The notes under the pieces: generated by a model
The model's input: the letters and a program-made list of their open reading frames with translations, nothing else
The model's database searches: none
Told to the model about the DNA's origin: nothing
Part shown: piece after piece, positions 1 through 41,824 of the stretch
How positions within the stretch are numbered: position 1 is the stretch's first letter
How the letters are laid out: each line of letters opens with the position of its first letter
Program-made: the position numbers and the translations under genes
From: Crocinitomicaceae bacterium
GTDB lineage: Bacteria > Bacteroidota > Bacteroidia > Flavobacteriales_D > Crocinitomicaceae
Reading direction: 5' to 3'
Assembly (NCBI GenBank): GCA_029252405.1
Contig: JAQXBM010000076.1
Location: 1-41,824, forward strand
Length of the DNA: 41,824 nucleotides

Positions 1-55
1 ACTTCACAGCATTCCGTTTGAAAACAGCTGTGTAACTTCTTTTCTTCTTTGACAT
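1..55 (-). CDS. IS3-like transposase OrfA, N-terminal fragment
   Basis: A minus-strand ATG at 53-55 opens a frame that runs off the left edge of the window. It gives the 18 residues MSKKKRSYTAVFKRNAVK. This resembles the start of the small helix-turn-helix OrfA protein of IS3-family elements, which typically begins with a basic stretch followed by Y-T-x-x-F-K-x-x-A-V. The function would be DNA binding as part of the transposase. Only the first turn of the domain is visible, so family assignment rests on that motif and on a possible element end just upstream of the start. Whether the rest is intact cannot be seen. Confidence 0.6.
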   Translation of the reverse strand, partial: MSKKKRSYTAVFKRNAVK

Positions 56-119
56 TTTGCTAATTTAAGTTCTAGCAAGAATATCTTAACTCACTGTCCA
101 GTCTAATGTAGCACTTCCA
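1..119 (-). mobile_element. end of an IS3-like insertion sequence (partial)
   Basis: The fragment contains the OrfA start and 64 bases upstream of it. On the minus strand the upstream region begins TGGAAGTGCTACATTAGAC, starting with the 5'-TG dinucleotide usual for IS3-family ends. The outer boundary at about 119 is an estimate, because the opposite end and any target duplication lie outside the window. Confidence 0.45.
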
Positions 120-266
120 GTCGTCTGAATACGATACTGCTGATAAATTAAAAACGAGAAGTGTCAGAAAAAATGAACTCAACATCCATTTACTCATGAT
201 TGTTTTAACGGATTGATTCATTAACTAATTTTCTCTGATGTAATTTTGAACCGTGAAAATTTAGAT
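120..266. other. intergenic region, nothing recognised
   Basis: AT-rich sequence between the putative IS end and the stop of the putative immunity gene. I see no convincing reading frame, hairpin or promoter. Confidence 0.5.
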
Positions 267-782
267 TCATACATTATCCAAATCTTCATCTACTTCTCTT
301 ATATCGGGGCATTTATGCTCTCTACAACGTTGACGAAATGCATTCAAACGATCACTATTAACGTCAATCAAAAGATTACGCACCCTCTCATATACCTCAA
401 AATCGCAGGCTTCATCTGCATCATCCAAATGTTTAAGACATTTTTGATAAATAATTTCCGCAGATTCGGGATTATCTTTCGCCAATTCGATCAATAATTT
501 CTGAGATTCTATCTCGTTATGTCCAGGATATACCGCTCCACTTACAAGTATTTCGATTAATCCTCTAGTGAGCTTACGCTCACTCTTTCTATAGCCGACA
601 GGCTCTAAGTGCATGATTTGTTCTAATGCATATTTTTCGTTGTCGATAGAATATGCATACTTCAACGTCTCAATTTGTTCTTTGATATCCAATTGCGCGA
701 ACTTATACCTCAGAATATCTAGTTCTTTACGAAGTTGAGATATTTCATCCCACAACACTGTATTTTTAGAAAAATTTGACAT
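267..782 (-). CDS. putative immunity protein for the upstream Rhs toxin
   Basis: A 171-residue soluble, probably all-helical protein beginning MSNFSKNTVLWDEISQ. I do not recognise a family. There is no signal peptide or membrane segment, so it should act in the cytoplasm. The frame could extend further upstream, but that would overlap the end of the Rhs gene. The ATG at 782 lies 13 bases after the Rhs stop codon and is the natural start. A small gene immediately 3' of an Rhs gene, on the same strand, is the standard position of the immunity protein that neutralises the C-terminal toxin. The function is inferred only from this position. Like the toxin tip, the gene looks more AT-rich than the Rhs core, as expected for an exchangeable cassette. 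Confidence 0.6.
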   Translation of the reverse strand: MSNFSKNTVLWDEISQLRKELDILRYKFAQLDIKEQIETLKYAYSIDNEKYALEQIMHLEPVGYRKSERKLTRGLIEILVSGAVYPGHNEIESQKLLIELAKDNPESAEIIYQKCLKHLDDADEACDFEVYERVRNLLIDVNSDRLNAFRQRCREHKCPDIREVDEDLDNV

Positions 783-795
783 TAATGATTCGTTA

Positions 796-3700
796 CTAAC
801 ATTTTTTTGGAACAAAACCTTTCTTCTTATCAACCTTACCAACATGAGTTGTCTCAACCTGTTGTAGTTTATTATTGAAATCATCAAACGACATATCTTC
901 TGTAGGATAAATAGTGTGATGACCTGCTTTGTGAGGACCTCCGACGTCAGCGCCATCGGCAACCATCCCTAATCCCTTTGGTAAATCTGTGTTGTCAATC
1001 TTATGTACCTGCCCTGTTAATCCACTATCTAAATCGGTCGTTGCCGATTTTCCTTGAGGCCATACCCCGGCTTCAGGATCAACAGATTGAGCAGAAACAT
1101 TACCGTCCGTAACGGTAATATCTCCCTTCATTCTTCCATTATCTCCCATCACTCTTGGTCTTGCATTAGCAGGTCCTGAGGCGTTACCAAAAATAAAGAT
1201 ATCCGACAAACCAAAGACATCTGCCCAGCTATTGGTGTCCTTTACATATGAAAAGACATTAAAGCCTCCTCTAATTCCAATGGGGTCTCGACTAACGTAT
1301 GTCCCACTCTCAGGAGAATAATACCTAAATCTATTGTAAGCTAACTCAGTTTCAACATCGAAATACTGTCCTTGATACAAAAACGGAATAAAGTTCTCAA
1401 ATCCTGTTTCTTTTCTTGTCTCACCGTAAATGTTCAGTTGTCGACTCCAAACTTTCTTCCCTTCTTCGTCATACGCCTCAGTTGGAGTTCCCAAATGATC
1501 TGTAATGATCGAGTAGGACTTGAACCCGTGCATCTTCGCCATTGGAATAAACGTTCCATCTTCGAAGACCCATGTTGTGAGGTTTTCTGGAGTAATGATT
1601 TCTCGTTCCCCATCTTCGTTCACTTGGGTGATCGCATCGTCAATACCTGATGTCCATTCGTGGAGTGGAACATTTCCATCCCACACGAAGTGTGTTGTTT
1701 GATCTTTGTAGGTCTTTGTCAGTCTTCGACCAAGTGCATCATAGGTGAAGTCGACATGCTTTCTGTCCGGTCGAATCACCTTCTTGAGCATTCGGCCTTG
1801 TGTCCATTTGTAGCGCCACGTTTCTGCGATTGATGACTTTTCAATCAAGTTTCCAACTTCATCGTAGGTGTATGAGTACTTCTCATCTTTGAGAAGTTGT
1901 CCTGCTTTTCCGTACTTGCGGTCTTTCTTCTCCTTTGTTTTGAAAAGGTTTCCAATTTCGTCGGGGAGTTTGTAATCCCAGCTTCCATCTGAATATTGTG
2001 CCGCCGATAAGTTTCCAAACAAATCATGCTCAAAGTTCACGAGCTCGTTCTTGAGGACATCTTCGATTGATCTTAGTCGATCATTCACATCCCATTGGTA
2101 GCGTCTCTTTGATTGAATTTGCTCCTTGGCGCTCACGCTGTGTTGCACGGGACGTCCACTCTTGTCTCTTTCCCAATTGCTGGTCACACCTCCTGGAAGG
2201 CTACGTTCTATTTCTAGTCCAACAAGGTTGCGGGTGATGTCTACTTCCCATTTGTTGGTTCCTGCTTCTTTATCGTTGATTAGCTCTTCCTCTGTTTGCT
2301 TACGTGCTTGTTCCACGCTTGTGTTGAGGATCTGCCCAAATTTGTTTCTCGAGATTTTGATATCTGCTCCTAGATCACTCGTCAGAGATATTCGTTGTCC
2401 TAATCGGTTGTATTCGCTTTCAATGCGAACTCCATTCTGCGTCTCTGCGATTACTTTTCCAAGTTTATCTCGCTCAAGTGTCACTACTCCGTTTTCGTTG
2501 ACTGCCTCAATGAGTAATCCAGACTTATTGTAGGTGTAGACTTCTTGTGTTTGATCGTCGTAATGAACGATGCTCACGTTTCCGAGTAGGTCGTATGAGT
2601 AACTCACTTTCTTTCCATCTGGAGTAACCGTTTGGCTGACTTGTCCACCTGCATTTCTGGCGTACTTGCGTTTCAGTCCATCAAAACCACTCTCTTGGAT
2701 GATTTGTCCGTTTCTATCTCTATCGAATCGGTACAAGCTTTTGTGCTCGTTGGTGATTGCCTTGAGTTGATCTGCTTTGGTGTAAGCAAACTTGATCTTC
2801 GTATCGTTCTCTTCTCTTGCCTCCAGTTTTCCTGTTGCAGAGTATTCGAACTTCACTTGGTGGTGTTTGTCTTTTGCTTGGACAACATTTCCTACGCAGT
2901 CATACTTCAAGTGAACCATGTTTCCGTCCACTGTTTTCATTTGCTTCACTCGTCCGAGTTCGTCGTAATGATAATTGACTGAAGTATCTTGGTTGCTCAC
3001 TGCGTGAAGTAGCTGACCTTGTCCGTCGTATTTCCAATTGGTTACTTCACCGTTTGGAAGCGTCACTTTTTCTAGCGAGTGCTCTTTGTTGTAGGATAGA
3101 TAGGTTTCTAGTCCATTTGTATCGGTGATTTGTGTGAGCAAATCATTGGTGTAGTAATAACGCGTTGCGTCATTTGAGGGGCCGATGCGCTTTGTCAAAA
3201 AGCCATTCTCATCGTATTCCCACAACCAAAGTGCATTGGTTGCGTTCTTGGCTGCAACGAGGTTGTTGTCCTCGTAGATATAGTTCGTACTTCCTCCGTT
3301 TGGAAGTCGCTCCGATGTTTTGTTTCCGTAATCGTCGTATCCGTAATAGGTATGCTGACCGAGTTTGTCCGTGTAGCGCATCACCATTCCATTCAAGTTG
3401 TATTCCCACGATTCGCTGTTGCCCATCGCGTCAGTTACCTGGATGATTTCTCCATTGCGATGCCAATGAGTTGTTTTGGCACCCATGGCATTCGTCTCAA
3501 CGGTATTTCCTAGCTTGTATTCGAACGAGCGCAGTTGCTGTCCGTTTTTGTTAAACCAGTGTTTTAAACATTTGGGATCCTCGTCTGTGTTTTCAAACTC
3601 CCAGTGTTCCGTTGCTCCGTTTCGATCTGTTTTGAGGGTCAGCAGTCCGTTGGTGTATTCTAGCTTTTCCTCTTGACCCAAGGTATCGCGAATGATGGAC

Positions 3701-4269
3701 ATAAAGCCCTCTTCATTGTATTCGTACTCAACGAGTACTCGATCTGCCTGAACATCAGAAACGTGTGTTACCGAAATGATTCGTTGTTCACTGTCTCGTT
3801 CGATATCTAGTGTGCGATTGCTCGAATCGATGATTTTTTCCAATCGACCTGAAGCGTTGTACAAAAACAAGATCTCAAAACGGTGACGTGAAATTCTGGC
3901 AATGCGGTACGTATCTTTTGATCCTCCCACATATTTATAGTGATAAGTCAATTTCTGATCGTAATCTTCAATCAGTACTTCGTCCTCATTGTGCGCGTAT
4001 TTGATTTTTTCAGTCGCAACTACTGCTTCTTCTCCTATTTCCAAGTAGGGTAACCCCGTTTGGTTTCCATTCCCGTTCAACCATTCATATAAGCCCTCTG
4101 AGCGTTTGAATTGAAGCGTTTGATCAGCAAAAGAATGCCACGTTTTTCCCAATAAACCATTGACCTCGACTTGCGTGCGGTATTGGCGTGCCCATTCGAA
4201 TGAAATTGGACCATTGAGACGAAAATCTTCTTCCAATAATATGGATTCTCCCGTGATGAAACTGATCAT
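796..4269 (-). CDS. Rhs/YD-repeat polymorphic toxin with unknown C-terminal toxin domain
   Basis: An Rhs protein of 1157 residues. It opens with an Rhs shell start (ITGE followed by LEEDFRLNGPISFEWARQY), with no PAAR domain or signal peptide before it. Residues from about 130 to 900 are tandem YD repeats (YDDYGN, YDELGR, YDLLGN, YDALGR), which fold into a hollow shell enclosing the toxin. The Rhs core motif near residues 985-1022 includes YYSPESGTYVSRDPIG and ends DVFGLS. The roughly 135 residues after this are the variable toxin tip, with a distinctive segment around HKAGHHTIYPTEDMSFDDF. I cannot name its activity. Rhs proteins deliver toxins to neighbouring cells, often by type VI secretion, but no secretion genes are in the window. 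The gene lies just beyond the atpG terminator and is followed by a likely immunity gene. Confidence 0.9.
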   Translation of the reverse strand: MISFITGESILLEEDFRLNGPISFEWARQYRTQVEVNGLLGKTWHSFADQTLQFKRSEGLYEWLNGNGNQTGLPYLEIGEEAVVATEKIKYAHNEDEVLIEDYDQKLTYHYKYVGGSKDTYRIARISRHRFEILFLYNASGRLEKIIDSSNRTLDIERDSEQRIISVTHVSDVQADRVLVEYEYNEEGFMSIIRDTLGQEEKLEYTNGLLTLKTDRNGATEHWEFENTDEDPKCLKHWFNKNGQQLRSFEYKLGNTVETNAMGAKTTHWHRNGEIIQVTDAMGNSESWEYNLNGMVMRYTDKLGQHTYYGYDDYGNKTSERLPNGGSTNYIYEDNNLVAAKNATNALWLWEYDENGFLTKRIGPSNDATRYYYTNDLLTQITDTNGLETYLSYNKEHSLEKVTLPNGEVTNWKYDGQGQLLHAVSNQDTSVNYHYDELGRVKQMKTVDGNMVHLKYDCVGNVVQAKDKHHQVKFEYSATGKLEAREENDTKIKFAYTKADQLKAITNEHKSLYRFDRDRNGQIIQESGFDGLKRKYARNAGGQVSQTVTPDGKKVSYSYDLLGNVSIVHYDDQTQEVYTYNKSGLLIEAVNENGVVTLERDKLGKVIAETQNGVRIESEYNRLGQRISLTSDLGADIKISRNKFGQILNTSVEQARKQTEEELINDKEAGTNKWEVDITRNLVGLEIERSLPGGVTSNWERDKSGRPVQHSVSAKEQIQSKRRYQWDVNDRLRSIEDVLKNELVNFEHDLFGNLSAAQYSDGSWDYKLPDEIGNLFKTKEKKDRKYGKAGQLLKDEKYSYTYDEVGNLIEKSSIAETWRYKWTQGRMLKKVIRPDRKHVDFTYDALGRRLTKTYKDQTTHFVWDGNVPLHEWTSGIDDAITQVNEDGEREIITPENLTTWVFEDGTFIPMAKMHGFKSYSIITDHLGTPTEAYDEEGKKVWSRQLNIYGETRKETGFENFIPFLYQGQYFDVETELAYNRFRYYSPESGTYVSRDPIGIRGGFNVFSYVKDTNSWADVFGLSDIFIFGNASGPANARPRVMGDNGRMKGDITVTDGNVSAQSVDPEAGVWPQGKSATTDLDSGLTGQVHKIDNTDLPKGLGMVADGADVGGPHKAGHHTIYPTEDMSFDDFNNKLQQVETTHVGKVDKKKGFVPKKC

Positions 4270-4378
4270 AATAATTCAAATTGTTGATTAGCAGTTAATG
4301 TCGACCTACAAAGTACATAATCTTAGACGCAAAGTCAATCAAGTTGGGAGAAGAAATTTGGAAATTACATACAAAACA
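4270..4378. other. short intergenic region upstream of the Rhs gene
   Basis: Lies between the Rhs start and the atpG terminator. It should hold the Rhs promoter, but no clean TTTG-N19-TAnnTTTG match is present; the nearest is TATGTACTTTG. Confidence 0.4.
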
Positions 4379-4410
4379 AAACCCCGATCTCTTTTCAGAA
4401 ATCGGGGTTT
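4379..4410 (-). terminator. rho-independent terminator of the atp operon
   Basis: A 10-bp perfect stem, AAACCCCGAT pairing with ATCGGGGTTT, around a 12-base loop. Read on the minus strand it is followed by TTTTGTTTTG, whereas the plus-strand side is not T-rich. It therefore terminates transcription from atpG and separates the ATP synthase operon from the Rhs gene. Confidence 0.85.
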
Positions 4411-4430
4411 GAAATAATATTCAGTTTCTC

Positions 4431-5312
4431 TTAGTTTCCTTTCAATGCTTCCGCACCTCCAACGATCTCGAGAATTTCGTTTGTAATTGCAGCTTGACGT
4501 GCTTTGTTGTATTGAAGTGTTAACGTACGCTTCAAATCCCCTGCGTTGTCTGTTGCTTTGTGCATTGCTGTCATACGCGCTCCGTGCTCAGATGCGTTTG
4601 AATCTAACAAGGCTTTGTACAATTGAGTCTTCAATGACTTAGGAATCATCTCCTCAACAATCTCTTGTTTTGAAGGCTCGAAAATGTAATCTCCCGCAGA
4701 TGCAGATCCTTCTTCAGCTTCAGTAACTTGGATTGGCAAGAATTGCTCAGCTTGTACGAGTTGAACAGCAGCATTTTTGAATTTGTTGTAAACAACAACT
4801 ACTTTATCAACTTTACCCGCTTCAAACTCATCCATTAAAAATTGCGCAAGTGCAGAACAACGATCGAATGTCAAATCATTAAACATCTCTTCAGCTCCTC
4901 CCAATTCCTCTGGACGGAAGTTCGCTTCGCTACGCTTGAATGAATCATTGATTTTCTTTCCAACAGCGATCATCTTCACATCTTTCCCAGCATATTCATC
5001 TGCGATCAATGCGTTTACTTTCTTAACGATGTTGTTGTTGAATCCACCACACAAACCTCTGTTCGATGTTACACCAACGATGTAAACAGTCTTAGCTTCG
5101 CGTTGATCAGCGTATGCATTTTCAGAAAGGTCTAATGTTGCACTCAAATTCCCCAAGATCTCTTGTAATTTCTCTGCATAAGGTCGCATTTGCGTAATTG
5201 CATCTTGCGCTCTTTTCAATTTTGCAGCAGAAACCATTTTCATCGCAGACGTGATTTGCATCGTAGATGAGATCGAGGTGATTCTGTTTTTTATTTCTTT
5301 AAGATTTGCCAT
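4431..5312 (-). CDS. atpG: ATP synthase F1 subunit gamma
   Basis: The central rotor shaft of the F1 sector, 293 residues, a normal length. The N-terminal helix (MANLKEIKNRITSISSTMQI) and the C-terminal helix (RTLTLQYNKARQAAITNEIL, then EIVGGAEAL) form the antiparallel coiled coil that turns inside the alpha3beta3 ring. The middle carries the conserved VTSNRGLCGGFN segment. It is the last gene of the operon, 61 bases after atpA, and is followed by a strong terminator. The usual next genes, atpD and atpC, are absent. Confidence 0.97.
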   Translation of the reverse strand: MANLKEIKNRITSISSTMQITSAMKMVSAAKLKRAQDAITQMRPYAEKLQEILGNLSATLDLSENAYADQREAKTVYIVGVTSNRGLCGGFNNNIVKKVNALIADEYAGKDVKMIAVGKKINDSFKRSEANFRPEELGGAEEMFNDLTFDRCSALAQFLMDEFEAGKVDKVVVVYNKFKNAAVQLVQAEQFLPIQVTEAEEGSASAGDYIFEPSKQEIVEEMIPKSLKTQLYKALLDSNASEHGARMTAMHKATDNAGDLKRTLTLQYNKARQAAITNEILEIVGGAEALKGN

Positions 5313-5373
5313 CTTTCAAGTAATTAAGAATTGAGAATGTGATCCTATAACCACAATCTCAATCAAAATTCAT

Positions 5374-6948
5374 TTAGTATTTCGAAGCGATTTCTTTGGC
5401 TACTTTACCAAGAACGTCAGTCAATTCATCTGTGTATTTACCAGCTTTCAATTGATCTAGAACGTCTCTGTGCTTAGCGTCTAAGAAATCCAAGTATTCT
5501 TTTTCGAATGCTTTCACCTGGTTCACTGGTACGTTTTGGATCATTCCTTTCGTTCCAACGTAGATGATTGCAATTTGCTTTTCAACTGGGTAAGGATCAC
5601 CTTCTTTTTGCTTCAAGATTTCCACGTTACGTGCTCCTTTGTCCAATACTGATTTTGTTGCAGCATCCAAATCCGATCCGAATTTCGCGAATGCTTCCAA
5701 CTCACGGTACTGAGCTTGATCCAATTTCAATGTTCCGGCTACTTTCTTCATCGACTTAATTTGAGCCGATCCTCCAACACGTGATACCGAGATACCTACG
5801 TTAATCGCTGGACGAATACCCGCGTTGAACAAGTCACCTTCCAAGAAGATCTGACCATCAGTAATCGAAATTACGTTCGTTGGGATATATGCAGAAACGT
5901 CACCTGCTTGTGTTTCAATAATTGGCAATGCTGTCAATGATCCACCACCTTTAACCATTGGTCTCAATGATTCAGGAAGGTCATTCATTTGTGATGCAAT
6001 GTTATCATCAGCAATAACTTTCGCAGCACGCTCTAATAATCTTGAGTGAAGGTAGAATACATCTCCTGGGTATGCCTCACGACCTGGAGGACGACGAAGA
6101 AGAAGTGATACCTCACGGTATGCTACGGCTTGTTTTGATAAATCATCAAATACAATTAATGCTGGACGACCTGTATCACGGAAGAACTCACCTACAGCAG
6201 CCCCTGTCATTGGAGCGTAAAACTGCATTGGAGCAGGATCAGATGCATTGGCTGCAACGATAGTTGTGTATGCCATTGCACCAGCTTCTTCCAATTTCTT
6301 AACGATACCTGCAACTGTAGAACCTTTTTGTCCGATTGCTACGTAGATACAGTAAACTGGTTCACCAGCATCGTAAAATTCTTTTTGGTTAATGATCGTA
6401 TCGATACAAACTGTTGTTTTACCAGTTTGACGGTCACCAATCACCAACTCACGTTGTCCACGTCCAATTGGAATCATGGCATCAACGGCCTTTACTCCAG
6501 TTTGCATTGGCTCATCAACAGGCTGACGGTAGATAACACCTGGCGCTTTACGCTCGATAGGCATTTCGTACAATTCACCTTCGATTGGACCTTTACCGTC
6601 GATTGGGTTCCCCAATGTATCAACAACACGTCCAACGATTCCTTCACCAACGTTTACTGAGGCAATACGACCAAGACGTTTAACTGTGTCTCCTTCTTTT
6701 ACTTCAGTTGAACGTCCCAAAAGAACGGCACCAACATTATCTTCCTCAAGGTTCAATGCAATTCCTTGCAATCCTCCGTCGAATTCAATCAATTCACCGT
6801 ATTGAACTCCTTTCAATCCGTAAATACGAGCGATACCATCTCCAATTTGAAGTACAGTACCTACTTCCTGCAATTCTGCTTCTGAACGGAATCCAGATAA
6901 TTGCTCTTTTAATATTGCAGAAACTTCTGCCGGTTTTACATCTGCCAT
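5374..6948 (-). CDS. atpA: ATP synthase F1 subunit alpha
   Basis: The non-catalytic nucleotide-binding subunit of F1, 524 residues. It has the N-terminal beta-barrel, then a P-loop GDRQTGKT at residues 171-178, the Walker B region [17 protein letters not shown] and the signature [20 protein letters not shown]. The C-terminal helical domain includes [15 protein letters not shown]. It lies 10 bases after atpH and 61 bases before atpG. Nothing unusual was seen. Confidence 0.98.
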
Positions 6949-6958
6949 CTTATAAAGA

Positions 6959-7492
6959 TTATCGTGTTAAACGTTGTTTTAAATTATTCAATTGACTCGC
7001 AACAGAAGCATCGATTTGCTGATCTCCCATTCGAACCACAAAACCACCGATTAGTGATTCGTCTACTTTTTCTTCTACCTCCAATGTTCCTTCTACAGAA
7101 GATTGAACTTTTGCCATGATTGCAGCACGGGTAGAGTCATCCAATGGAACTGCTGACGTAATCGTCATTGGTACAATTCCTCTGTGCTCTTTCACTTGTG
7201 CTTCAAATGCTTCAGCGATATCTCCAAGCATTGCTTCACGACCGTTGTTTGTAATCATGGCGATGAAGTCTTGAGTGCTTTTCTCGAATGGCTCGAATGC
7301 CAATTTGAAAATCTCAATCTTCTTATCCGCCTTTACAACTGGACTTGACAACAACAACTCAAATTCGCTCGAATCTTTTACTGTCGCACTGAACACTTGC
7401 ATGTCTCCCAAAACGGAATCCACGTTTTTCTGTTCGATTGCTAAATCCAGTAAAGCTCTTGCGTATCGCGCTGCTACTTTTGTATTCTTCAT
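6959..7492 (-). CDS. atpH: ATP synthase F1 subunit delta
   Basis: A peripheral-stalk subunit (OSCP type), 177 residues, that fixes F1 to the b subunits. It begins [20 protein letters not shown], the usual delta-subunit start (A-x-x-YA-x-AL). The C-terminal strand region contains [20 protein letters not shown], matching the family's IGG-x-x-x-x-x-GD motif, followed by [10 protein letters not shown]. It sits 10 bases after atpF and 10 before atpA, so it is almost certainly co-transcribed with them. Confidence 0.96.
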
Positions 7493-7502
7493 CGTAAGAT
7501 GA

Positions 7503-8003
7503 TTAATTCATGTTAATATCTTCAGCCAACTTATCGGCCAATGCTTTTTGTTTGTCAGCTGCAGAAAGCTCTCCGCGTACTAACTTCTCAGCGATTTCAA
7601 TAGAGAATGCTGCCACTTGTGTTTTCAACTCAGAAATTGCTGCTGCTTTTTCAGAATTGATTGACTCACGAGCGCTAACCATTACTTTCTCTGCTTCATC
7701 TTTCGCTTTTCCTTTGGCGTCCTCAACCATTTTGCTGGCTGTTTCCTTCGCATCTTTGATCATTGAATCACGTTCTGCACGTGCTTCTTTCAACAAGTTT
7801 TCATTTTGCGTTTGAAGAGCTTCCATTTCTTTCTTTGTCTTCTCTGCAAGATCCAACGATTCAGAAATTTTTTCTTCACGCTCGTTTACCGCTCCTAAGA
7901 TTGGTTTCCAAGCGAATTTTCTCAAAAGCAATAATAATCCGATAAACAATAATGCTTGCCAGAAGAATAATCCAAATGAAAACTGATTCCATAAATTTTC
8001 CAT
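7503..8003 (-). CDS. atpF: ATP synthase F0 subunit b
   Basis: The peripheral-stalk b subunit, 166 residues. One N-terminal membrane helix (about residues 8-28, FGLFFWQALLFIGLLLLLRK) is followed by AWKPILGAVNEREEKI. A long charged, alanine-rich coiled coil then runs to residue 130 (KAKDEAEKVMVSARESI). It dimerises and binds delta. The start is supported by the helix position and by an A/T-rich leader. It lies between atpE and atpH. Confidence 0.96.
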   Translation of the reverse strand: MENLWNQFSFGLFFWQALLFIGLLLLLRKFAWKPILGAVNEREEKISESLDLAEKTKKEMEALQTQNENLLKEARAERDSMIKDAKETASKMVEDAKGKAKDEAEKVMVSARESINSEKAAAISELKTQVAAFSIEIAEKLVRGELSAADKQKALADKLAEDINMN

Positions 8004-8083
8004 GTCCTAAGTCTTTTAAATTTTAACTCTAAAAATCTATCAGTTACAACCAACCGTTGCAACTGATAGAAAGTTTGGTTTGA

Positions 8084-8287
8084 TTATACTGCGAATAACG
8101 CGGCAAATCCAATACCTTCAATAAGCGCCGCTGCGATCAACATTGCTGTTTGAATTTTGTTTGTAGCTTCTGGCTGACGTGCAATTGCATCCATCGCAGA
8201 TCCACCGATACGTCCAATACCGATACCAACTCCGATTACTACCAATCCAGCTCCTACTAATTTTGGAATAAATTCTACTGCTTCCAT
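8084..8287 (-). CDS. atpE: ATP synthase F0 subunit c
   Basis: The proteolipid that forms the rotating c-ring, 67 residues in two membrane helices. The first helix is rich in glycine (GVGIGIGRIGGSAMD). The polar loop ARQPEA (residues 36-41) contacts gamma and epsilon. The ion-carrying acid is Glu57 in ALIEGIGF. The residue after Glu57 is Gly rather than the Ser/Thr found in sodium-binding rings, which suggests proton coupling. It is shorter than many c subunits because the C-terminal tail ends soon after the second helix. Confidence 0.96.
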   Translation of the reverse strand: MEAVEFIPKLVGAGLVVIGVGIGIGRIGGSAMDAIARQPEATNKIQTAMLIAAALIEGIGFAALFAV

Positions 8288-8321
8288 TTCAATTTATATT
8301 TAGGGTTAAAAATATACTTAA

Positions 8322-9443
8322 TTAATGCGCCTCTTCGTGCGCGTGTTCTGCTGCTGCTGAACCGAAGTACAAAGCAGTTAGCATTGTGAAAATGTATGCT
8401 TGCAACGCTGCAACCAACAATTCAATGATGTTCATAAAGAATGTCAATCCTACGAAAGCTCCTTTTGCGAAGTACGAATCGAAGAAGACAACCACTGCGA
8501 TCAAACTTCCTAGTACGATGTGGCCTGCCAACATGTTCGCATACAAACGAATCATTAAGGCGAAAGGCTTAACAATCATTCCAACCAACTCGATTGGAAT
8601 CAACATGATCTTCATTGGAACTGGAACTCCTGGCATCCAGAAGATGTGCATCCAGTAATCTTTCTTTGCAGACAAGTTCGTAATCAAGAATGTGAACAAA
8701 GCCAAAGCGAATGTTACAGCGATATTTCCTGTTACGTTAATTCCTAGCGGCGTCATACCTGCCAAGTTCAAGAACCATATAAAGAAGAATACCGTTAATA
8801 GGTAGTTCATGTACTTCTTGTAATCGTTTCCGATGTTTGGAATCGCGATTTCATCACGAATAAACAAGATGATTGGCTCTAAGAATTTTGCTGCACCTGT
8901 TGGCGCCAAACCTGAAGCGTATGTTTTTGCTACCTTTCTGAACAACCAGAACAAGAAGATACACATCAAGATTGTTACGAATACGTTCTTTGTGATCGAG
9001 AAATCAATTGGGTTAATTTGAGAAACAGTTTCAACACCCTCCTCATCTGTCGTTACGTCTGTCAAGATTGCACCGTGCTCATCGCATGAGTACACTTTAC
9101 CATCATCATGACCAATTACGAAGTACTTACCATTTGATTCGGCAACTCCGTGTTCGTTTCCTTCTTCTGCATGAAACGCTGTAGACATGAAAACGTGCAA
9201 ACCATCTTCCCAAAGAATAACTGGAAGTGGAAAACCGATGTGGTGACCTGTCTCTTCGTTTGTAAACAAACCGAAATCGTGAGAATCGTTCGTGTGGTGC
9301 TTCACGTATTCCGTGTTATTCGCACGCGCCTCTTCCTTTGTTAACTCCTCTTTGTGAGTTTCTCCGTGTGGGCCTTCACTTGCAAAAGTAACAGCCGGAA
9401 TCAACGCCACCGCTACTATTAAAATTTTCCAAAGTTTGTTCAT
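8322..9443 (-). CDS. atpB: ATP synthase F0 subunit a, with long N-terminal extension
   Basis: The stator subunit that forms the proton half-channels. The essential arginine is Arg299 in FALMIRLYANMLAGH. At 373 residues it is about 100 longer than the E. coli type. An apparent signal peptide (MNKLWKILIVAVALIPAVTFA) leads into a histidine- and acid-rich region (residues 25-145) with no membrane helix; the core channel domain starts near residue 147. The C-terminus is also histidine-rich (AAAEHAHEEAH). A long N-terminal region is, to my recollection, common in Bacteroidota. It is the first gene of the atpBEFHAG unit and has its own promoter upstream. Confidence 0.96.
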   Translation of the reverse strand: MNKLWKILIVAVALIPAVTFASEGPHGETHKEELTKEEARANNTEYVKHHTNDSHDFGLFTNEETGHHIGFPLPVILWEDGLHVFMSTAFHAEEGNEHGVAESNGKYFVIGHDDGKVYSCDEHGAILTDVTTDEEGVETVSQINPIDFSITKNVFVTILMCIFLFWLFRKVAKTYASGLAPTGAAKFLEPIILFIRDEIAIPNIGNDYKKYMNYLLTVFFFIWFLNLAGMTPLGINVTGNIAVTFALALFTFLITNLSAKKDYWMHIFWMPGVPVPMKIMLIPIELVGMIVKPFALMIRLYANMLAGHIVLGSLIAVVVFFDSYFAKGAFVGLTFFMNIIELLVAALQAYIFTMLTALYFGSAAAEHAHEEAH

Positions 9444-9476
9444 ATCTACGAACCTTCTAGTTGATTAAAATCGGTG

Positions 9477-9484
9477 CAAAAGTA
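9477..9484 (-). promoter_or_regulatory. -7 element of the atpB promoter
   Basis: Minus strand TACTTTTG matches the Bacteroidota TAnnTTTG box. A TTTT lies 20 bases upstream where TTTG is expected. The box is 33 bases before the atpB start, so the atp core genes can be transcribed independently of the upstream genes. Confidence 0.6.
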
Positions 9485-9610
9485 AGGATAAAACTGCGAA
9501 TGGTAAAAGGATTCGAAATTAATTTTGAATTTATTTCAGATAAGATTGGAATTCTTTGACGAAAGGGGTTAAAAGGGTGGAATTTTACGCTCGCGGAGTA
9601 AGATGTCGCA

Positions 9611-9675
9611 CTTCGAGAACCTCAGTGCTCAGGTCCCTGTGCTGGATACAATCCGAGGGCTGAGCGGAGCCGAAG
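9611..9675. repeat. imperfect inverted repeat, possible dispersed intergenic element
   Basis: The arms are CTTCGAGAACCTCAGTGCTC (9611-9630, continuing AG) and CTGAGCGGAGCCGAAG (9660-9675). They pair imperfectly around a 27-base centre. The composition is far more GC-rich than the surrounding AT-rich intergenic DNA. It resembles the TCAGTGCTCAGG/GCTCAG...CGAAG hairpin repeats I recall from intergenic regions of other Bacteroidota. It sits just after the AtpI-position gene on the minus strand and could also act as a transcript end. Confidence 0.5.
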
Positions 9676-9686
9676 TCCGTACTGAA

Positions 9687-10076
9687 TCACTCCGATTTTT
9701 TTAATACTTGAATCAAAAAAACCGTACCTGCGACAAGACAAATGGCATATGGGATAAAAAATCCGAAGTACTCGAATCGATCTTGGACGCCATCCATCTT
9801 AAATAAAGGGATAAACACAGCGAAGAACACGAGGAATTTCAACATACTCATGCCGAGATAGACATTACCAAGATTGGCGCCTTCTTTCATTCGGCGAGTA
9901 TTGAGCAACCAAATCTCTACAATTACAAAACCGAAATTGAAGAGGTATGATGCGACGATGAAGCTGCCTAAAAGGGCATAATCATACGCTGAATGCAAAT
10001 AAACATGAATTGAAAAGGCAATCGCGAGTGCGAGGGGTACACCAATAAAGAACAGCTTATTTCTTTTTGCGTTCAT
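9687..10076 (-). CDS. four-helix membrane protein in the AtpI position
   Basis: A 129-residue protein with four predicted membrane helices, at about residues 8-26 (LFFIGVPLALAIAFSIHVY), 33-57, 72-92 and 104-125. I do not recognise a named family with certainty. Its place between atpZ and atpB is where AtpI, the ATP synthase accessory protein linked to c-ring assembly, is often found, so a similar role is plausible but inferred. The ATG at 10076 overlaps the end of atpZ by 20 bases. No better start is available without losing the first helix. Confidence 0.75.
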   Translation of the reverse strand: MNAKRNKLFFIGVPLALAIAFSIHVYLHSAYDYALLGSFIVASYLFNFGFVIVEIWLLNTRRMKEGANLGNVYLGMSMLKFLVFFAVFIPLFKMDGVQDRFEYFGFFIPYAICLVAGTVFLIQVLKKSE

Positions 10077-10308
10077 CTTCTTCTTGGTTCATCTTATTGA
10101 CTTGACGAAGGATGTTGTACATCGACATGACGGTTGCGAACAAAACTAGTCCGATTGTCCACCATTTTTTATTGCTCGGGTATTTTTCGTCCAACCATCT
10201 TCCGAGCAGAGCGAAAATAAAAATCGTACCTGCCATTTGAATTCCCATTCCAGAAAGGCGCGCAAGACGCGATCGCGAAGAGGGTTGTTTCTTCTGCTCG
10301 TCACTCAT
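10057..10308 (-). CDS. atpZ: AtpZ/AtpI-family ATP synthase accessory protein
   Basis: An 83-residue protein. A basic, polar N-terminus (MSDEQKKQPSSRSRLARLSG) is followed by two membrane helices (residues 22-37 GIQMAGTIFIFALLGR and 50-68) joined by WLDEKYPSNKKWW. This is the small AtpZ-type protein coded just before F0 genes in many bacteria, with the typical G-R-W-L-D motif after helix 1. In other bacteria AtpZ/I proteins are implicated in F1F0 assembly or ion supply. It lies 13 bases after the bactofilin gene and overlaps the next gene. Confidence 0.8.
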   Translation of the reverse strand: MSDEQKKQPSSRSRLARLSGMGIQMAGTIFIFALLGRWLDEKYPSNKKWWTIGLVLFATVMSMYNILRQVNKMNQEEDERKKK

Positions 10309-10321
10309 GAAATCAGTTGAA

Positions 10322-10744
10322 TTAGTAAACTACGTCTTCTTGAAGCGTGTTTTCTTTGGCTGAGTCGATCGTTTTTGTAGTACTAGAGCTGAAGTTGCTC
10401 ATCTTGCAAGTGCCAGAGAACTCAGCTCCTTCTTCAATTTGGATTTTTGCCGTTGTGATCTCTCCGGTAACGACAGCTGTTGAGCGAAGGGTTAGTAGGT
10501 TTTCCACCTTCAATACTCCTTCAATTTTTCCTTCAACATCTGAATCAGCGCAAACAAGGTTTCCATTGATGATTCCTGTTCTTCCGATTACTATTTTTGC
10601 TGATGACGAGACATTTCCTTGAATTTCACCATCAATGCGCACGTTCGATTCAGCGATAAAATCACCGATAATTTTCGTACCTTCCACGATCACGTTTAAA
10701 CGATCTGGACTACTGTCTCCCATCACTCCCACTTTCTTCTTCAT
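10322..10744 (-). CDS. bactofilin (polymer-forming cytoskeletal protein)
   Basis: A 140-residue protein with the bactofilin beta-helix core: IGDFIAESNVRIDGEIQGNV, then VIGRTGIINGNLVCAD, VEGKIEGVLKVENLLTL and VVTGEITTAKIQIEEGAEF, each turn of about 17 residues. Short disordered tails lie on both sides (residues 1-20 and 115-140). Bactofilins polymerise without nucleotide and scaffold cell-envelope proteins. It begins 3 bases after the PorW/SprE stop and ends 13 bases before atpZ, suggesting one transcript. A functional link to gliding, secretion or ATP synthase is not shown by sequence alone. Confidence 0.92.
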   Translation of the reverse strand: MKKKVGVMGDSSPDRLNVIVEGTKIIGDFIAESNVRIDGEIQGNVSSSAKIVIGRTGIINGNLVCADSDVEGKIEGVLKVENLLTLRSTAVVTGEITTAKIQIEEGAEFSGTCKMSNFSSSTTKTIDSAKENTLQEDVVY

Positions 10745-10747
10745 AGC

Positions 10748-13387
10748 TTAGTAATAATCTTCATAAAATAAATCGTACTCTTTCGAGTCTTGTTTCTGCA
10801 ATAAGATAATGAGATTTTCTTGAGAGATCATCATAATCTTCGCATTTTGCAAATCGAGTAAGTATTTACGCGTGTTCTTGTAGGCCGATATGTATTTTGC
10901 CGCATCGGATTCGTTCTTGAATTCATCGACAATGATTACGCTACCATCTTTGAATACCTTCGACTTAATTTTCAATCTATCGCGACTGAAAAACTCTCTG
11001 TGGAAGTCAGAAATACGCGATTTCACATCCGAAGAACTACGCTTCGCATCTGGAAAAACAACAACCATCAATTCCACTCGATCATTGTATTTGTACGGCG
11101 ATTTGCTTGAGAAATCAGCCACAATGTTTTCTGAATAACCGTTTTTGATGATATCAATCATTTCCTGCGCTCTTGACGCTTCAGGAGTTTTTGGGTACTC
11201 ATCCATCACACGATTCAGCGTTGGCAATAAGGTATCCTTGTCATCAAAACGTTGCCCCAAACACATTGCTTTTAACAGCATGTATTTCGAACGGAAAATA
11301 TTATCTGGCTCTTCGTTGATCACTTTGTCCGCCTGCGCTAATACTGGGCCGTATAACTTTTTGTTATAACGCTCAAGCACACGTGTGTATGATTCCTCAG
11401 CCAAGGCATCTCGTTCTTTCTTCTTGATGAAGAAATCTGGATCGCGCAGGTAATTCGCGTAATCGCTGTTTGTATAATTGTTCAAGATATACGATTTCAT
11501 TTCCTCCGCTTTGGTTGGATTTGTGTTTTTGTACATCGTGTATAATTCGTAGGCTGATAACAGATTGTGCTTATTCTCGACATTCCTGTCCAGCACTTTA
11601 TTGAAGTTCTCTTCGGCTAAGCTTTCCTCTTTAAGCTGCTCTTTATATAAGTAGCCAGCGTTGTAGTATGCTTCGAGCAAGCGTTCATTTGACAAAGCCA
11701 TCAATGAGTCGTTTAGCGGCAGGCCTACTGTCAAAGACTCAACCGTAAGTGAGTCTTCTTGAACCACATCTGCCACATTGGACGTATCGCCATCGACAAA
11801 TTCGGGGTCGCCGTCTGAGATGAAATTCTGTACTTTATCCGAGCGCCTCCAGTCGTCTTCATTTTCACGCTCTCCCCACAATCGTCGGAATTCCTCGTAG
11901 CCTTGGGCACGTGTTTTCTGATTGTTCCAATACCATTTCGATCCTGTACCCGTTTGTGCAAATAGGTTCTCATTCTGCTGCAATTCTAACAAGCGTTCAG
12001 CCTCTTTTTCCTTGCGTGCTTTCTCCTCTTTCTCGATCTTCTTGATCAAATCTTTCAAGAACGATTCTCTATCGCTTTCAGACAACTGCGCGATTCGTTG
12101 CACACTGTCTTCGTACTGAGCAGTTTCGACCGCCACAACTAAATCCGAAAGTTTAATCGCTTTGTTTCTGATTCCTTCTGCATTTGGATAGGTATCTGCG
12201 ATTACACGACCACATGAGTCATAATATTTTTGCGCAAAAACGTAGTTCTTTTCAGAGAAACTCATGTTTCCTAAACGCTCGTAGGCCATCCCTTTTTGTC
12301 GGGTATTGTTTACGGAGTAAAACGCCGATTGATGAAGGTACACTTTTCCTTGTGCGACATCACCAGCGCGAATTTCCATATCTGCTAGAGCGTAGTAAAT
12401 CTGATCTTTGAACTCAGCATTCTTTTGATCCTTCAGCATCTTGAGCAAGTCCTTTTTCACTTTATCTCCTTCACCGAGGAATGTTCGCTTCAAACGAGCA
12501 TTAAACGCCATTTCGTAAGAAGAAGTCCCACGAATTACTTTACTGAAGTGCTCAGCTGCTCCCGTTTTGTTCCCTTGTTCTTCGTGCAATTGACCCAAAA
12601 TGAAGTGAACGCGTGCTTTTCCTTCCTTATCTCCAAGACGTGTGTGATTCAATGATTCTTCGAGGTGTTGAATCGCTTGAACCTTCTCACCTTTGAGTAA
12701 AGCCAACTCAGCCTTCGTTTTTTCAAAATCAAAACGAATTTTCTTAGGGAATTGAGCAGGCTTAACCTCTTTCTTGGTTCCTTTCTTTACAATTTTTTCT
12801 TGTTCGCCACTTTCTTGTTCGGCAATGGCCGCGTCTAAATTATCCAGGTTGAACTTCGCTGCGGTCAAATCACCTTTTGCCATGTTCGTTTTTGCCATCC
12901 ACAATTCACCAATAAACAATGAAGGATCATCGCTGTAGAATTTTCGGATAAACTTGAAGTTCTTCATTGCGCCTTCGTAATCTCTTCGATAATAAAGTGC
13001 TTCTCCAATTAAAGTCCAGTTTTCATCAATCCATCTGTTATGTTCTTCCTTCTTTTTGGAAGGTCGATCGTTACTTGGCATTGAATGGTCGCGAATCACT
13101 TTCGTGCACTTCACAATTGCAGTATCAATGGCAGGGTACATCCCCGCTACTTCTGTCTCGTCTGGAACCGGATTGATTGGTAGCAATGAGTAATAATCCT
13201 CTTGTCGTGACGTTTGATACGTTCGAATGGATGACTTGATTAGTTCATTGGCATTGAAATACCCGTTGTAATGTGCATTCAAGCTATGGTAATTCCGCGA
13301 AATAGCCGTGTTCTTTTCAGTGGAACAGGCTACAGTAGCGAATATGATCACCAATGACACACTTCCTATTTTGAGTATATTTCTCAT
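10748..13387 (-). CDS. porW: gliding motility/T9SS TPR lipoprotein, PorW/SprE type
   Basis: An 879-residue outer-envelope lipoprotein needed in relatives for type IX secretion and gliding. I chose the ATG at 13387, which places a compact signal peptide (MRNILKIGSVSLVIIFATVA) directly before Cys21; the frame itself is open 45 bases further upstream. The mature N-terminus (CSTEKNTAISRNYHSLNAHY) with the following NGYFNANE matches the PorW/SprE start. TPR-like helical repeats run from about residue 130 to 430 (LIGEALYYRRDYEGAMKNF). They are followed by a charged coiled-coil stretch (EKIEKEEKARKEKEAERLLE), more repeats, and a C-terminal region rich in small beta motifs. It starts the same-strand block leading into bactofilin and the ATP synthase genes. 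Confidence 0.88.
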   Translation of the reverse strand: MRNILKIGSVSLVIIFATVACSTEKNTAISRNYHSLNAHYNGYFNANELIKSSIRTYQTSRQEDYYSLLPINPVPDETEVAGMYPAIDTAIVKCTKVIRDHSMPSNDRPSKKKEEHNRWIDENWTLIGEALYYRRDYEGAMKNFKFIRKFYSDDPSLFIGELWMAKTNMAKGDLTAAKFNLDNLDAAIAEQESGEQEKIVKKGTKKEVKPAQFPKKIRFDFEKTKAELALLKGEKVQAIQHLEESLNHTRLGDKEGKARVHFILGQLHEEQGNKTGAAEHFSKVIRGTSSYEMAFNARLKRTFLGEGDKVKKDLLKMLKDQKNAEFKDQIYYALADMEIRAGDVAQGKVYLHQSAFYSVNNTRQKGMAYERLGNMSFSEKNYVFAQKYYDSCGRVIADTYPNAEGIRNKAIKLSDLVVAVETAQYEDSVQRIAQLSESDRESFLKDLIKKIEKEEKARKEKEAERLLELQQNENLFAQTGTGSKWYWNNQKTRAQGYEEFRRLWGERENEDDWRRSDKVQNFISDGDPEFVDGDTSNVADVVQEDSLTVESLTVGLPLNDSLMALSNERLLEAYYNAGYLYKEQLKEESLAEENFNKVLDRNVENKHNLLSAYELYTMYKNTNPTKAEEMKSYILNNYTNSDYANYLRDPDFFIKKKERDALAEESYTRVLERYNKKLYGPVLAQADKVINEEPDNIFRSKYMLLKAMCLGQRFDDKDTLLPTLNRVMDEYPKTPEASRAQEMIDIIKNGYSENIVADFSSKSPYKYNDRVELMVVVFPDAKRSSSDVKSRISDFHREFFSRDRLKIKSKVFKDGSVIIVDEFKNESDAAKYISAYKNTRKYLLDLQNAKIMMISQENLIILLQKQDSKEYDLFYEDYY

Positions 13388-13476
13388 GTAATTTTCGTCG
13401 CAGTTTGTATTCTTCATGCTGAAGAACTCCAAAAAAGCGATTTTATTATGTTTATTTCCAAATAAATACGGGCTTT

Positions 13477-14187
13477 CTAGGCAATATTCGTGAAAACTTG
13501 CTGAATATCATCATCGTCCTCGATTTTGTCGAGCATTTTTTCAATGTCTTCCAACTGTTCATCCGTAAATTCTGTCGATGACATGGCAATTCGTTGAAGG
13601 TTCGATTTCAGAACATCTATGTTCATTCCTTCGAGCCCTATTGAAAGCGTTCCGAATGACTTGTAATCACCATAAACGAACACCTTTCCTTCCTCTTCTT
13701 CAATCGATTCTAGTCCGGCATCAATCAACTCAAATTCCATCTCCTCCAAATCCATTTCTTCGGTTTTCTCAAACTCGAAGACACATTTTCTGTTGAACAT
13801 GAATTCAAACGAACCATTTGGAACAACTGATCCACCTGCTTTGTTGAAGTAGGATTTTACGTTGGCTACTGTTCGAGTTGGATTATCCGTTGCACACTCA
13901 ACATAAACCAACACCCCGTGAGGTCCCTTCCCTTCGTACAAGATTTCGGAAATATCATCTGCGTCTTTTGCAGTAGCGCGTTTGATGGCAGCATCGATAT
14001 TATCCTTCGGCATGTTTTCAGCCTTCGCATTCTTAATTGCGGTACGCAACGTTGCGTTCATATCAGGATCTGTTCCACCTTCCTTTGCGGCAAGTGTAAT
14101 CGCTTTCCCCAATTTAGGGAACAACTTTGACATCTTATCCCAACGTTTTTCTTTTGCCGCTCTGCGATATTCGAATGCTCTACCCAT
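13477..14187 (-). CDS. yebC: YebC/PmpR family regulator (TACO1 family)
   Basis: A 236-residue protein of the YebC/TACO1 family. It starts [20 protein letters not shown], a form of the usual MAGHS/MGR-A...K...D start. It continues with [32 protein letters not shown], the hallmark [20 protein letters not shown], and [17 protein letters not shown]. Members have been described as transcription regulators and, more recently, as ribosome-associated factors that help translation of difficult sequences. The gene is on the minus strand and divergent from saccharopine dehydrogenase, with a very good promoter match 23 bases upstream. Confidence 0.95.
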
Positions 14188-14209
14188 AGTTTCAAATTAA
14201 TTAGGATAA

Positions 14210-14240
14210 CAAAAATAACTGTTTTCTCAACAAGCACAAA
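14210..14240 (-). promoter_or_regulatory. yebC promoter, Bacteroidota consensus
   Basis: Minus strand TTTG (14237-14240), a 19-base spacer, then TATTTTTG (14210-14217). This is a full match to TTTG-N19-TAnnTTTG, the housekeeping promoter of Bacteroidota. The predicted leader is about 20 bases. Confidence 0.75.
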
Positions 14241-14340
14241 CCTTTAGCGCAATGGATATAAATAGATCAAAATCCTGCATATCTTGAATTCCTATCAGAA
14301 TTTTAACAAAGGTTAGGTGAAAAAGAATTTAATTTAACGC

Positions 14341-14370
14341 TTTCAAAGCTAAAATGATTCTCTACATTTG
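14341..14370 (+). promoter_or_regulatory. promoter of saccharopine dehydrogenase gene
   Basis: TTTC (14341-14344), an 18-base spacer, then TACATTTG (14363-14370). The -7 box is perfect and the -33 box has one mismatch. The box ends only 5 bases before the ATG at 14376, so the transcript should start at or next to the start codon. The 13 bases TTCTCTACATTTG are identical to those at the sucA promoter. Confidence 0.6.
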
Positions 14371-14375
14371 AACAT

Positions 14376-15746
14376 ATGCATCTACTTTCGCAAAAAAACA
14401 TACTCGTACTTGGAGCTGGACTCTCTTCTTCTTCATTGATCCGATATCTTCTTGAACAATCTTCCGAATTCAATTGGAAGATCAAAGTTGTAGACAGAGA
14501 TTTGGAACTCGTGAAGCAGAAAATTGCTGGTCACGAAAATGGTGAAGCGTTAGAATTCAACGCAATTGATGCTGACCAGCGCAAACCTCATATTGAGAAA
14601 AGTGATTTGGTGATTTCTATGCTCCCGGCACGTTTTCATTACGAAGTAGCATTGGATTGCATCGAGTTGAAAACTGATTTGATTACTCCATCCTATATTT
14701 CTGAGGAAATGCAATCGCTTGATCAGAAGGCAAAAGATGCAGGAATTGTAATCATGAATGAAATTGGGGTTGACCCAGGTTTGGATCACATGAGTGCGAT
14801 GAAAATCATTCATCATGTTCAGGAAAAAGGTGGGAAATTGACAAGCTTCAAATCCTTTTGTGGTGGATTGATTGCACCTGAAAGTGATGATAACCCATGG
14901 AACTACAAGTTTACATGGAACCCAAGAAACGTGGTTTTAGCTGGACAAGGTGGAGCAGCATCCTTCATTCAGAACGGACAATACAAGTACATACCTTATA
15001 ACAGACTGTTTGGAAGACTTCACGAAATGTCAATTGAAGGCTGGGGAGATTTTGTAGGATATGCGAATCGCGACTCATTGTCGTATCGTTCAACTTACGG
15101 TCTAGATGATATTCCAACTATTTTCAGAGGAACACTCCGTCGTCCGGGATACTGTGAAGCATGGAACGTGTTCATTGAACTCGGAATGACTGATGACACA
15201 TATAAGATGAACATTCACAAGAGTATCACTCCACGTTCATTCTTAAATGCTTTCTTGCCCTATCACTCAACGAAGACTGTTGAGGAAAAGCTAAAAGAGT
15301 TTTTGCGTAAAGATCGTATTCATTTATATGAGCGCTTTGAGTGGTTAGGTATCTTTAACGATGAACCACTGATCGAAATTGAACACCCAACACCGGCCCA
15401 AGCACTTCAGCAGATTTTGGAGCACAAATTATCATTGAACGATGGTGATAAAGACATGCTGGTGATGATTCATGATTTTGAATATGAATTGAACGGTAGA
15501 AAATTCAACATCTCATCGCACATGGTGAATATTGGTGAAGATCAAGTTTACACATCAATGTCTAATACAGTGGGCCTTCCAGCGGCGATTTGCGCCAAAA
15601 TGATCTTGAACGGAGAGTTGAAATCAAAAGGTGTGACGCTTCCTGTTCAACCTGAAGTATACAACCCAATCTTGAAAGAGTTGGAATCTTTCGATATTCA
15701 ATTTGTGGAGACGGAAGTCGAGCTTGGCGTTTATTCGAACTGTTAG
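14376..15746 (+). CDS. saccharopine dehydrogenase family protein (LYS9-like)
   Basis: A 456-residue NAD(P)-dependent oxidoreductase. The N-terminal Rossmann motif NILVLGAGLSSSSLI (residues 8-22) comes directly after the start, so no later start is possible. IEKSDLVISMLPARFH, NEIGVDPGLDHMSAMKII and FCGGLIAPESDDNPWNYKFT are typical of saccharopine reductase/saccharopine dehydrogenase (glutamate-forming), which interconverts saccharopine and aminoadipate semialdehyde plus glutamate in lysine metabolism. In bacteria these enzymes usually act in lysine breakdown or related amino-acid routes. No other lysine gene is adjacent, so direction and pathway remain inferred. Confidence 0.88.
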   Translation: MHLLSQKNILVLGAGLSSSSLIRYLLEQSSEFNWKIKVVDRDLELVKQKIAGHENGEALEFNAIDADQRKPHIEKSDLVISMLPARFHYEVALDCIELKTDLITPSYISEEMQSLDQKAKDAGIVIMNEIGVDPGLDHMSAMKIIHHVQEKGGKLTSFKSFCGGLIAPESDDNPWNYKFTWNPRNVVLAGQGGAASFIQNGQYKYIPYNRLFGRLHEMSIEGWGDFVGYANRDSLSYRSTYGLDDIPTIFRGTLRRPGYCEAWNVFIELGMTDDTYKMNIHKSITPRSFLNAFLPYHSTKTVEEKLKEFLRKDRIHLYERFEWLGIFNDEPLIEIEHPTPAQALQQILEHKLSLNDGDKDMLVMIHDFEYELNGRKFNISSHMVNIGEDQVYTSMSNTVGLPAAICAKMILNGELKSKGVTLPVQPEVYNPILKELESFDIQFVETEVELGVYSNC

Positions 15747-15781
15747 ATCATATTGTAGGAAGCAAAATCCTACTTTTCAAT

Positions 15782-15789
15782 TATCTTTG
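15782..15789 (+). promoter_or_regulatory. -7 element upstream of metG
   Basis: TATCTTTG matches TAnnTTTG. No good -33 box lies at the usual distance. The predicted leader is about 65 bases. Confidence 0.5.
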
Positions 15790-15857
15790 CGCACTATTGG
15801 AACTTCGAACCATTATCGCGGTTTCCAAAACATCAATTTTTAAAGTGATTCTCAGTT

Positions 15858-17918
15858 ATGAGCAAAGACAAGTTCACGGTCACGGCCGCCCTTCCCTACG
15901 CTAACGGACCCCTTCATTTAGGACACGTAGCAGGAGTTTACCTTCCATCAGATATTTTCGTGCGTTTTCTTCGAATGAATGATCACGACGTTGCCTTCAT
16001 TTGCGGGAGTGATGAACACGGTGCAGCAATCACGCTTAGAGCGAAAAAAGAAGAAACGACTCCAAAAGAAATCGTCGATAAATACAACGGGATCATTGGA
16101 AAAGCCTTTAACGATTTCGATATCTCATTCGATATTTTTCACAGAACTTCAGCAGAAATTCACCACGAAACTGCACAAGATTTCTTCAAAGTATTGAATG
16201 AAAAAGACCATTTCACAAAGGAAACGAGTCAACAATACTACGACGAGGAATACAACCAGTTTTTAGCCGATCGCTACATCTCTGGGGAATGTCCAAAATG
16301 TCAAAACCCAAATGCCTATGGTGATCAATGCGAAAACTGTGGATCAGCGTTAAGTCCAACTGAGTTGAAAAATCCAGTATCAACGTTGAGCGGAAAAACG
16401 CCCGTGATGAAAGAAACATCGCACTGGTATTTGCCAATGGAACGCCACGAAGAATGGTTGAAAGATTGGATCAAAGATGGAAAACTCGACGGTGTTCAAC
16501 AGCATGATACAGCAAAATGGCGGAATCAAGTTGTTGGACAATGTATGTCTTGGATTGACGGTGGCTTGCGCCCTCGTGCAATGACCCGCGATCTCGATTG
16601 GGGTGTCAAAGTTCCTGTTGAAGGTGGAGATGGAAAAGTATTGTACGTTTGGTTGGATGCGCCAATTGGATATATTTCTGCGACGAAGCAATGGGCTTCT
16701 GACAATAACAAGGACTGGAAAGATTACTGGACAGGCGATCGTAAATTGGTTCACTTCATTGGAAAAGACAACATTGTGTTTCACGCGATCATTTTCCCAA
16801 TTTTGTTGAAAGCGCATGAAGGTTTAATCCTTCCTGACAATGTTCCAGCGTACGAATTCTTGAATCTCGAAGGAGATAAATTCTCAACTTCTAGAAACTG
16901 GGCAGTTTGGTTGCACGAGTACATTGAAGCTTATCCTGATAAGATTGATGAATTGAAATACGTCTTGACATCGATTGCACCTGAAACGAAGGACAGCGAA
17001 TTTACATGGAAAGAATATCAAACTAGAGTCAATAGTGAACTAGCGGATAACCTTGGGAACTTTGTTAATCGTGTTACAGTACTCACTCAGAAATACTACG
17101 ACGGAGCAGTGCCTGAGCGTGGTGAAATGACTGAAATTGATGAGTCTATCGTTGAGCAAATGGGAGTATTCTCCTCGAAGATTTCCGATTTGGTATATCA
17201 ATACAAATTGAGAGATGCTCAAGCCGAAGTCATGAACTTGGCTCGACTTGGAAACAAGTATTTGGCAGAGACAGAACCTTGGAAAATGTTCAAGGATCCA
17301 GCAAACGAAGAACGTATTCGTACGATCATGAATATTGCGATGCAGATCACCGCTAAGTTGAGTATTGTGCTTCAACCATTCTTGCCCGCAACGGCGAGCA
17401 AGATAAGCTCTGCCTTGAATTTTGTAAGCAAAAGCTGGAGTGATGCCGCAGAATTTGAATTGATTCCCGCAGGTCATTCGACGACAAAAGCACCTATTCT
17501 ATTCCCTAAGATTGACGATGCCTTAGTTGACGTCGAAGTAGAAAAACTCAATGCGAGCAAGGTGGTCGAAACTGTTTTCGAAGCTCAAAAGAAAGATACT
17601 TCCTTCGATAACTTCACTGAAATGGATATTCGTTTAGGAACAATCTTGGAGGCTGAAAAAATCAAGAAAGCTGATAAATTGTTGAAATTATTGGTGGATA
17701 CTGGATTGGACAAACGCACAATCGTTTCTGGAATTGCGAAACACTATTCTCCTGAAGAAGCGGTAGGTAAAACCGTGACTGTATTGATGAATCTTCCTCC
17801 TCGAAAAATCCGCGGAGTAGAATCCAATGGAATGATTTTGATGGCTGAAAATGCTGACGGTGAATTGAGCTTCATTTCTCCTGAAAAGAACTTTGAGGCA
17901 GGTTCTGGCATTAGCTAA
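15858..17918 (+). CDS. metG: methionine--tRNA ligase with C-terminal tRNA-binding domain
   Basis: Charges tRNA-Met with methionine, including the initiator. 686 residues, a class I synthetase. The HIGH-type motif is HLGH (residues 20-23). The zinc knuckle is C-P-K-C...C-E-N-C (around residues 146-162). The KMSKS-type loop is KFSTS at residues 341-345. The C-terminal 100 residues (FTEMDIRLGTILEAEKIKKA ... ESNGMILMA) form a Trbp111/EMAP-II OB-fold that aids tRNA binding and dimerisation. It is complete and typical of Bacteroidota long-form MetG. Confidence 0.98.
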   Translation: MSKDKFTVTAALPYANGPLHLGHVAGVYLPSDIFVRFLRMNDHDVAFICGSDEHGAAITLRAKKEETTPKEIVDKYNGIIGKAFNDFDISFDIFHRTSAEIHHETAQDFFKVLNEKDHFTKETSQQYYDEEYNQFLADRYISGECPKCQNPNAYGDQCENCGSALSPTELKNPVSTLSGKTPVMKETSHWYLPMERHEEWLKDWIKDGKLDGVQQHDTAKWRNQVVGQCMSWIDGGLRPRAMTRDLDWGVKVPVEGGDGKVLYVWLDAPIGYISATKQWASDNNKDWKDYWTGDRKLVHFIGKDNIVFHAIIFPILLKAHEGLILPDNVPAYEFLNLEGDKFSTSRNWAVWLHEYIEAYPDKIDELKYVLTSIAPETKDSEFTWKEYQTRVNSELADNLGNFVNRVTVLTQKYYDGAVPERGEMTEIDESIVEQMGVFSSKISDLVYQYKLRDAQAEVMNLARLGNKYLAETEPWKMFKDPANEERIRTIMNIAMQITAKLSIVLQPFLPATASKISSALNFVSKSWSDAAEFELIPAGHSTTKAPILFPKIDDALVDVEVEKLNASKVVETVFEAQKKDTSFDNFTEMDIRLGTILEAEKIKKADKLLKLLVDTGLDKRTIVSGIAKHYSPEEAVGKTVTVLMNLPPRKIRGVESNGMILMAENADGELSFISPEKNFEAGSGIS

Positions 17919-17987
17919 TTTAGACGCCTTTTTTCGCTCTCTTCATTACAATAATCCTTAGCTTCGTGTATATAAATTTAACTAACT

Positions 17988-18419
17988 ATGATTTCACCTA
18001 TTAAGAATTCACTATTCGCTGTATCGACGGCGCTAGTGATGGGGAGTTCAATCCATTCATCGTATGCCGCTGAACTGGAACCTTCTCAAACAATCACTCA
18101 AGAAGATCAAATCGGAAAAGATTGGACATTCGTTCAATTGATCGACGGGATTTCTATTTCTTATTCGACAATTGCTGTTGGACAAGAGCGTTTTCTCTCC
18201 GTTAAATTCGAAAACACCAATTCGGAAGCTACCGATTTCGTTTGGTCAATGACAAAAAACAATGCCTCGATCCGAATCACGGCCGATGAAATGATTGAAT
18301 CACGTGTTCAACTCACTTCATTCGCATCTGAAATTGTCGATGGTACGTACCTCATTGAACTGAATGATGAAGATCAATTCTCGGATTTTATCGTTTCAAT
18401 CAAAGCTACAAAACACTAA
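17988..18419 (+). CDS. hypothetical secreted protein
   Basis: A 143-residue protein with a clear signal peptide (residues 1-27, MISPIKNSLFAVSTALVMGS then SIHSSYA, cleaved before AELEP). The rest looks beta-rich, with no cysteines, and includes VQLIDGISISYSTIAVGQER and FLSVKFENTNSEATDFVWSM. I do not recognise a family. It lies 4 bases before the T9SS surface protein gene and is probably co-transcribed with it. It should be periplasmic or outer-membrane associated, as no sorting domain is present. Confidence 0.8.
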   Translation: MISPIKNSLFAVSTALVMGSSIHSSYAAELEPSQTITQEDQIGKDWTFVQLIDGISISYSTIAVGQERFLSVKFENTNSEATDFVWSMTKNNASIRITADEMIESRVQLTSFASEIVDGTYLIELNDEDQFSDFIVSIKATKH

Positions 18420-18423
18420 ACAG

Positions 18424-20199
18424 ATGAAAAAGAATTTATTTAAAGTGACACTTGGATTGTCGCTCCTTGCATTCGCGCAGAATGCTAATGCGCAGTGTCC
18501 AGAGATTACATGTGCGCCAGATGTTCCCGCAAATACGGACTCTGCGATGTGCGACGCAATCGTGACATACGCACTACCAACGGCAATTGACACGTGTCAA
18601 CCAGCCAACTTTCAAACTTTTACTTACACCGGAGTTCAAGAGACCTTCGTTGTTCCGGCTGGCGTTACTAGTATTTCAGTTGATGCTTATGGTGCGCAAG
18701 GAGGATCAAATTCTCCTGCAACAAACATCAATTTTGGGGGACGTGTTCAAGCAGATCTTCCTGTTACACCGGGCACGACTATTTACGTTTACGTTGGAGG
18801 ACAACCTACTGGATTAACTGGTGGTTTCAACGGCGGAGGAAATGGTGAATCAGGTGGAATTGGCGGTGGCGGTGCTTCTGATCTTCGAATTGGAGGTACA
18901 ACCTACGCAGAACGCGTTATTGTTGCCGGCGGCGCTGGTGGCGGTGGATTTTGGTCTAGCCAAGAAATCTATGGTGGGCTCGGTGGAGACTCAATTGGAG
19001 GACCTGGATACAGAGACAATCCATCGATTCTTGGAGGTGACCCTGGAACACAAACGCTAAGTGGAAACGGAACATGTGTTTCGTTCAATAATCCAGCTGT
19101 AAGTGGCGGATTTGGATTCGGCGGTGCACCATCTGGTTGTGGTTGTGAAGGCTACGGCGGTGGCGGTGGCTGGTACGGAGGTGCTGGAAGTGGAAACTGT
19201 CGCGGTGGTGGCGGTGGAAGCAGCTACACAGATCCAACGACAAGCAATGTAATTCATGCTCAAGGAGTAAGAACGGGGAATGGCGAGATTACAATCACAT
19301 GGGCTGGAGCAACGGCAACCGTCACTCAAATTGCTGGTCTGCCAAGTGGATCTGCTTTCCCTATCGGAACAACAACAAATACATTTATTGCAGAAAGCAA
19401 TGGTGGAGTTGACACTTGTTCATTCGTTGTGACTGTAGCTGACAACCAAGCGCCGACTATTTCGTGCCCACAAAGTATTGATATTTGCGATGGAACGGCA
19501 GTGTCTGGAACAACACCTTCAAGTTCTGATAACTGTCCTGGAGAAACTGTGACTTACAACACGACAGGTGCGACTACTACAAGTGGAACTGGATCTGTTG
19601 ATGGCGTAACATTCAATGTTGGAACGACAACAGTTTGGTACATCGCAACGGACGCTGCAGGAAATCAAGACAGCTGTTCTTTCGATGTAACTGTGAACCC
19701 GTTGCCTGCTGTAATCATTGATGCTTTTGGTCAGGATACAGTGTGTAACTATAACAATCCTATTCCTCTTCCTGTTGGAACGCCAGCATCTGGAACGTAC
19801 ACAGGACCAGGAATTAGTGGTTCAAACTTCGACCCGTCAACTAGTGGAGATGGATTGATTAGTATTTCATATACTGTGACTGACTCTCTTGGCTGCACGA
19901 ATTCTGATACAACATCAATTTTTGTAGATGCATGTGTAGGAATGAATGAGTTCAATCCATTGTCGAATGTGTCTGTGTTCCCGAATCCATCTAACGGTTT
20001 GGTGACTATTTCACATGAGGATATTAACGGTTCGTTTGACTACACGGTGACTTCAATTGACGGAAAAGTTGTTCGTCAAACAATGAATTCTGTTGATGAG
20101 AATGTGACGATTGATTTGAGTCAAGAACCAAATGGTACTTACTTAATTCTCATTGAAAGTGGCAGGTTCCAACGAACACTCAAACTAGTAAAAGACTAG
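18424..20199 (+). CDS. T9SS-exported surface protein with ALK-type glycine-rich and HYR domains
   Basis: A 591-residue protein. I chose the ATG at 18424 because it starts a proper signal peptide (MKKNLFKVTLGLSLLAFAQN then ANAQ); the frame is open for 60 bases before it but overlaps the previous gene. Residues about 60-295 form a glycine-rich domain beginning FTYTGVQETFVVPAGVTSIS and containing ASDLRIGG and AGGAGGGGF, like the glycine-rich domain of ALK/LTK receptors and its bacterial relatives. HYR-like segments follow (SCPQSIDICDG..., WYIATDAAGNQDSCSFDVTV). The last 80 residues are a T9SS type A sorting domain (VSVFPNPSNG ... DGKVVRQ ... NGTYLILIESG...LKLVKD). It is exported through the type IX system to the surface; its ligand is unknown. 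A terminator follows. Confidence 0.93.
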   Translation: MKKNLFKVTLGLSLLAFAQNANAQCPEITCAPDVPANTDSAMCDAIVTYALPTAIDTCQPANFQTFTYTGVQETFVVPAGVTSISVDAYGAQGGSNSPATNINFGGRVQADLPVTPGTTIYVYVGGQPTGLTGGFNGGGNGESGGIGGGGASDLRIGGTTYAERVIVAGGAGGGGFWSSQEIYGGLGGDSIGGPGYRDNPSILGGDPGTQTLSGNGTCVSFNNPAVSGGFGFGGAPSGCGCEGYGGGGGWYGGAGSGNCRGGGGGSSYTDPTTSNVIHAQGVRTGNGEITITWAGATATVTQIAGLPSGSAFPIGTTTNTFIAESNGGVDTCSFVVTVADNQAPTISCPQSIDICDGTAVSGTTPSSSDNCPGETVTYNTTGATTTSGTGSVDGVTFNVGTTTVWYIATDAAGNQDSCSFDVTVNPLPAVIIDAFGQDTVCNYNNPIPLPVGTPASGTYTGPGISGSNFDPSTSGDGLISISYTVTDSLGCTNSDTTSIFVDACVGMNEFNPLSNVSVFPNPSNGLVTISHEDINGSFDYTVTSIDGKVVRQTMNSVDENVTIDLSQEPNGTYLILIESGRFQRTLKLVKD

Positions 20200-20221
20200 T
20201 TCAATTTTGATTGATTATTTC

Positions 20222-20257
20222 AAGTCCCGCTGAACGTTGTTTGGTGGGACTTTTTTA
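20222..20257 (+). terminator. rho-independent terminator after the T9SS surface protein
   Basis: AAGTCCCGC pairs with GTGGGACTT (9 bp, one G-U) around a 13-base loop, followed by TTTTAATT. It lies between the surface protein gene and the RDD gene, which also argues against using the RDD frame's upstream start at 20237. Confidence 0.85.
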
Positions 20258-20269
20258 ATTTCGACGTTC

Positions 20270-20731
20270 ATGACGGATCTTCTCGACAGCACGATAAAGA
20301 AAAAAACCGTTCACGACGGTTTCTCAAATATTCAGGACCGAGTGCGGCATCTTTTTATAGACGGACTCATTGTTATGATTTCCTCAGCCTTGATTCTCGC
20401 CTTGCTGGATATCCTTTTTCTAGAGATTAGAGACACAAACCGATTAGCACTGAGCATTATAGTGCTTATCGTTTACATGATTTACTACTCCACTTTTGAA
20501 TTCTACGTTGGTTTTACAATTGGCAAACTTCTTAACAAGACACGAGTTATCAATATAGATGATAGTAAACCGACGTTTCAGCAAATCCTAATTCGGACGT
20601 TGACCCGCTTGATTCCTTTTGGTTTCATCACCATTTTAACACCATACAAAGGAGCGCTTCACGATCTCTTTTCGAAAACAAGAACAATCAGAATAAAAAA
20701 GAAGAAGTTTGTTGAAGTCAACGAAATTTAA
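20270..20731 (+). CDS. RDD family membrane protein
   Basis: A 153-residue protein with an RDD-like core: IQDRVRHLFIDGLIVMISSA near residues 22-41 contains the R...D arrangement, followed by membrane helices at about 32-50 and 60-80 and a third near 110-130 (RTLTRLIPFGFITIL). The tail is basic (TRTIRIKKKKFVEV). RDD proteins are poorly understood; some have been linked to ion exchange or membrane stress. The ATG at 20270 was chosen because the upstream alternative lies inside the preceding terminator. It is convergent with the pyrimidine operon. Confidence 0.75.
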   Translation: MTDLLDSTIKKKTVHDGFSNIQDRVRHLFIDGLIVMISSALILALLDILFLEIRDTNRLALSIIVLIVYMIYYSTFEFYVGFTIGKLLNKTRVINIDDSKPTFQQILIRTLTRLIPFGFITILTPYKGALHDLFSKTRTIRIKKKKFVEVNEI

Positions 20732-20792
20732 CTCTGTAGGGTCGGTTTACTCAACAATATCATCAACAAGCAGACCTTACGAAAACAAAGTT

Positions 20793-21224
20793 CTACTCAC
20801 CAATATCCTCATTCCACAAAGCAGGGTGTTCTTCAATGAAATTCGTCATCATGTCAATGCATTCCTGATTATTCAAATCAATCACCTCCACTCCGTGTTG
20901 TTCCATGAGTTCGCGCGCCCCTGAAAACGTCACAGACTCTCCAACAATCACTTTTGGAATATTGAATTGCACAATCGTACCCGCGCACATATAACAAGGC
21001 ATCAAAGTTGAATAGATTGTCGTGCCGAGGTAGTTCCCAACTCGACCCGCATTATTCAGGCAATCCATTTCTCCATGAAGAATAGGATTTTGCTCTTGAA
21101 CACGCTTGTTTCGTCCTTTCGCAATCACTTTTCCACCTCTCACAAGAACGGATCCAATTGGAATTCCACCTTCCGCTCGACCTTCTTTCGCTTCGTCAAT
21201 TGCTAAACGCATGAATTCATCCAT
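20793..21224 (-). CDS. cytosine deaminase, yeast FCY1 type
   Basis: Converts cytosine to uracil. 143 residues of the CDA-fold zinc deaminase family. The zinc ligands and catalytic acid are His50-x-Glu52 (LHGEMD) and Cys77/Cys80 (PCYMC). It resembles yeast Fcy1 rather than the guanine or tRNA-adenosine deaminases: GRNKR around Asn39 matches the yeast substrate-binding Asn region, and the C-terminus LWNEDIGE carries Asp140, equivalent to the yeast Asp that contacts the cytosine ring. E. coli CodA is an unrelated amidohydrolase. It is the last gene of the pyrimidine operon, 3 bases after preA, and feeds cytosine into it. Confidence 0.85.
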   Translation of the reverse strand: MDEFMRLAIDEAKEGRAEGGIPIGSVLVRGGKVIAKGRNKRVQEQNPILHGEMDCLNNAGRVGNYLGTTIYSTLMPCYMCAGTIVQFNIPKVIVGESVTFSGARELMEQHGVEVIDLNNQECIDMMTNFIEEHPALWNEDIGE

Positions 21225-21227
21225 AGC

Positions 21228-22583
21228 CTATTTTTTCCAACCAGATTTATCTGCTCGTTTCGTTTTTAATGCTTCAATTGGCTCAGGAACGTAATGTCCT
21301 TTTCCTCCCGCTCGATCATCATTCCAAGCATTCGGAATTCGATCTGACTGAGTTAATTCGTCCCATGTTTCGTGCTGAGTGCCATCATCAAATTTCTCCA
21401 TTGTTATACAATCTTCAACTGGACAAACCAATGAACATAGGTTACAACCTACACAATTCTCCTCAATAATCGAAGGAATTCGAGAACCATCTTTTGGAAG
21501 AGCAATTGCTTGATGCGCTCCATCATCACAGGCGATATAACATAAATCACATCCGACACATTTGTCCTCATTGATCTTCGCTTTCACTTCACTTTTTAGG
21601 TTCAAATGCTTCCATTGCGTCACATTTGGCAGTGCTTTCCCTGCGAAATCGTAGATGGTATTATAGCCTTTATCCGCCATAAACTTGAGCAGGCCAGCCT
21701 CCATTTCACGCACGATTCCAAATCCGTAGTGCATCACAGCCGTACACACTTGAACCGAAGTGGCGCCAAGAAGGATGAACTCAACAACATCGCGCCAAGT
21801 TTCAATTCCTCCAATTCCACTGATGGGTGTACCCATAATATCTGGGTGCTGTGCCAAGTCTTTCAACATGTGCAAAGCGATTGGCTTCACCGCAGGTCCA
21901 CAATATCCACCATTTGACCCTTTTCCATCAACAACGGGATATGGCGCGTAAGTATCTAAATCAACTCCAACGATGCTTTTTACCGTATTGATCAATGAAA
22001 TCGCATCTGTTTTTCCTTGAACAGCTGCCAAACCAGGATCAGTAATGTGAGAAATGTTCGGTGATAATTTCGTGATTACTGGAATATTCGCAGCGTCCAT
22101 TACCCATTCGACAATTGTTTTGAGTACTTCTGGTTCTTGGCCAACAGCCGATCCCATTCCGCGCTCACACATTCCGTGTGGACATCCAAAGTTCAACTCG
22201 ATTCCATCAGCTCCAGCATCTTCCACTTGCTTGATAATATCAATCCACTCAGCGCGGGTATCAACCATTAATGATGCAATTACAGCGTGATCAGGAAAGT
22301 GTTTTTTGACCTCCAGCATCTCGCGCAAGTTATCCTCCAAAGGTCGATCACTGATCAACTCGATGTTCGAGAATCCTGCCATTCGCCTGTCGCCATAATT
22401 TACAGCTCCATAGCGACTTGAAACGTTAATCGTTGGCATTCCCAACGTCTTCCAAACGGCTCCTCCCCATCCAGCTTCGAAAGCTTTCATGATTTGATAT
22501 CCTGAGTTTGTTGGTGGCGCCGATGCGAGCCAAAAAGGGTTTGGTGCTTTTATCCCTGCGAAATTCACTGATAAATCTGCCAT
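21228..22583 (-). CDS. preA: NAD-dependent dihydropyrimidine dehydrogenase subunit PreA
   Basis: The catalytic subunit that reduces uracil/thymine to dihydro forms using FMN. 451 residues. An N-terminal FMN TIM barrel has NFGCPHGMCERGMGSAVGQ at residues 131-149, TKLSPNISHITDPG and the phosphate-binding GIGGIETW. Two C-terminal [4Fe-4S] ferredoxin motifs follow (CVGCDLCYIACDDG and CVGCNLCSLVCP). Electrons come from PreT, encoded 24 bases upstream. The position of the mammalian active-site Cys (in LACGQ) reads Val here (SAVGQ); as far as I recall this also holds for some bacterial PreA proteins. The gene ends 3 bases before the cytosine deaminase. Confidence 0.94.
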   Translation of the reverse strand: MADLSVNFAGIKAPNPFWLASAPPTNSGYQIMKAFEAGWGGAVWKTLGMPTINVSSRYGAVNYGDRRMAGFSNIELISDRPLEDNLREMLEVKKHFPDHAVIASLMVDTRAEWIDIIKQVEDAGADGIELNFGCPHGMCERGMGSAVGQEPEVLKTIVEWVMDAANIPVITKLSPNISHITDPGLAAVQGKTDAISLINTVKSIVGVDLDTYAPYPVVDGKGSNGGYCGPAVKPIALHMLKDLAQHPDIMGTPISGIGGIETWRDVVEFILLGATSVQVCTAVMHYGFGIVREMEAGLLKFMADKGYNTIYDFAGKALPNVTQWKHLNLKSEVKAKINEDKCVGCDLCYIACDDGAHQAIALPKDGSRIPSIIEENCVGCNLCSLVCPVEDCITMEKFDDGTQHETWDELTQSDRIPNAWNDDRAGGKGHYVPEPIEALKTKRADKSGWKK

Positions 22584-22607
22584 ATCTTGAGTTTTTTTGT
22601 TCTTAGT

Positions 22608-23933
22608 TTATTTGTTAATCCATTCGTGAATTCCATTCGCAGCGAGCTTTCCATCGTAAGCTGCATTCACTACTTCTGCGCCACCATTGATGGCATCTCC
22701 ACCTGCGAAATACTTCGGATTGGTAGATTGATTTGTATCTGGATTAACGACAATTCGTGTTTTTTTGTCGATTTCTAATCCCTCGATTAGGCTGTAAAAA
22801 GGTCCCTGTTTTGCTTGTCCAGTTGCCTTAATGACCATTTCACATGGTACAGTAAACTCACTTCCTGGAATCGTGTTTAGTTTTCCATCTGTTGATTCAG
22901 TCTTGATGAACTTCACACCTTCAACCTTTCCATTTCCAACGATTTCTAATGGTGATGCATTGAACAAACCTCTCACTCCAGCACCAACAGCTAGTTCATA
23001 TTCGAATGAATACGCACCCATTCCACTTTTGTCGCGGCGGTAGGCAAGTGTCACCTCATCTGCTCCTAATCGAGCTGAACCTGAGGCAGCATCCATGGCT
23101 GTGTTTCCACCACCAATTACGACCACTCTGTTAGGAATCTTGACATCAGAATGCTTCAAACGTAGTTCTTCAATGAACTCAACAGCTCCAACAACTCCAT
23201 CCAAGTCTTCGCCTGTCATACCAAGTGTTGCAGTTCCTCCCAATCCAACGCCAATAAAGATAGCCGAATAATTCGCTTCCAATTCTGCCAGTTGCTCTTT
23301 TGACGAGATTGGAGAATTGTACTTGATGTTATAGCCCAACTGATTTTGGAGGTATTCCATTTCCGCAAGCACTTCCTCATTCGTGATTTTGTATGGAGCG
23401 ATTCCGTGAACTGTCAATCCAGATGGCAAGGCTTTCGCTTCAAAAATATCGACTGTATAACCGAGCAATCGCAATTCACATGCACACGCAATTCCTGCTG
23501 GTCCGGCGCCGATAATCGCCACGCTTTTTCCGTTATCTCGACCCGGAGTGTACAACTGTTTCCCTGACTCAATTACTTGGCTGGTCGCGTAATTTTGCAA
23601 ACGTCCAATCAACAAAGGCGCTACATCCTGATTGTTGTAAACACAAGCTCCTTCACACAAAACACCCGTTGGACAAATCGTTCCGCAGGCATTTCCCATC
23701 CAGTTTGAATCGTAAATTGTTTTCGCCGCACCTTCGGGATTCCCAGAATTAATCTGCTTAATGAACAGAGGAATATCAATCCCTGTTGGACACGCATCCA
23801 TACACGGAGCGTCATAACAAAACAAGCAACGAGAACTTTCGTAATACGCTTGCGTGTCGTTCATTAATGGTTTCTTCTGTTTGAAGTTTTCTTTAAATTC
23901 CTGCTCATTTGCAGGCCGTTTATATTCTGCCAT
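22608..23933 (-). CDS. preT: NAD-dependent dihydropyrimidine dehydrogenase subunit PreT
   Basis: A flavoprotein that takes electrons from NAD(P)H and passes them to PreA. I chose the ATG at 23933 (MAEYKRPANEQEFKENFKQK) because it has an A-rich leader; an in-frame GTG 33 bases upstream is less likely. This gives 441 residues. The N-terminal iron-sulfur region has CLFCYDAPCMDACPTGIDIP and CGTICPTGVLCEGAC. The FAD motif is VAIIGAGPAGIACACEL, and the NAD(P) motif VVVIGGGNTAMDAA is followed by the C-terminal FAD segment YFAGGDAINGGAEVVNA. It has the glutamate-synthase beta-subunit/DPD N-half architecture and lies 24 bases before preA. Confidence 0.93.
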   Translation of the reverse strand: MAEYKRPANEQEFKENFKQKKPLMNDTQAYYESSRCLFCYDAPCMDACPTGIDIPLFIKQINSGNPEGAAKTIYDSNWMGNACGTICPTGVLCEGACVYNNQDVAPLLIGRLQNYATSQVIESGKQLYTPGRDNGKSVAIIGAGPAGIACACELRLLGYTVDIFEAKALPSGLTVHGIAPYKITNEEVLAEMEYLQNQLGYNIKYNSPISSKEQLAELEANYSAIFIGVGLGGTATLGMTGEDLDGVVGAVEFIEELRLKHSDVKIPNRVVVIGGGNTAMDAASGSARLGADEVTLAYRRDKSGMGAYSFEYELAVGAGVRGLFNASPLEIVGNGKVEGVKFIKTESTDGKLNTIPGSEFTVPCEMVIKATGQAKQGPFYSLIEGLEIDKKTRIVVNPDTNQSTNPKYFAGGDAINGGAEVVNAAYDGKLAANGIHEWINK

Positions 23934-24008
23934 ATTTTCACTTTTAGAGAAATCATTGACGTGCACCTTGCTGAAGGCGCCAGATTTCTTAAAGATTAAT
24001 GTTCGTTT

Positions 24009-24875
24009 CTAAAGTTCTGTAAGGACACCATAAGTCTCTGGACGACGATCTCTGTAGAATTGCCACGTTGATCGAACTTCTTCAATTAAATCCAAATCAA
24101 AATCTGCAATTAGTAATTCGTCATCGTCTCTTGATGCTTCCGCGAAAATTTGTCCACGTGGATCCACGAAGTAGGATTGCCCGTAGAATTTACCAAGGTT
24201 CCAAGGTTTCTCCTCGCCTACTCGGTTGATACATCCCATGAAATATCCGTTTGCGGCTGCGTGTGCAGGTTGCTCCAATTTCCAGAGATATTCGCTCAAA
24301 CCAGCTACAGTTGCAGATGGGTTGTAAACGATTTCAGCACCGTTCAACCCAAGCGCTCTTGCTCCATCTGGGAAGTGGCGGTCGTAACAAATGTAAACTC
24401 CTACTTTCGCGTACTTTGTCTGGAATACTGGGTATCCTAGGTTTCCTGGCTTGAAGAAGAACTTCTCCCAGAATCCTGTTGTATGAGGAATGTGATTCTT
24501 TCTGTATTTGCCCAAATACGTTCCATCCGCATCGATTACCGCAGCTGTGTTGTAAAGAACACCCGCCGACTCTCGCTCGTACAATGACGCGACAATTACC
24601 ATGTCGTACTTCTTCGCGTAGTATGATAGTTTCTCTGTTGTTGGTCCGGGAACAGCCTCTGCTGAAGCGTACCATTTACGGTCCTGACCAGGGCAAAAAT
24701 AGGGCGTGTTGAAAATTTCTTGGAGACATAAAATTTGAACTCCAGCTTCTCCAGCTTGCTCAATGTACGGGATGTGTTTGTCGTACATCGCTTGGCAAAT
24801 CTCCGCGATTGTTCCTTCTCCTTCCGTCATTGGAAGGCTCATTTGAATTAATCCTGATTTTACGATTCTTGGCAT
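24009..24875 (-). CDS. beta-ureidopropionase (N-carbamoyl-beta-alanine amidohydrolase)
   Basis: Hydrolyses N-carbamoyl-beta-alanine to beta-alanine, CO2 and ammonia, the third step of reductive pyrimidine breakdown. 288 residues of the nitrilase superfamily with the complete Glu-Lys-Cys triad: Glu53 (LCLQEIF), Lys126 (KYRKNHIP) and Cys163 (VYICYDRHFPDGAR). ALGLNGAEIVYNPSATVAG and the C-terminal QFYRDRRPETYG match eukaryote-like beta-alanine synthases. Its place directly after the dihydropyrimidinase gene (27 bases) sets the substrate more firmly than the family alone would; related sequences include N-carbamoylputrescine amidases. Confidence 0.9.
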   Translation of the reverse strand: MPRIVKSGLIQMSLPMTEGEGTIAEICQAMYDKHIPYIEQAGEAGVQILCLQEIFNTPYFCPGQDRKWYASAEAVPGPTTEKLSYYAKKYDMVIVASLYERESAGVLYNTAAVIDADGTYLGKYRKNHIPHTTGFWEKFFFKPGNLGYPVFQTKYAKVGVYICYDRHFPDGARALGLNGAEIVYNPSATVAGLSEYLWKLEQPAHAAANGYFMGCINRVGEEKPWNLGKFYGQSYFVDPRGQIFAEASRDDDELLIADFDLDLIEEVRSTWQFYRDRRPETYGVLTEL

Positions 24876-24902
24876 AGTATAGTATTTTTTGATTTCGTGT
24901 TA

Positions 24903-26282
24903 TTAAAGTCTCAATGATGTTTTCCCTCTAGGGATGAATTTCCCGTCTCCGGGTTTCAGCAGACATTGTTCGTTTTCGATGGCGATATTTCCTCTCAATA
25001 AAACAGTTTCCGTTTTACCTGTTACTTCCCATCCTTCGTAACCAGAGTAGTCGCAATTCATGTGATGTGTATCAACAGATATGGTATGCTTTTTCTTTGG
25101 ATCGAACACAACGAGGTCGGCATCCGAACCAATGGCGATTGTACCTTTTCGCGGATACATTCCAAAGATCTTCGCAGCATTAGTTGAAGTTACTTCTACA
25201 AACTTCGTCAAGGAGATCTTCCCTTTTTCAACGCCTTCAGAATACATGAATTCCACTCTGTGTTCAATGGCAGGATGCCCGTTCGGAATTTTTGCGAAGT
25301 TGTCTTTCCCCATCGCTTTTTGCTCCAAAGTAAATGGACAATGATCCGTTCCAACGACTTGCACTAATCCTTGATTGATTCCTGACCACAGTGCTTCTTG
25401 ATCTTTCTTTTCACGAAGCGGTGGACTCATCACCCATTTTGCTCCGTCCTCTCTTTCGTAGAGTGAAGCGTCAATCATTAAATATTGAGAACAGGTTTCA
25501 ACCAGTACTTTTTGATTTCGTTTTGTCGCATTTCGAACAGCGTTCAATGCTCCTTCGCAGGTCATGTGAACGATGTATCCTGGGCAACCCGTGTAATGCA
25601 ACATGTCTGTAAATCGAGCGGAAGCTTCTGCCTCAGTAACTTCAGGTTGTGATAAATAATGATAGATCGGTTTGGTGTTTCCTTGATCGAGATTTTTGCT
25701 GATCAATGAATCAATCATGTCGCCATTCGTAGCATGAACAGTTACCAATCCGCCGTGTTCTTTGACCACTTTCATGAGTTGAACCATCTGACCGTCATCG
25801 ATCATTAATGCTCCTTTGTAGGCCATGAAGGTTTTGAAAGAAGAAATTCCTTCCTCCTCGATCATTTGGACAACCTCTTTCGCCACATCGTCATTGAAAT
25901 CCGTCACTGCCATGTGATACGAGAAATCTCCCACCGCTTTGTGCAAGGATTTATCTTGCCATTCTTTCAAGGCATTGTGCAAGGTATCGCCTTGTGTTTG
26001 TAGAATAAATTCAATGACTGAAGTCGTTCCACCGTGCAAGGCTGCACGCGTTCCAGTTTCGTAATCATCACTCGAATAAGTACCCATGAAAGGCATATCG
26101 AGATGAACGTGAGGATCAATTCCACCCGGTAAAACCAATTTGTCGGTCGCATCAATAACTTTATCAGCTTGATACGACAGGTCTTTTCCGATGGCAACAA
26201 TTTTTTCGCCTTCAACATACACGTCGGCGATGTAATCTTCTGAAGCTGTTACAACTCTTCCGTTTTTGATTAATACAGACAT
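24903..26282 (-). CDS. hydA: dihydropyrimidinase (D-hydantoinase)
   Basis: Opens the ring of dihydrouracil or dihydrothymine. 459 residues, a cyclic amidohydrolase with two metals. The ligands are His58 and His60 (DPHVHLDMP), the carbamylated Lys150 (SSFKTFMAYKG), His183 (VTVHATNGD), His239 (IVHMTCEGA) and Asp313 (GTDHCPF). The C-terminal strand DADLVVFDPKKKHTISVDTH is typical. It begins 1 base after the permease stop on the minus strand and is followed by beta-ureidopropionase after 27 bases. Activity on allantoin or other hydantoins cannot be excluded, but the neighbours favour pyrimidines. Confidence 0.94.
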   Translation of the reverse strand: MSVLIKNGRVVTASEDYIADVYVEGEKIVAIGKDLSYQADKVIDATDKLVLPGGIDPHVHLDMPFMGTYSSDDYETGTRAALHGGTTSVIEFILQTQGDTLHNALKEWQDKSLHKAVGDFSYHMAVTDFNDDVAKEVVQMIEEEGISSFKTFMAYKGALMIDDGQMVQLMKVVKEHGGLVTVHATNGDMIDSLISKNLDQGNTKPIYHYLSQPEVTEAEASARFTDMLHYTGCPGYIVHMTCEGALNAVRNATKRNQKVLVETCSQYLMIDASLYEREDGAKWVMSPPLREKKDQEALWSGINQGLVQVVGTDHCPFTLEQKAMGKDNFAKIPNGHPAIEHRVEFMYSEGVEKGKISLTKFVEVTSTNAAKIFGMYPRKGTIAIGSDADLVVFDPKKKHTISVDTHHMNCDYSGYEGWEVTGKTETVLLRGNIAIENEQCLLKPGDGKFIPRGKTSLRL

Positions 26283-26283
26283 A

Positions 26284-28014
26284 TTAGTGTTCGTTTAATA
26301 GGTTTCGATCGATTTGCTTCGACATTAATAAATAGTAAACTAGAAAGGCAACAAAGAATCCAGTGAACCAGGCTAGGTCAGATAAATATGCCAGACTTGG
26401 AACAAGATACCAAATAAGTGCGGCTCCAATTCCAAAGAGCAAGCTAAACATTGCCTTCATGTTGAATCCGTTGGAATAAGAATAGGCACCATCTTCCTTG
26501 TAGAGTTCTGCTAGTTGAATGCGTTTTTTTCGAATCAGGAAGTAATCGCACAACATGATTCCAAGAACAGGTCCGAGGAATCCACTCACGAGAATTAGAA
26601 TTCCTGCAATGTCATTCATGAGCCACCAAGGGCAGATTACAATGCCCAATATTCCCGTTATCGTTCCTCCCATTTTGAAGCTAATCTTCTTTGGGAATAG
26701 GTTCGAAAAGGCATTTGAAGGAGCGATTACATTGGCTGCGATGTTTGTACTCAAAGTCGCGATAATCATAAATACTTGTGCAATAATGACCACCCACGGA
26801 CTTTCAAACTTACCGAGTAAGGCTGTTGGATCCCAAGGCGCATCAGCAGCAATTAAGACATCACTAAAAACTAGAATTGAGGCGCAGGTTACGAAAATCG
26901 CGACGAAGGAATAGAGCATCATTGTTCCAGGAAGGCCAATAAACTGTCCTTGACGTTGCGCTTTTTGAGTTGGTGCGAAACGCGTGATATCAGAAATACT
27001 TAAGGACATCGTTGCCCAGAATCCTAACATGACTGTTAACCATTTGATGTATTGCCACAATTTATTTGTTGGCGCTGGAGGTTCTGCGTTGAAATCAACT
27101 GGAGTCCAACTTGACTCGAGATGCACCTCATTCGTTTTATATATTAATTGAAGCTCGCTGTCTTCTCGCTCCGCTATGTATTTGGGAATCGTCACAACTC
27201 CATCGGTCGGAAAAGCATGATACGATATTTCAATGCTTTCTGCTTTGGAAGTCTTTTGATGAGCATAATGTGTGGCTTTGGGCTGTCCTTCTTTGTCCGT
27301 GATCGCGTTTATTTTGATCAAAAAGTCATCTGCCAATTCAGAAACTTCGAGTGTTGGTTTTTGCAATTGCGTGCTTTGTTCTAACACGACACCAAATCCA
27401 CCACTGTTGTATGCTCCCCAGCCAATTAGAACGACTCCCATGAGAATCAAAATTGGTGCTGAGTACTCTTCCAACCACTTGATACTGTCCGTTCCTTTCC
27501 AAATGAAGAACATATTCATAAACCAGAAGGCTCCAAAACAAGTAAACATCAACCAATTTAAATCGGTCGGTGTAGCACCATCGCTGAAAGCATATATGAT
27601 TTCATAGATCGCCATTCCACCAATCCACGTCTGAATTCCAAACCAGCCGCAAGCGACAATTCCTCTCGTAACAGAAGCAAGGTGAACTCCTTTTGTTCCA
27701 AAAGATGATCGACCAATTACCGGAAACGGAACACCGTATTTGACCCCAGCATGTCCATTCAAAACCATTGGGATGGTGATAATCAAATTCGCGGCACCAA
27801 TGATAATAAGAGATTCCAACCAACCCATCCCTTCTTTCATCATGTACGATGCTAGCAGGTACGTAGGAATACATACAGCCATTCCCACCCATAAGGCAGC
27901 AAGACTCCAGCGTGTCCAAGTCCGCTTATTTTTCGGGACTGGCGCGAGATCCTCACTGTAAAGTGATGATCCTGTTACATCCTCGTTTAGTTCAACAATC
28001 TCTTCGTCTATCAT
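26284..28014 (-). CDS. NCS1-family pyrimidine/hydantoin permease with extra periplasmic domain
   Basis: A nucleobase:cation symporter-1 transporter, 576 residues, with about 12 membrane helices in the LeuT fold. Residues matching the Mhp1 substrate site are visible: Trp124 and Gln128 (CGWFGIQTW, helix 3), the helix 6 motif GFWATMSLSISDITRFAP, and the helix 8 Asn segment STNIAANVIAP. Residues about 212-318 are an insertion of roughly 100, absent in ordinary NCS1 proteins, between helices 5 and 6, which the LeuT topology places outside the membrane (periplasm). It has beta-like hydrophobic alternation (AESIEISYHAFPTDGVVTIP). The start overlaps the aminotransferase stop by 4 bases (ATGA). Likely cargo: uracil, cytosine, dihydropyrimidine or hydantoin. 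Confidence 0.9.
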   Translation of the reverse strand: MIDEEIVELNEDVTGSSLYSEDLAPVPKNKRTWTRWSLAALWVGMAVCIPTYLLASYMMKEGMGWLESLIIIGAANLIITIPMVLNGHAGVKYGVPFPVIGRSSFGTKGVHLASVTRGIVACGWFGIQTWIGGMAIYEIIYAFSDGATPTDLNWLMFTCFGAFWFMNMFFIWKGTDSIKWLEEYSAPILILMGVVLIGWGAYNSGGFGVVLEQSTQLQKPTLEVSELADDFLIKINAITDKEGQPKATHYAHQKTSKAESIEISYHAFPTDGVVTIPKYIAEREDSELQLIYKTNEVHLESSWTPVDFNAEPPAPTNKLWQYIKWLTVMLGFWATMSLSISDITRFAPTQKAQRQGQFIGLPGTMMLYSFVAIFVTCASILVFSDVLIAADAPWDPTALLGKFESPWVVIIAQVFMIIATLSTNIAANVIAPSNAFSNLFPKKISFKMGGTITGILGIVICPWWLMNDIAGILILVSGFLGPVLGIMLCDYFLIRKKRIQLAELYKEDGAYSYSNGFNMKAMFSLLFGIGAALIWYLVPSLAYLSDLAWFTGFFVAFLVYYLLMSKQIDRNLLNEH

Positions 28015-29369
28015 TTTCCAGTGTAATATTCATCTGCGATTTCCAGCACTTGCGAAATAATCGCCAAGCCTTCGTCAATTTCCTCTTTTGTGATGATCAA
28101 TGGTGGGGCAATAAAAATCCAATTCCATCTAACGAATGTGTGCATCCCAAGCTCCTTCAATTTTGCTTGCATTCGGAGGGTTGGTTCCATGTCAGCTCCA
28201 GACGCGTTCCAGGGCGTTAACGGTTCTTTCGTTTCACGGTCTTTCACCAACTCGATACAACCAAGTAATCCTGTATTTCTGAAATCACCAATTGACTTAT
28301 GCTTCTCGGTTAATTTCGCCACCTGTTGCTCCATGTAAACACCCATATCTGAAGCGTTTTGCACAAGACTGCCCTCTTCGATGACCTTAATGTTTTCCAA
28401 GGCTGCGGCGCAAGCTACAGGGTGTGCAGAACAAGTCAAACCTAAAATTAAGGGCTGATCCTCGAAGTGTTTGGCAATTTTATCGGTGACCATCATCGCA
28501 CCAAATGGAATATACGCGGAGGTTAAACCTTTCGCAAGCACCATTATATCCGGTGTCGTATCGTGGTGATCAATTCCGAACATTTTTCCTGTTCTACCAA
28601 ATCCACTCATTACCTCATCATCGATCAGCAGTATTCCATACTTGTCGGCCAATTTGCGGAGCTTTTTCCAATAATTTGGTGGGTACTTGATGCATCCGGA
28701 AGATCCAGATTCTCCTTCAAACAAGATCGCTGCAACACTATCAGGGTTATTGAATTGAATCACTCGTTCGAGATTCGCCAATGCCATTTCACCGCATTCC
28801 TCAATTGAATCAGTTCCCCACGGACATCGATATGCATACGGATTTTCAACATGCACAAAGTTTGGCGCTCCTTGCACGTCAATTGGATGTCGTCTTGGAT
28901 CACTTCCACTCACAGCCATTGCGCCATATGTAGCGCCATGATAAGCTCGGTAATGACCAATAATTTTATGTCGCCCTGTGTAAATTCGAGCCAATTTCAC
29001 GGCATTCTCAATTCCTTCGGCACCTGAAACGGTGAAGAATGCTTTTGTGAGATTTCCAGGGGTGATTTCTGCCAATTTCCTCCCAAGTTTGGCCCTTACT
29101 TCAGTAGCCATTCCTGGGTATACAAACGACAAATCCTTCATTTGATCGCTTACTGCTTTTGTAATTCGCTGATTCCCATGTCCGATGTTCACATTCATCA
29201 ATTGAGATGAAAAGTCGATTATTCTCTTCCCTGAAACGGGATAAACATATACACCTTCTGCGCGTTCAGCTTGAACTGGGCTAATTCCTCCTTGTTTCGA
29301 CCAAGAAAAAAGTGTGTAGTCCATGCAATCTTGGACCACTGAATTTTGCTTAGAGCCTGTTTCACTCAT
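28011..29369 (-). CDS. class III aminotransferase, likely beta-alanine/beta-aminoisobutyrate transaminase
   Basis: A PLP-dependent omega-amino-acid aminotransferase, 452 residues. The PLP lysine is Lys280 (MVLAKGLTSAYIPFG). LLIDDEVMSGFGRTG carries the aspartate that binds the pyridine nitrogen, and GAEGIENAVKLARIYTGRHK is the usual cofactor phosphate region. The chemistry expected from context is transfer of the amino group of beta-alanine or beta-aminoisobutyrate to a keto acid, giving malonate or methylmalonate semialdehyde. The next-upstream gene, mmsA, consumes these products, and the downstream gene is a base permease. The exact acceptor (pyruvate or 2-oxoglutarate) is not determined by sequence. 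Confidence 0.87.
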   Translation of the reverse strand: MSETGSKQNSVVQDCMDYTLFSWSKQGGISPVQAERAEGVYVYPVSGKRIIDFSSQLMNVNIGHGNQRITKAVSDQMKDLSFVYPGMATEVRAKLGRKLAEITPGNLTKAFFTVSGAEGIENAVKLARIYTGRHKIIGHYRAYHGATYGAMAVSGSDPRRHPIDVQGAPNFVHVENPYAYRCPWGTDSIEECGEMALANLERVIQFNNPDSVAAILFEGESGSSGCIKYPPNYWKKLRKLADKYGILLIDDEVMSGFGRTGKMFGIDHHDTTPDIMVLAKGLTSAYIPFGAMMVTDKIAKHFEDQPLILGLTCSAHPVACAAALENIKVIEEGSLVQNASDMGVYMEQQVAKLTEKHKSIGDFRNTGLLGCIELVKDRETKEPLTPWNASGADMEPTLRMQAKLKELGMHTFVRWNWIFIAPPLIITKEEIDEGLAIISQVLEIADEYYTGK

Positions 29370-29411
29370 AGTTTATTGCTGCTTAATGTTAATTATTTTG
29401 AATGCTATGTG

Positions 29412-30878
29412 TTAGCTCATCCAGTTCGTTTTCGCTTCTGGATTCCATTTGATAGTTGTCTTTTTATTTTGCGTCCAAAATTCAATTGAGCTACGACCAG
29501 TAATGTCGCTTACTCCAAACTTTGATTCATTCCAACCTCCAAAGGAGAAAGGCTCTCGTGGAACTGGAACACCAATGTTTACACCAACCATTCCTGCACT
29601 TGCGCGCTCCATTACTTGTTTGGCTAATCCTCCACTTTGCGTAAATACTGCTGCAGCATTACCATAATTAGATCCATTTTCTATTTCGATGGCTTGATCC
29701 AAATCCTTGGCGCGAATAATTGAAATTACGGGTCCAAAAATCTCTTCAGAAGCAACACTCATATCTGGAGTTACATGATCAATGATAGTCGGCCCAACAT
29801 AATACCCGCCCTCTTTTCCTGGAACAGTCGCACCACGACCATCAACCAAAATTGTTGCGCCAGCCTTTTCAGCCGCCGTGATGTATCCTTCGATTCGTTC
29901 TTTCGCTGCTGCGCTAATCACAGAGCCAAGGTTTTCTCCTGGAACAATCGTCTTTGCTTCCTCAACCATTTTATCGATGATGTGTTGAACTTTGTCAACT
30001 CCCACCATTACTGAAGCCGCCATGCAACGCTGTCCAGCACAACCAGACATGGATGCTACCACATTTGACGCTGTCATTTCAAGGTGAGCATCTGGAAGTA
30101 CGATCAAGTGATTTTTCGCTCCTCCTAATGCTACGCATCGTTTCAAGTTTGATGTCGCCCGGATGTAAACGATCTTGGCAACTGCGGTCGATCCAACAAA
30201 GGAGACAGCTTCAATTCCCGGGTGATCGCAAATCGCCTCAACGACTTCTTTTCCACCATTCACAACATTGAAAACACCATCTGGAAGTCCAGCTTCTTTC
30301 AATAATTCAGCCATTCTAACAACGCTCAAAGGAACGAGCTCAGATGGTTTCATGACCATTGTGTTCCCCAACATTAAGGCATTTGGCATAGTCCAATGAG
30401 GAACCATATTTGGGAAATTAAATGGTGCAACTGAAGCTACAACCCCCAAAGGTTTGCGCTCCGTTCGACATTCAACACCCTTACTAACTTCTTGGACTTC
30501 GTTGCTGATTATTTGCGGAATAGAAACTGCGAATTCACATAGCTCCATGCTTTTTTCAACCTCGGCTTTCGATTCACCATAACTTTTTCCATTCTCAAGA
30601 ACGATCAACTTTGTCAGCTCATCCATGTGCTCTTCAAGTAGCGAGCGGTACCTGAAAAAGATCTGCGCTCTTTCTTTCATAGTCGTATCCGACCAACTTT
30701 TAAACGCTTCCTTGGCTGCAGCTACAGCTCTGTCCACATCCGCGTACGTTGACATTGGTATGGAAGAAATTACTTTTCCGTCAATCGGGCTCTCTACATT
30801 GAGTGCTGTTTGCCCATTTCGTTCAAATTTGCCGTTAATGAAGTTCTTAACCTCAGATTGTTTCTCTTTAGTTTCCAT
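29412..30878 (-). CDS. mmsA: CoA-acylating methylmalonate-semialdehyde dehydrogenase
   Basis: Oxidises malonate or methylmalonate semialdehyde to acetyl-CoA or propionyl-CoA with loss of CO2. 488 residues of the aldehyde dehydrogenase superfamily. The catalytic Cys285 lies in SGCAGQRCMAASVMVG, the MMSDH-type context that distinguishes these from ordinary NAD aldehyde dehydrogenases. PFNFPNMVPHWTMPNAL and the NAD-binding SFVGSTAVAK are also family-typical. It is the first gene of the pyrimidine operon, 42 bases before the aminotransferase. The leader is A/T-rich, with only weak -7 candidates. Confidence 0.92.
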   Translation of the reverse strand: METKEKQSEVKNFINGKFERNGQTALNVESPIDGKVISSIPMSTYADVDRAVAAAKEAFKSWSDTTMKERAQIFFRYRSLLEEHMDELTKLIVLENGKSYGESKAEVEKSMELCEFAVSIPQIISNEVQEVSKGVECRTERKPLGVVASVAPFNFPNMVPHWTMPNALMLGNTMVMKPSELVPLSVVRMAELLKEAGLPDGVFNVVNGGKEVVEAICDHPGIEAVSFVGSTAVAKIVYIRATSNLKRCVALGGAKNHLIVLPDAHLEMTASNVVASMSGCAGQRCMAASVMVGVDKVQHIIDKMVEEAKTIVPGENLGSVISAAAKERIEGYITAAEKAGATILVDGRGATVPGKEGGYYVGPTIIDHVTPDMSVASEEIFGPVISIIRAKDLDQAIEIENGSNYGNAAAVFTQSGGLAKQVMERASAGMVGVNIGVPVPREPFSFGGWNESKFGVSDITGRSSIEFWTQNKKTTIKWNPEAKTNWMS

Positions 30879-31169
30879 AGAATTATTTCAATTTATCGCC
30901 ACAACAAAACATGTTCGTTGCAAAGCAATCGTTGTTATTTAAAAATAAAGAAGCGGTTTCCGACTGGGAATGTGTCGGTTAGGGTAATCACTATCAAGGT
31001 TGCCAGAAAAACAACCTCACTGCAAAATATGAAATTATTTGAAAATGTCAATACTATTTGGATTGAAAAAACCTGTGTTGAAGTCAACTTCTCCTGCCAT
31101 TCTTTAGGAATCTACATCGCGAAACAGAACGTTCAGCTTTCAAATTGATTAACTTCATGCTTTGAAGAA
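30879..31169. other. divergent intergenic region
   Basis: About 290 bases between the divergent mmsA and the small gene at 31170. It must hold the pyrimidine operon promoter, but I find only a weak minus-strand box (TTGCTTTG), no clear operator palindrome and no RNA gene. Confidence 0.4.
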
Positions 31170-31520
31170 ATGGTGATGATGAACCCAGAAATTTTAAATC
31201 AAGAATTAAACTCCGTTGAGTTCGTTCTCAAAACGCAGCGTCAAATCATCAAAGATTTTGGAACTGCGGGAGTCGATTTCCCAGATGATTTTCGATCAAC
31301 GCCGTATCACATTGATCAACTTTTGCGAGAAATTTCTATCCGTTTGAAGGACCTTCATGCGGGTAGTTCAAGCACTTTTTCGCAATTACTGTATCAAATT
31401 GACATTCCTGAATCCATTCTATCAGACCTCTCGGAGACAGACGATTTCAGTTTAAGTCTAGCCGAAGTGGTTTTAAAAAGAGAGGCCTACAAAGTATTCT
31501 TGAGAAACAAATATTCCTGA
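31170..31520 (+). CDS. conserved-looking small hypothetical protein
   Basis: A 116-residue, acidic, mostly helical soluble protein with an amphipathic beginning (PEILNQELNSVEFVLKTQRQ) and a middle segment FPDDFRSTPYHIDQLLREIS. No signal peptide or membrane helix, and no family is recognised. Three in-frame starts lie close together (31170, 31176, 31179); 31170 has the best A-rich leader (TTTGAAGAA). Codon use fits its neighbours. A 31-residue membrane peptide gene follows 5 bases after its stop, so the two may form one transcript. Confidence 0.6.
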   Translation: MVMMNPEILNQELNSVEFVLKTQRQIIKDFGTAGVDFPDDFRSTPYHIDQLLREISIRLKDLHAGSSSTFSQLLYQIDIPESILSDLSETDDFSLSLAEVVLKREAYKVFLRNKYS

Positions 31521-31525
31521 TCACC

Positions 31526-31621
31526 ATGAAAATATTCTTAACCATCATCAAGTGGATTTTGATCATCGCGTTCTTCCCACTATCGCTTTTGTTCGTGGCA
31601 TATTACAATCAGCGACGATAA
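31526..31621 (+). CDS. 31-residue single-helix membrane peptide
   Basis: ATG at 31526 to TAA at 31621 encodes a peptide starting MKIFLTIIKWILIIAFF, continuing PLSLLFVAYY and ending NQRR. One membrane helix with a positive tail suggests an inner-membrane peptide. It lies 5 bases after the preceding stop. The reading frame is short, so coding status rests on the hydrophobic-helix-plus-basic-tail design and tight spacing. Function unknown. Confidence 0.45.
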   Translation: MKIFLTIIKWILIIAFFPLSLLFVAYYNQRR

Positions 31622-31762
31622 TTCGACGTCAAATTCTTCTTCGTAACCTTGTCCTGAATGGATTTCAGAGTAAATTAATCTCAATTCAACGAGTTTTTAA
31701 TATTTCAACACTTTTCGCGTGAACTTTTAAATGTTAATACAACATTAAGTGTCGAATTTCTC

Positions 31763-31770
31763 TACATTTG
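31763..31770 (+). promoter_or_regulatory. -7 element of the sucA promoter
   Basis: TACATTTG matches TAnnTTTG and lies 26 bases before the sucA start. The preceding bases TTCTC are also shared with the saccharopine dehydrogenase promoter. The -33 region is degenerate. Confidence 0.6.
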
Positions 31771-31796
31771 TTAATCCATAATTGTGCACAAAGAAC

Positions 31797-34526
31797 ATGG
31801 ACAAAATATCATACGTTGGTAACGCAGACGTAAATGCGATAGATCATTTATACAAAATGTACCTCGAAGACCCACTAAGCGTGGACGAAGGCTGGAAAAA
31901 ATTCTTTGAAGGATTTGATTTTGCCCGAACAAACTACGAAGAAGGTGGAGCAGTTCCTGAGAATTTTCAGAAGGAATTTAAAGTCATTAACCTCATCAAT
32001 GGATACCGTGAGCGTGGACACTTGTTCACCAAAACGAATCCTGTAAGAGAGCGTCGTAAGTACGCACCAACACTCGCAATTGAAAATTTTGGTTTGGAAG
32101 AATCAGATTTGGACACTGTTTTTCAAGCAAGTGAGGAAATTGGTTCAGGGCCTCAAACGCTTCGAGCAACTATAGCAGAACTTGAAGAAACGTATTGCCA
32201 GTCAATTGGGATTGAGTACATGTACATGCGTGAGCCAGATCAAGTGGCTTGGTTCAAAAATCACATTGAGCTCAAAAATAGACCGCAATACGATCGTGAG
32301 CAAAAACGCGATATTTTCAGAAAATTGAATCGAGCGACAAACTTCGAATCTTTCCTCGGGAAGAAATTCGTTGGTCAGAAACGTTTCTCTGTTGAAGGAT
32401 TGGAAGCATTGATTCCAGCGATGGATGCGCTCGTTCAAAAAGGTGCTGTCGAAGGTGTTGAGTATTTCGTAGTTGGAATGGCTCACCGTGGACGTTTGAA
32501 TACACTCACGAACATTTTCGAAAAACGACCAAAAGATATATTCTCTGAATTCGAAGGAAAAGAATTCGAATCAGAGGAGCGTTTTGATGGTGATGTGAAG
32601 TATCACCAAGGATTTACGTCTTACATCAAAGCGAATAATGGAAAGGAACTGGCATTGACTTTGTCTCCTAATCCATCTCACCTCGAAGCGGTGAACCCAG
32701 TAGTTGAAGGTATTGCTCGCGCAATGGCCGACAACGACTTAGACAACGATTTCTCTAAAATTTGTCCTGTATTGATTCATGGTGATGCTGCAGTTGCAGG
32801 TCAAGGTGTAGTCTACGAAACAGTTCAAATGGCTCAATTGGATGGCTACAAAACAGGTGGAACAATTCACATTGTAGCGAACAACCAAGTTGGATTTACA
32901 ACGAATTATTTAGACGGTCGATCATCAACTTATTGTACTGATGTTGCGAAAACTACTCTTTGTCCAGTATTCCACGTAAATGCGGATGATGTTGAGGCTG
33001 TGATTCAAGTGATGGAAATGGCGATGGTTTATCGTCAGCATTTCCAAAGTGATGTTTTCATCGATTTGTTGGGGTACCGAAAGTACGGACACAATGAAGG
33101 TGATGAGCCTAAATTCACGCAGCCTAATTTGTACAATTTGATCTCGAAGCATTCAAACCCGAGTAACATCTACTTGGATCAATTGATTTCTGAAGGACAT
33201 GTCACAAAGGAAGAAGCGAAAGAATTCAGTGACAAGTACAATCAATACTTAGAAGACGAGTTCACCGAATCGCGTAAGCAAGAGAAAGCACTAGCTTATG
33301 ACTTCTTACAAAAATCGTGGGAAGGATTCCGTCAAGGTAAAGCAGAGGATTTTGATGCTTCTCCCGAGACTGGTGTTGCTAAGAAAAAACTATTGGAACT
33401 TGGAGAAAAACTCTCTACGCTTCCAGAAGGAAAGAAATACTTCCGTAAGATTTCGAAGATCTTCAAACAGCGATTGGAGGCAATTCAAACAGACAAGTTG
33501 GATTGGGGATCAGCAGAAATGCTCGCCTACGCAACGTTGCTAGAAGAAGGTCATCCTGTTCGAATCAGTGGACAAGATGTTGAGCGTGGAACATTCTCTC
33601 ACCGTCATGCTGTTGTAAAAACAGAAGACACAGAGGAAGAAATTGTTACGTTGAATCTTCTTTCTGATAAGCAAGCTCCATTTACTATTTACAATTCATT
33701 CCTTTCCGAGTACGGAGTATTAGGATATGAATACGGTTACTCATTGGCATGTCCAAAGGGGTTAACGATTTGGGAAGCTCAGTTTGGAGATTTCTACAAT
33801 GGTGCGCAAATCATGGTCGATCAGTTTATTACTGCTGGTGAAGACAAATGGATGACGCAAAGCGGTTTGGTGATGTTACTCCCTCATGGATATGAAGGTC
33901 AAGGAGCAGAGCACTCTAGTGGACGTATGGAGCGTTTCTTACAGCAATGTGCAGATTTGAATATGCAAATTGTGAACACTTCGACTCCTGCGAATCACTT
34001 CCACTTATTGAGAAGACAAGTGAACAGAGAGTTCAGAAAACCATTGGTGGTATTCTCTCCAAAAATGCTTTTACGTCACCCAGAAGCGACTTCATCATTG
34101 GATGAAATGGCAAAAGGAAACTTCCAGGAAGTGATTGACGATCCAAATGCAAACGTTGCAAACGTAGATACACTGGTTCTTTGTTCGGGTAAATTCTACT
34201 ACGAAGCGACTGCAAAAGCAAAAGAAGAAGGTGTTGAAAATATGGCCTTCGTTCGTGTTGAGCAATTGTACCCGCTTCCACTGAATCACCTTCAAGCAAT
34301 TAAGAAGAAATACAAAACGGATAAAGTCATTTGGGCACAGGAAGAACCATCGAACATGGGAGCTTGGGCATATATGGCCATGGAATTGCGCGATTGGAAC
34401 TTAATTGGTGTGAGCAGAAGACCATCAGCGGCAGCCGCAGAAGGATCGCATGACTTGCACAAACGTCGTTTGAAACGTTTATTCAAAGAATTATTCGAAC
34501 ACGGAAAATCAACCGTAAAAGCATAA
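31797..34526 (+). CDS. sucA: 2-oxoglutarate dehydrogenase E1 component
   Basis: The thiamine-diphosphate decarboxylase of the TCA-cycle 2-oxoglutarate dehydrogenase complex. The start chosen is MDKISYVGNADVNAIDHLYK at 31797, giving 909 residues; an in-frame ATG 15 bases upstream is less typical. The N-terminal segment YLEDPLSVDEGWKKFFEGF is the E2-interacting region. Signature stretches are GMAHRGRLNTLTNI, HGDAAVAGQGVVYE and VDLLGYRKYGHNEGDEP-like IDLLGYRKYGHNEGDEP, followed by EAQFGDFYNGAQ and HGYEGQGAEHSSGRMERFL. sucB follows after 65 bases; the E3 gene lpd is not in the window. Confidence 0.97.
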   Translation: MDKISYVGNADVNAIDHLYKMYLEDPLSVDEGWKKFFEGFDFARTNYEEGGAVPENFQKEFKVINLINGYRERGHLFTKTNPVRERRKYAPTLAIENFGLEESDLDTVFQASEEIGSGPQTLRATIAELEETYCQSIGIEYMYMREPDQVAWFKNHIELKNRPQYDREQKRDIFRKLNRATNFESFLGKKFVGQKRFSVEGLEALIPAMDALVQKGAVEGVEYFVVGMAHRGRLNTLTNIFEKRPKDIFSEFEGKEFESEERFDGDVKYHQGFTSYIKANNGKELALTLSPNPSHLEAVNPVVEGIARAMADNDLDNDFSKICPVLIHGDAAVAGQGVVYETVQMAQLDGYKTGGTIHIVANNQVGFTTNYLDGRSSTYCTDVAKTTLCPVFHVNADDVEAVIQVMEMAMVYRQHFQSDVFIDLLGYRKYGHNEGDEPKFTQPNLYNLISKHSNPSNIYLDQLISEGHVTKEEAKEFSDKYNQYLEDEFTESRKQEKALAYDFLQKSWEGFRQGKAEDFDASPETGVAKKKLLELGEKLSTLPEGKKYFRKISKIFKQRLEAIQTDKLDWGSAEMLAYATLLEEGHPVRISGQDVERGTFSHRHAVVKTEDTEEEIVTLNLLSDKQAPFTIYNSFLSEYGVLGYEYGYSLACPKGLTIWEAQFGDFYNGAQIMVDQFITAGEDKWMTQSGLVMLLPHGYEGQGAEHSSGRMERFLQQCADLNMQIVNTSTPANHFHLLRRQVNREFRKPLVVFSPKMLLRHPEATSSLDEMAKGNFQEVIDDPNANVANVDTLVLCSGKFYYEATAKAKEEGVENMAFVRVEQLYPLPLNHLQAIKKKYKTDKVIWAQEEPSNMGAWAYMAMELRDWNLIGVSRRPSAAAAEGSHDLHKRRLKRLFKELFEHGKSTVKA

Positions 34527-34591
34527 ACAGAATTGAAAATTGAAAGGTTGAAAGTAGAATTTCTCAACCTTTAAATACAAAATAGAAGAAG

Positions 34592-35878
34592 ATGTCAGTA
34601 TTAGAAATGAAGGTACCAAGTCCTGGAGAGTCGATTTCAGAAGTGGAAATTGCTCAGTGGTTGGTATCTGATGGAGACTACGTTGAAAAAGATCAAGCCA
34701 TTGCAGAAGTTGATTCTGATAAAGCTACGCTTGAATTACCTGCTGAAGAAAGTGGAACAATCACATTGAAAGCAGAAGAAGGTGACGCCGTTGCCGTTGG
34801 AGCCGTTGTGTGTTTGATCGATACCTCTGCTGAAAAACCAGAAGGATTTGAGTCTTCTGCCGAAGAAAGTGTGCCAGCTCCAGTTGCTGCTGCTGCGCCG
34901 AAAGAAGAACCAAAGCCTGAAGCGAAAAAGGCAGCACCAAGTCCTGATCCAGTGAAAAAATCAGGTGGTGAAAAAACATACGCTACTGGGACGCCATCGA
35001 TTGCAGCCGCTAAAATCATGGCGGAAAATGGAATTTCTTCGAACCAACTAAGCGGAACAGGAAAAGACGGACGTATTACCAAGCAAGATGTTGTAGCGGC
35101 AATGGCAGGAGGATTCTCAGCTAATGCAGCACAAGGTTGGGGTGGTACTCGCGATCAGAACCGTGAAAAGATGCGCATGTTGCGCCGTAAGATTGCCGAA
35201 CGTTTGGTTTCTGTAAAGAACGAAACAGCCATGTTGACGACCTTCAACGAAATCGACATGAAGCCAATCATGGACATGCGAACGAAATACAAAAAAGCCT
35301 TTGCAGAGCACCACGAAGTGAACTTAGGATTTATGTCTTTCTTCACCAAAGCAGTGACAGAAGCATTGAACTTGTACCCAGCAGTGAACGCTCAAATTGA
35401 TGGAAACGAATTGGTTTTCCACGATTATGCAGATATCGGAATTGCCGTTTCATCTCCAAAAGGATTGATGGTACCAGTAATTCGCAATGCGGAGCAAATG
35501 TCATTGGCCGAAATTGAGCGTGATATTAAGCACGTTGCAATCAAGGCTCGTGATGGAAAAATTACTCCAGACGAAATGACGGGAGGAACATTCACGATCA
35601 CGAATGGAGGTGTATTTGGATCGATGTTATCGACACCAATTATCAACCCACCGCAAGCAGCAATTTTGGGAATGCACAATATCGTACAGCGTCCTGTTGC
35701 AATTAACGGGGAAGTTGTTATTCGTCCTATCATGTACGTAGCACTTTCGTACGATCACAGAATCATTGACGGGAAAGAATCCGTTAGTTTCTTGGTGAAA
35801 GTGAAAGAGATGTTGGAGAATCCGGAAAGAATGATTTTTGGAGCGAAAGATCCGGCTGAAGTGTTATTGGGACTTTAA
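34592..35878 (+). CDS. sucB: 2-oxoglutarate dehydrogenase E2, dihydrolipoyl succinyltransferase
   Basis: The core of the 2-oxoglutarate dehydrogenase complex, 428 residues. The lipoyl domain (1-77) carries Lys44 in [12 protein letters not shown] linker rich in Ala, Pro, Glu and Lys (90-125) leads to the peripheral-subunit-binding domain (about 130-170, [20 protein letters not shown]). The catalytic domain (195-428) has His389 and Asp393 in [11 protein letters not shown]. It is complete and lies 65 bases after sucA, followed by a terminator. Confidence 0.97.
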
Positions 35879-35900
35879 TTTGATACTATATATAATGTGA

Positions 35901-35930
35901 AAGCATCATCTTTGGATGGTGCTTTTTTTA
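35901..35930 (+). terminator. rho-independent terminator of sucAB
   Basis: AAGCATCATC pairs with GATGGTGCTT (10 bp, one G-U) around a TTTG tetraloop, followed by a run of seven T including the last paired bases. Confidence 0.9.
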
Positions 35931-35968
35931 TTCACTAACTTTATAGAAATCGGCTACTACAATTATAA

Positions 35969-37081
35969 ATGAAATCGATCGTTTTTCAACTAGTTTGTCT
36001 TCTGCTCATTACATTGAGTAGCTGCATCCCTGTAAAAAGTGTTTTTCTTGGGCGTCCTGACAGTAAGGATCAGTTGCGATTTCAGAATTCTAACATACAA
36101 GCAGGAGAGGAATGCTTTGCATTTCATCAATCTGAAGATGATTCACTTGGAGAGCTTAAAATTAGTGACTGGACCAACGACATCCCTTTCTTTGTCACTC
36201 TGAACGACTTCGTTGGTACGCACAAAATCAGGAGCTTGGCTATCATTCAAAACGATACGTTGAAGTATCAATATGACGCCGATTCATTCGACGAATCGAG
36301 TCTCCACCCTTCTTACTCAATCGCCAAATCATTTACTTCGGCACTGATTGGAATTGCTATAGCAGACGGTTTCATCAAAGATGAACAAGAACTAGTCGTG
36401 AAGTATGTTCCAGAACTAGCAGGTAAAGCGTATTCGAATCAGTTGACAATTGAGCATTTACTTAATCACACCTCAGGATTCGAATACAATCTCAGCACAG
36501 ATGCTACCATTTATTACGGTCGAAACTCTTTAAAAACGCTCGACAAATTAAAATTTAAAACCGTTCCAGGAACAAAGCAGCATTATTTAAACATCAATGT
36601 TCACTTGCTTGGGCTTATTCTCAAAAGGGCTACCAACATCCCTCCCTCCAAGTATCTCGAAGACAAAATCTGGAAACCTATTGGTATGTGCACCGATGGT
36701 GAGTGGAGTATTGACAAAGTAAATCAACAGGAAAGAGCATTTTGTTGTCTGGGGGCCACGACCTTAGATTATGCAAAATTCGGAAGGCTCTATCTCAACA
36801 AAGGCGTTTGGAACGGAAAACAAGTGATCAGCGAATCGTGGTACAACAAGTCAATCAAAAGAGCTACGACCAATGGCAGTAGTTTTAATTACAATTATTG
36901 CTGGCATATTGGACTAAAAGAATATGGTGATTTCATGGCAATAGGATTGTACAAGCAACATATTTACATTAACCCAAAAAAGAACCTGATCATTGTACTG
37001 CTCAATGAAGATGAAACACCCTTGAAGGCTGAACGTGTAAATTGGTGGTTTGTTTTTCGACAAATAGCCGATCAACTTTGA
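35969..37081 (+). CDS. serine hydrolase lipoprotein, beta-lactamase (class C-like) family
   Basis: A 370-residue protein of the beta-lactamase/DD-peptidase-like family (PF00144 type). A lipoprotein signal peptide (MKSIVFQLVCLLLITLSS) precedes Cys19. The nucleophile is Ser117 in the SIAK motif (SYSIAKSFTSALIGIA). The second motif is YLN at 206-208 (QHYLNINVHLLG), where YxN is expected. The third, usually H/K-x-G, is indistinct (GLYKQHIYI). In this family members can be esterases, peptidases or simple carboxylesterase-like hydrolases, and the sequence does not say which. The leader has a near-match -7 box (TAACTTTA). Confidence 0.85.
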   Translation: MKSIVFQLVCLLLITLSSCIPVKSVFLGRPDSKDQLRFQNSNIQAGEECFAFHQSEDDSLGELKISDWTNDIPFFVTLNDFVGTHKIRSLAIIQNDTLKYQYDADSFDESSLHPSYSIAKSFTSALIGIAIADGFIKDEQELVVKYVPELAGKAYSNQLTIEHLLNHTSGFEYNLSTDATIYYGRNSLKTLDKLKFKTVPGTKQHYLNINVHLLGLILKRATNIPPSKYLEDKIWKPIGMCTDGEWSIDKVNQQERAFCCLGATTLDYAKFGRLYLNKGVWNGKQVISESWYNKSIKRATTNGSSFNYNYCWHIGLKEYGDFMAIGLYKQHIYINPKKNLIIVLLNEDETPLKAERVNWWFVFRQIADQL

Positions 37082-37120
37082 GTGGTTGAAGATGAATAGT
37101 ATATTGAGTAACTTCAAGCC

Positions 37121-37636
37121 ATGCCTATAAACACCATATCGGAAGGAATGACGAATTCCTACCTCGTTCCTGCACTCGTTGTTCTGCTAACCGGCTTAGC
37201 CTCATTCGTGATTAGTTGGATTTTGGCCATACCCATTCTAACAATCGCTGTTGGACTCTTCGCATCGACGACGGGCGTTCAAATCAATACTGATTCGAAG
37301 CAATATCGCACCTACGTCGGCTTCTTTGGGTATAAGATGGGATCGTGGTCATCATTGTCCAAAATAACAGAAGTAACACTCATTCTTTCAACGGAAAGAA
37401 CAACCATTAAAGGAATCATTCCAGGGGCAATGCCAATAGGTCGACGTGCAACCTTGCAAGTTAGAACCTACGACGTTCTGCTGAGGGATGAAATCAGCCA
37501 GTTCGAGTTGAATGATTACTTGACCTACAAAAATGCCCGAAAAACGTATGATGCACTCATTCAAACACTCAATGTTGAGGGAAGAGATTACGTTGCTGAG
37601 AAATTAGCCGCAAATCGAGCGAAGCGATCTCGGTAG
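37121..37636 (+). CDS. hypothetical two-helix membrane protein
   Basis: A 171-residue protein. Two closely spaced membrane helices (residues about 14-33 and 35-50, LVVLLTGLASFVISWILAIP then ILTIAVGLFAS) form a hairpin with both ends on the same side. A soluble domain follows (TDSKQYRTYVGFFGYKMGSW onward) with a short helical, basic end (AEKLAANRAKRSR). This layout resembles small PH-like membrane proteins, but I do not recognise the family. It is on the same strand as, and 39 bases after, the serine hydrolase. Confidence 0.7.
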   Translation: MPINTISEGMTNSYLVPALVVLLTGLASFVISWILAIPILTIAVGLFASTTGVQINTDSKQYRTYVGFFGYKMGSWSSLSKITEVTLILSTERTTIKGIIPGAMPIGRRATLQVRTYDVLLRDEISQFELNDYLTYKNARKTYDALIQTLNVEGRDYVAEKLAANRAKRSR

Positions 37637-37757
37637 AATTTGGCACTATTTGCCTTATTTTCTGTCAAAACGGGCGAAAAACAGCCAATTTGACGCTAAA
37701 TCACAAAAAATATGTTAAAAAACGACCCACACGTGTAATTTTTCGGGGAGTTGAGCG

Positions 37758-37805
37758 TATTACATATAACAATACGCTTGATGCACGGTTAAAAAAGCAT
37801 CAATA
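37758..37805 (+). promoter_or_regulatory. two inverted repeats upstream of sRNA unit 1
   Basis: GCGTATT...AATACGC surrounds ACATATAAC, followed directly by TTGATGC...GCATCAA around ACGGTTAAAAAA. These adjacent perfect 7-bp inverted repeats could be RNA hairpins at the 5' end of the unit 1 transcript, or operator sites. Unit 1 has no -24/-12 promoter in the position used by units 2-4. Confidence 0.5.
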
Positions 37806-37806
37806 C

Positions 37807-37882
37807 GTAGAAGTTAGTTTTCATAAGTAGTAGTAGTTTAGGTTTTGAAAGGAGAGAATGCCAGTTCTCTCCTTTCTCTTTT
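37807..37882 (+). ncRNA. sRNA unit 1 (divergent copy)
   Basis: Carries the same core as the other units from GTAGAAG to TTTAGG, but with one extra TAG triplet in the AGTAGTAG run. It ends in its own terminator: GAAAGGAGAGAA (37847-37858) pairs with TTCTCTCCTTTC (37865-37876) around loop TGCCAG, then TCTTTT. The loop differs from the CACCCG of units 2-4, and the promoter region is different. The 5' end is uncertain and may lie within the inverted repeats upstream. Confidence 0.7.
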
Positions 37883-37891
37883 CAACAACAT

Positions 37892-38071
37892 TCAGTCTTT
37901 CGGTTCTTTGTCACCTAGAAGGATCAGCTCCCAAAGTTTATCAATTACAAGTCTCCGCACTTGCTCCTTGTGTTCACCTTCCAATAGCTCTAACCTAGCC
38001 TGAAGTATCAATAGCTCACGAAGTAAACTTGTCAGTGTTGCATCTAATCTGTGTTCATGTGTTGTATTCAT
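37892..38071 (-). CDS. small helical hypothetical protein inside the sRNA cluster
   Basis: A 59-residue protein beginning MNTTHEHRLDATLTSLLREL, with a leucine-rich amphipathic helix (LLRELLILQARLELLEGEHK), followed by EQVRRLVIDKLWELILLGD. It probably forms a coiled coil. The ATG at 38071 has a good AGGAAAAG leader; the frame is open further upstream to 38119. Family not recognised. It runs opposite to the sRNA units and ends 9 bases from the unit 1 terminator. Confidence 0.5.
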   Translation of the reverse strand: MNTTHEHRLDATLTSLLRELLILQARLELLEGEHKEQVRRLVIDKLWELILLGDKEPKD

Positions 38072-38106
38072 CTTTTCCTGTTTTAGGCTGATGAAATGAA
38101 TCACAA

Positions 38107-38148
38107 TGCATCCATGCAAGACCTGCGAAGCAGTTCATACAAGTCTTG
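38107..38148. promoter_or_regulatory. palindrome and hairpin upstream of the small protein
   Basis: The palindrome TGCATCCATGCA (38107-38118) is directly followed by nested inverted repeats: CAAGAC (38117-38122) with GTCTTG (38143-38148), and CTGC-GAA-GCAG (38123-38133). It lies 36-77 bases upstream of the small protein's start and could be an operator or a structured leader. Confidence 0.4.
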
Positions 38149-38272
38149 TCAGGGATGAGAAGTGGTGAATACAATTGCCTAGAAATCAGGAAAAAGGATA
38201 ACAACACATACTAAGCGATAGAAATGCTAAAATCCGTTAAAAACCTCTTGATAGTTCATCTGTTAAATAAGT

Positions 38273-38289
38273 TTGGCACGAGGTTTGAA
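38273..38289 (+). promoter_or_regulatory. sigma-54-like promoter of sRNA unit 2
   Basis: TTGGCACGAGGTTTGAA. The -24 box TGGCACG is a perfect match to the sigma-54 consensus and the -12 box TTGAA differs from TTGCW at one base. Spacing between GG and the -12 dinucleotide is correct (10 bases). The predicted start is near 38299. Confidence 0.75.
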
Positions 38290-38298
38290 CTACACTAA

Positions 38299-38380
38299 GC
38301 AACTAAGTAGAAGTTAGTTTTCATAAGTAGTAGTTTAGGTATTAAGAGGAGAAGACACCCGTTTTCTCCTCTTATGTTTT
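38299..38380 (+). ncRNA. sRNA unit 2
   Basis: About 82 bases. The 44-base core is identical to units 3 and 4 from CAACTAAG to TTTAGGTATT. The terminator stem TAAGAGGAGAAGA (38343-38355) pairs with TTTTCTCCTCTTA (38362-38374) around CACCCG, then TGTTTTATAA. The start is predicted from the sigma-54 promoter. Confidence 0.8.
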
Positions 38381-38436
38381 ATAACAATTTGAAACGGAAG
38401 CTCAAACTTTGGAAGAACCCCCAACATATGTTAAAA

Positions 38437-38452
38437 TTAATATGCTTGCACA
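38437..38452 (+). promoter_or_regulatory. conserved 16-mer upstream of unit 3 promoter
   Basis: TTAATATGCTTGCACA, ending 15 bases before the -24 box. The identical 16-mer stands at the identical distance before unit 4. It includes the dyad TGC-TT-GCA. A possible activator or bending-protein site. Confidence 0.6.
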
Positions 38453-38466
38453 ACACTTTTAAATCT

Positions 38467-38483
38467 TTGGCACGGCATTTGAA
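38467..38483 (+). promoter_or_regulatory. sigma-54-like promoter of sRNA unit 3
   Basis: TTGGCACGGCATTTGAA: -24 TGGCACG and -12 TTGAA at correct spacing. The predicted start is near 38493. Confidence 0.75.
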
Positions 38484-38492
38484 CTATACTAA

Positions 38493-38575
38493 GCAACTAA
38501 GTAGAAGTTAGTTTTCATAAGTAGTAGTTTAGGTATTGAAAGGAGAAGACACCCGTCTTCTCCTTTCATGTTTTA
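38493..38575 (+). ncRNA. sRNA unit 3
   Basis: Same core as units 2 and 4. The terminator stem is a perfect 13-bp match: TGAAAGGAGAAGA (38537-38549) with TCTTCTCCTTTCA (38556-38568), loop CACCCG, then TGTTTTATAA. Compared with units 2 and 4, stem substitutions occur on both arms and preserve pairing. Confidence 0.8.
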
Positions 38576-38641
38576 TAAACGAACTCATCGAAGAAGCAAC
38601 CATTTCCCTTGATAGTGCGTTAAATCACTAAAGACATTCAT

Positions 38642-38744
38642 GTAGAAGTGAGTCTAATTAACTTTCGCTTTGGTTATGCGAAAGAATAAGTAGAGTTAAA
38701 AAATACTCGGGGCCCAAGTTATTATTTGCGCCCCTTGTTTTTTA
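38642..38744 (+). ncRNA. sRNA unit 5, variant with an inserted hairpin
   Basis: Begins GTAGAAGTGAGT, close to the core start GTAGAAGTTAGT, and later resumes with AATAAGTAG. Between these lies an added hairpin, CTTTCGC (38662-38668) with GCGAAAG (38678-38684). It ends with GGGGC (38709-38713) and GCCCC (38730-38734) followed by TTGTTTTTTAT, a rho-independent terminator of different sequence. No -24/-12 promoter is seen upstream; CTTGATAGTGCGTTAAAT at 38609-38626 partly resembles sequence upstream of units 1 and 2. Confidence 0.6.
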
Positions 38745-38769
38745 TAAAACCCCATACTTTTAGCGTTTT

Positions 38770-38785
38770 TTAATATGCTTGCACA
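38770..38785 (+). promoter_or_regulatory. conserved 16-mer upstream of unit 4 promoter
   Basis: A second exact copy of TTAATATGCTTGCACA, again ending 15 bases before the -24 box. The sequence between the two elements differs from that of unit 3, so only the site and distance are kept. Confidence 0.6.
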
Positions 38786-38799
38786 GTATTAAGTTGTTT

Positions 38800-38816
38800 T
38801 TGGCACGACATTTGAA
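38800..38816 (+). promoter_or_regulatory. sigma-54-like promoter of sRNA unit 4
   Basis: TTGGCACGACATTTGAA: -24 TGGCACG and -12 TTGAA at correct spacing. The core GTAG lies 19 bases after the -12 base, the same as in units 2 and 3. Confidence 0.75.
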
Positions 38817-38825
38817 CTACACTGT

Positions 38826-38908
38826 ACAACTAAGTAGAAGTTAGTTTTCATAAGTAGTAGTTTAGGTATTGAGAGGAGAAGACACCCGTTTTCTCCTCTC
38901 ATGTTTTA
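38826..38908 (+). ncRNA. sRNA unit 4
   Basis: Same 44-base core. The terminator stem TGAGAGGAGAAGA (38870-38882) pairs with TTTTCTCCTCTCA (38889-38901), loop CACCCG, then TGTTTT. Its first transcribed bases (GTACAACTAAG) differ from units 2 and 3 (AGCAACTAAG), so the extreme 5' end is not conserved while the core is. Confidence 0.8.
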
Positions 38909-38978
38909 AAAACATTCCTCTTGACTGTCTACATCGCACTTTTCGCCAATGTTTTCAGGCTTCCTCAATCTTTTCCTG

Positions 38979-38986
38979 TAACTTTG
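38979..38986 (+). promoter_or_regulatory. -7 element of the lepA promoter
   Basis: TAACTTTG matches TAnnTTTG, 34 bases before the lepA start. The -33 region has only a poor match (TTTC 22 bases upstream). Confidence 0.5.
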
Positions 38987-39020
38987 CAGGTGCTAAAAAA
39001 ATACCTTAGCCGACAATTTT

Positions 39021-40817
39021 ATGGAACATATTCGAAATTTCTGCATCATCGCTCACATTGACCATGGGAAGAGTACGTTAGCCGACCGTTTGCTTCAAAC
39101 GACTGGAACCATCTCTGATCGTGAAATGCAATCTCAAGCCCTTGATGATATGGAACTTGAGCGCGAACGCGGAATTACCATTAAGAGTCATGCGATTCAA
39201 ATGGACTACGAACGCGATGGTTTGGCATATACGCTCAACCTAATCGACACTCCAGGTCACGTAGATTTCTCATACGAAGTTTCACGATCCATTGCAGCCT
39301 GTGAAGGAGCTTTGCTGATTGTAGATGCTTCTCAAGGAATTGAAGCTCAAACAATTTCGAATCTTTATTTAGCATTAGAGCACGACTTGGAAATCATTCC
39401 AATTCTCAATAAAATGGATTTGCCTGGAGCGATGCCTGAGGAAGTTACGGATCAAATTGTTGACTTAATCGGTTGTGATCCAGCTGACGTTATTCCCGCT
39501 TCTGGTAAAACTGGATTGGGTGTTGACGATATACTCAAGGCGGTTATCGAACGTATTCCAGCTCCAAAAGGAGATCCAAATGCGCCTTTGCAAGCCATGA
39601 TCTTCGATTCGGTATTTAATCCGTTCCGAGGAATTATTGCTTACTACCGAGTCTTGAATGGAAAAATCTCAAAAGGAGAAAAAATCCGATTCTTGAATAC
39701 CGGCAAAGATTACAACGCAGAGGAGGTTGGGATTCTGAAGATGTCAATTAGTCCTAAAAAGGAAGTTTTGACAGGTGATGTAGGTTATATCATCTCAGGA
39801 ATCAAAAAAGCTGCAGAGGTAAAAGTTGGAGATACGATTACGAGTCATGCAAATCCTTGTGAAGTTGCTGTAAAAGGATTCGAGGACGTAAAACCAATGG
39901 TCTTTGCTGGAATTTACCCAGTTGATACTGAGGATTACGAAGAGTTGCGTTACTCTATGGAGAAATTGCAATTGAATGATTCATCGTTGGTTTTTGAACC
40001 AGAATCGTCCGCCGCACTTGGTTTCGGATTCCGTTGTGGTTTCTTGGGAATGTTGCACATGGAGATTATCCAAGAGCGTTTGGAGCGCGAGTTCAACATG
40101 ACTGTGATTACAACCGTTCCTAACGTATCGTACAAAGCATTCTTATCGAAGACTCCTGAAGATGAGCTGATCGTAAACAACCCATCTGAGTTACCCGATC
40201 CTTCTAAAATGGATTTCATTGAAGAGCCATACATCAAGGCTTCAGTCATAACAAAATCAGAATACGTAGGTCAAATTATGACTTTGTGTATTGAGAAACG
40301 TGGTGAGTTGAAAAATCAAGTATACTTGACACAAGATCGTGTTGAGATCACTTTTGAAATGCCTTTGGGTGAAATCGTCTTTGATTTCTACGATCGCCTG
40401 AAAACGGTGTCTCGCGGATATGCTTCATTTGATTATCACCCAATCGGATACAAGCGTTCTGATCTGATCAAACTCGATCTTCTTTTGAATACGGAACAAG
40501 TGGATGCTCTATCCGCATTGGTTCACAGAAGTAATGCGTTTGAGCTCGGAAAGAAAATCTGTTTGAAGCTAAAAGAACTGATCCCAAGACAGCAGTTCGA
40601 GATTCCAATTCAAGCGGCTATTGGCGCGAAGATTATAGCTCGTGAAACGATCAAGGCACTTCGTAAGGATGTGACTGCAAAATGTTACGGTGGTGATATT
40701 TCACGTAAACGTAAACTCCTTGAAAAGCAAAAAGCCGGTAAGAAGCGAATGCGTCAAGTAGGTCGTGTAGAGATTCCTCAAGAAGCCTTCTTGGCCGTTT
40801 TGAAGTTGAATGACTGA
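39021..40817 (+). CDS. lepA: elongation factor 4 (LepA)
   Basis: A ribosome-dependent GTPase that back-translocates or remodels stalled ribosomes. 598 residues, normal length. The GTPase motifs are [10 protein letters not shown] (residues 11-20), the switch region [21 protein letters not shown] and NKMDLPGA. The LepA-specific C-terminal domain ends with [20 protein letters not shown] and [19 protein letters not shown]. The stop overlaps the start of the DUF1826 gene by one base (TGATG), implying coupled translation. Confidence 0.98.
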
Positions 40818-41500
40818 TGTCTTCTTCAGAGAGACAAATCCTTTATGCTGAGACGTTTGAAGATCTCATTTCGGTATCCTTTCAAGGGAATCAAAATGCC
40901 GCATGTTGGTCAAGAAATTTATCCGGTGATTTTTCAGAAATCGTCGATAAAATTGATTTCTCTGAAAACATAATGGAAGTCGACTTGAGCGACCTTTGCT
41001 CACTCGAATTAAGCAAAAACGGACAGCTTGCTCGCGAAATCTTGCTCAGTGACATGAGCCTGTTGAAAAATCATGGAGCATCTCCAGTTCTCAATCTTAT
41101 CAGGCATTACGACAGAGATGAATTCTTCTTTCCAACCGATGTCTACTCTTATCATGTCGATCGCTCGCCTATTCCAACGTCAACCTTTTTGTGCACCTAT
41201 AACGGAGCATCAAGTGACATTCTATGCAATTCTCAAGCTGAGCAAAAAGTTCTCATTCCTGAAATTCGCGCAGAGTTGAAAAAACTACATGATGGTTCTG
41301 AGGAAAGTTTCGAAGAGTTCCTGAGTGAACATTTCTTCGACCTCCATTATCAATCGAAGGTGGATGCACAACCCATTAATTTGGGAACCGGTCATCTATG
41401 GCGATTAGCGGTGGATCATCCAAACAGTGAGAGTTTACCCTGTGTACATCGAGCGCCGGAAGAGAATCATGGTAAAGTAAGGCTGATGTTGATCTGCTGA
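40817..41500 (+). CDS. DUF1826 family protein
   Basis: A 227-residue protein of uncharacterised family DUF1826. Recognised by YHVDRSPIPTSTFLCTYNGA, IPEIRAELKKLHDG, HFFDLHYQSKVDAQPINLGT, GHLWRLAVDHP and the C-terminal CVHRAPEENHGKVRLMLIC. Conserved His and Asp residues (HVD, DLHY, DHP) suggest metal or cofactor binding, but function is unknown. Its start overlaps the lepA stop by one base. It is convergent with the response regulator, with 5 bases between their stops. Confidence 0.8.
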   Translation: MSSSERQILYAETFEDLISVSFQGNQNAACWSRNLSGDFSEIVDKIDFSENIMEVDLSDLCSLELSKNGQLAREILLSDMSLLKNHGASPVLNLIRHYDRDEFFFPTDVYSYHVDRSPIPTSTFLCTYNGASSDILCNSQAEQKVLIPEIRAELKKLHDGSEESFEEFLSEHFFDLHYQSKVDAQPINLGTGHLWRLAVDHPNSESLPCVHRAPEENHGKVRLMLIC

Positions 41501-41505
41501 AAGCG

Positions 41506-41824
41506 TTATTTAACATAAAGTCCATACCCACTAGAATGTACATTCTCGATCTTCACCGAGCCATCATCTTTTAAATATTTTCTCAGTTTTGCGATGTACA
41601 CATCCATGCTTCGCGTTGTGAAATAGTTGTCTTCCTTCCAAATTTCGACCAGTGCCTTTTCGCGGGGTGTTACATTGTTCAAATGTCTACACAGCATTTC
41701 CAATAATGCTCCCTCCTTTGGTGAAAGCTTCTTAAAATCACCTTTAAAATGAAGCAATCGCGGTTTTACTTCGTAACGGTAATTTCCAAGAGAATAACTC
41801 TCTTCAGTTCGAAGGGAATTGACG
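41506..41824 (-). CDS. OmpR/PhoB-type response regulator, C-terminal part (cut by window edge)
   Basis: 106 codons of a frame continuing beyond the right edge. It encodes the winged-helix DNA-binding domain: the initial beta strands (SYSLGNYRYEVKPRLLHFKG), LSPKEGALLEMLCRHLNN, the transactivation loop TPREKALVEIWKEDNYFT, the recognition helix TRSMDVYIAKLRKYL and the final wing IENVHSSGYGLYVK. It resembles RprY-like regulators of Bacteroidota. The receiver domain and any sensor kinase lie outside the window. The TTG near 41757 is an internal codon, not a start, because the frame is open upstream and encodes the domain's first strands. Confidence 0.9.
   Translation of the reverse strand, partial: VNSLRTEESYSLGNYRYEVKPRLLHFKGDFKKLSPKEGALLEMLCRHLNNVTPREKALVEIWKEDNYFTTRSMDVYIAKLRKYLKDDGSVKIENVHSSGYGLYVK

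Follow-up and report, generated by a model that had tools for sequence, protein, structure and literature searches.

The Qrr sRNAs of Vibrio occur as several sigma-54-driven copies, the -24/-12 element being the well-established sigma-54 promoter. CsrB and RsmZ follow another logic, sequestering CsrA, an autoregulated protein, through a repeated GGA motif. Within Bacteroidota, Flavo-1 is a known RNA motif. The usual sRNA partners Hfq, ProQ and CsrA are reportedly missing from this phylum (PMC12119571). In Bacteroides thetaiotaomicron, the sRNAs FopS and GibS work with the RRM protein RbpB, which counteracts FopS at start regions (PMC11697453) and binds GUAGGAUA, not UCCUGUGC (PMC12119571, citing Adams et al. 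2021). The RRMs of Musashi-1 recognise (G/A)U1-3AGU and UAG (PMC12342889), and this protein has been engineered to repress translation in E. coli (PMC10942595).

Here, an apparently undescribed family of small-RNA genes is found in a Crocinitomicaceae bacterium, within a 41,824-nucleotide stretch of DNA (the window) from a genome of 4.28 Mb in 102 contigs (G000). A 118-nt direct repeat occurs there three times (88-92% identity to the reference copy), together with a fourth, shorter copy. An earlier note had read the region as a tandem family of five related sRNA genes, three of them of the same build. That observation is largely right and partly confirmed: four units (u1, u2, u3 and u5) form one family, and the count was off by one, u4 falling outside. 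The three units of identical build are u2 (38296-38382), u3 (38490-38576) and u5 (38823-38909), all on the plus strand. They share a 44-base core, CAACTAAGTAGAAGTTAGTTTTCATAAGTAGTAGTTTAGGTATT, that is identical at 38300, 38494 and 38827, is preceded by TGGCAC-N5-TTGAA at 38274, 38468 and 38801, and is followed by a 14-bp hairpin whose four-base loop lies inside ACACCCGU. The corresponding -24/-12 (sigma-54-type) promoters, recognised by their sequence pattern, span 38274-38289 (TGGCACGAGGTTTGAA), 38468-38483 and 38801-38816 on the plus strand. With u2 as the query, BLAST against its own genome returned the other copies at E values of 1e-42, 2e-41 and 2e-12, so the likeness of these copies lies beyond chance; the search gave four copies in all, and no others.

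The fourth member, u1 (37804-37885, plus strand), had rightly been counted as a relative. Its core, the GTAGTAGTAG form, is that of u2, u3 and u5 with one additional GTA; its upstream region differs from theirs and has no -24/-12 pattern. Ahead of it lies a dyad, CGTATTACATATAACAATAC (37756-37775, plus strand), a possible activator site judging by its position and by its copies in relatives: it is unchanged before the first copies in two related loci (L005 and L108), carries one change in two others (L006 and L007), and appears in degenerate form ahead of a number of other units. Between the dyad and the u1 core, an inverted repeat, TTGATGC...GCATCAA (37778-37803, plus strand), could form a putative 5' hairpin and has a by-eye likeness in L005 and L007. 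A 59-codon open frame (MNTTHEHRLDATLTSLLRELL...) runs on the minus strand between u1 and u2 (37892-38071).

The unit u4 (38636-38745, plus strand) had been proposed as a further member, a proposal that finds no support here. Its likeness to the family consists of GTAGAAGT alone, near which it starts, the covariance model described below does not report it, and BLAST against loci L001-L033 matched own-genome loci alone, with nothing in the relatives' L005-L033. Judged from its good predicted fold (z -4.1), u4 may be another RNA, a separate structured segment outside the demonstrated family.

Class A, as the family is termed here, is defined by the core plus a covarying terminator, both of which are found in u1, u2, u3 and u5. 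A covariance model (R1) built from 47 aligned units scores these four at 95-98 bits, all four being among its source units: 98.4 bits (E 4e-18) for u1 at 37805-37885, 95.3 bits for u2 at 38305-38382, 98.4 bits for u3 at 38499-38576 and 96.0 bits for u5 at 38832-38909. Their predicted folds have z scores of -3.3, -5.6, -6.3 and -4.5, respectively. Across the 47 units the arm is near-invariant and the hairpin is altered by compensation, which bears out the claim that the core is more conserved than the stems. Pairing is kept in 94.8% of hairpin cells, against 45-62% in slid controls; two-sided changes occur in 12 of the 14 hairpin pairs; and the covariation score is 0.568, compared with 0.287 for shuffled and at most 0.232 for slid alignments. 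Rfam scans of the window and 13 related loci gave no family at gathering score, and the list for the region at E<=10 holds 22 matches, all far below their own gathering scores, with Qrr, Flavo-1 and CsrB/RsmZ not among them. The earlier note had recognised no known family, had seen no sequence likeness to Qrr and had named Flavo-1 as a motif to compare; on all these points its view stands. Among the matches listed, openly licensed PMC papers contain no description of the family, and none joins Crocinitomicaceae with small RNA.

Several copies under sigma-54-type promoters had been claimed for the window, and the same arrangement extends to the genus. The pattern TGGYAY-N4/5-TTGN precedes 38 of 45 genus units from 27 loci (those with enough upstream sequence, leaving out one unit from genus g3 and two from genome G228), compared with a rate of 0.07% in mononucleotide shuffles, and in 31 genus units it stands exactly 44 nt before the core element TTTTCATA. 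Outside the genus it is found in 5 of 31 units from other genera. The seven genus units that lack it include u1 and the first copies of L005, L006 and L007; by eye, the promoter of u1, like that of the class B RNAs described below, is sigma-A-like. In the window's genome RpoN is matched once and Sigma54_activat nine times, with three of the nine matches strong. From the promoters, the single RpoN and the three activator genes, we infer that most genus copies are switched on by sigma-54 together with an activator. One strong sigma-54 response-regulator activator (L035, G000:C28) lies beside a gene that is H-NOX-like by eye, a possible inducer.

The layout recurs in other genomes of the genus and family, as would be expected of functional RNAs in the terms of the earlier note. 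Matches to R1 were found at E<=0.1 in 150 of 200 family genomes, representing 20 of 24 genera, and at E<=1e-5 in 112 of the 200. A search of 60 genomes gave matches in 55 at E<=1, all those below E 1e-10 lying within the same genus, and an order-wide draw gave matches in 94 of 299 genomes, 82 of these in the same family. Named isolates with the RNA include Fluviicola chungangensis, Taishania pollutisoli, Brumimicrobium aurantiacum and Lishizhenia tianjinensis. No relatives were found by way of the neighbouring 171-aa protein, and viral contigs held no exact match to the 20-nt core pattern. The core is also matched exactly in records titled Persicobacter, Saccharibacteria and Marinifilaceae, at scores of 23-27 bits; these matches were set aside as chance-like. 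Three Flavobacteriaceae matches of 39-41 bits were rejected as RNAs, since they lie on the reverse strand of a gene start and lack the hairpin; for that reason scores near 40 bits, such as those of genome G060 and genus g41, are no proof of an RNA. Genome G228 is placed in another family; its two strong copies, on a contig of 5.3 kb with a lepA that is 93% identical, are probably contamination.

The class A core consists of successive UAG motifs placed around UUUUCAUAAGUAGUAG and reads in full GUAGAAGUUAGUUUUCAUAAGUAGUAGUAGUUUAGGU. With at most one change, TTTCATAAGTAGTAG is present in 18 of the 19 family loci fetched for other-genus model matches, the exception being L100 (genus g24), and several of the indels that distinguish relatives consist of added GTA or TTAGG units. 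In 19 arms, with limits set by hand, there are 3 to 8 UAGs per arm. This count exceeds that of mononucleotide shuffles in 16 arms and that of dinucleotide shuffles in only 3 (p<=0.05), so an excess of UAG beyond dinucleotide composition is unsupported.

A second kind of RNA came to light through a weak model match (L349) that is not near lepA, and two further classes, B and C, are present in the same genome, with UUAGG/UAG repeats and terminator hairpins in common. Class B is a constitutive-looking UUAGG-repeat RNA, whose own-genome copy lies on contig C90 (L401; G000:C90:73994-74007, minus strand; fold z -5.4). A TATATTTG-type box and an invariant CTTTTTCAGTGAATAGTGGTTAGGTTAGGTTA mark 21 distinct copies, of which 19 come from genus genomes (the window's own copy and 18 more), one from a UBA5422 MAG and one from Taishania pollutisoli. 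Exact GGTTAGGTTAGGTT is present in 19 of the 28 genus genomes and in none of 17 out-of-family genomes, and no genome searched has it outside the family; only this exact form is telling, because with up to one mismatch there are 54 sites in the genus against 102 for the reversed control, making it the rarer of the two. Class C is represented in the window's genome by two tandem copies on contig C101 (G000:C101:109644-109865, equivalent to L400:3145-3366; fold z -3.1 and -4.2), upstream of a short-chain fatty acid transporter gene, and by three copies in genome G008 (L402). TTTGGCAC precedes 4 of these 5 copies, with a -12 box unlike that of class A. In the predicted fold of class C the UAG arm is wholly unpaired and is followed by two hairpins, the array making up the whole of the unpaired arm.

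The motif recurs in front of a protein gene. The window's genome has one RRM_1 gene, whose leader ends in TAATAGTTAGGTTAG-ATG. A survey of 80 family genomes gave 101 RRM matches: 49 of class N (IFIANLD-like), 44 of class K (IFVAKLD-like), seven of other kinds and one whose start could not be read, these last eight being left out of the leader counts. Of the 49 class N genes, 30 carry TTAG within 15 nt ahead of the ATG; among the 44 class K genes the number is 1, and among 549 ORF starts it is 35. TTAGGT lies within 25 nt in 17 of 49, 0 of 44 and 9 of 549, eight of these nine being class N. The ORF starts (at least 150 aa, from fetched loci, nearly all of the family) include class N genes of that length. 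The motif before the class N start codon has the same sense as in the RNAs. In 11 of 14 genera (all but g3, g34 and g36) one or more class N genes have TTAG within these 15 nt, and 19 of the 49 class N leaders are without it. Among out-of-family RRM leaders (15 genes, 14 readable), TTAG is within 15 nt in 1 of 14, and none has TTAGG within 50 nt. In G055, a relative outside the family, seven RRM matches lie close together on two contigs (L355, L363 and L365-L369).

The RNA and the class N protein also co-occur. At E<=1e-4, 48 of the 80 genomes have both, five have the RNA only, one has class N only and 26 have neither; the RNA-only five are four incomplete genomes and the weakly matching G060. 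On a lepA tree the class N label requires four changes and clusters in a single clade (g2, g41 and the incomplete g40 are without it), so the independent events of co-occurrence are few. Related UAG-rich RNAs occur in five g41 genomes, and five other g41 genomes, typed for RRM genes, have class K only. The g41 loci L345-L348 hold diverged relatives, TTTTCATATTTAGTAGTTTAGGTTAG plus a hairpin. Taken together, the UAG motif shared with the leader of the RRM gene suggests that the RNAs and the RRM protein control each other. A protein partner had not been considered in the earlier note, and it is the UAG repeats common to the two other RNA classes and the RRM leader that bring one into view.

The reading preferred here, to which we give slightly less than an even chance, is that of FopS-like RNAs, mostly driven by sigma-54, which bind an autoregulated RRM protein, compete with it and may also contain a seed against start codons. 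The units would encode trans-acting small RNAs about 85 nt long. Their single-stranded 5' arm, with its row of UAG motifs, would bind the class N RRM protein of the same genome, and this protein would also bind UUAGG/UUAG just before its own start codon and thereby repress itself. The conserved UUUUCAUA at the centre of the class A arm complements UAUGAAAA start regions, and it might pair with mRNAs that start in this way, often those for secreted proteins. Bursts of RNA would then titrate the RRM protein, and the protein would keep the RNA off start codons, as with RbpB and FopS in Bacteroides. A wider formulation, which we put forward with rather more doubt than confidence, is a natural bacterial counterpart of Musashi-type control, in which sigma-54-induced UAG-array RNAs capture an autoregulated RRM protein and three RNA classes of one genome (lepA-linked, constitutive-looking and transporter-linked) feed the same protein, a CsrA/CsrB logic with another fold and motif.

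Whether the arm also pairs with mRNA separates the preferred reading from a pure protein sponge, in which the RNAs merely sequester the class N protein through the UAG array. The sponge accounts for UAG/UUAGG repeats of the same sense in three RNA classes and the RRM leader, for a class C arm that holds little besides the array, and for the indels that add GTA or TTAGG units. It has no need, however, of the spacer UUUUCAUAA (UUUCAUAA in some), which is as constant as the UAG motifs themselves in 18 of the 19 other-genus family loci; the constancy of this spacer, changed to UUUUCAUAUU in four g41 loci, therefore counts against it. Nor does it call for the fit between core and start regions. Against 486 start regions the core reaches a mean duplex energy of -9.41, compared with -8.67 for shuffled cores; none of 60 shuffles is as low, either in the mean or at the 5th percentile, at the 1st percentile 7 of 60 do as well, and at 209 arbitrary ATGs the core is no different from its shuffles. 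We regard the sponge as unlikely. The energies are also evidence for an ordinary antisense sRNA, whose core would pair with mRNA starts (UAUGAAAA or CUACUUAUGAAAAC-like), often of secreted proteins, the motif in the RRM leader being unrelated. That the core is kept for mRNA pairing had been the interpretation of the earlier note, which is partly supported: predicted binding to start regions is somewhat stronger for the core than for its shuffles, but near-complements of the core show no excess. A search of 21 genus genomes with the 17-nt core complement and two mismatches gave 26 sites outside RNA genes against 45 for the reversed pattern, a result that the sponge would lead one to expect and on which a fixed long antisense target is rejected. 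Of 20 sites fetched, hand-chosen from the 26 with a bias toward those keeping the ATG, 9 lie at ORF starts (>=80 aa), compared with 46 of 185 TTATGAAAA sites (Fisher p 0.065). All nine have signal-peptide-like starts by eye; a T9SS sorting domain was recognised in one of the genes, and the other eight, truncated where the loci end, match nothing in NCBIfam. In three Flavobacteriaceae (L220, L231 and L232; L232:3399-3409), an exact 29-nt complement of the core spans the start codon of a gene whose product has a T9SS-type C-terminus (TIGR04131 below cut-off in the one tested), yet these three show no further exact match to the 20-nt core pattern. Pairing alone also leaves classes B and C and the RRM leader unexplained. 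The antisense reading is improbable.

A different kind of alternative would make of the copies a leader or attenuator array belonging to lepA, in place of free RNAs. The gene (39021-40817, plus strand; Pfam LepA_C), here taken as context outside the RNAs, is what usually follows the RNAs in the genus: 23 of the 27 genus loci taken from other genomes have it downstream in the same orientation, and of the four that do not, two (L022 and L026) lie less than 1 kb from the contig end on that side. Each copy nevertheless ends in its own predicted terminator, a TAACTTTG box that is promoter-like by eye follows the last copy at 38979, and in the family at large the exact core motif lies within 800 nt upstream of lepA in only 4 of 24 genomes (g1, g26, g27 and g37; 23 genera read, with g36 giving none). 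The own terminators and the rarity of the core upstream of lepA disfavour this reading, which we consider very improbable.

Among described systems, the preferred reading stands closest to FopS/GibS and RbpB (PMC11697453). There as here, the sRNAs are multicopy paralogues with a single-stranded 5' arm that holds a conserved segment and is followed by a terminator hairpin, FopS being likened by description only. The RRM partner, pairing at start regions and a protein that counteracts the RNA, features described for Bacteroides, are here candidates, the partner being suggested by motif sharing and co-occurrence. FopS copies have sigma-ABfr promoters, and most genus copies here have the -24/-12 pattern instead; FopS is conserved in Bacteroidaceae; the present copies are often tandem and are UAG-rich, with their motif in an RRM gene leader. 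GUAG is absent from the text of PMC11697453, which counts against the preferred reading. The Musashi-1 site (G/A)U1-3AGU (PMC12342889) is fitted by the class A core; in place of Musashi-1 there would be a bacterial single-RRM protein.

Qrr resembles the present family in its several copies with a sigma-54 promoter, recognised here by sequence, and differs from it in phylum and in the lack of an Rfam Qrr match for the window RNAs. With CsrB/RsmZ and CsrA the likeness would lie in a repeated protein-binding motif, a motif near start codons and an autoregulated protein, and the difference in UAG and an RRM in place of GGA and CsrA, on short arms of 3 to 8 motifs. Flavo-1 is likewise a Bacteroidota motif, and the window RNAs have no match to it in Rfam scans. 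For the question of how Bacteroidota sRNAs work, the family offers an RRM-RNA pair outside Bacteroides that is concrete and open to experiment, together with a candidate motif (UAG/UUAGG), a candidate autoregulation, a candidate inducer (sigma-54) and named isolates. Elsewhere in the window, a long YD-repeat protein gene, Rhs-like by eye, occupies 796-4269 on the minus strand.
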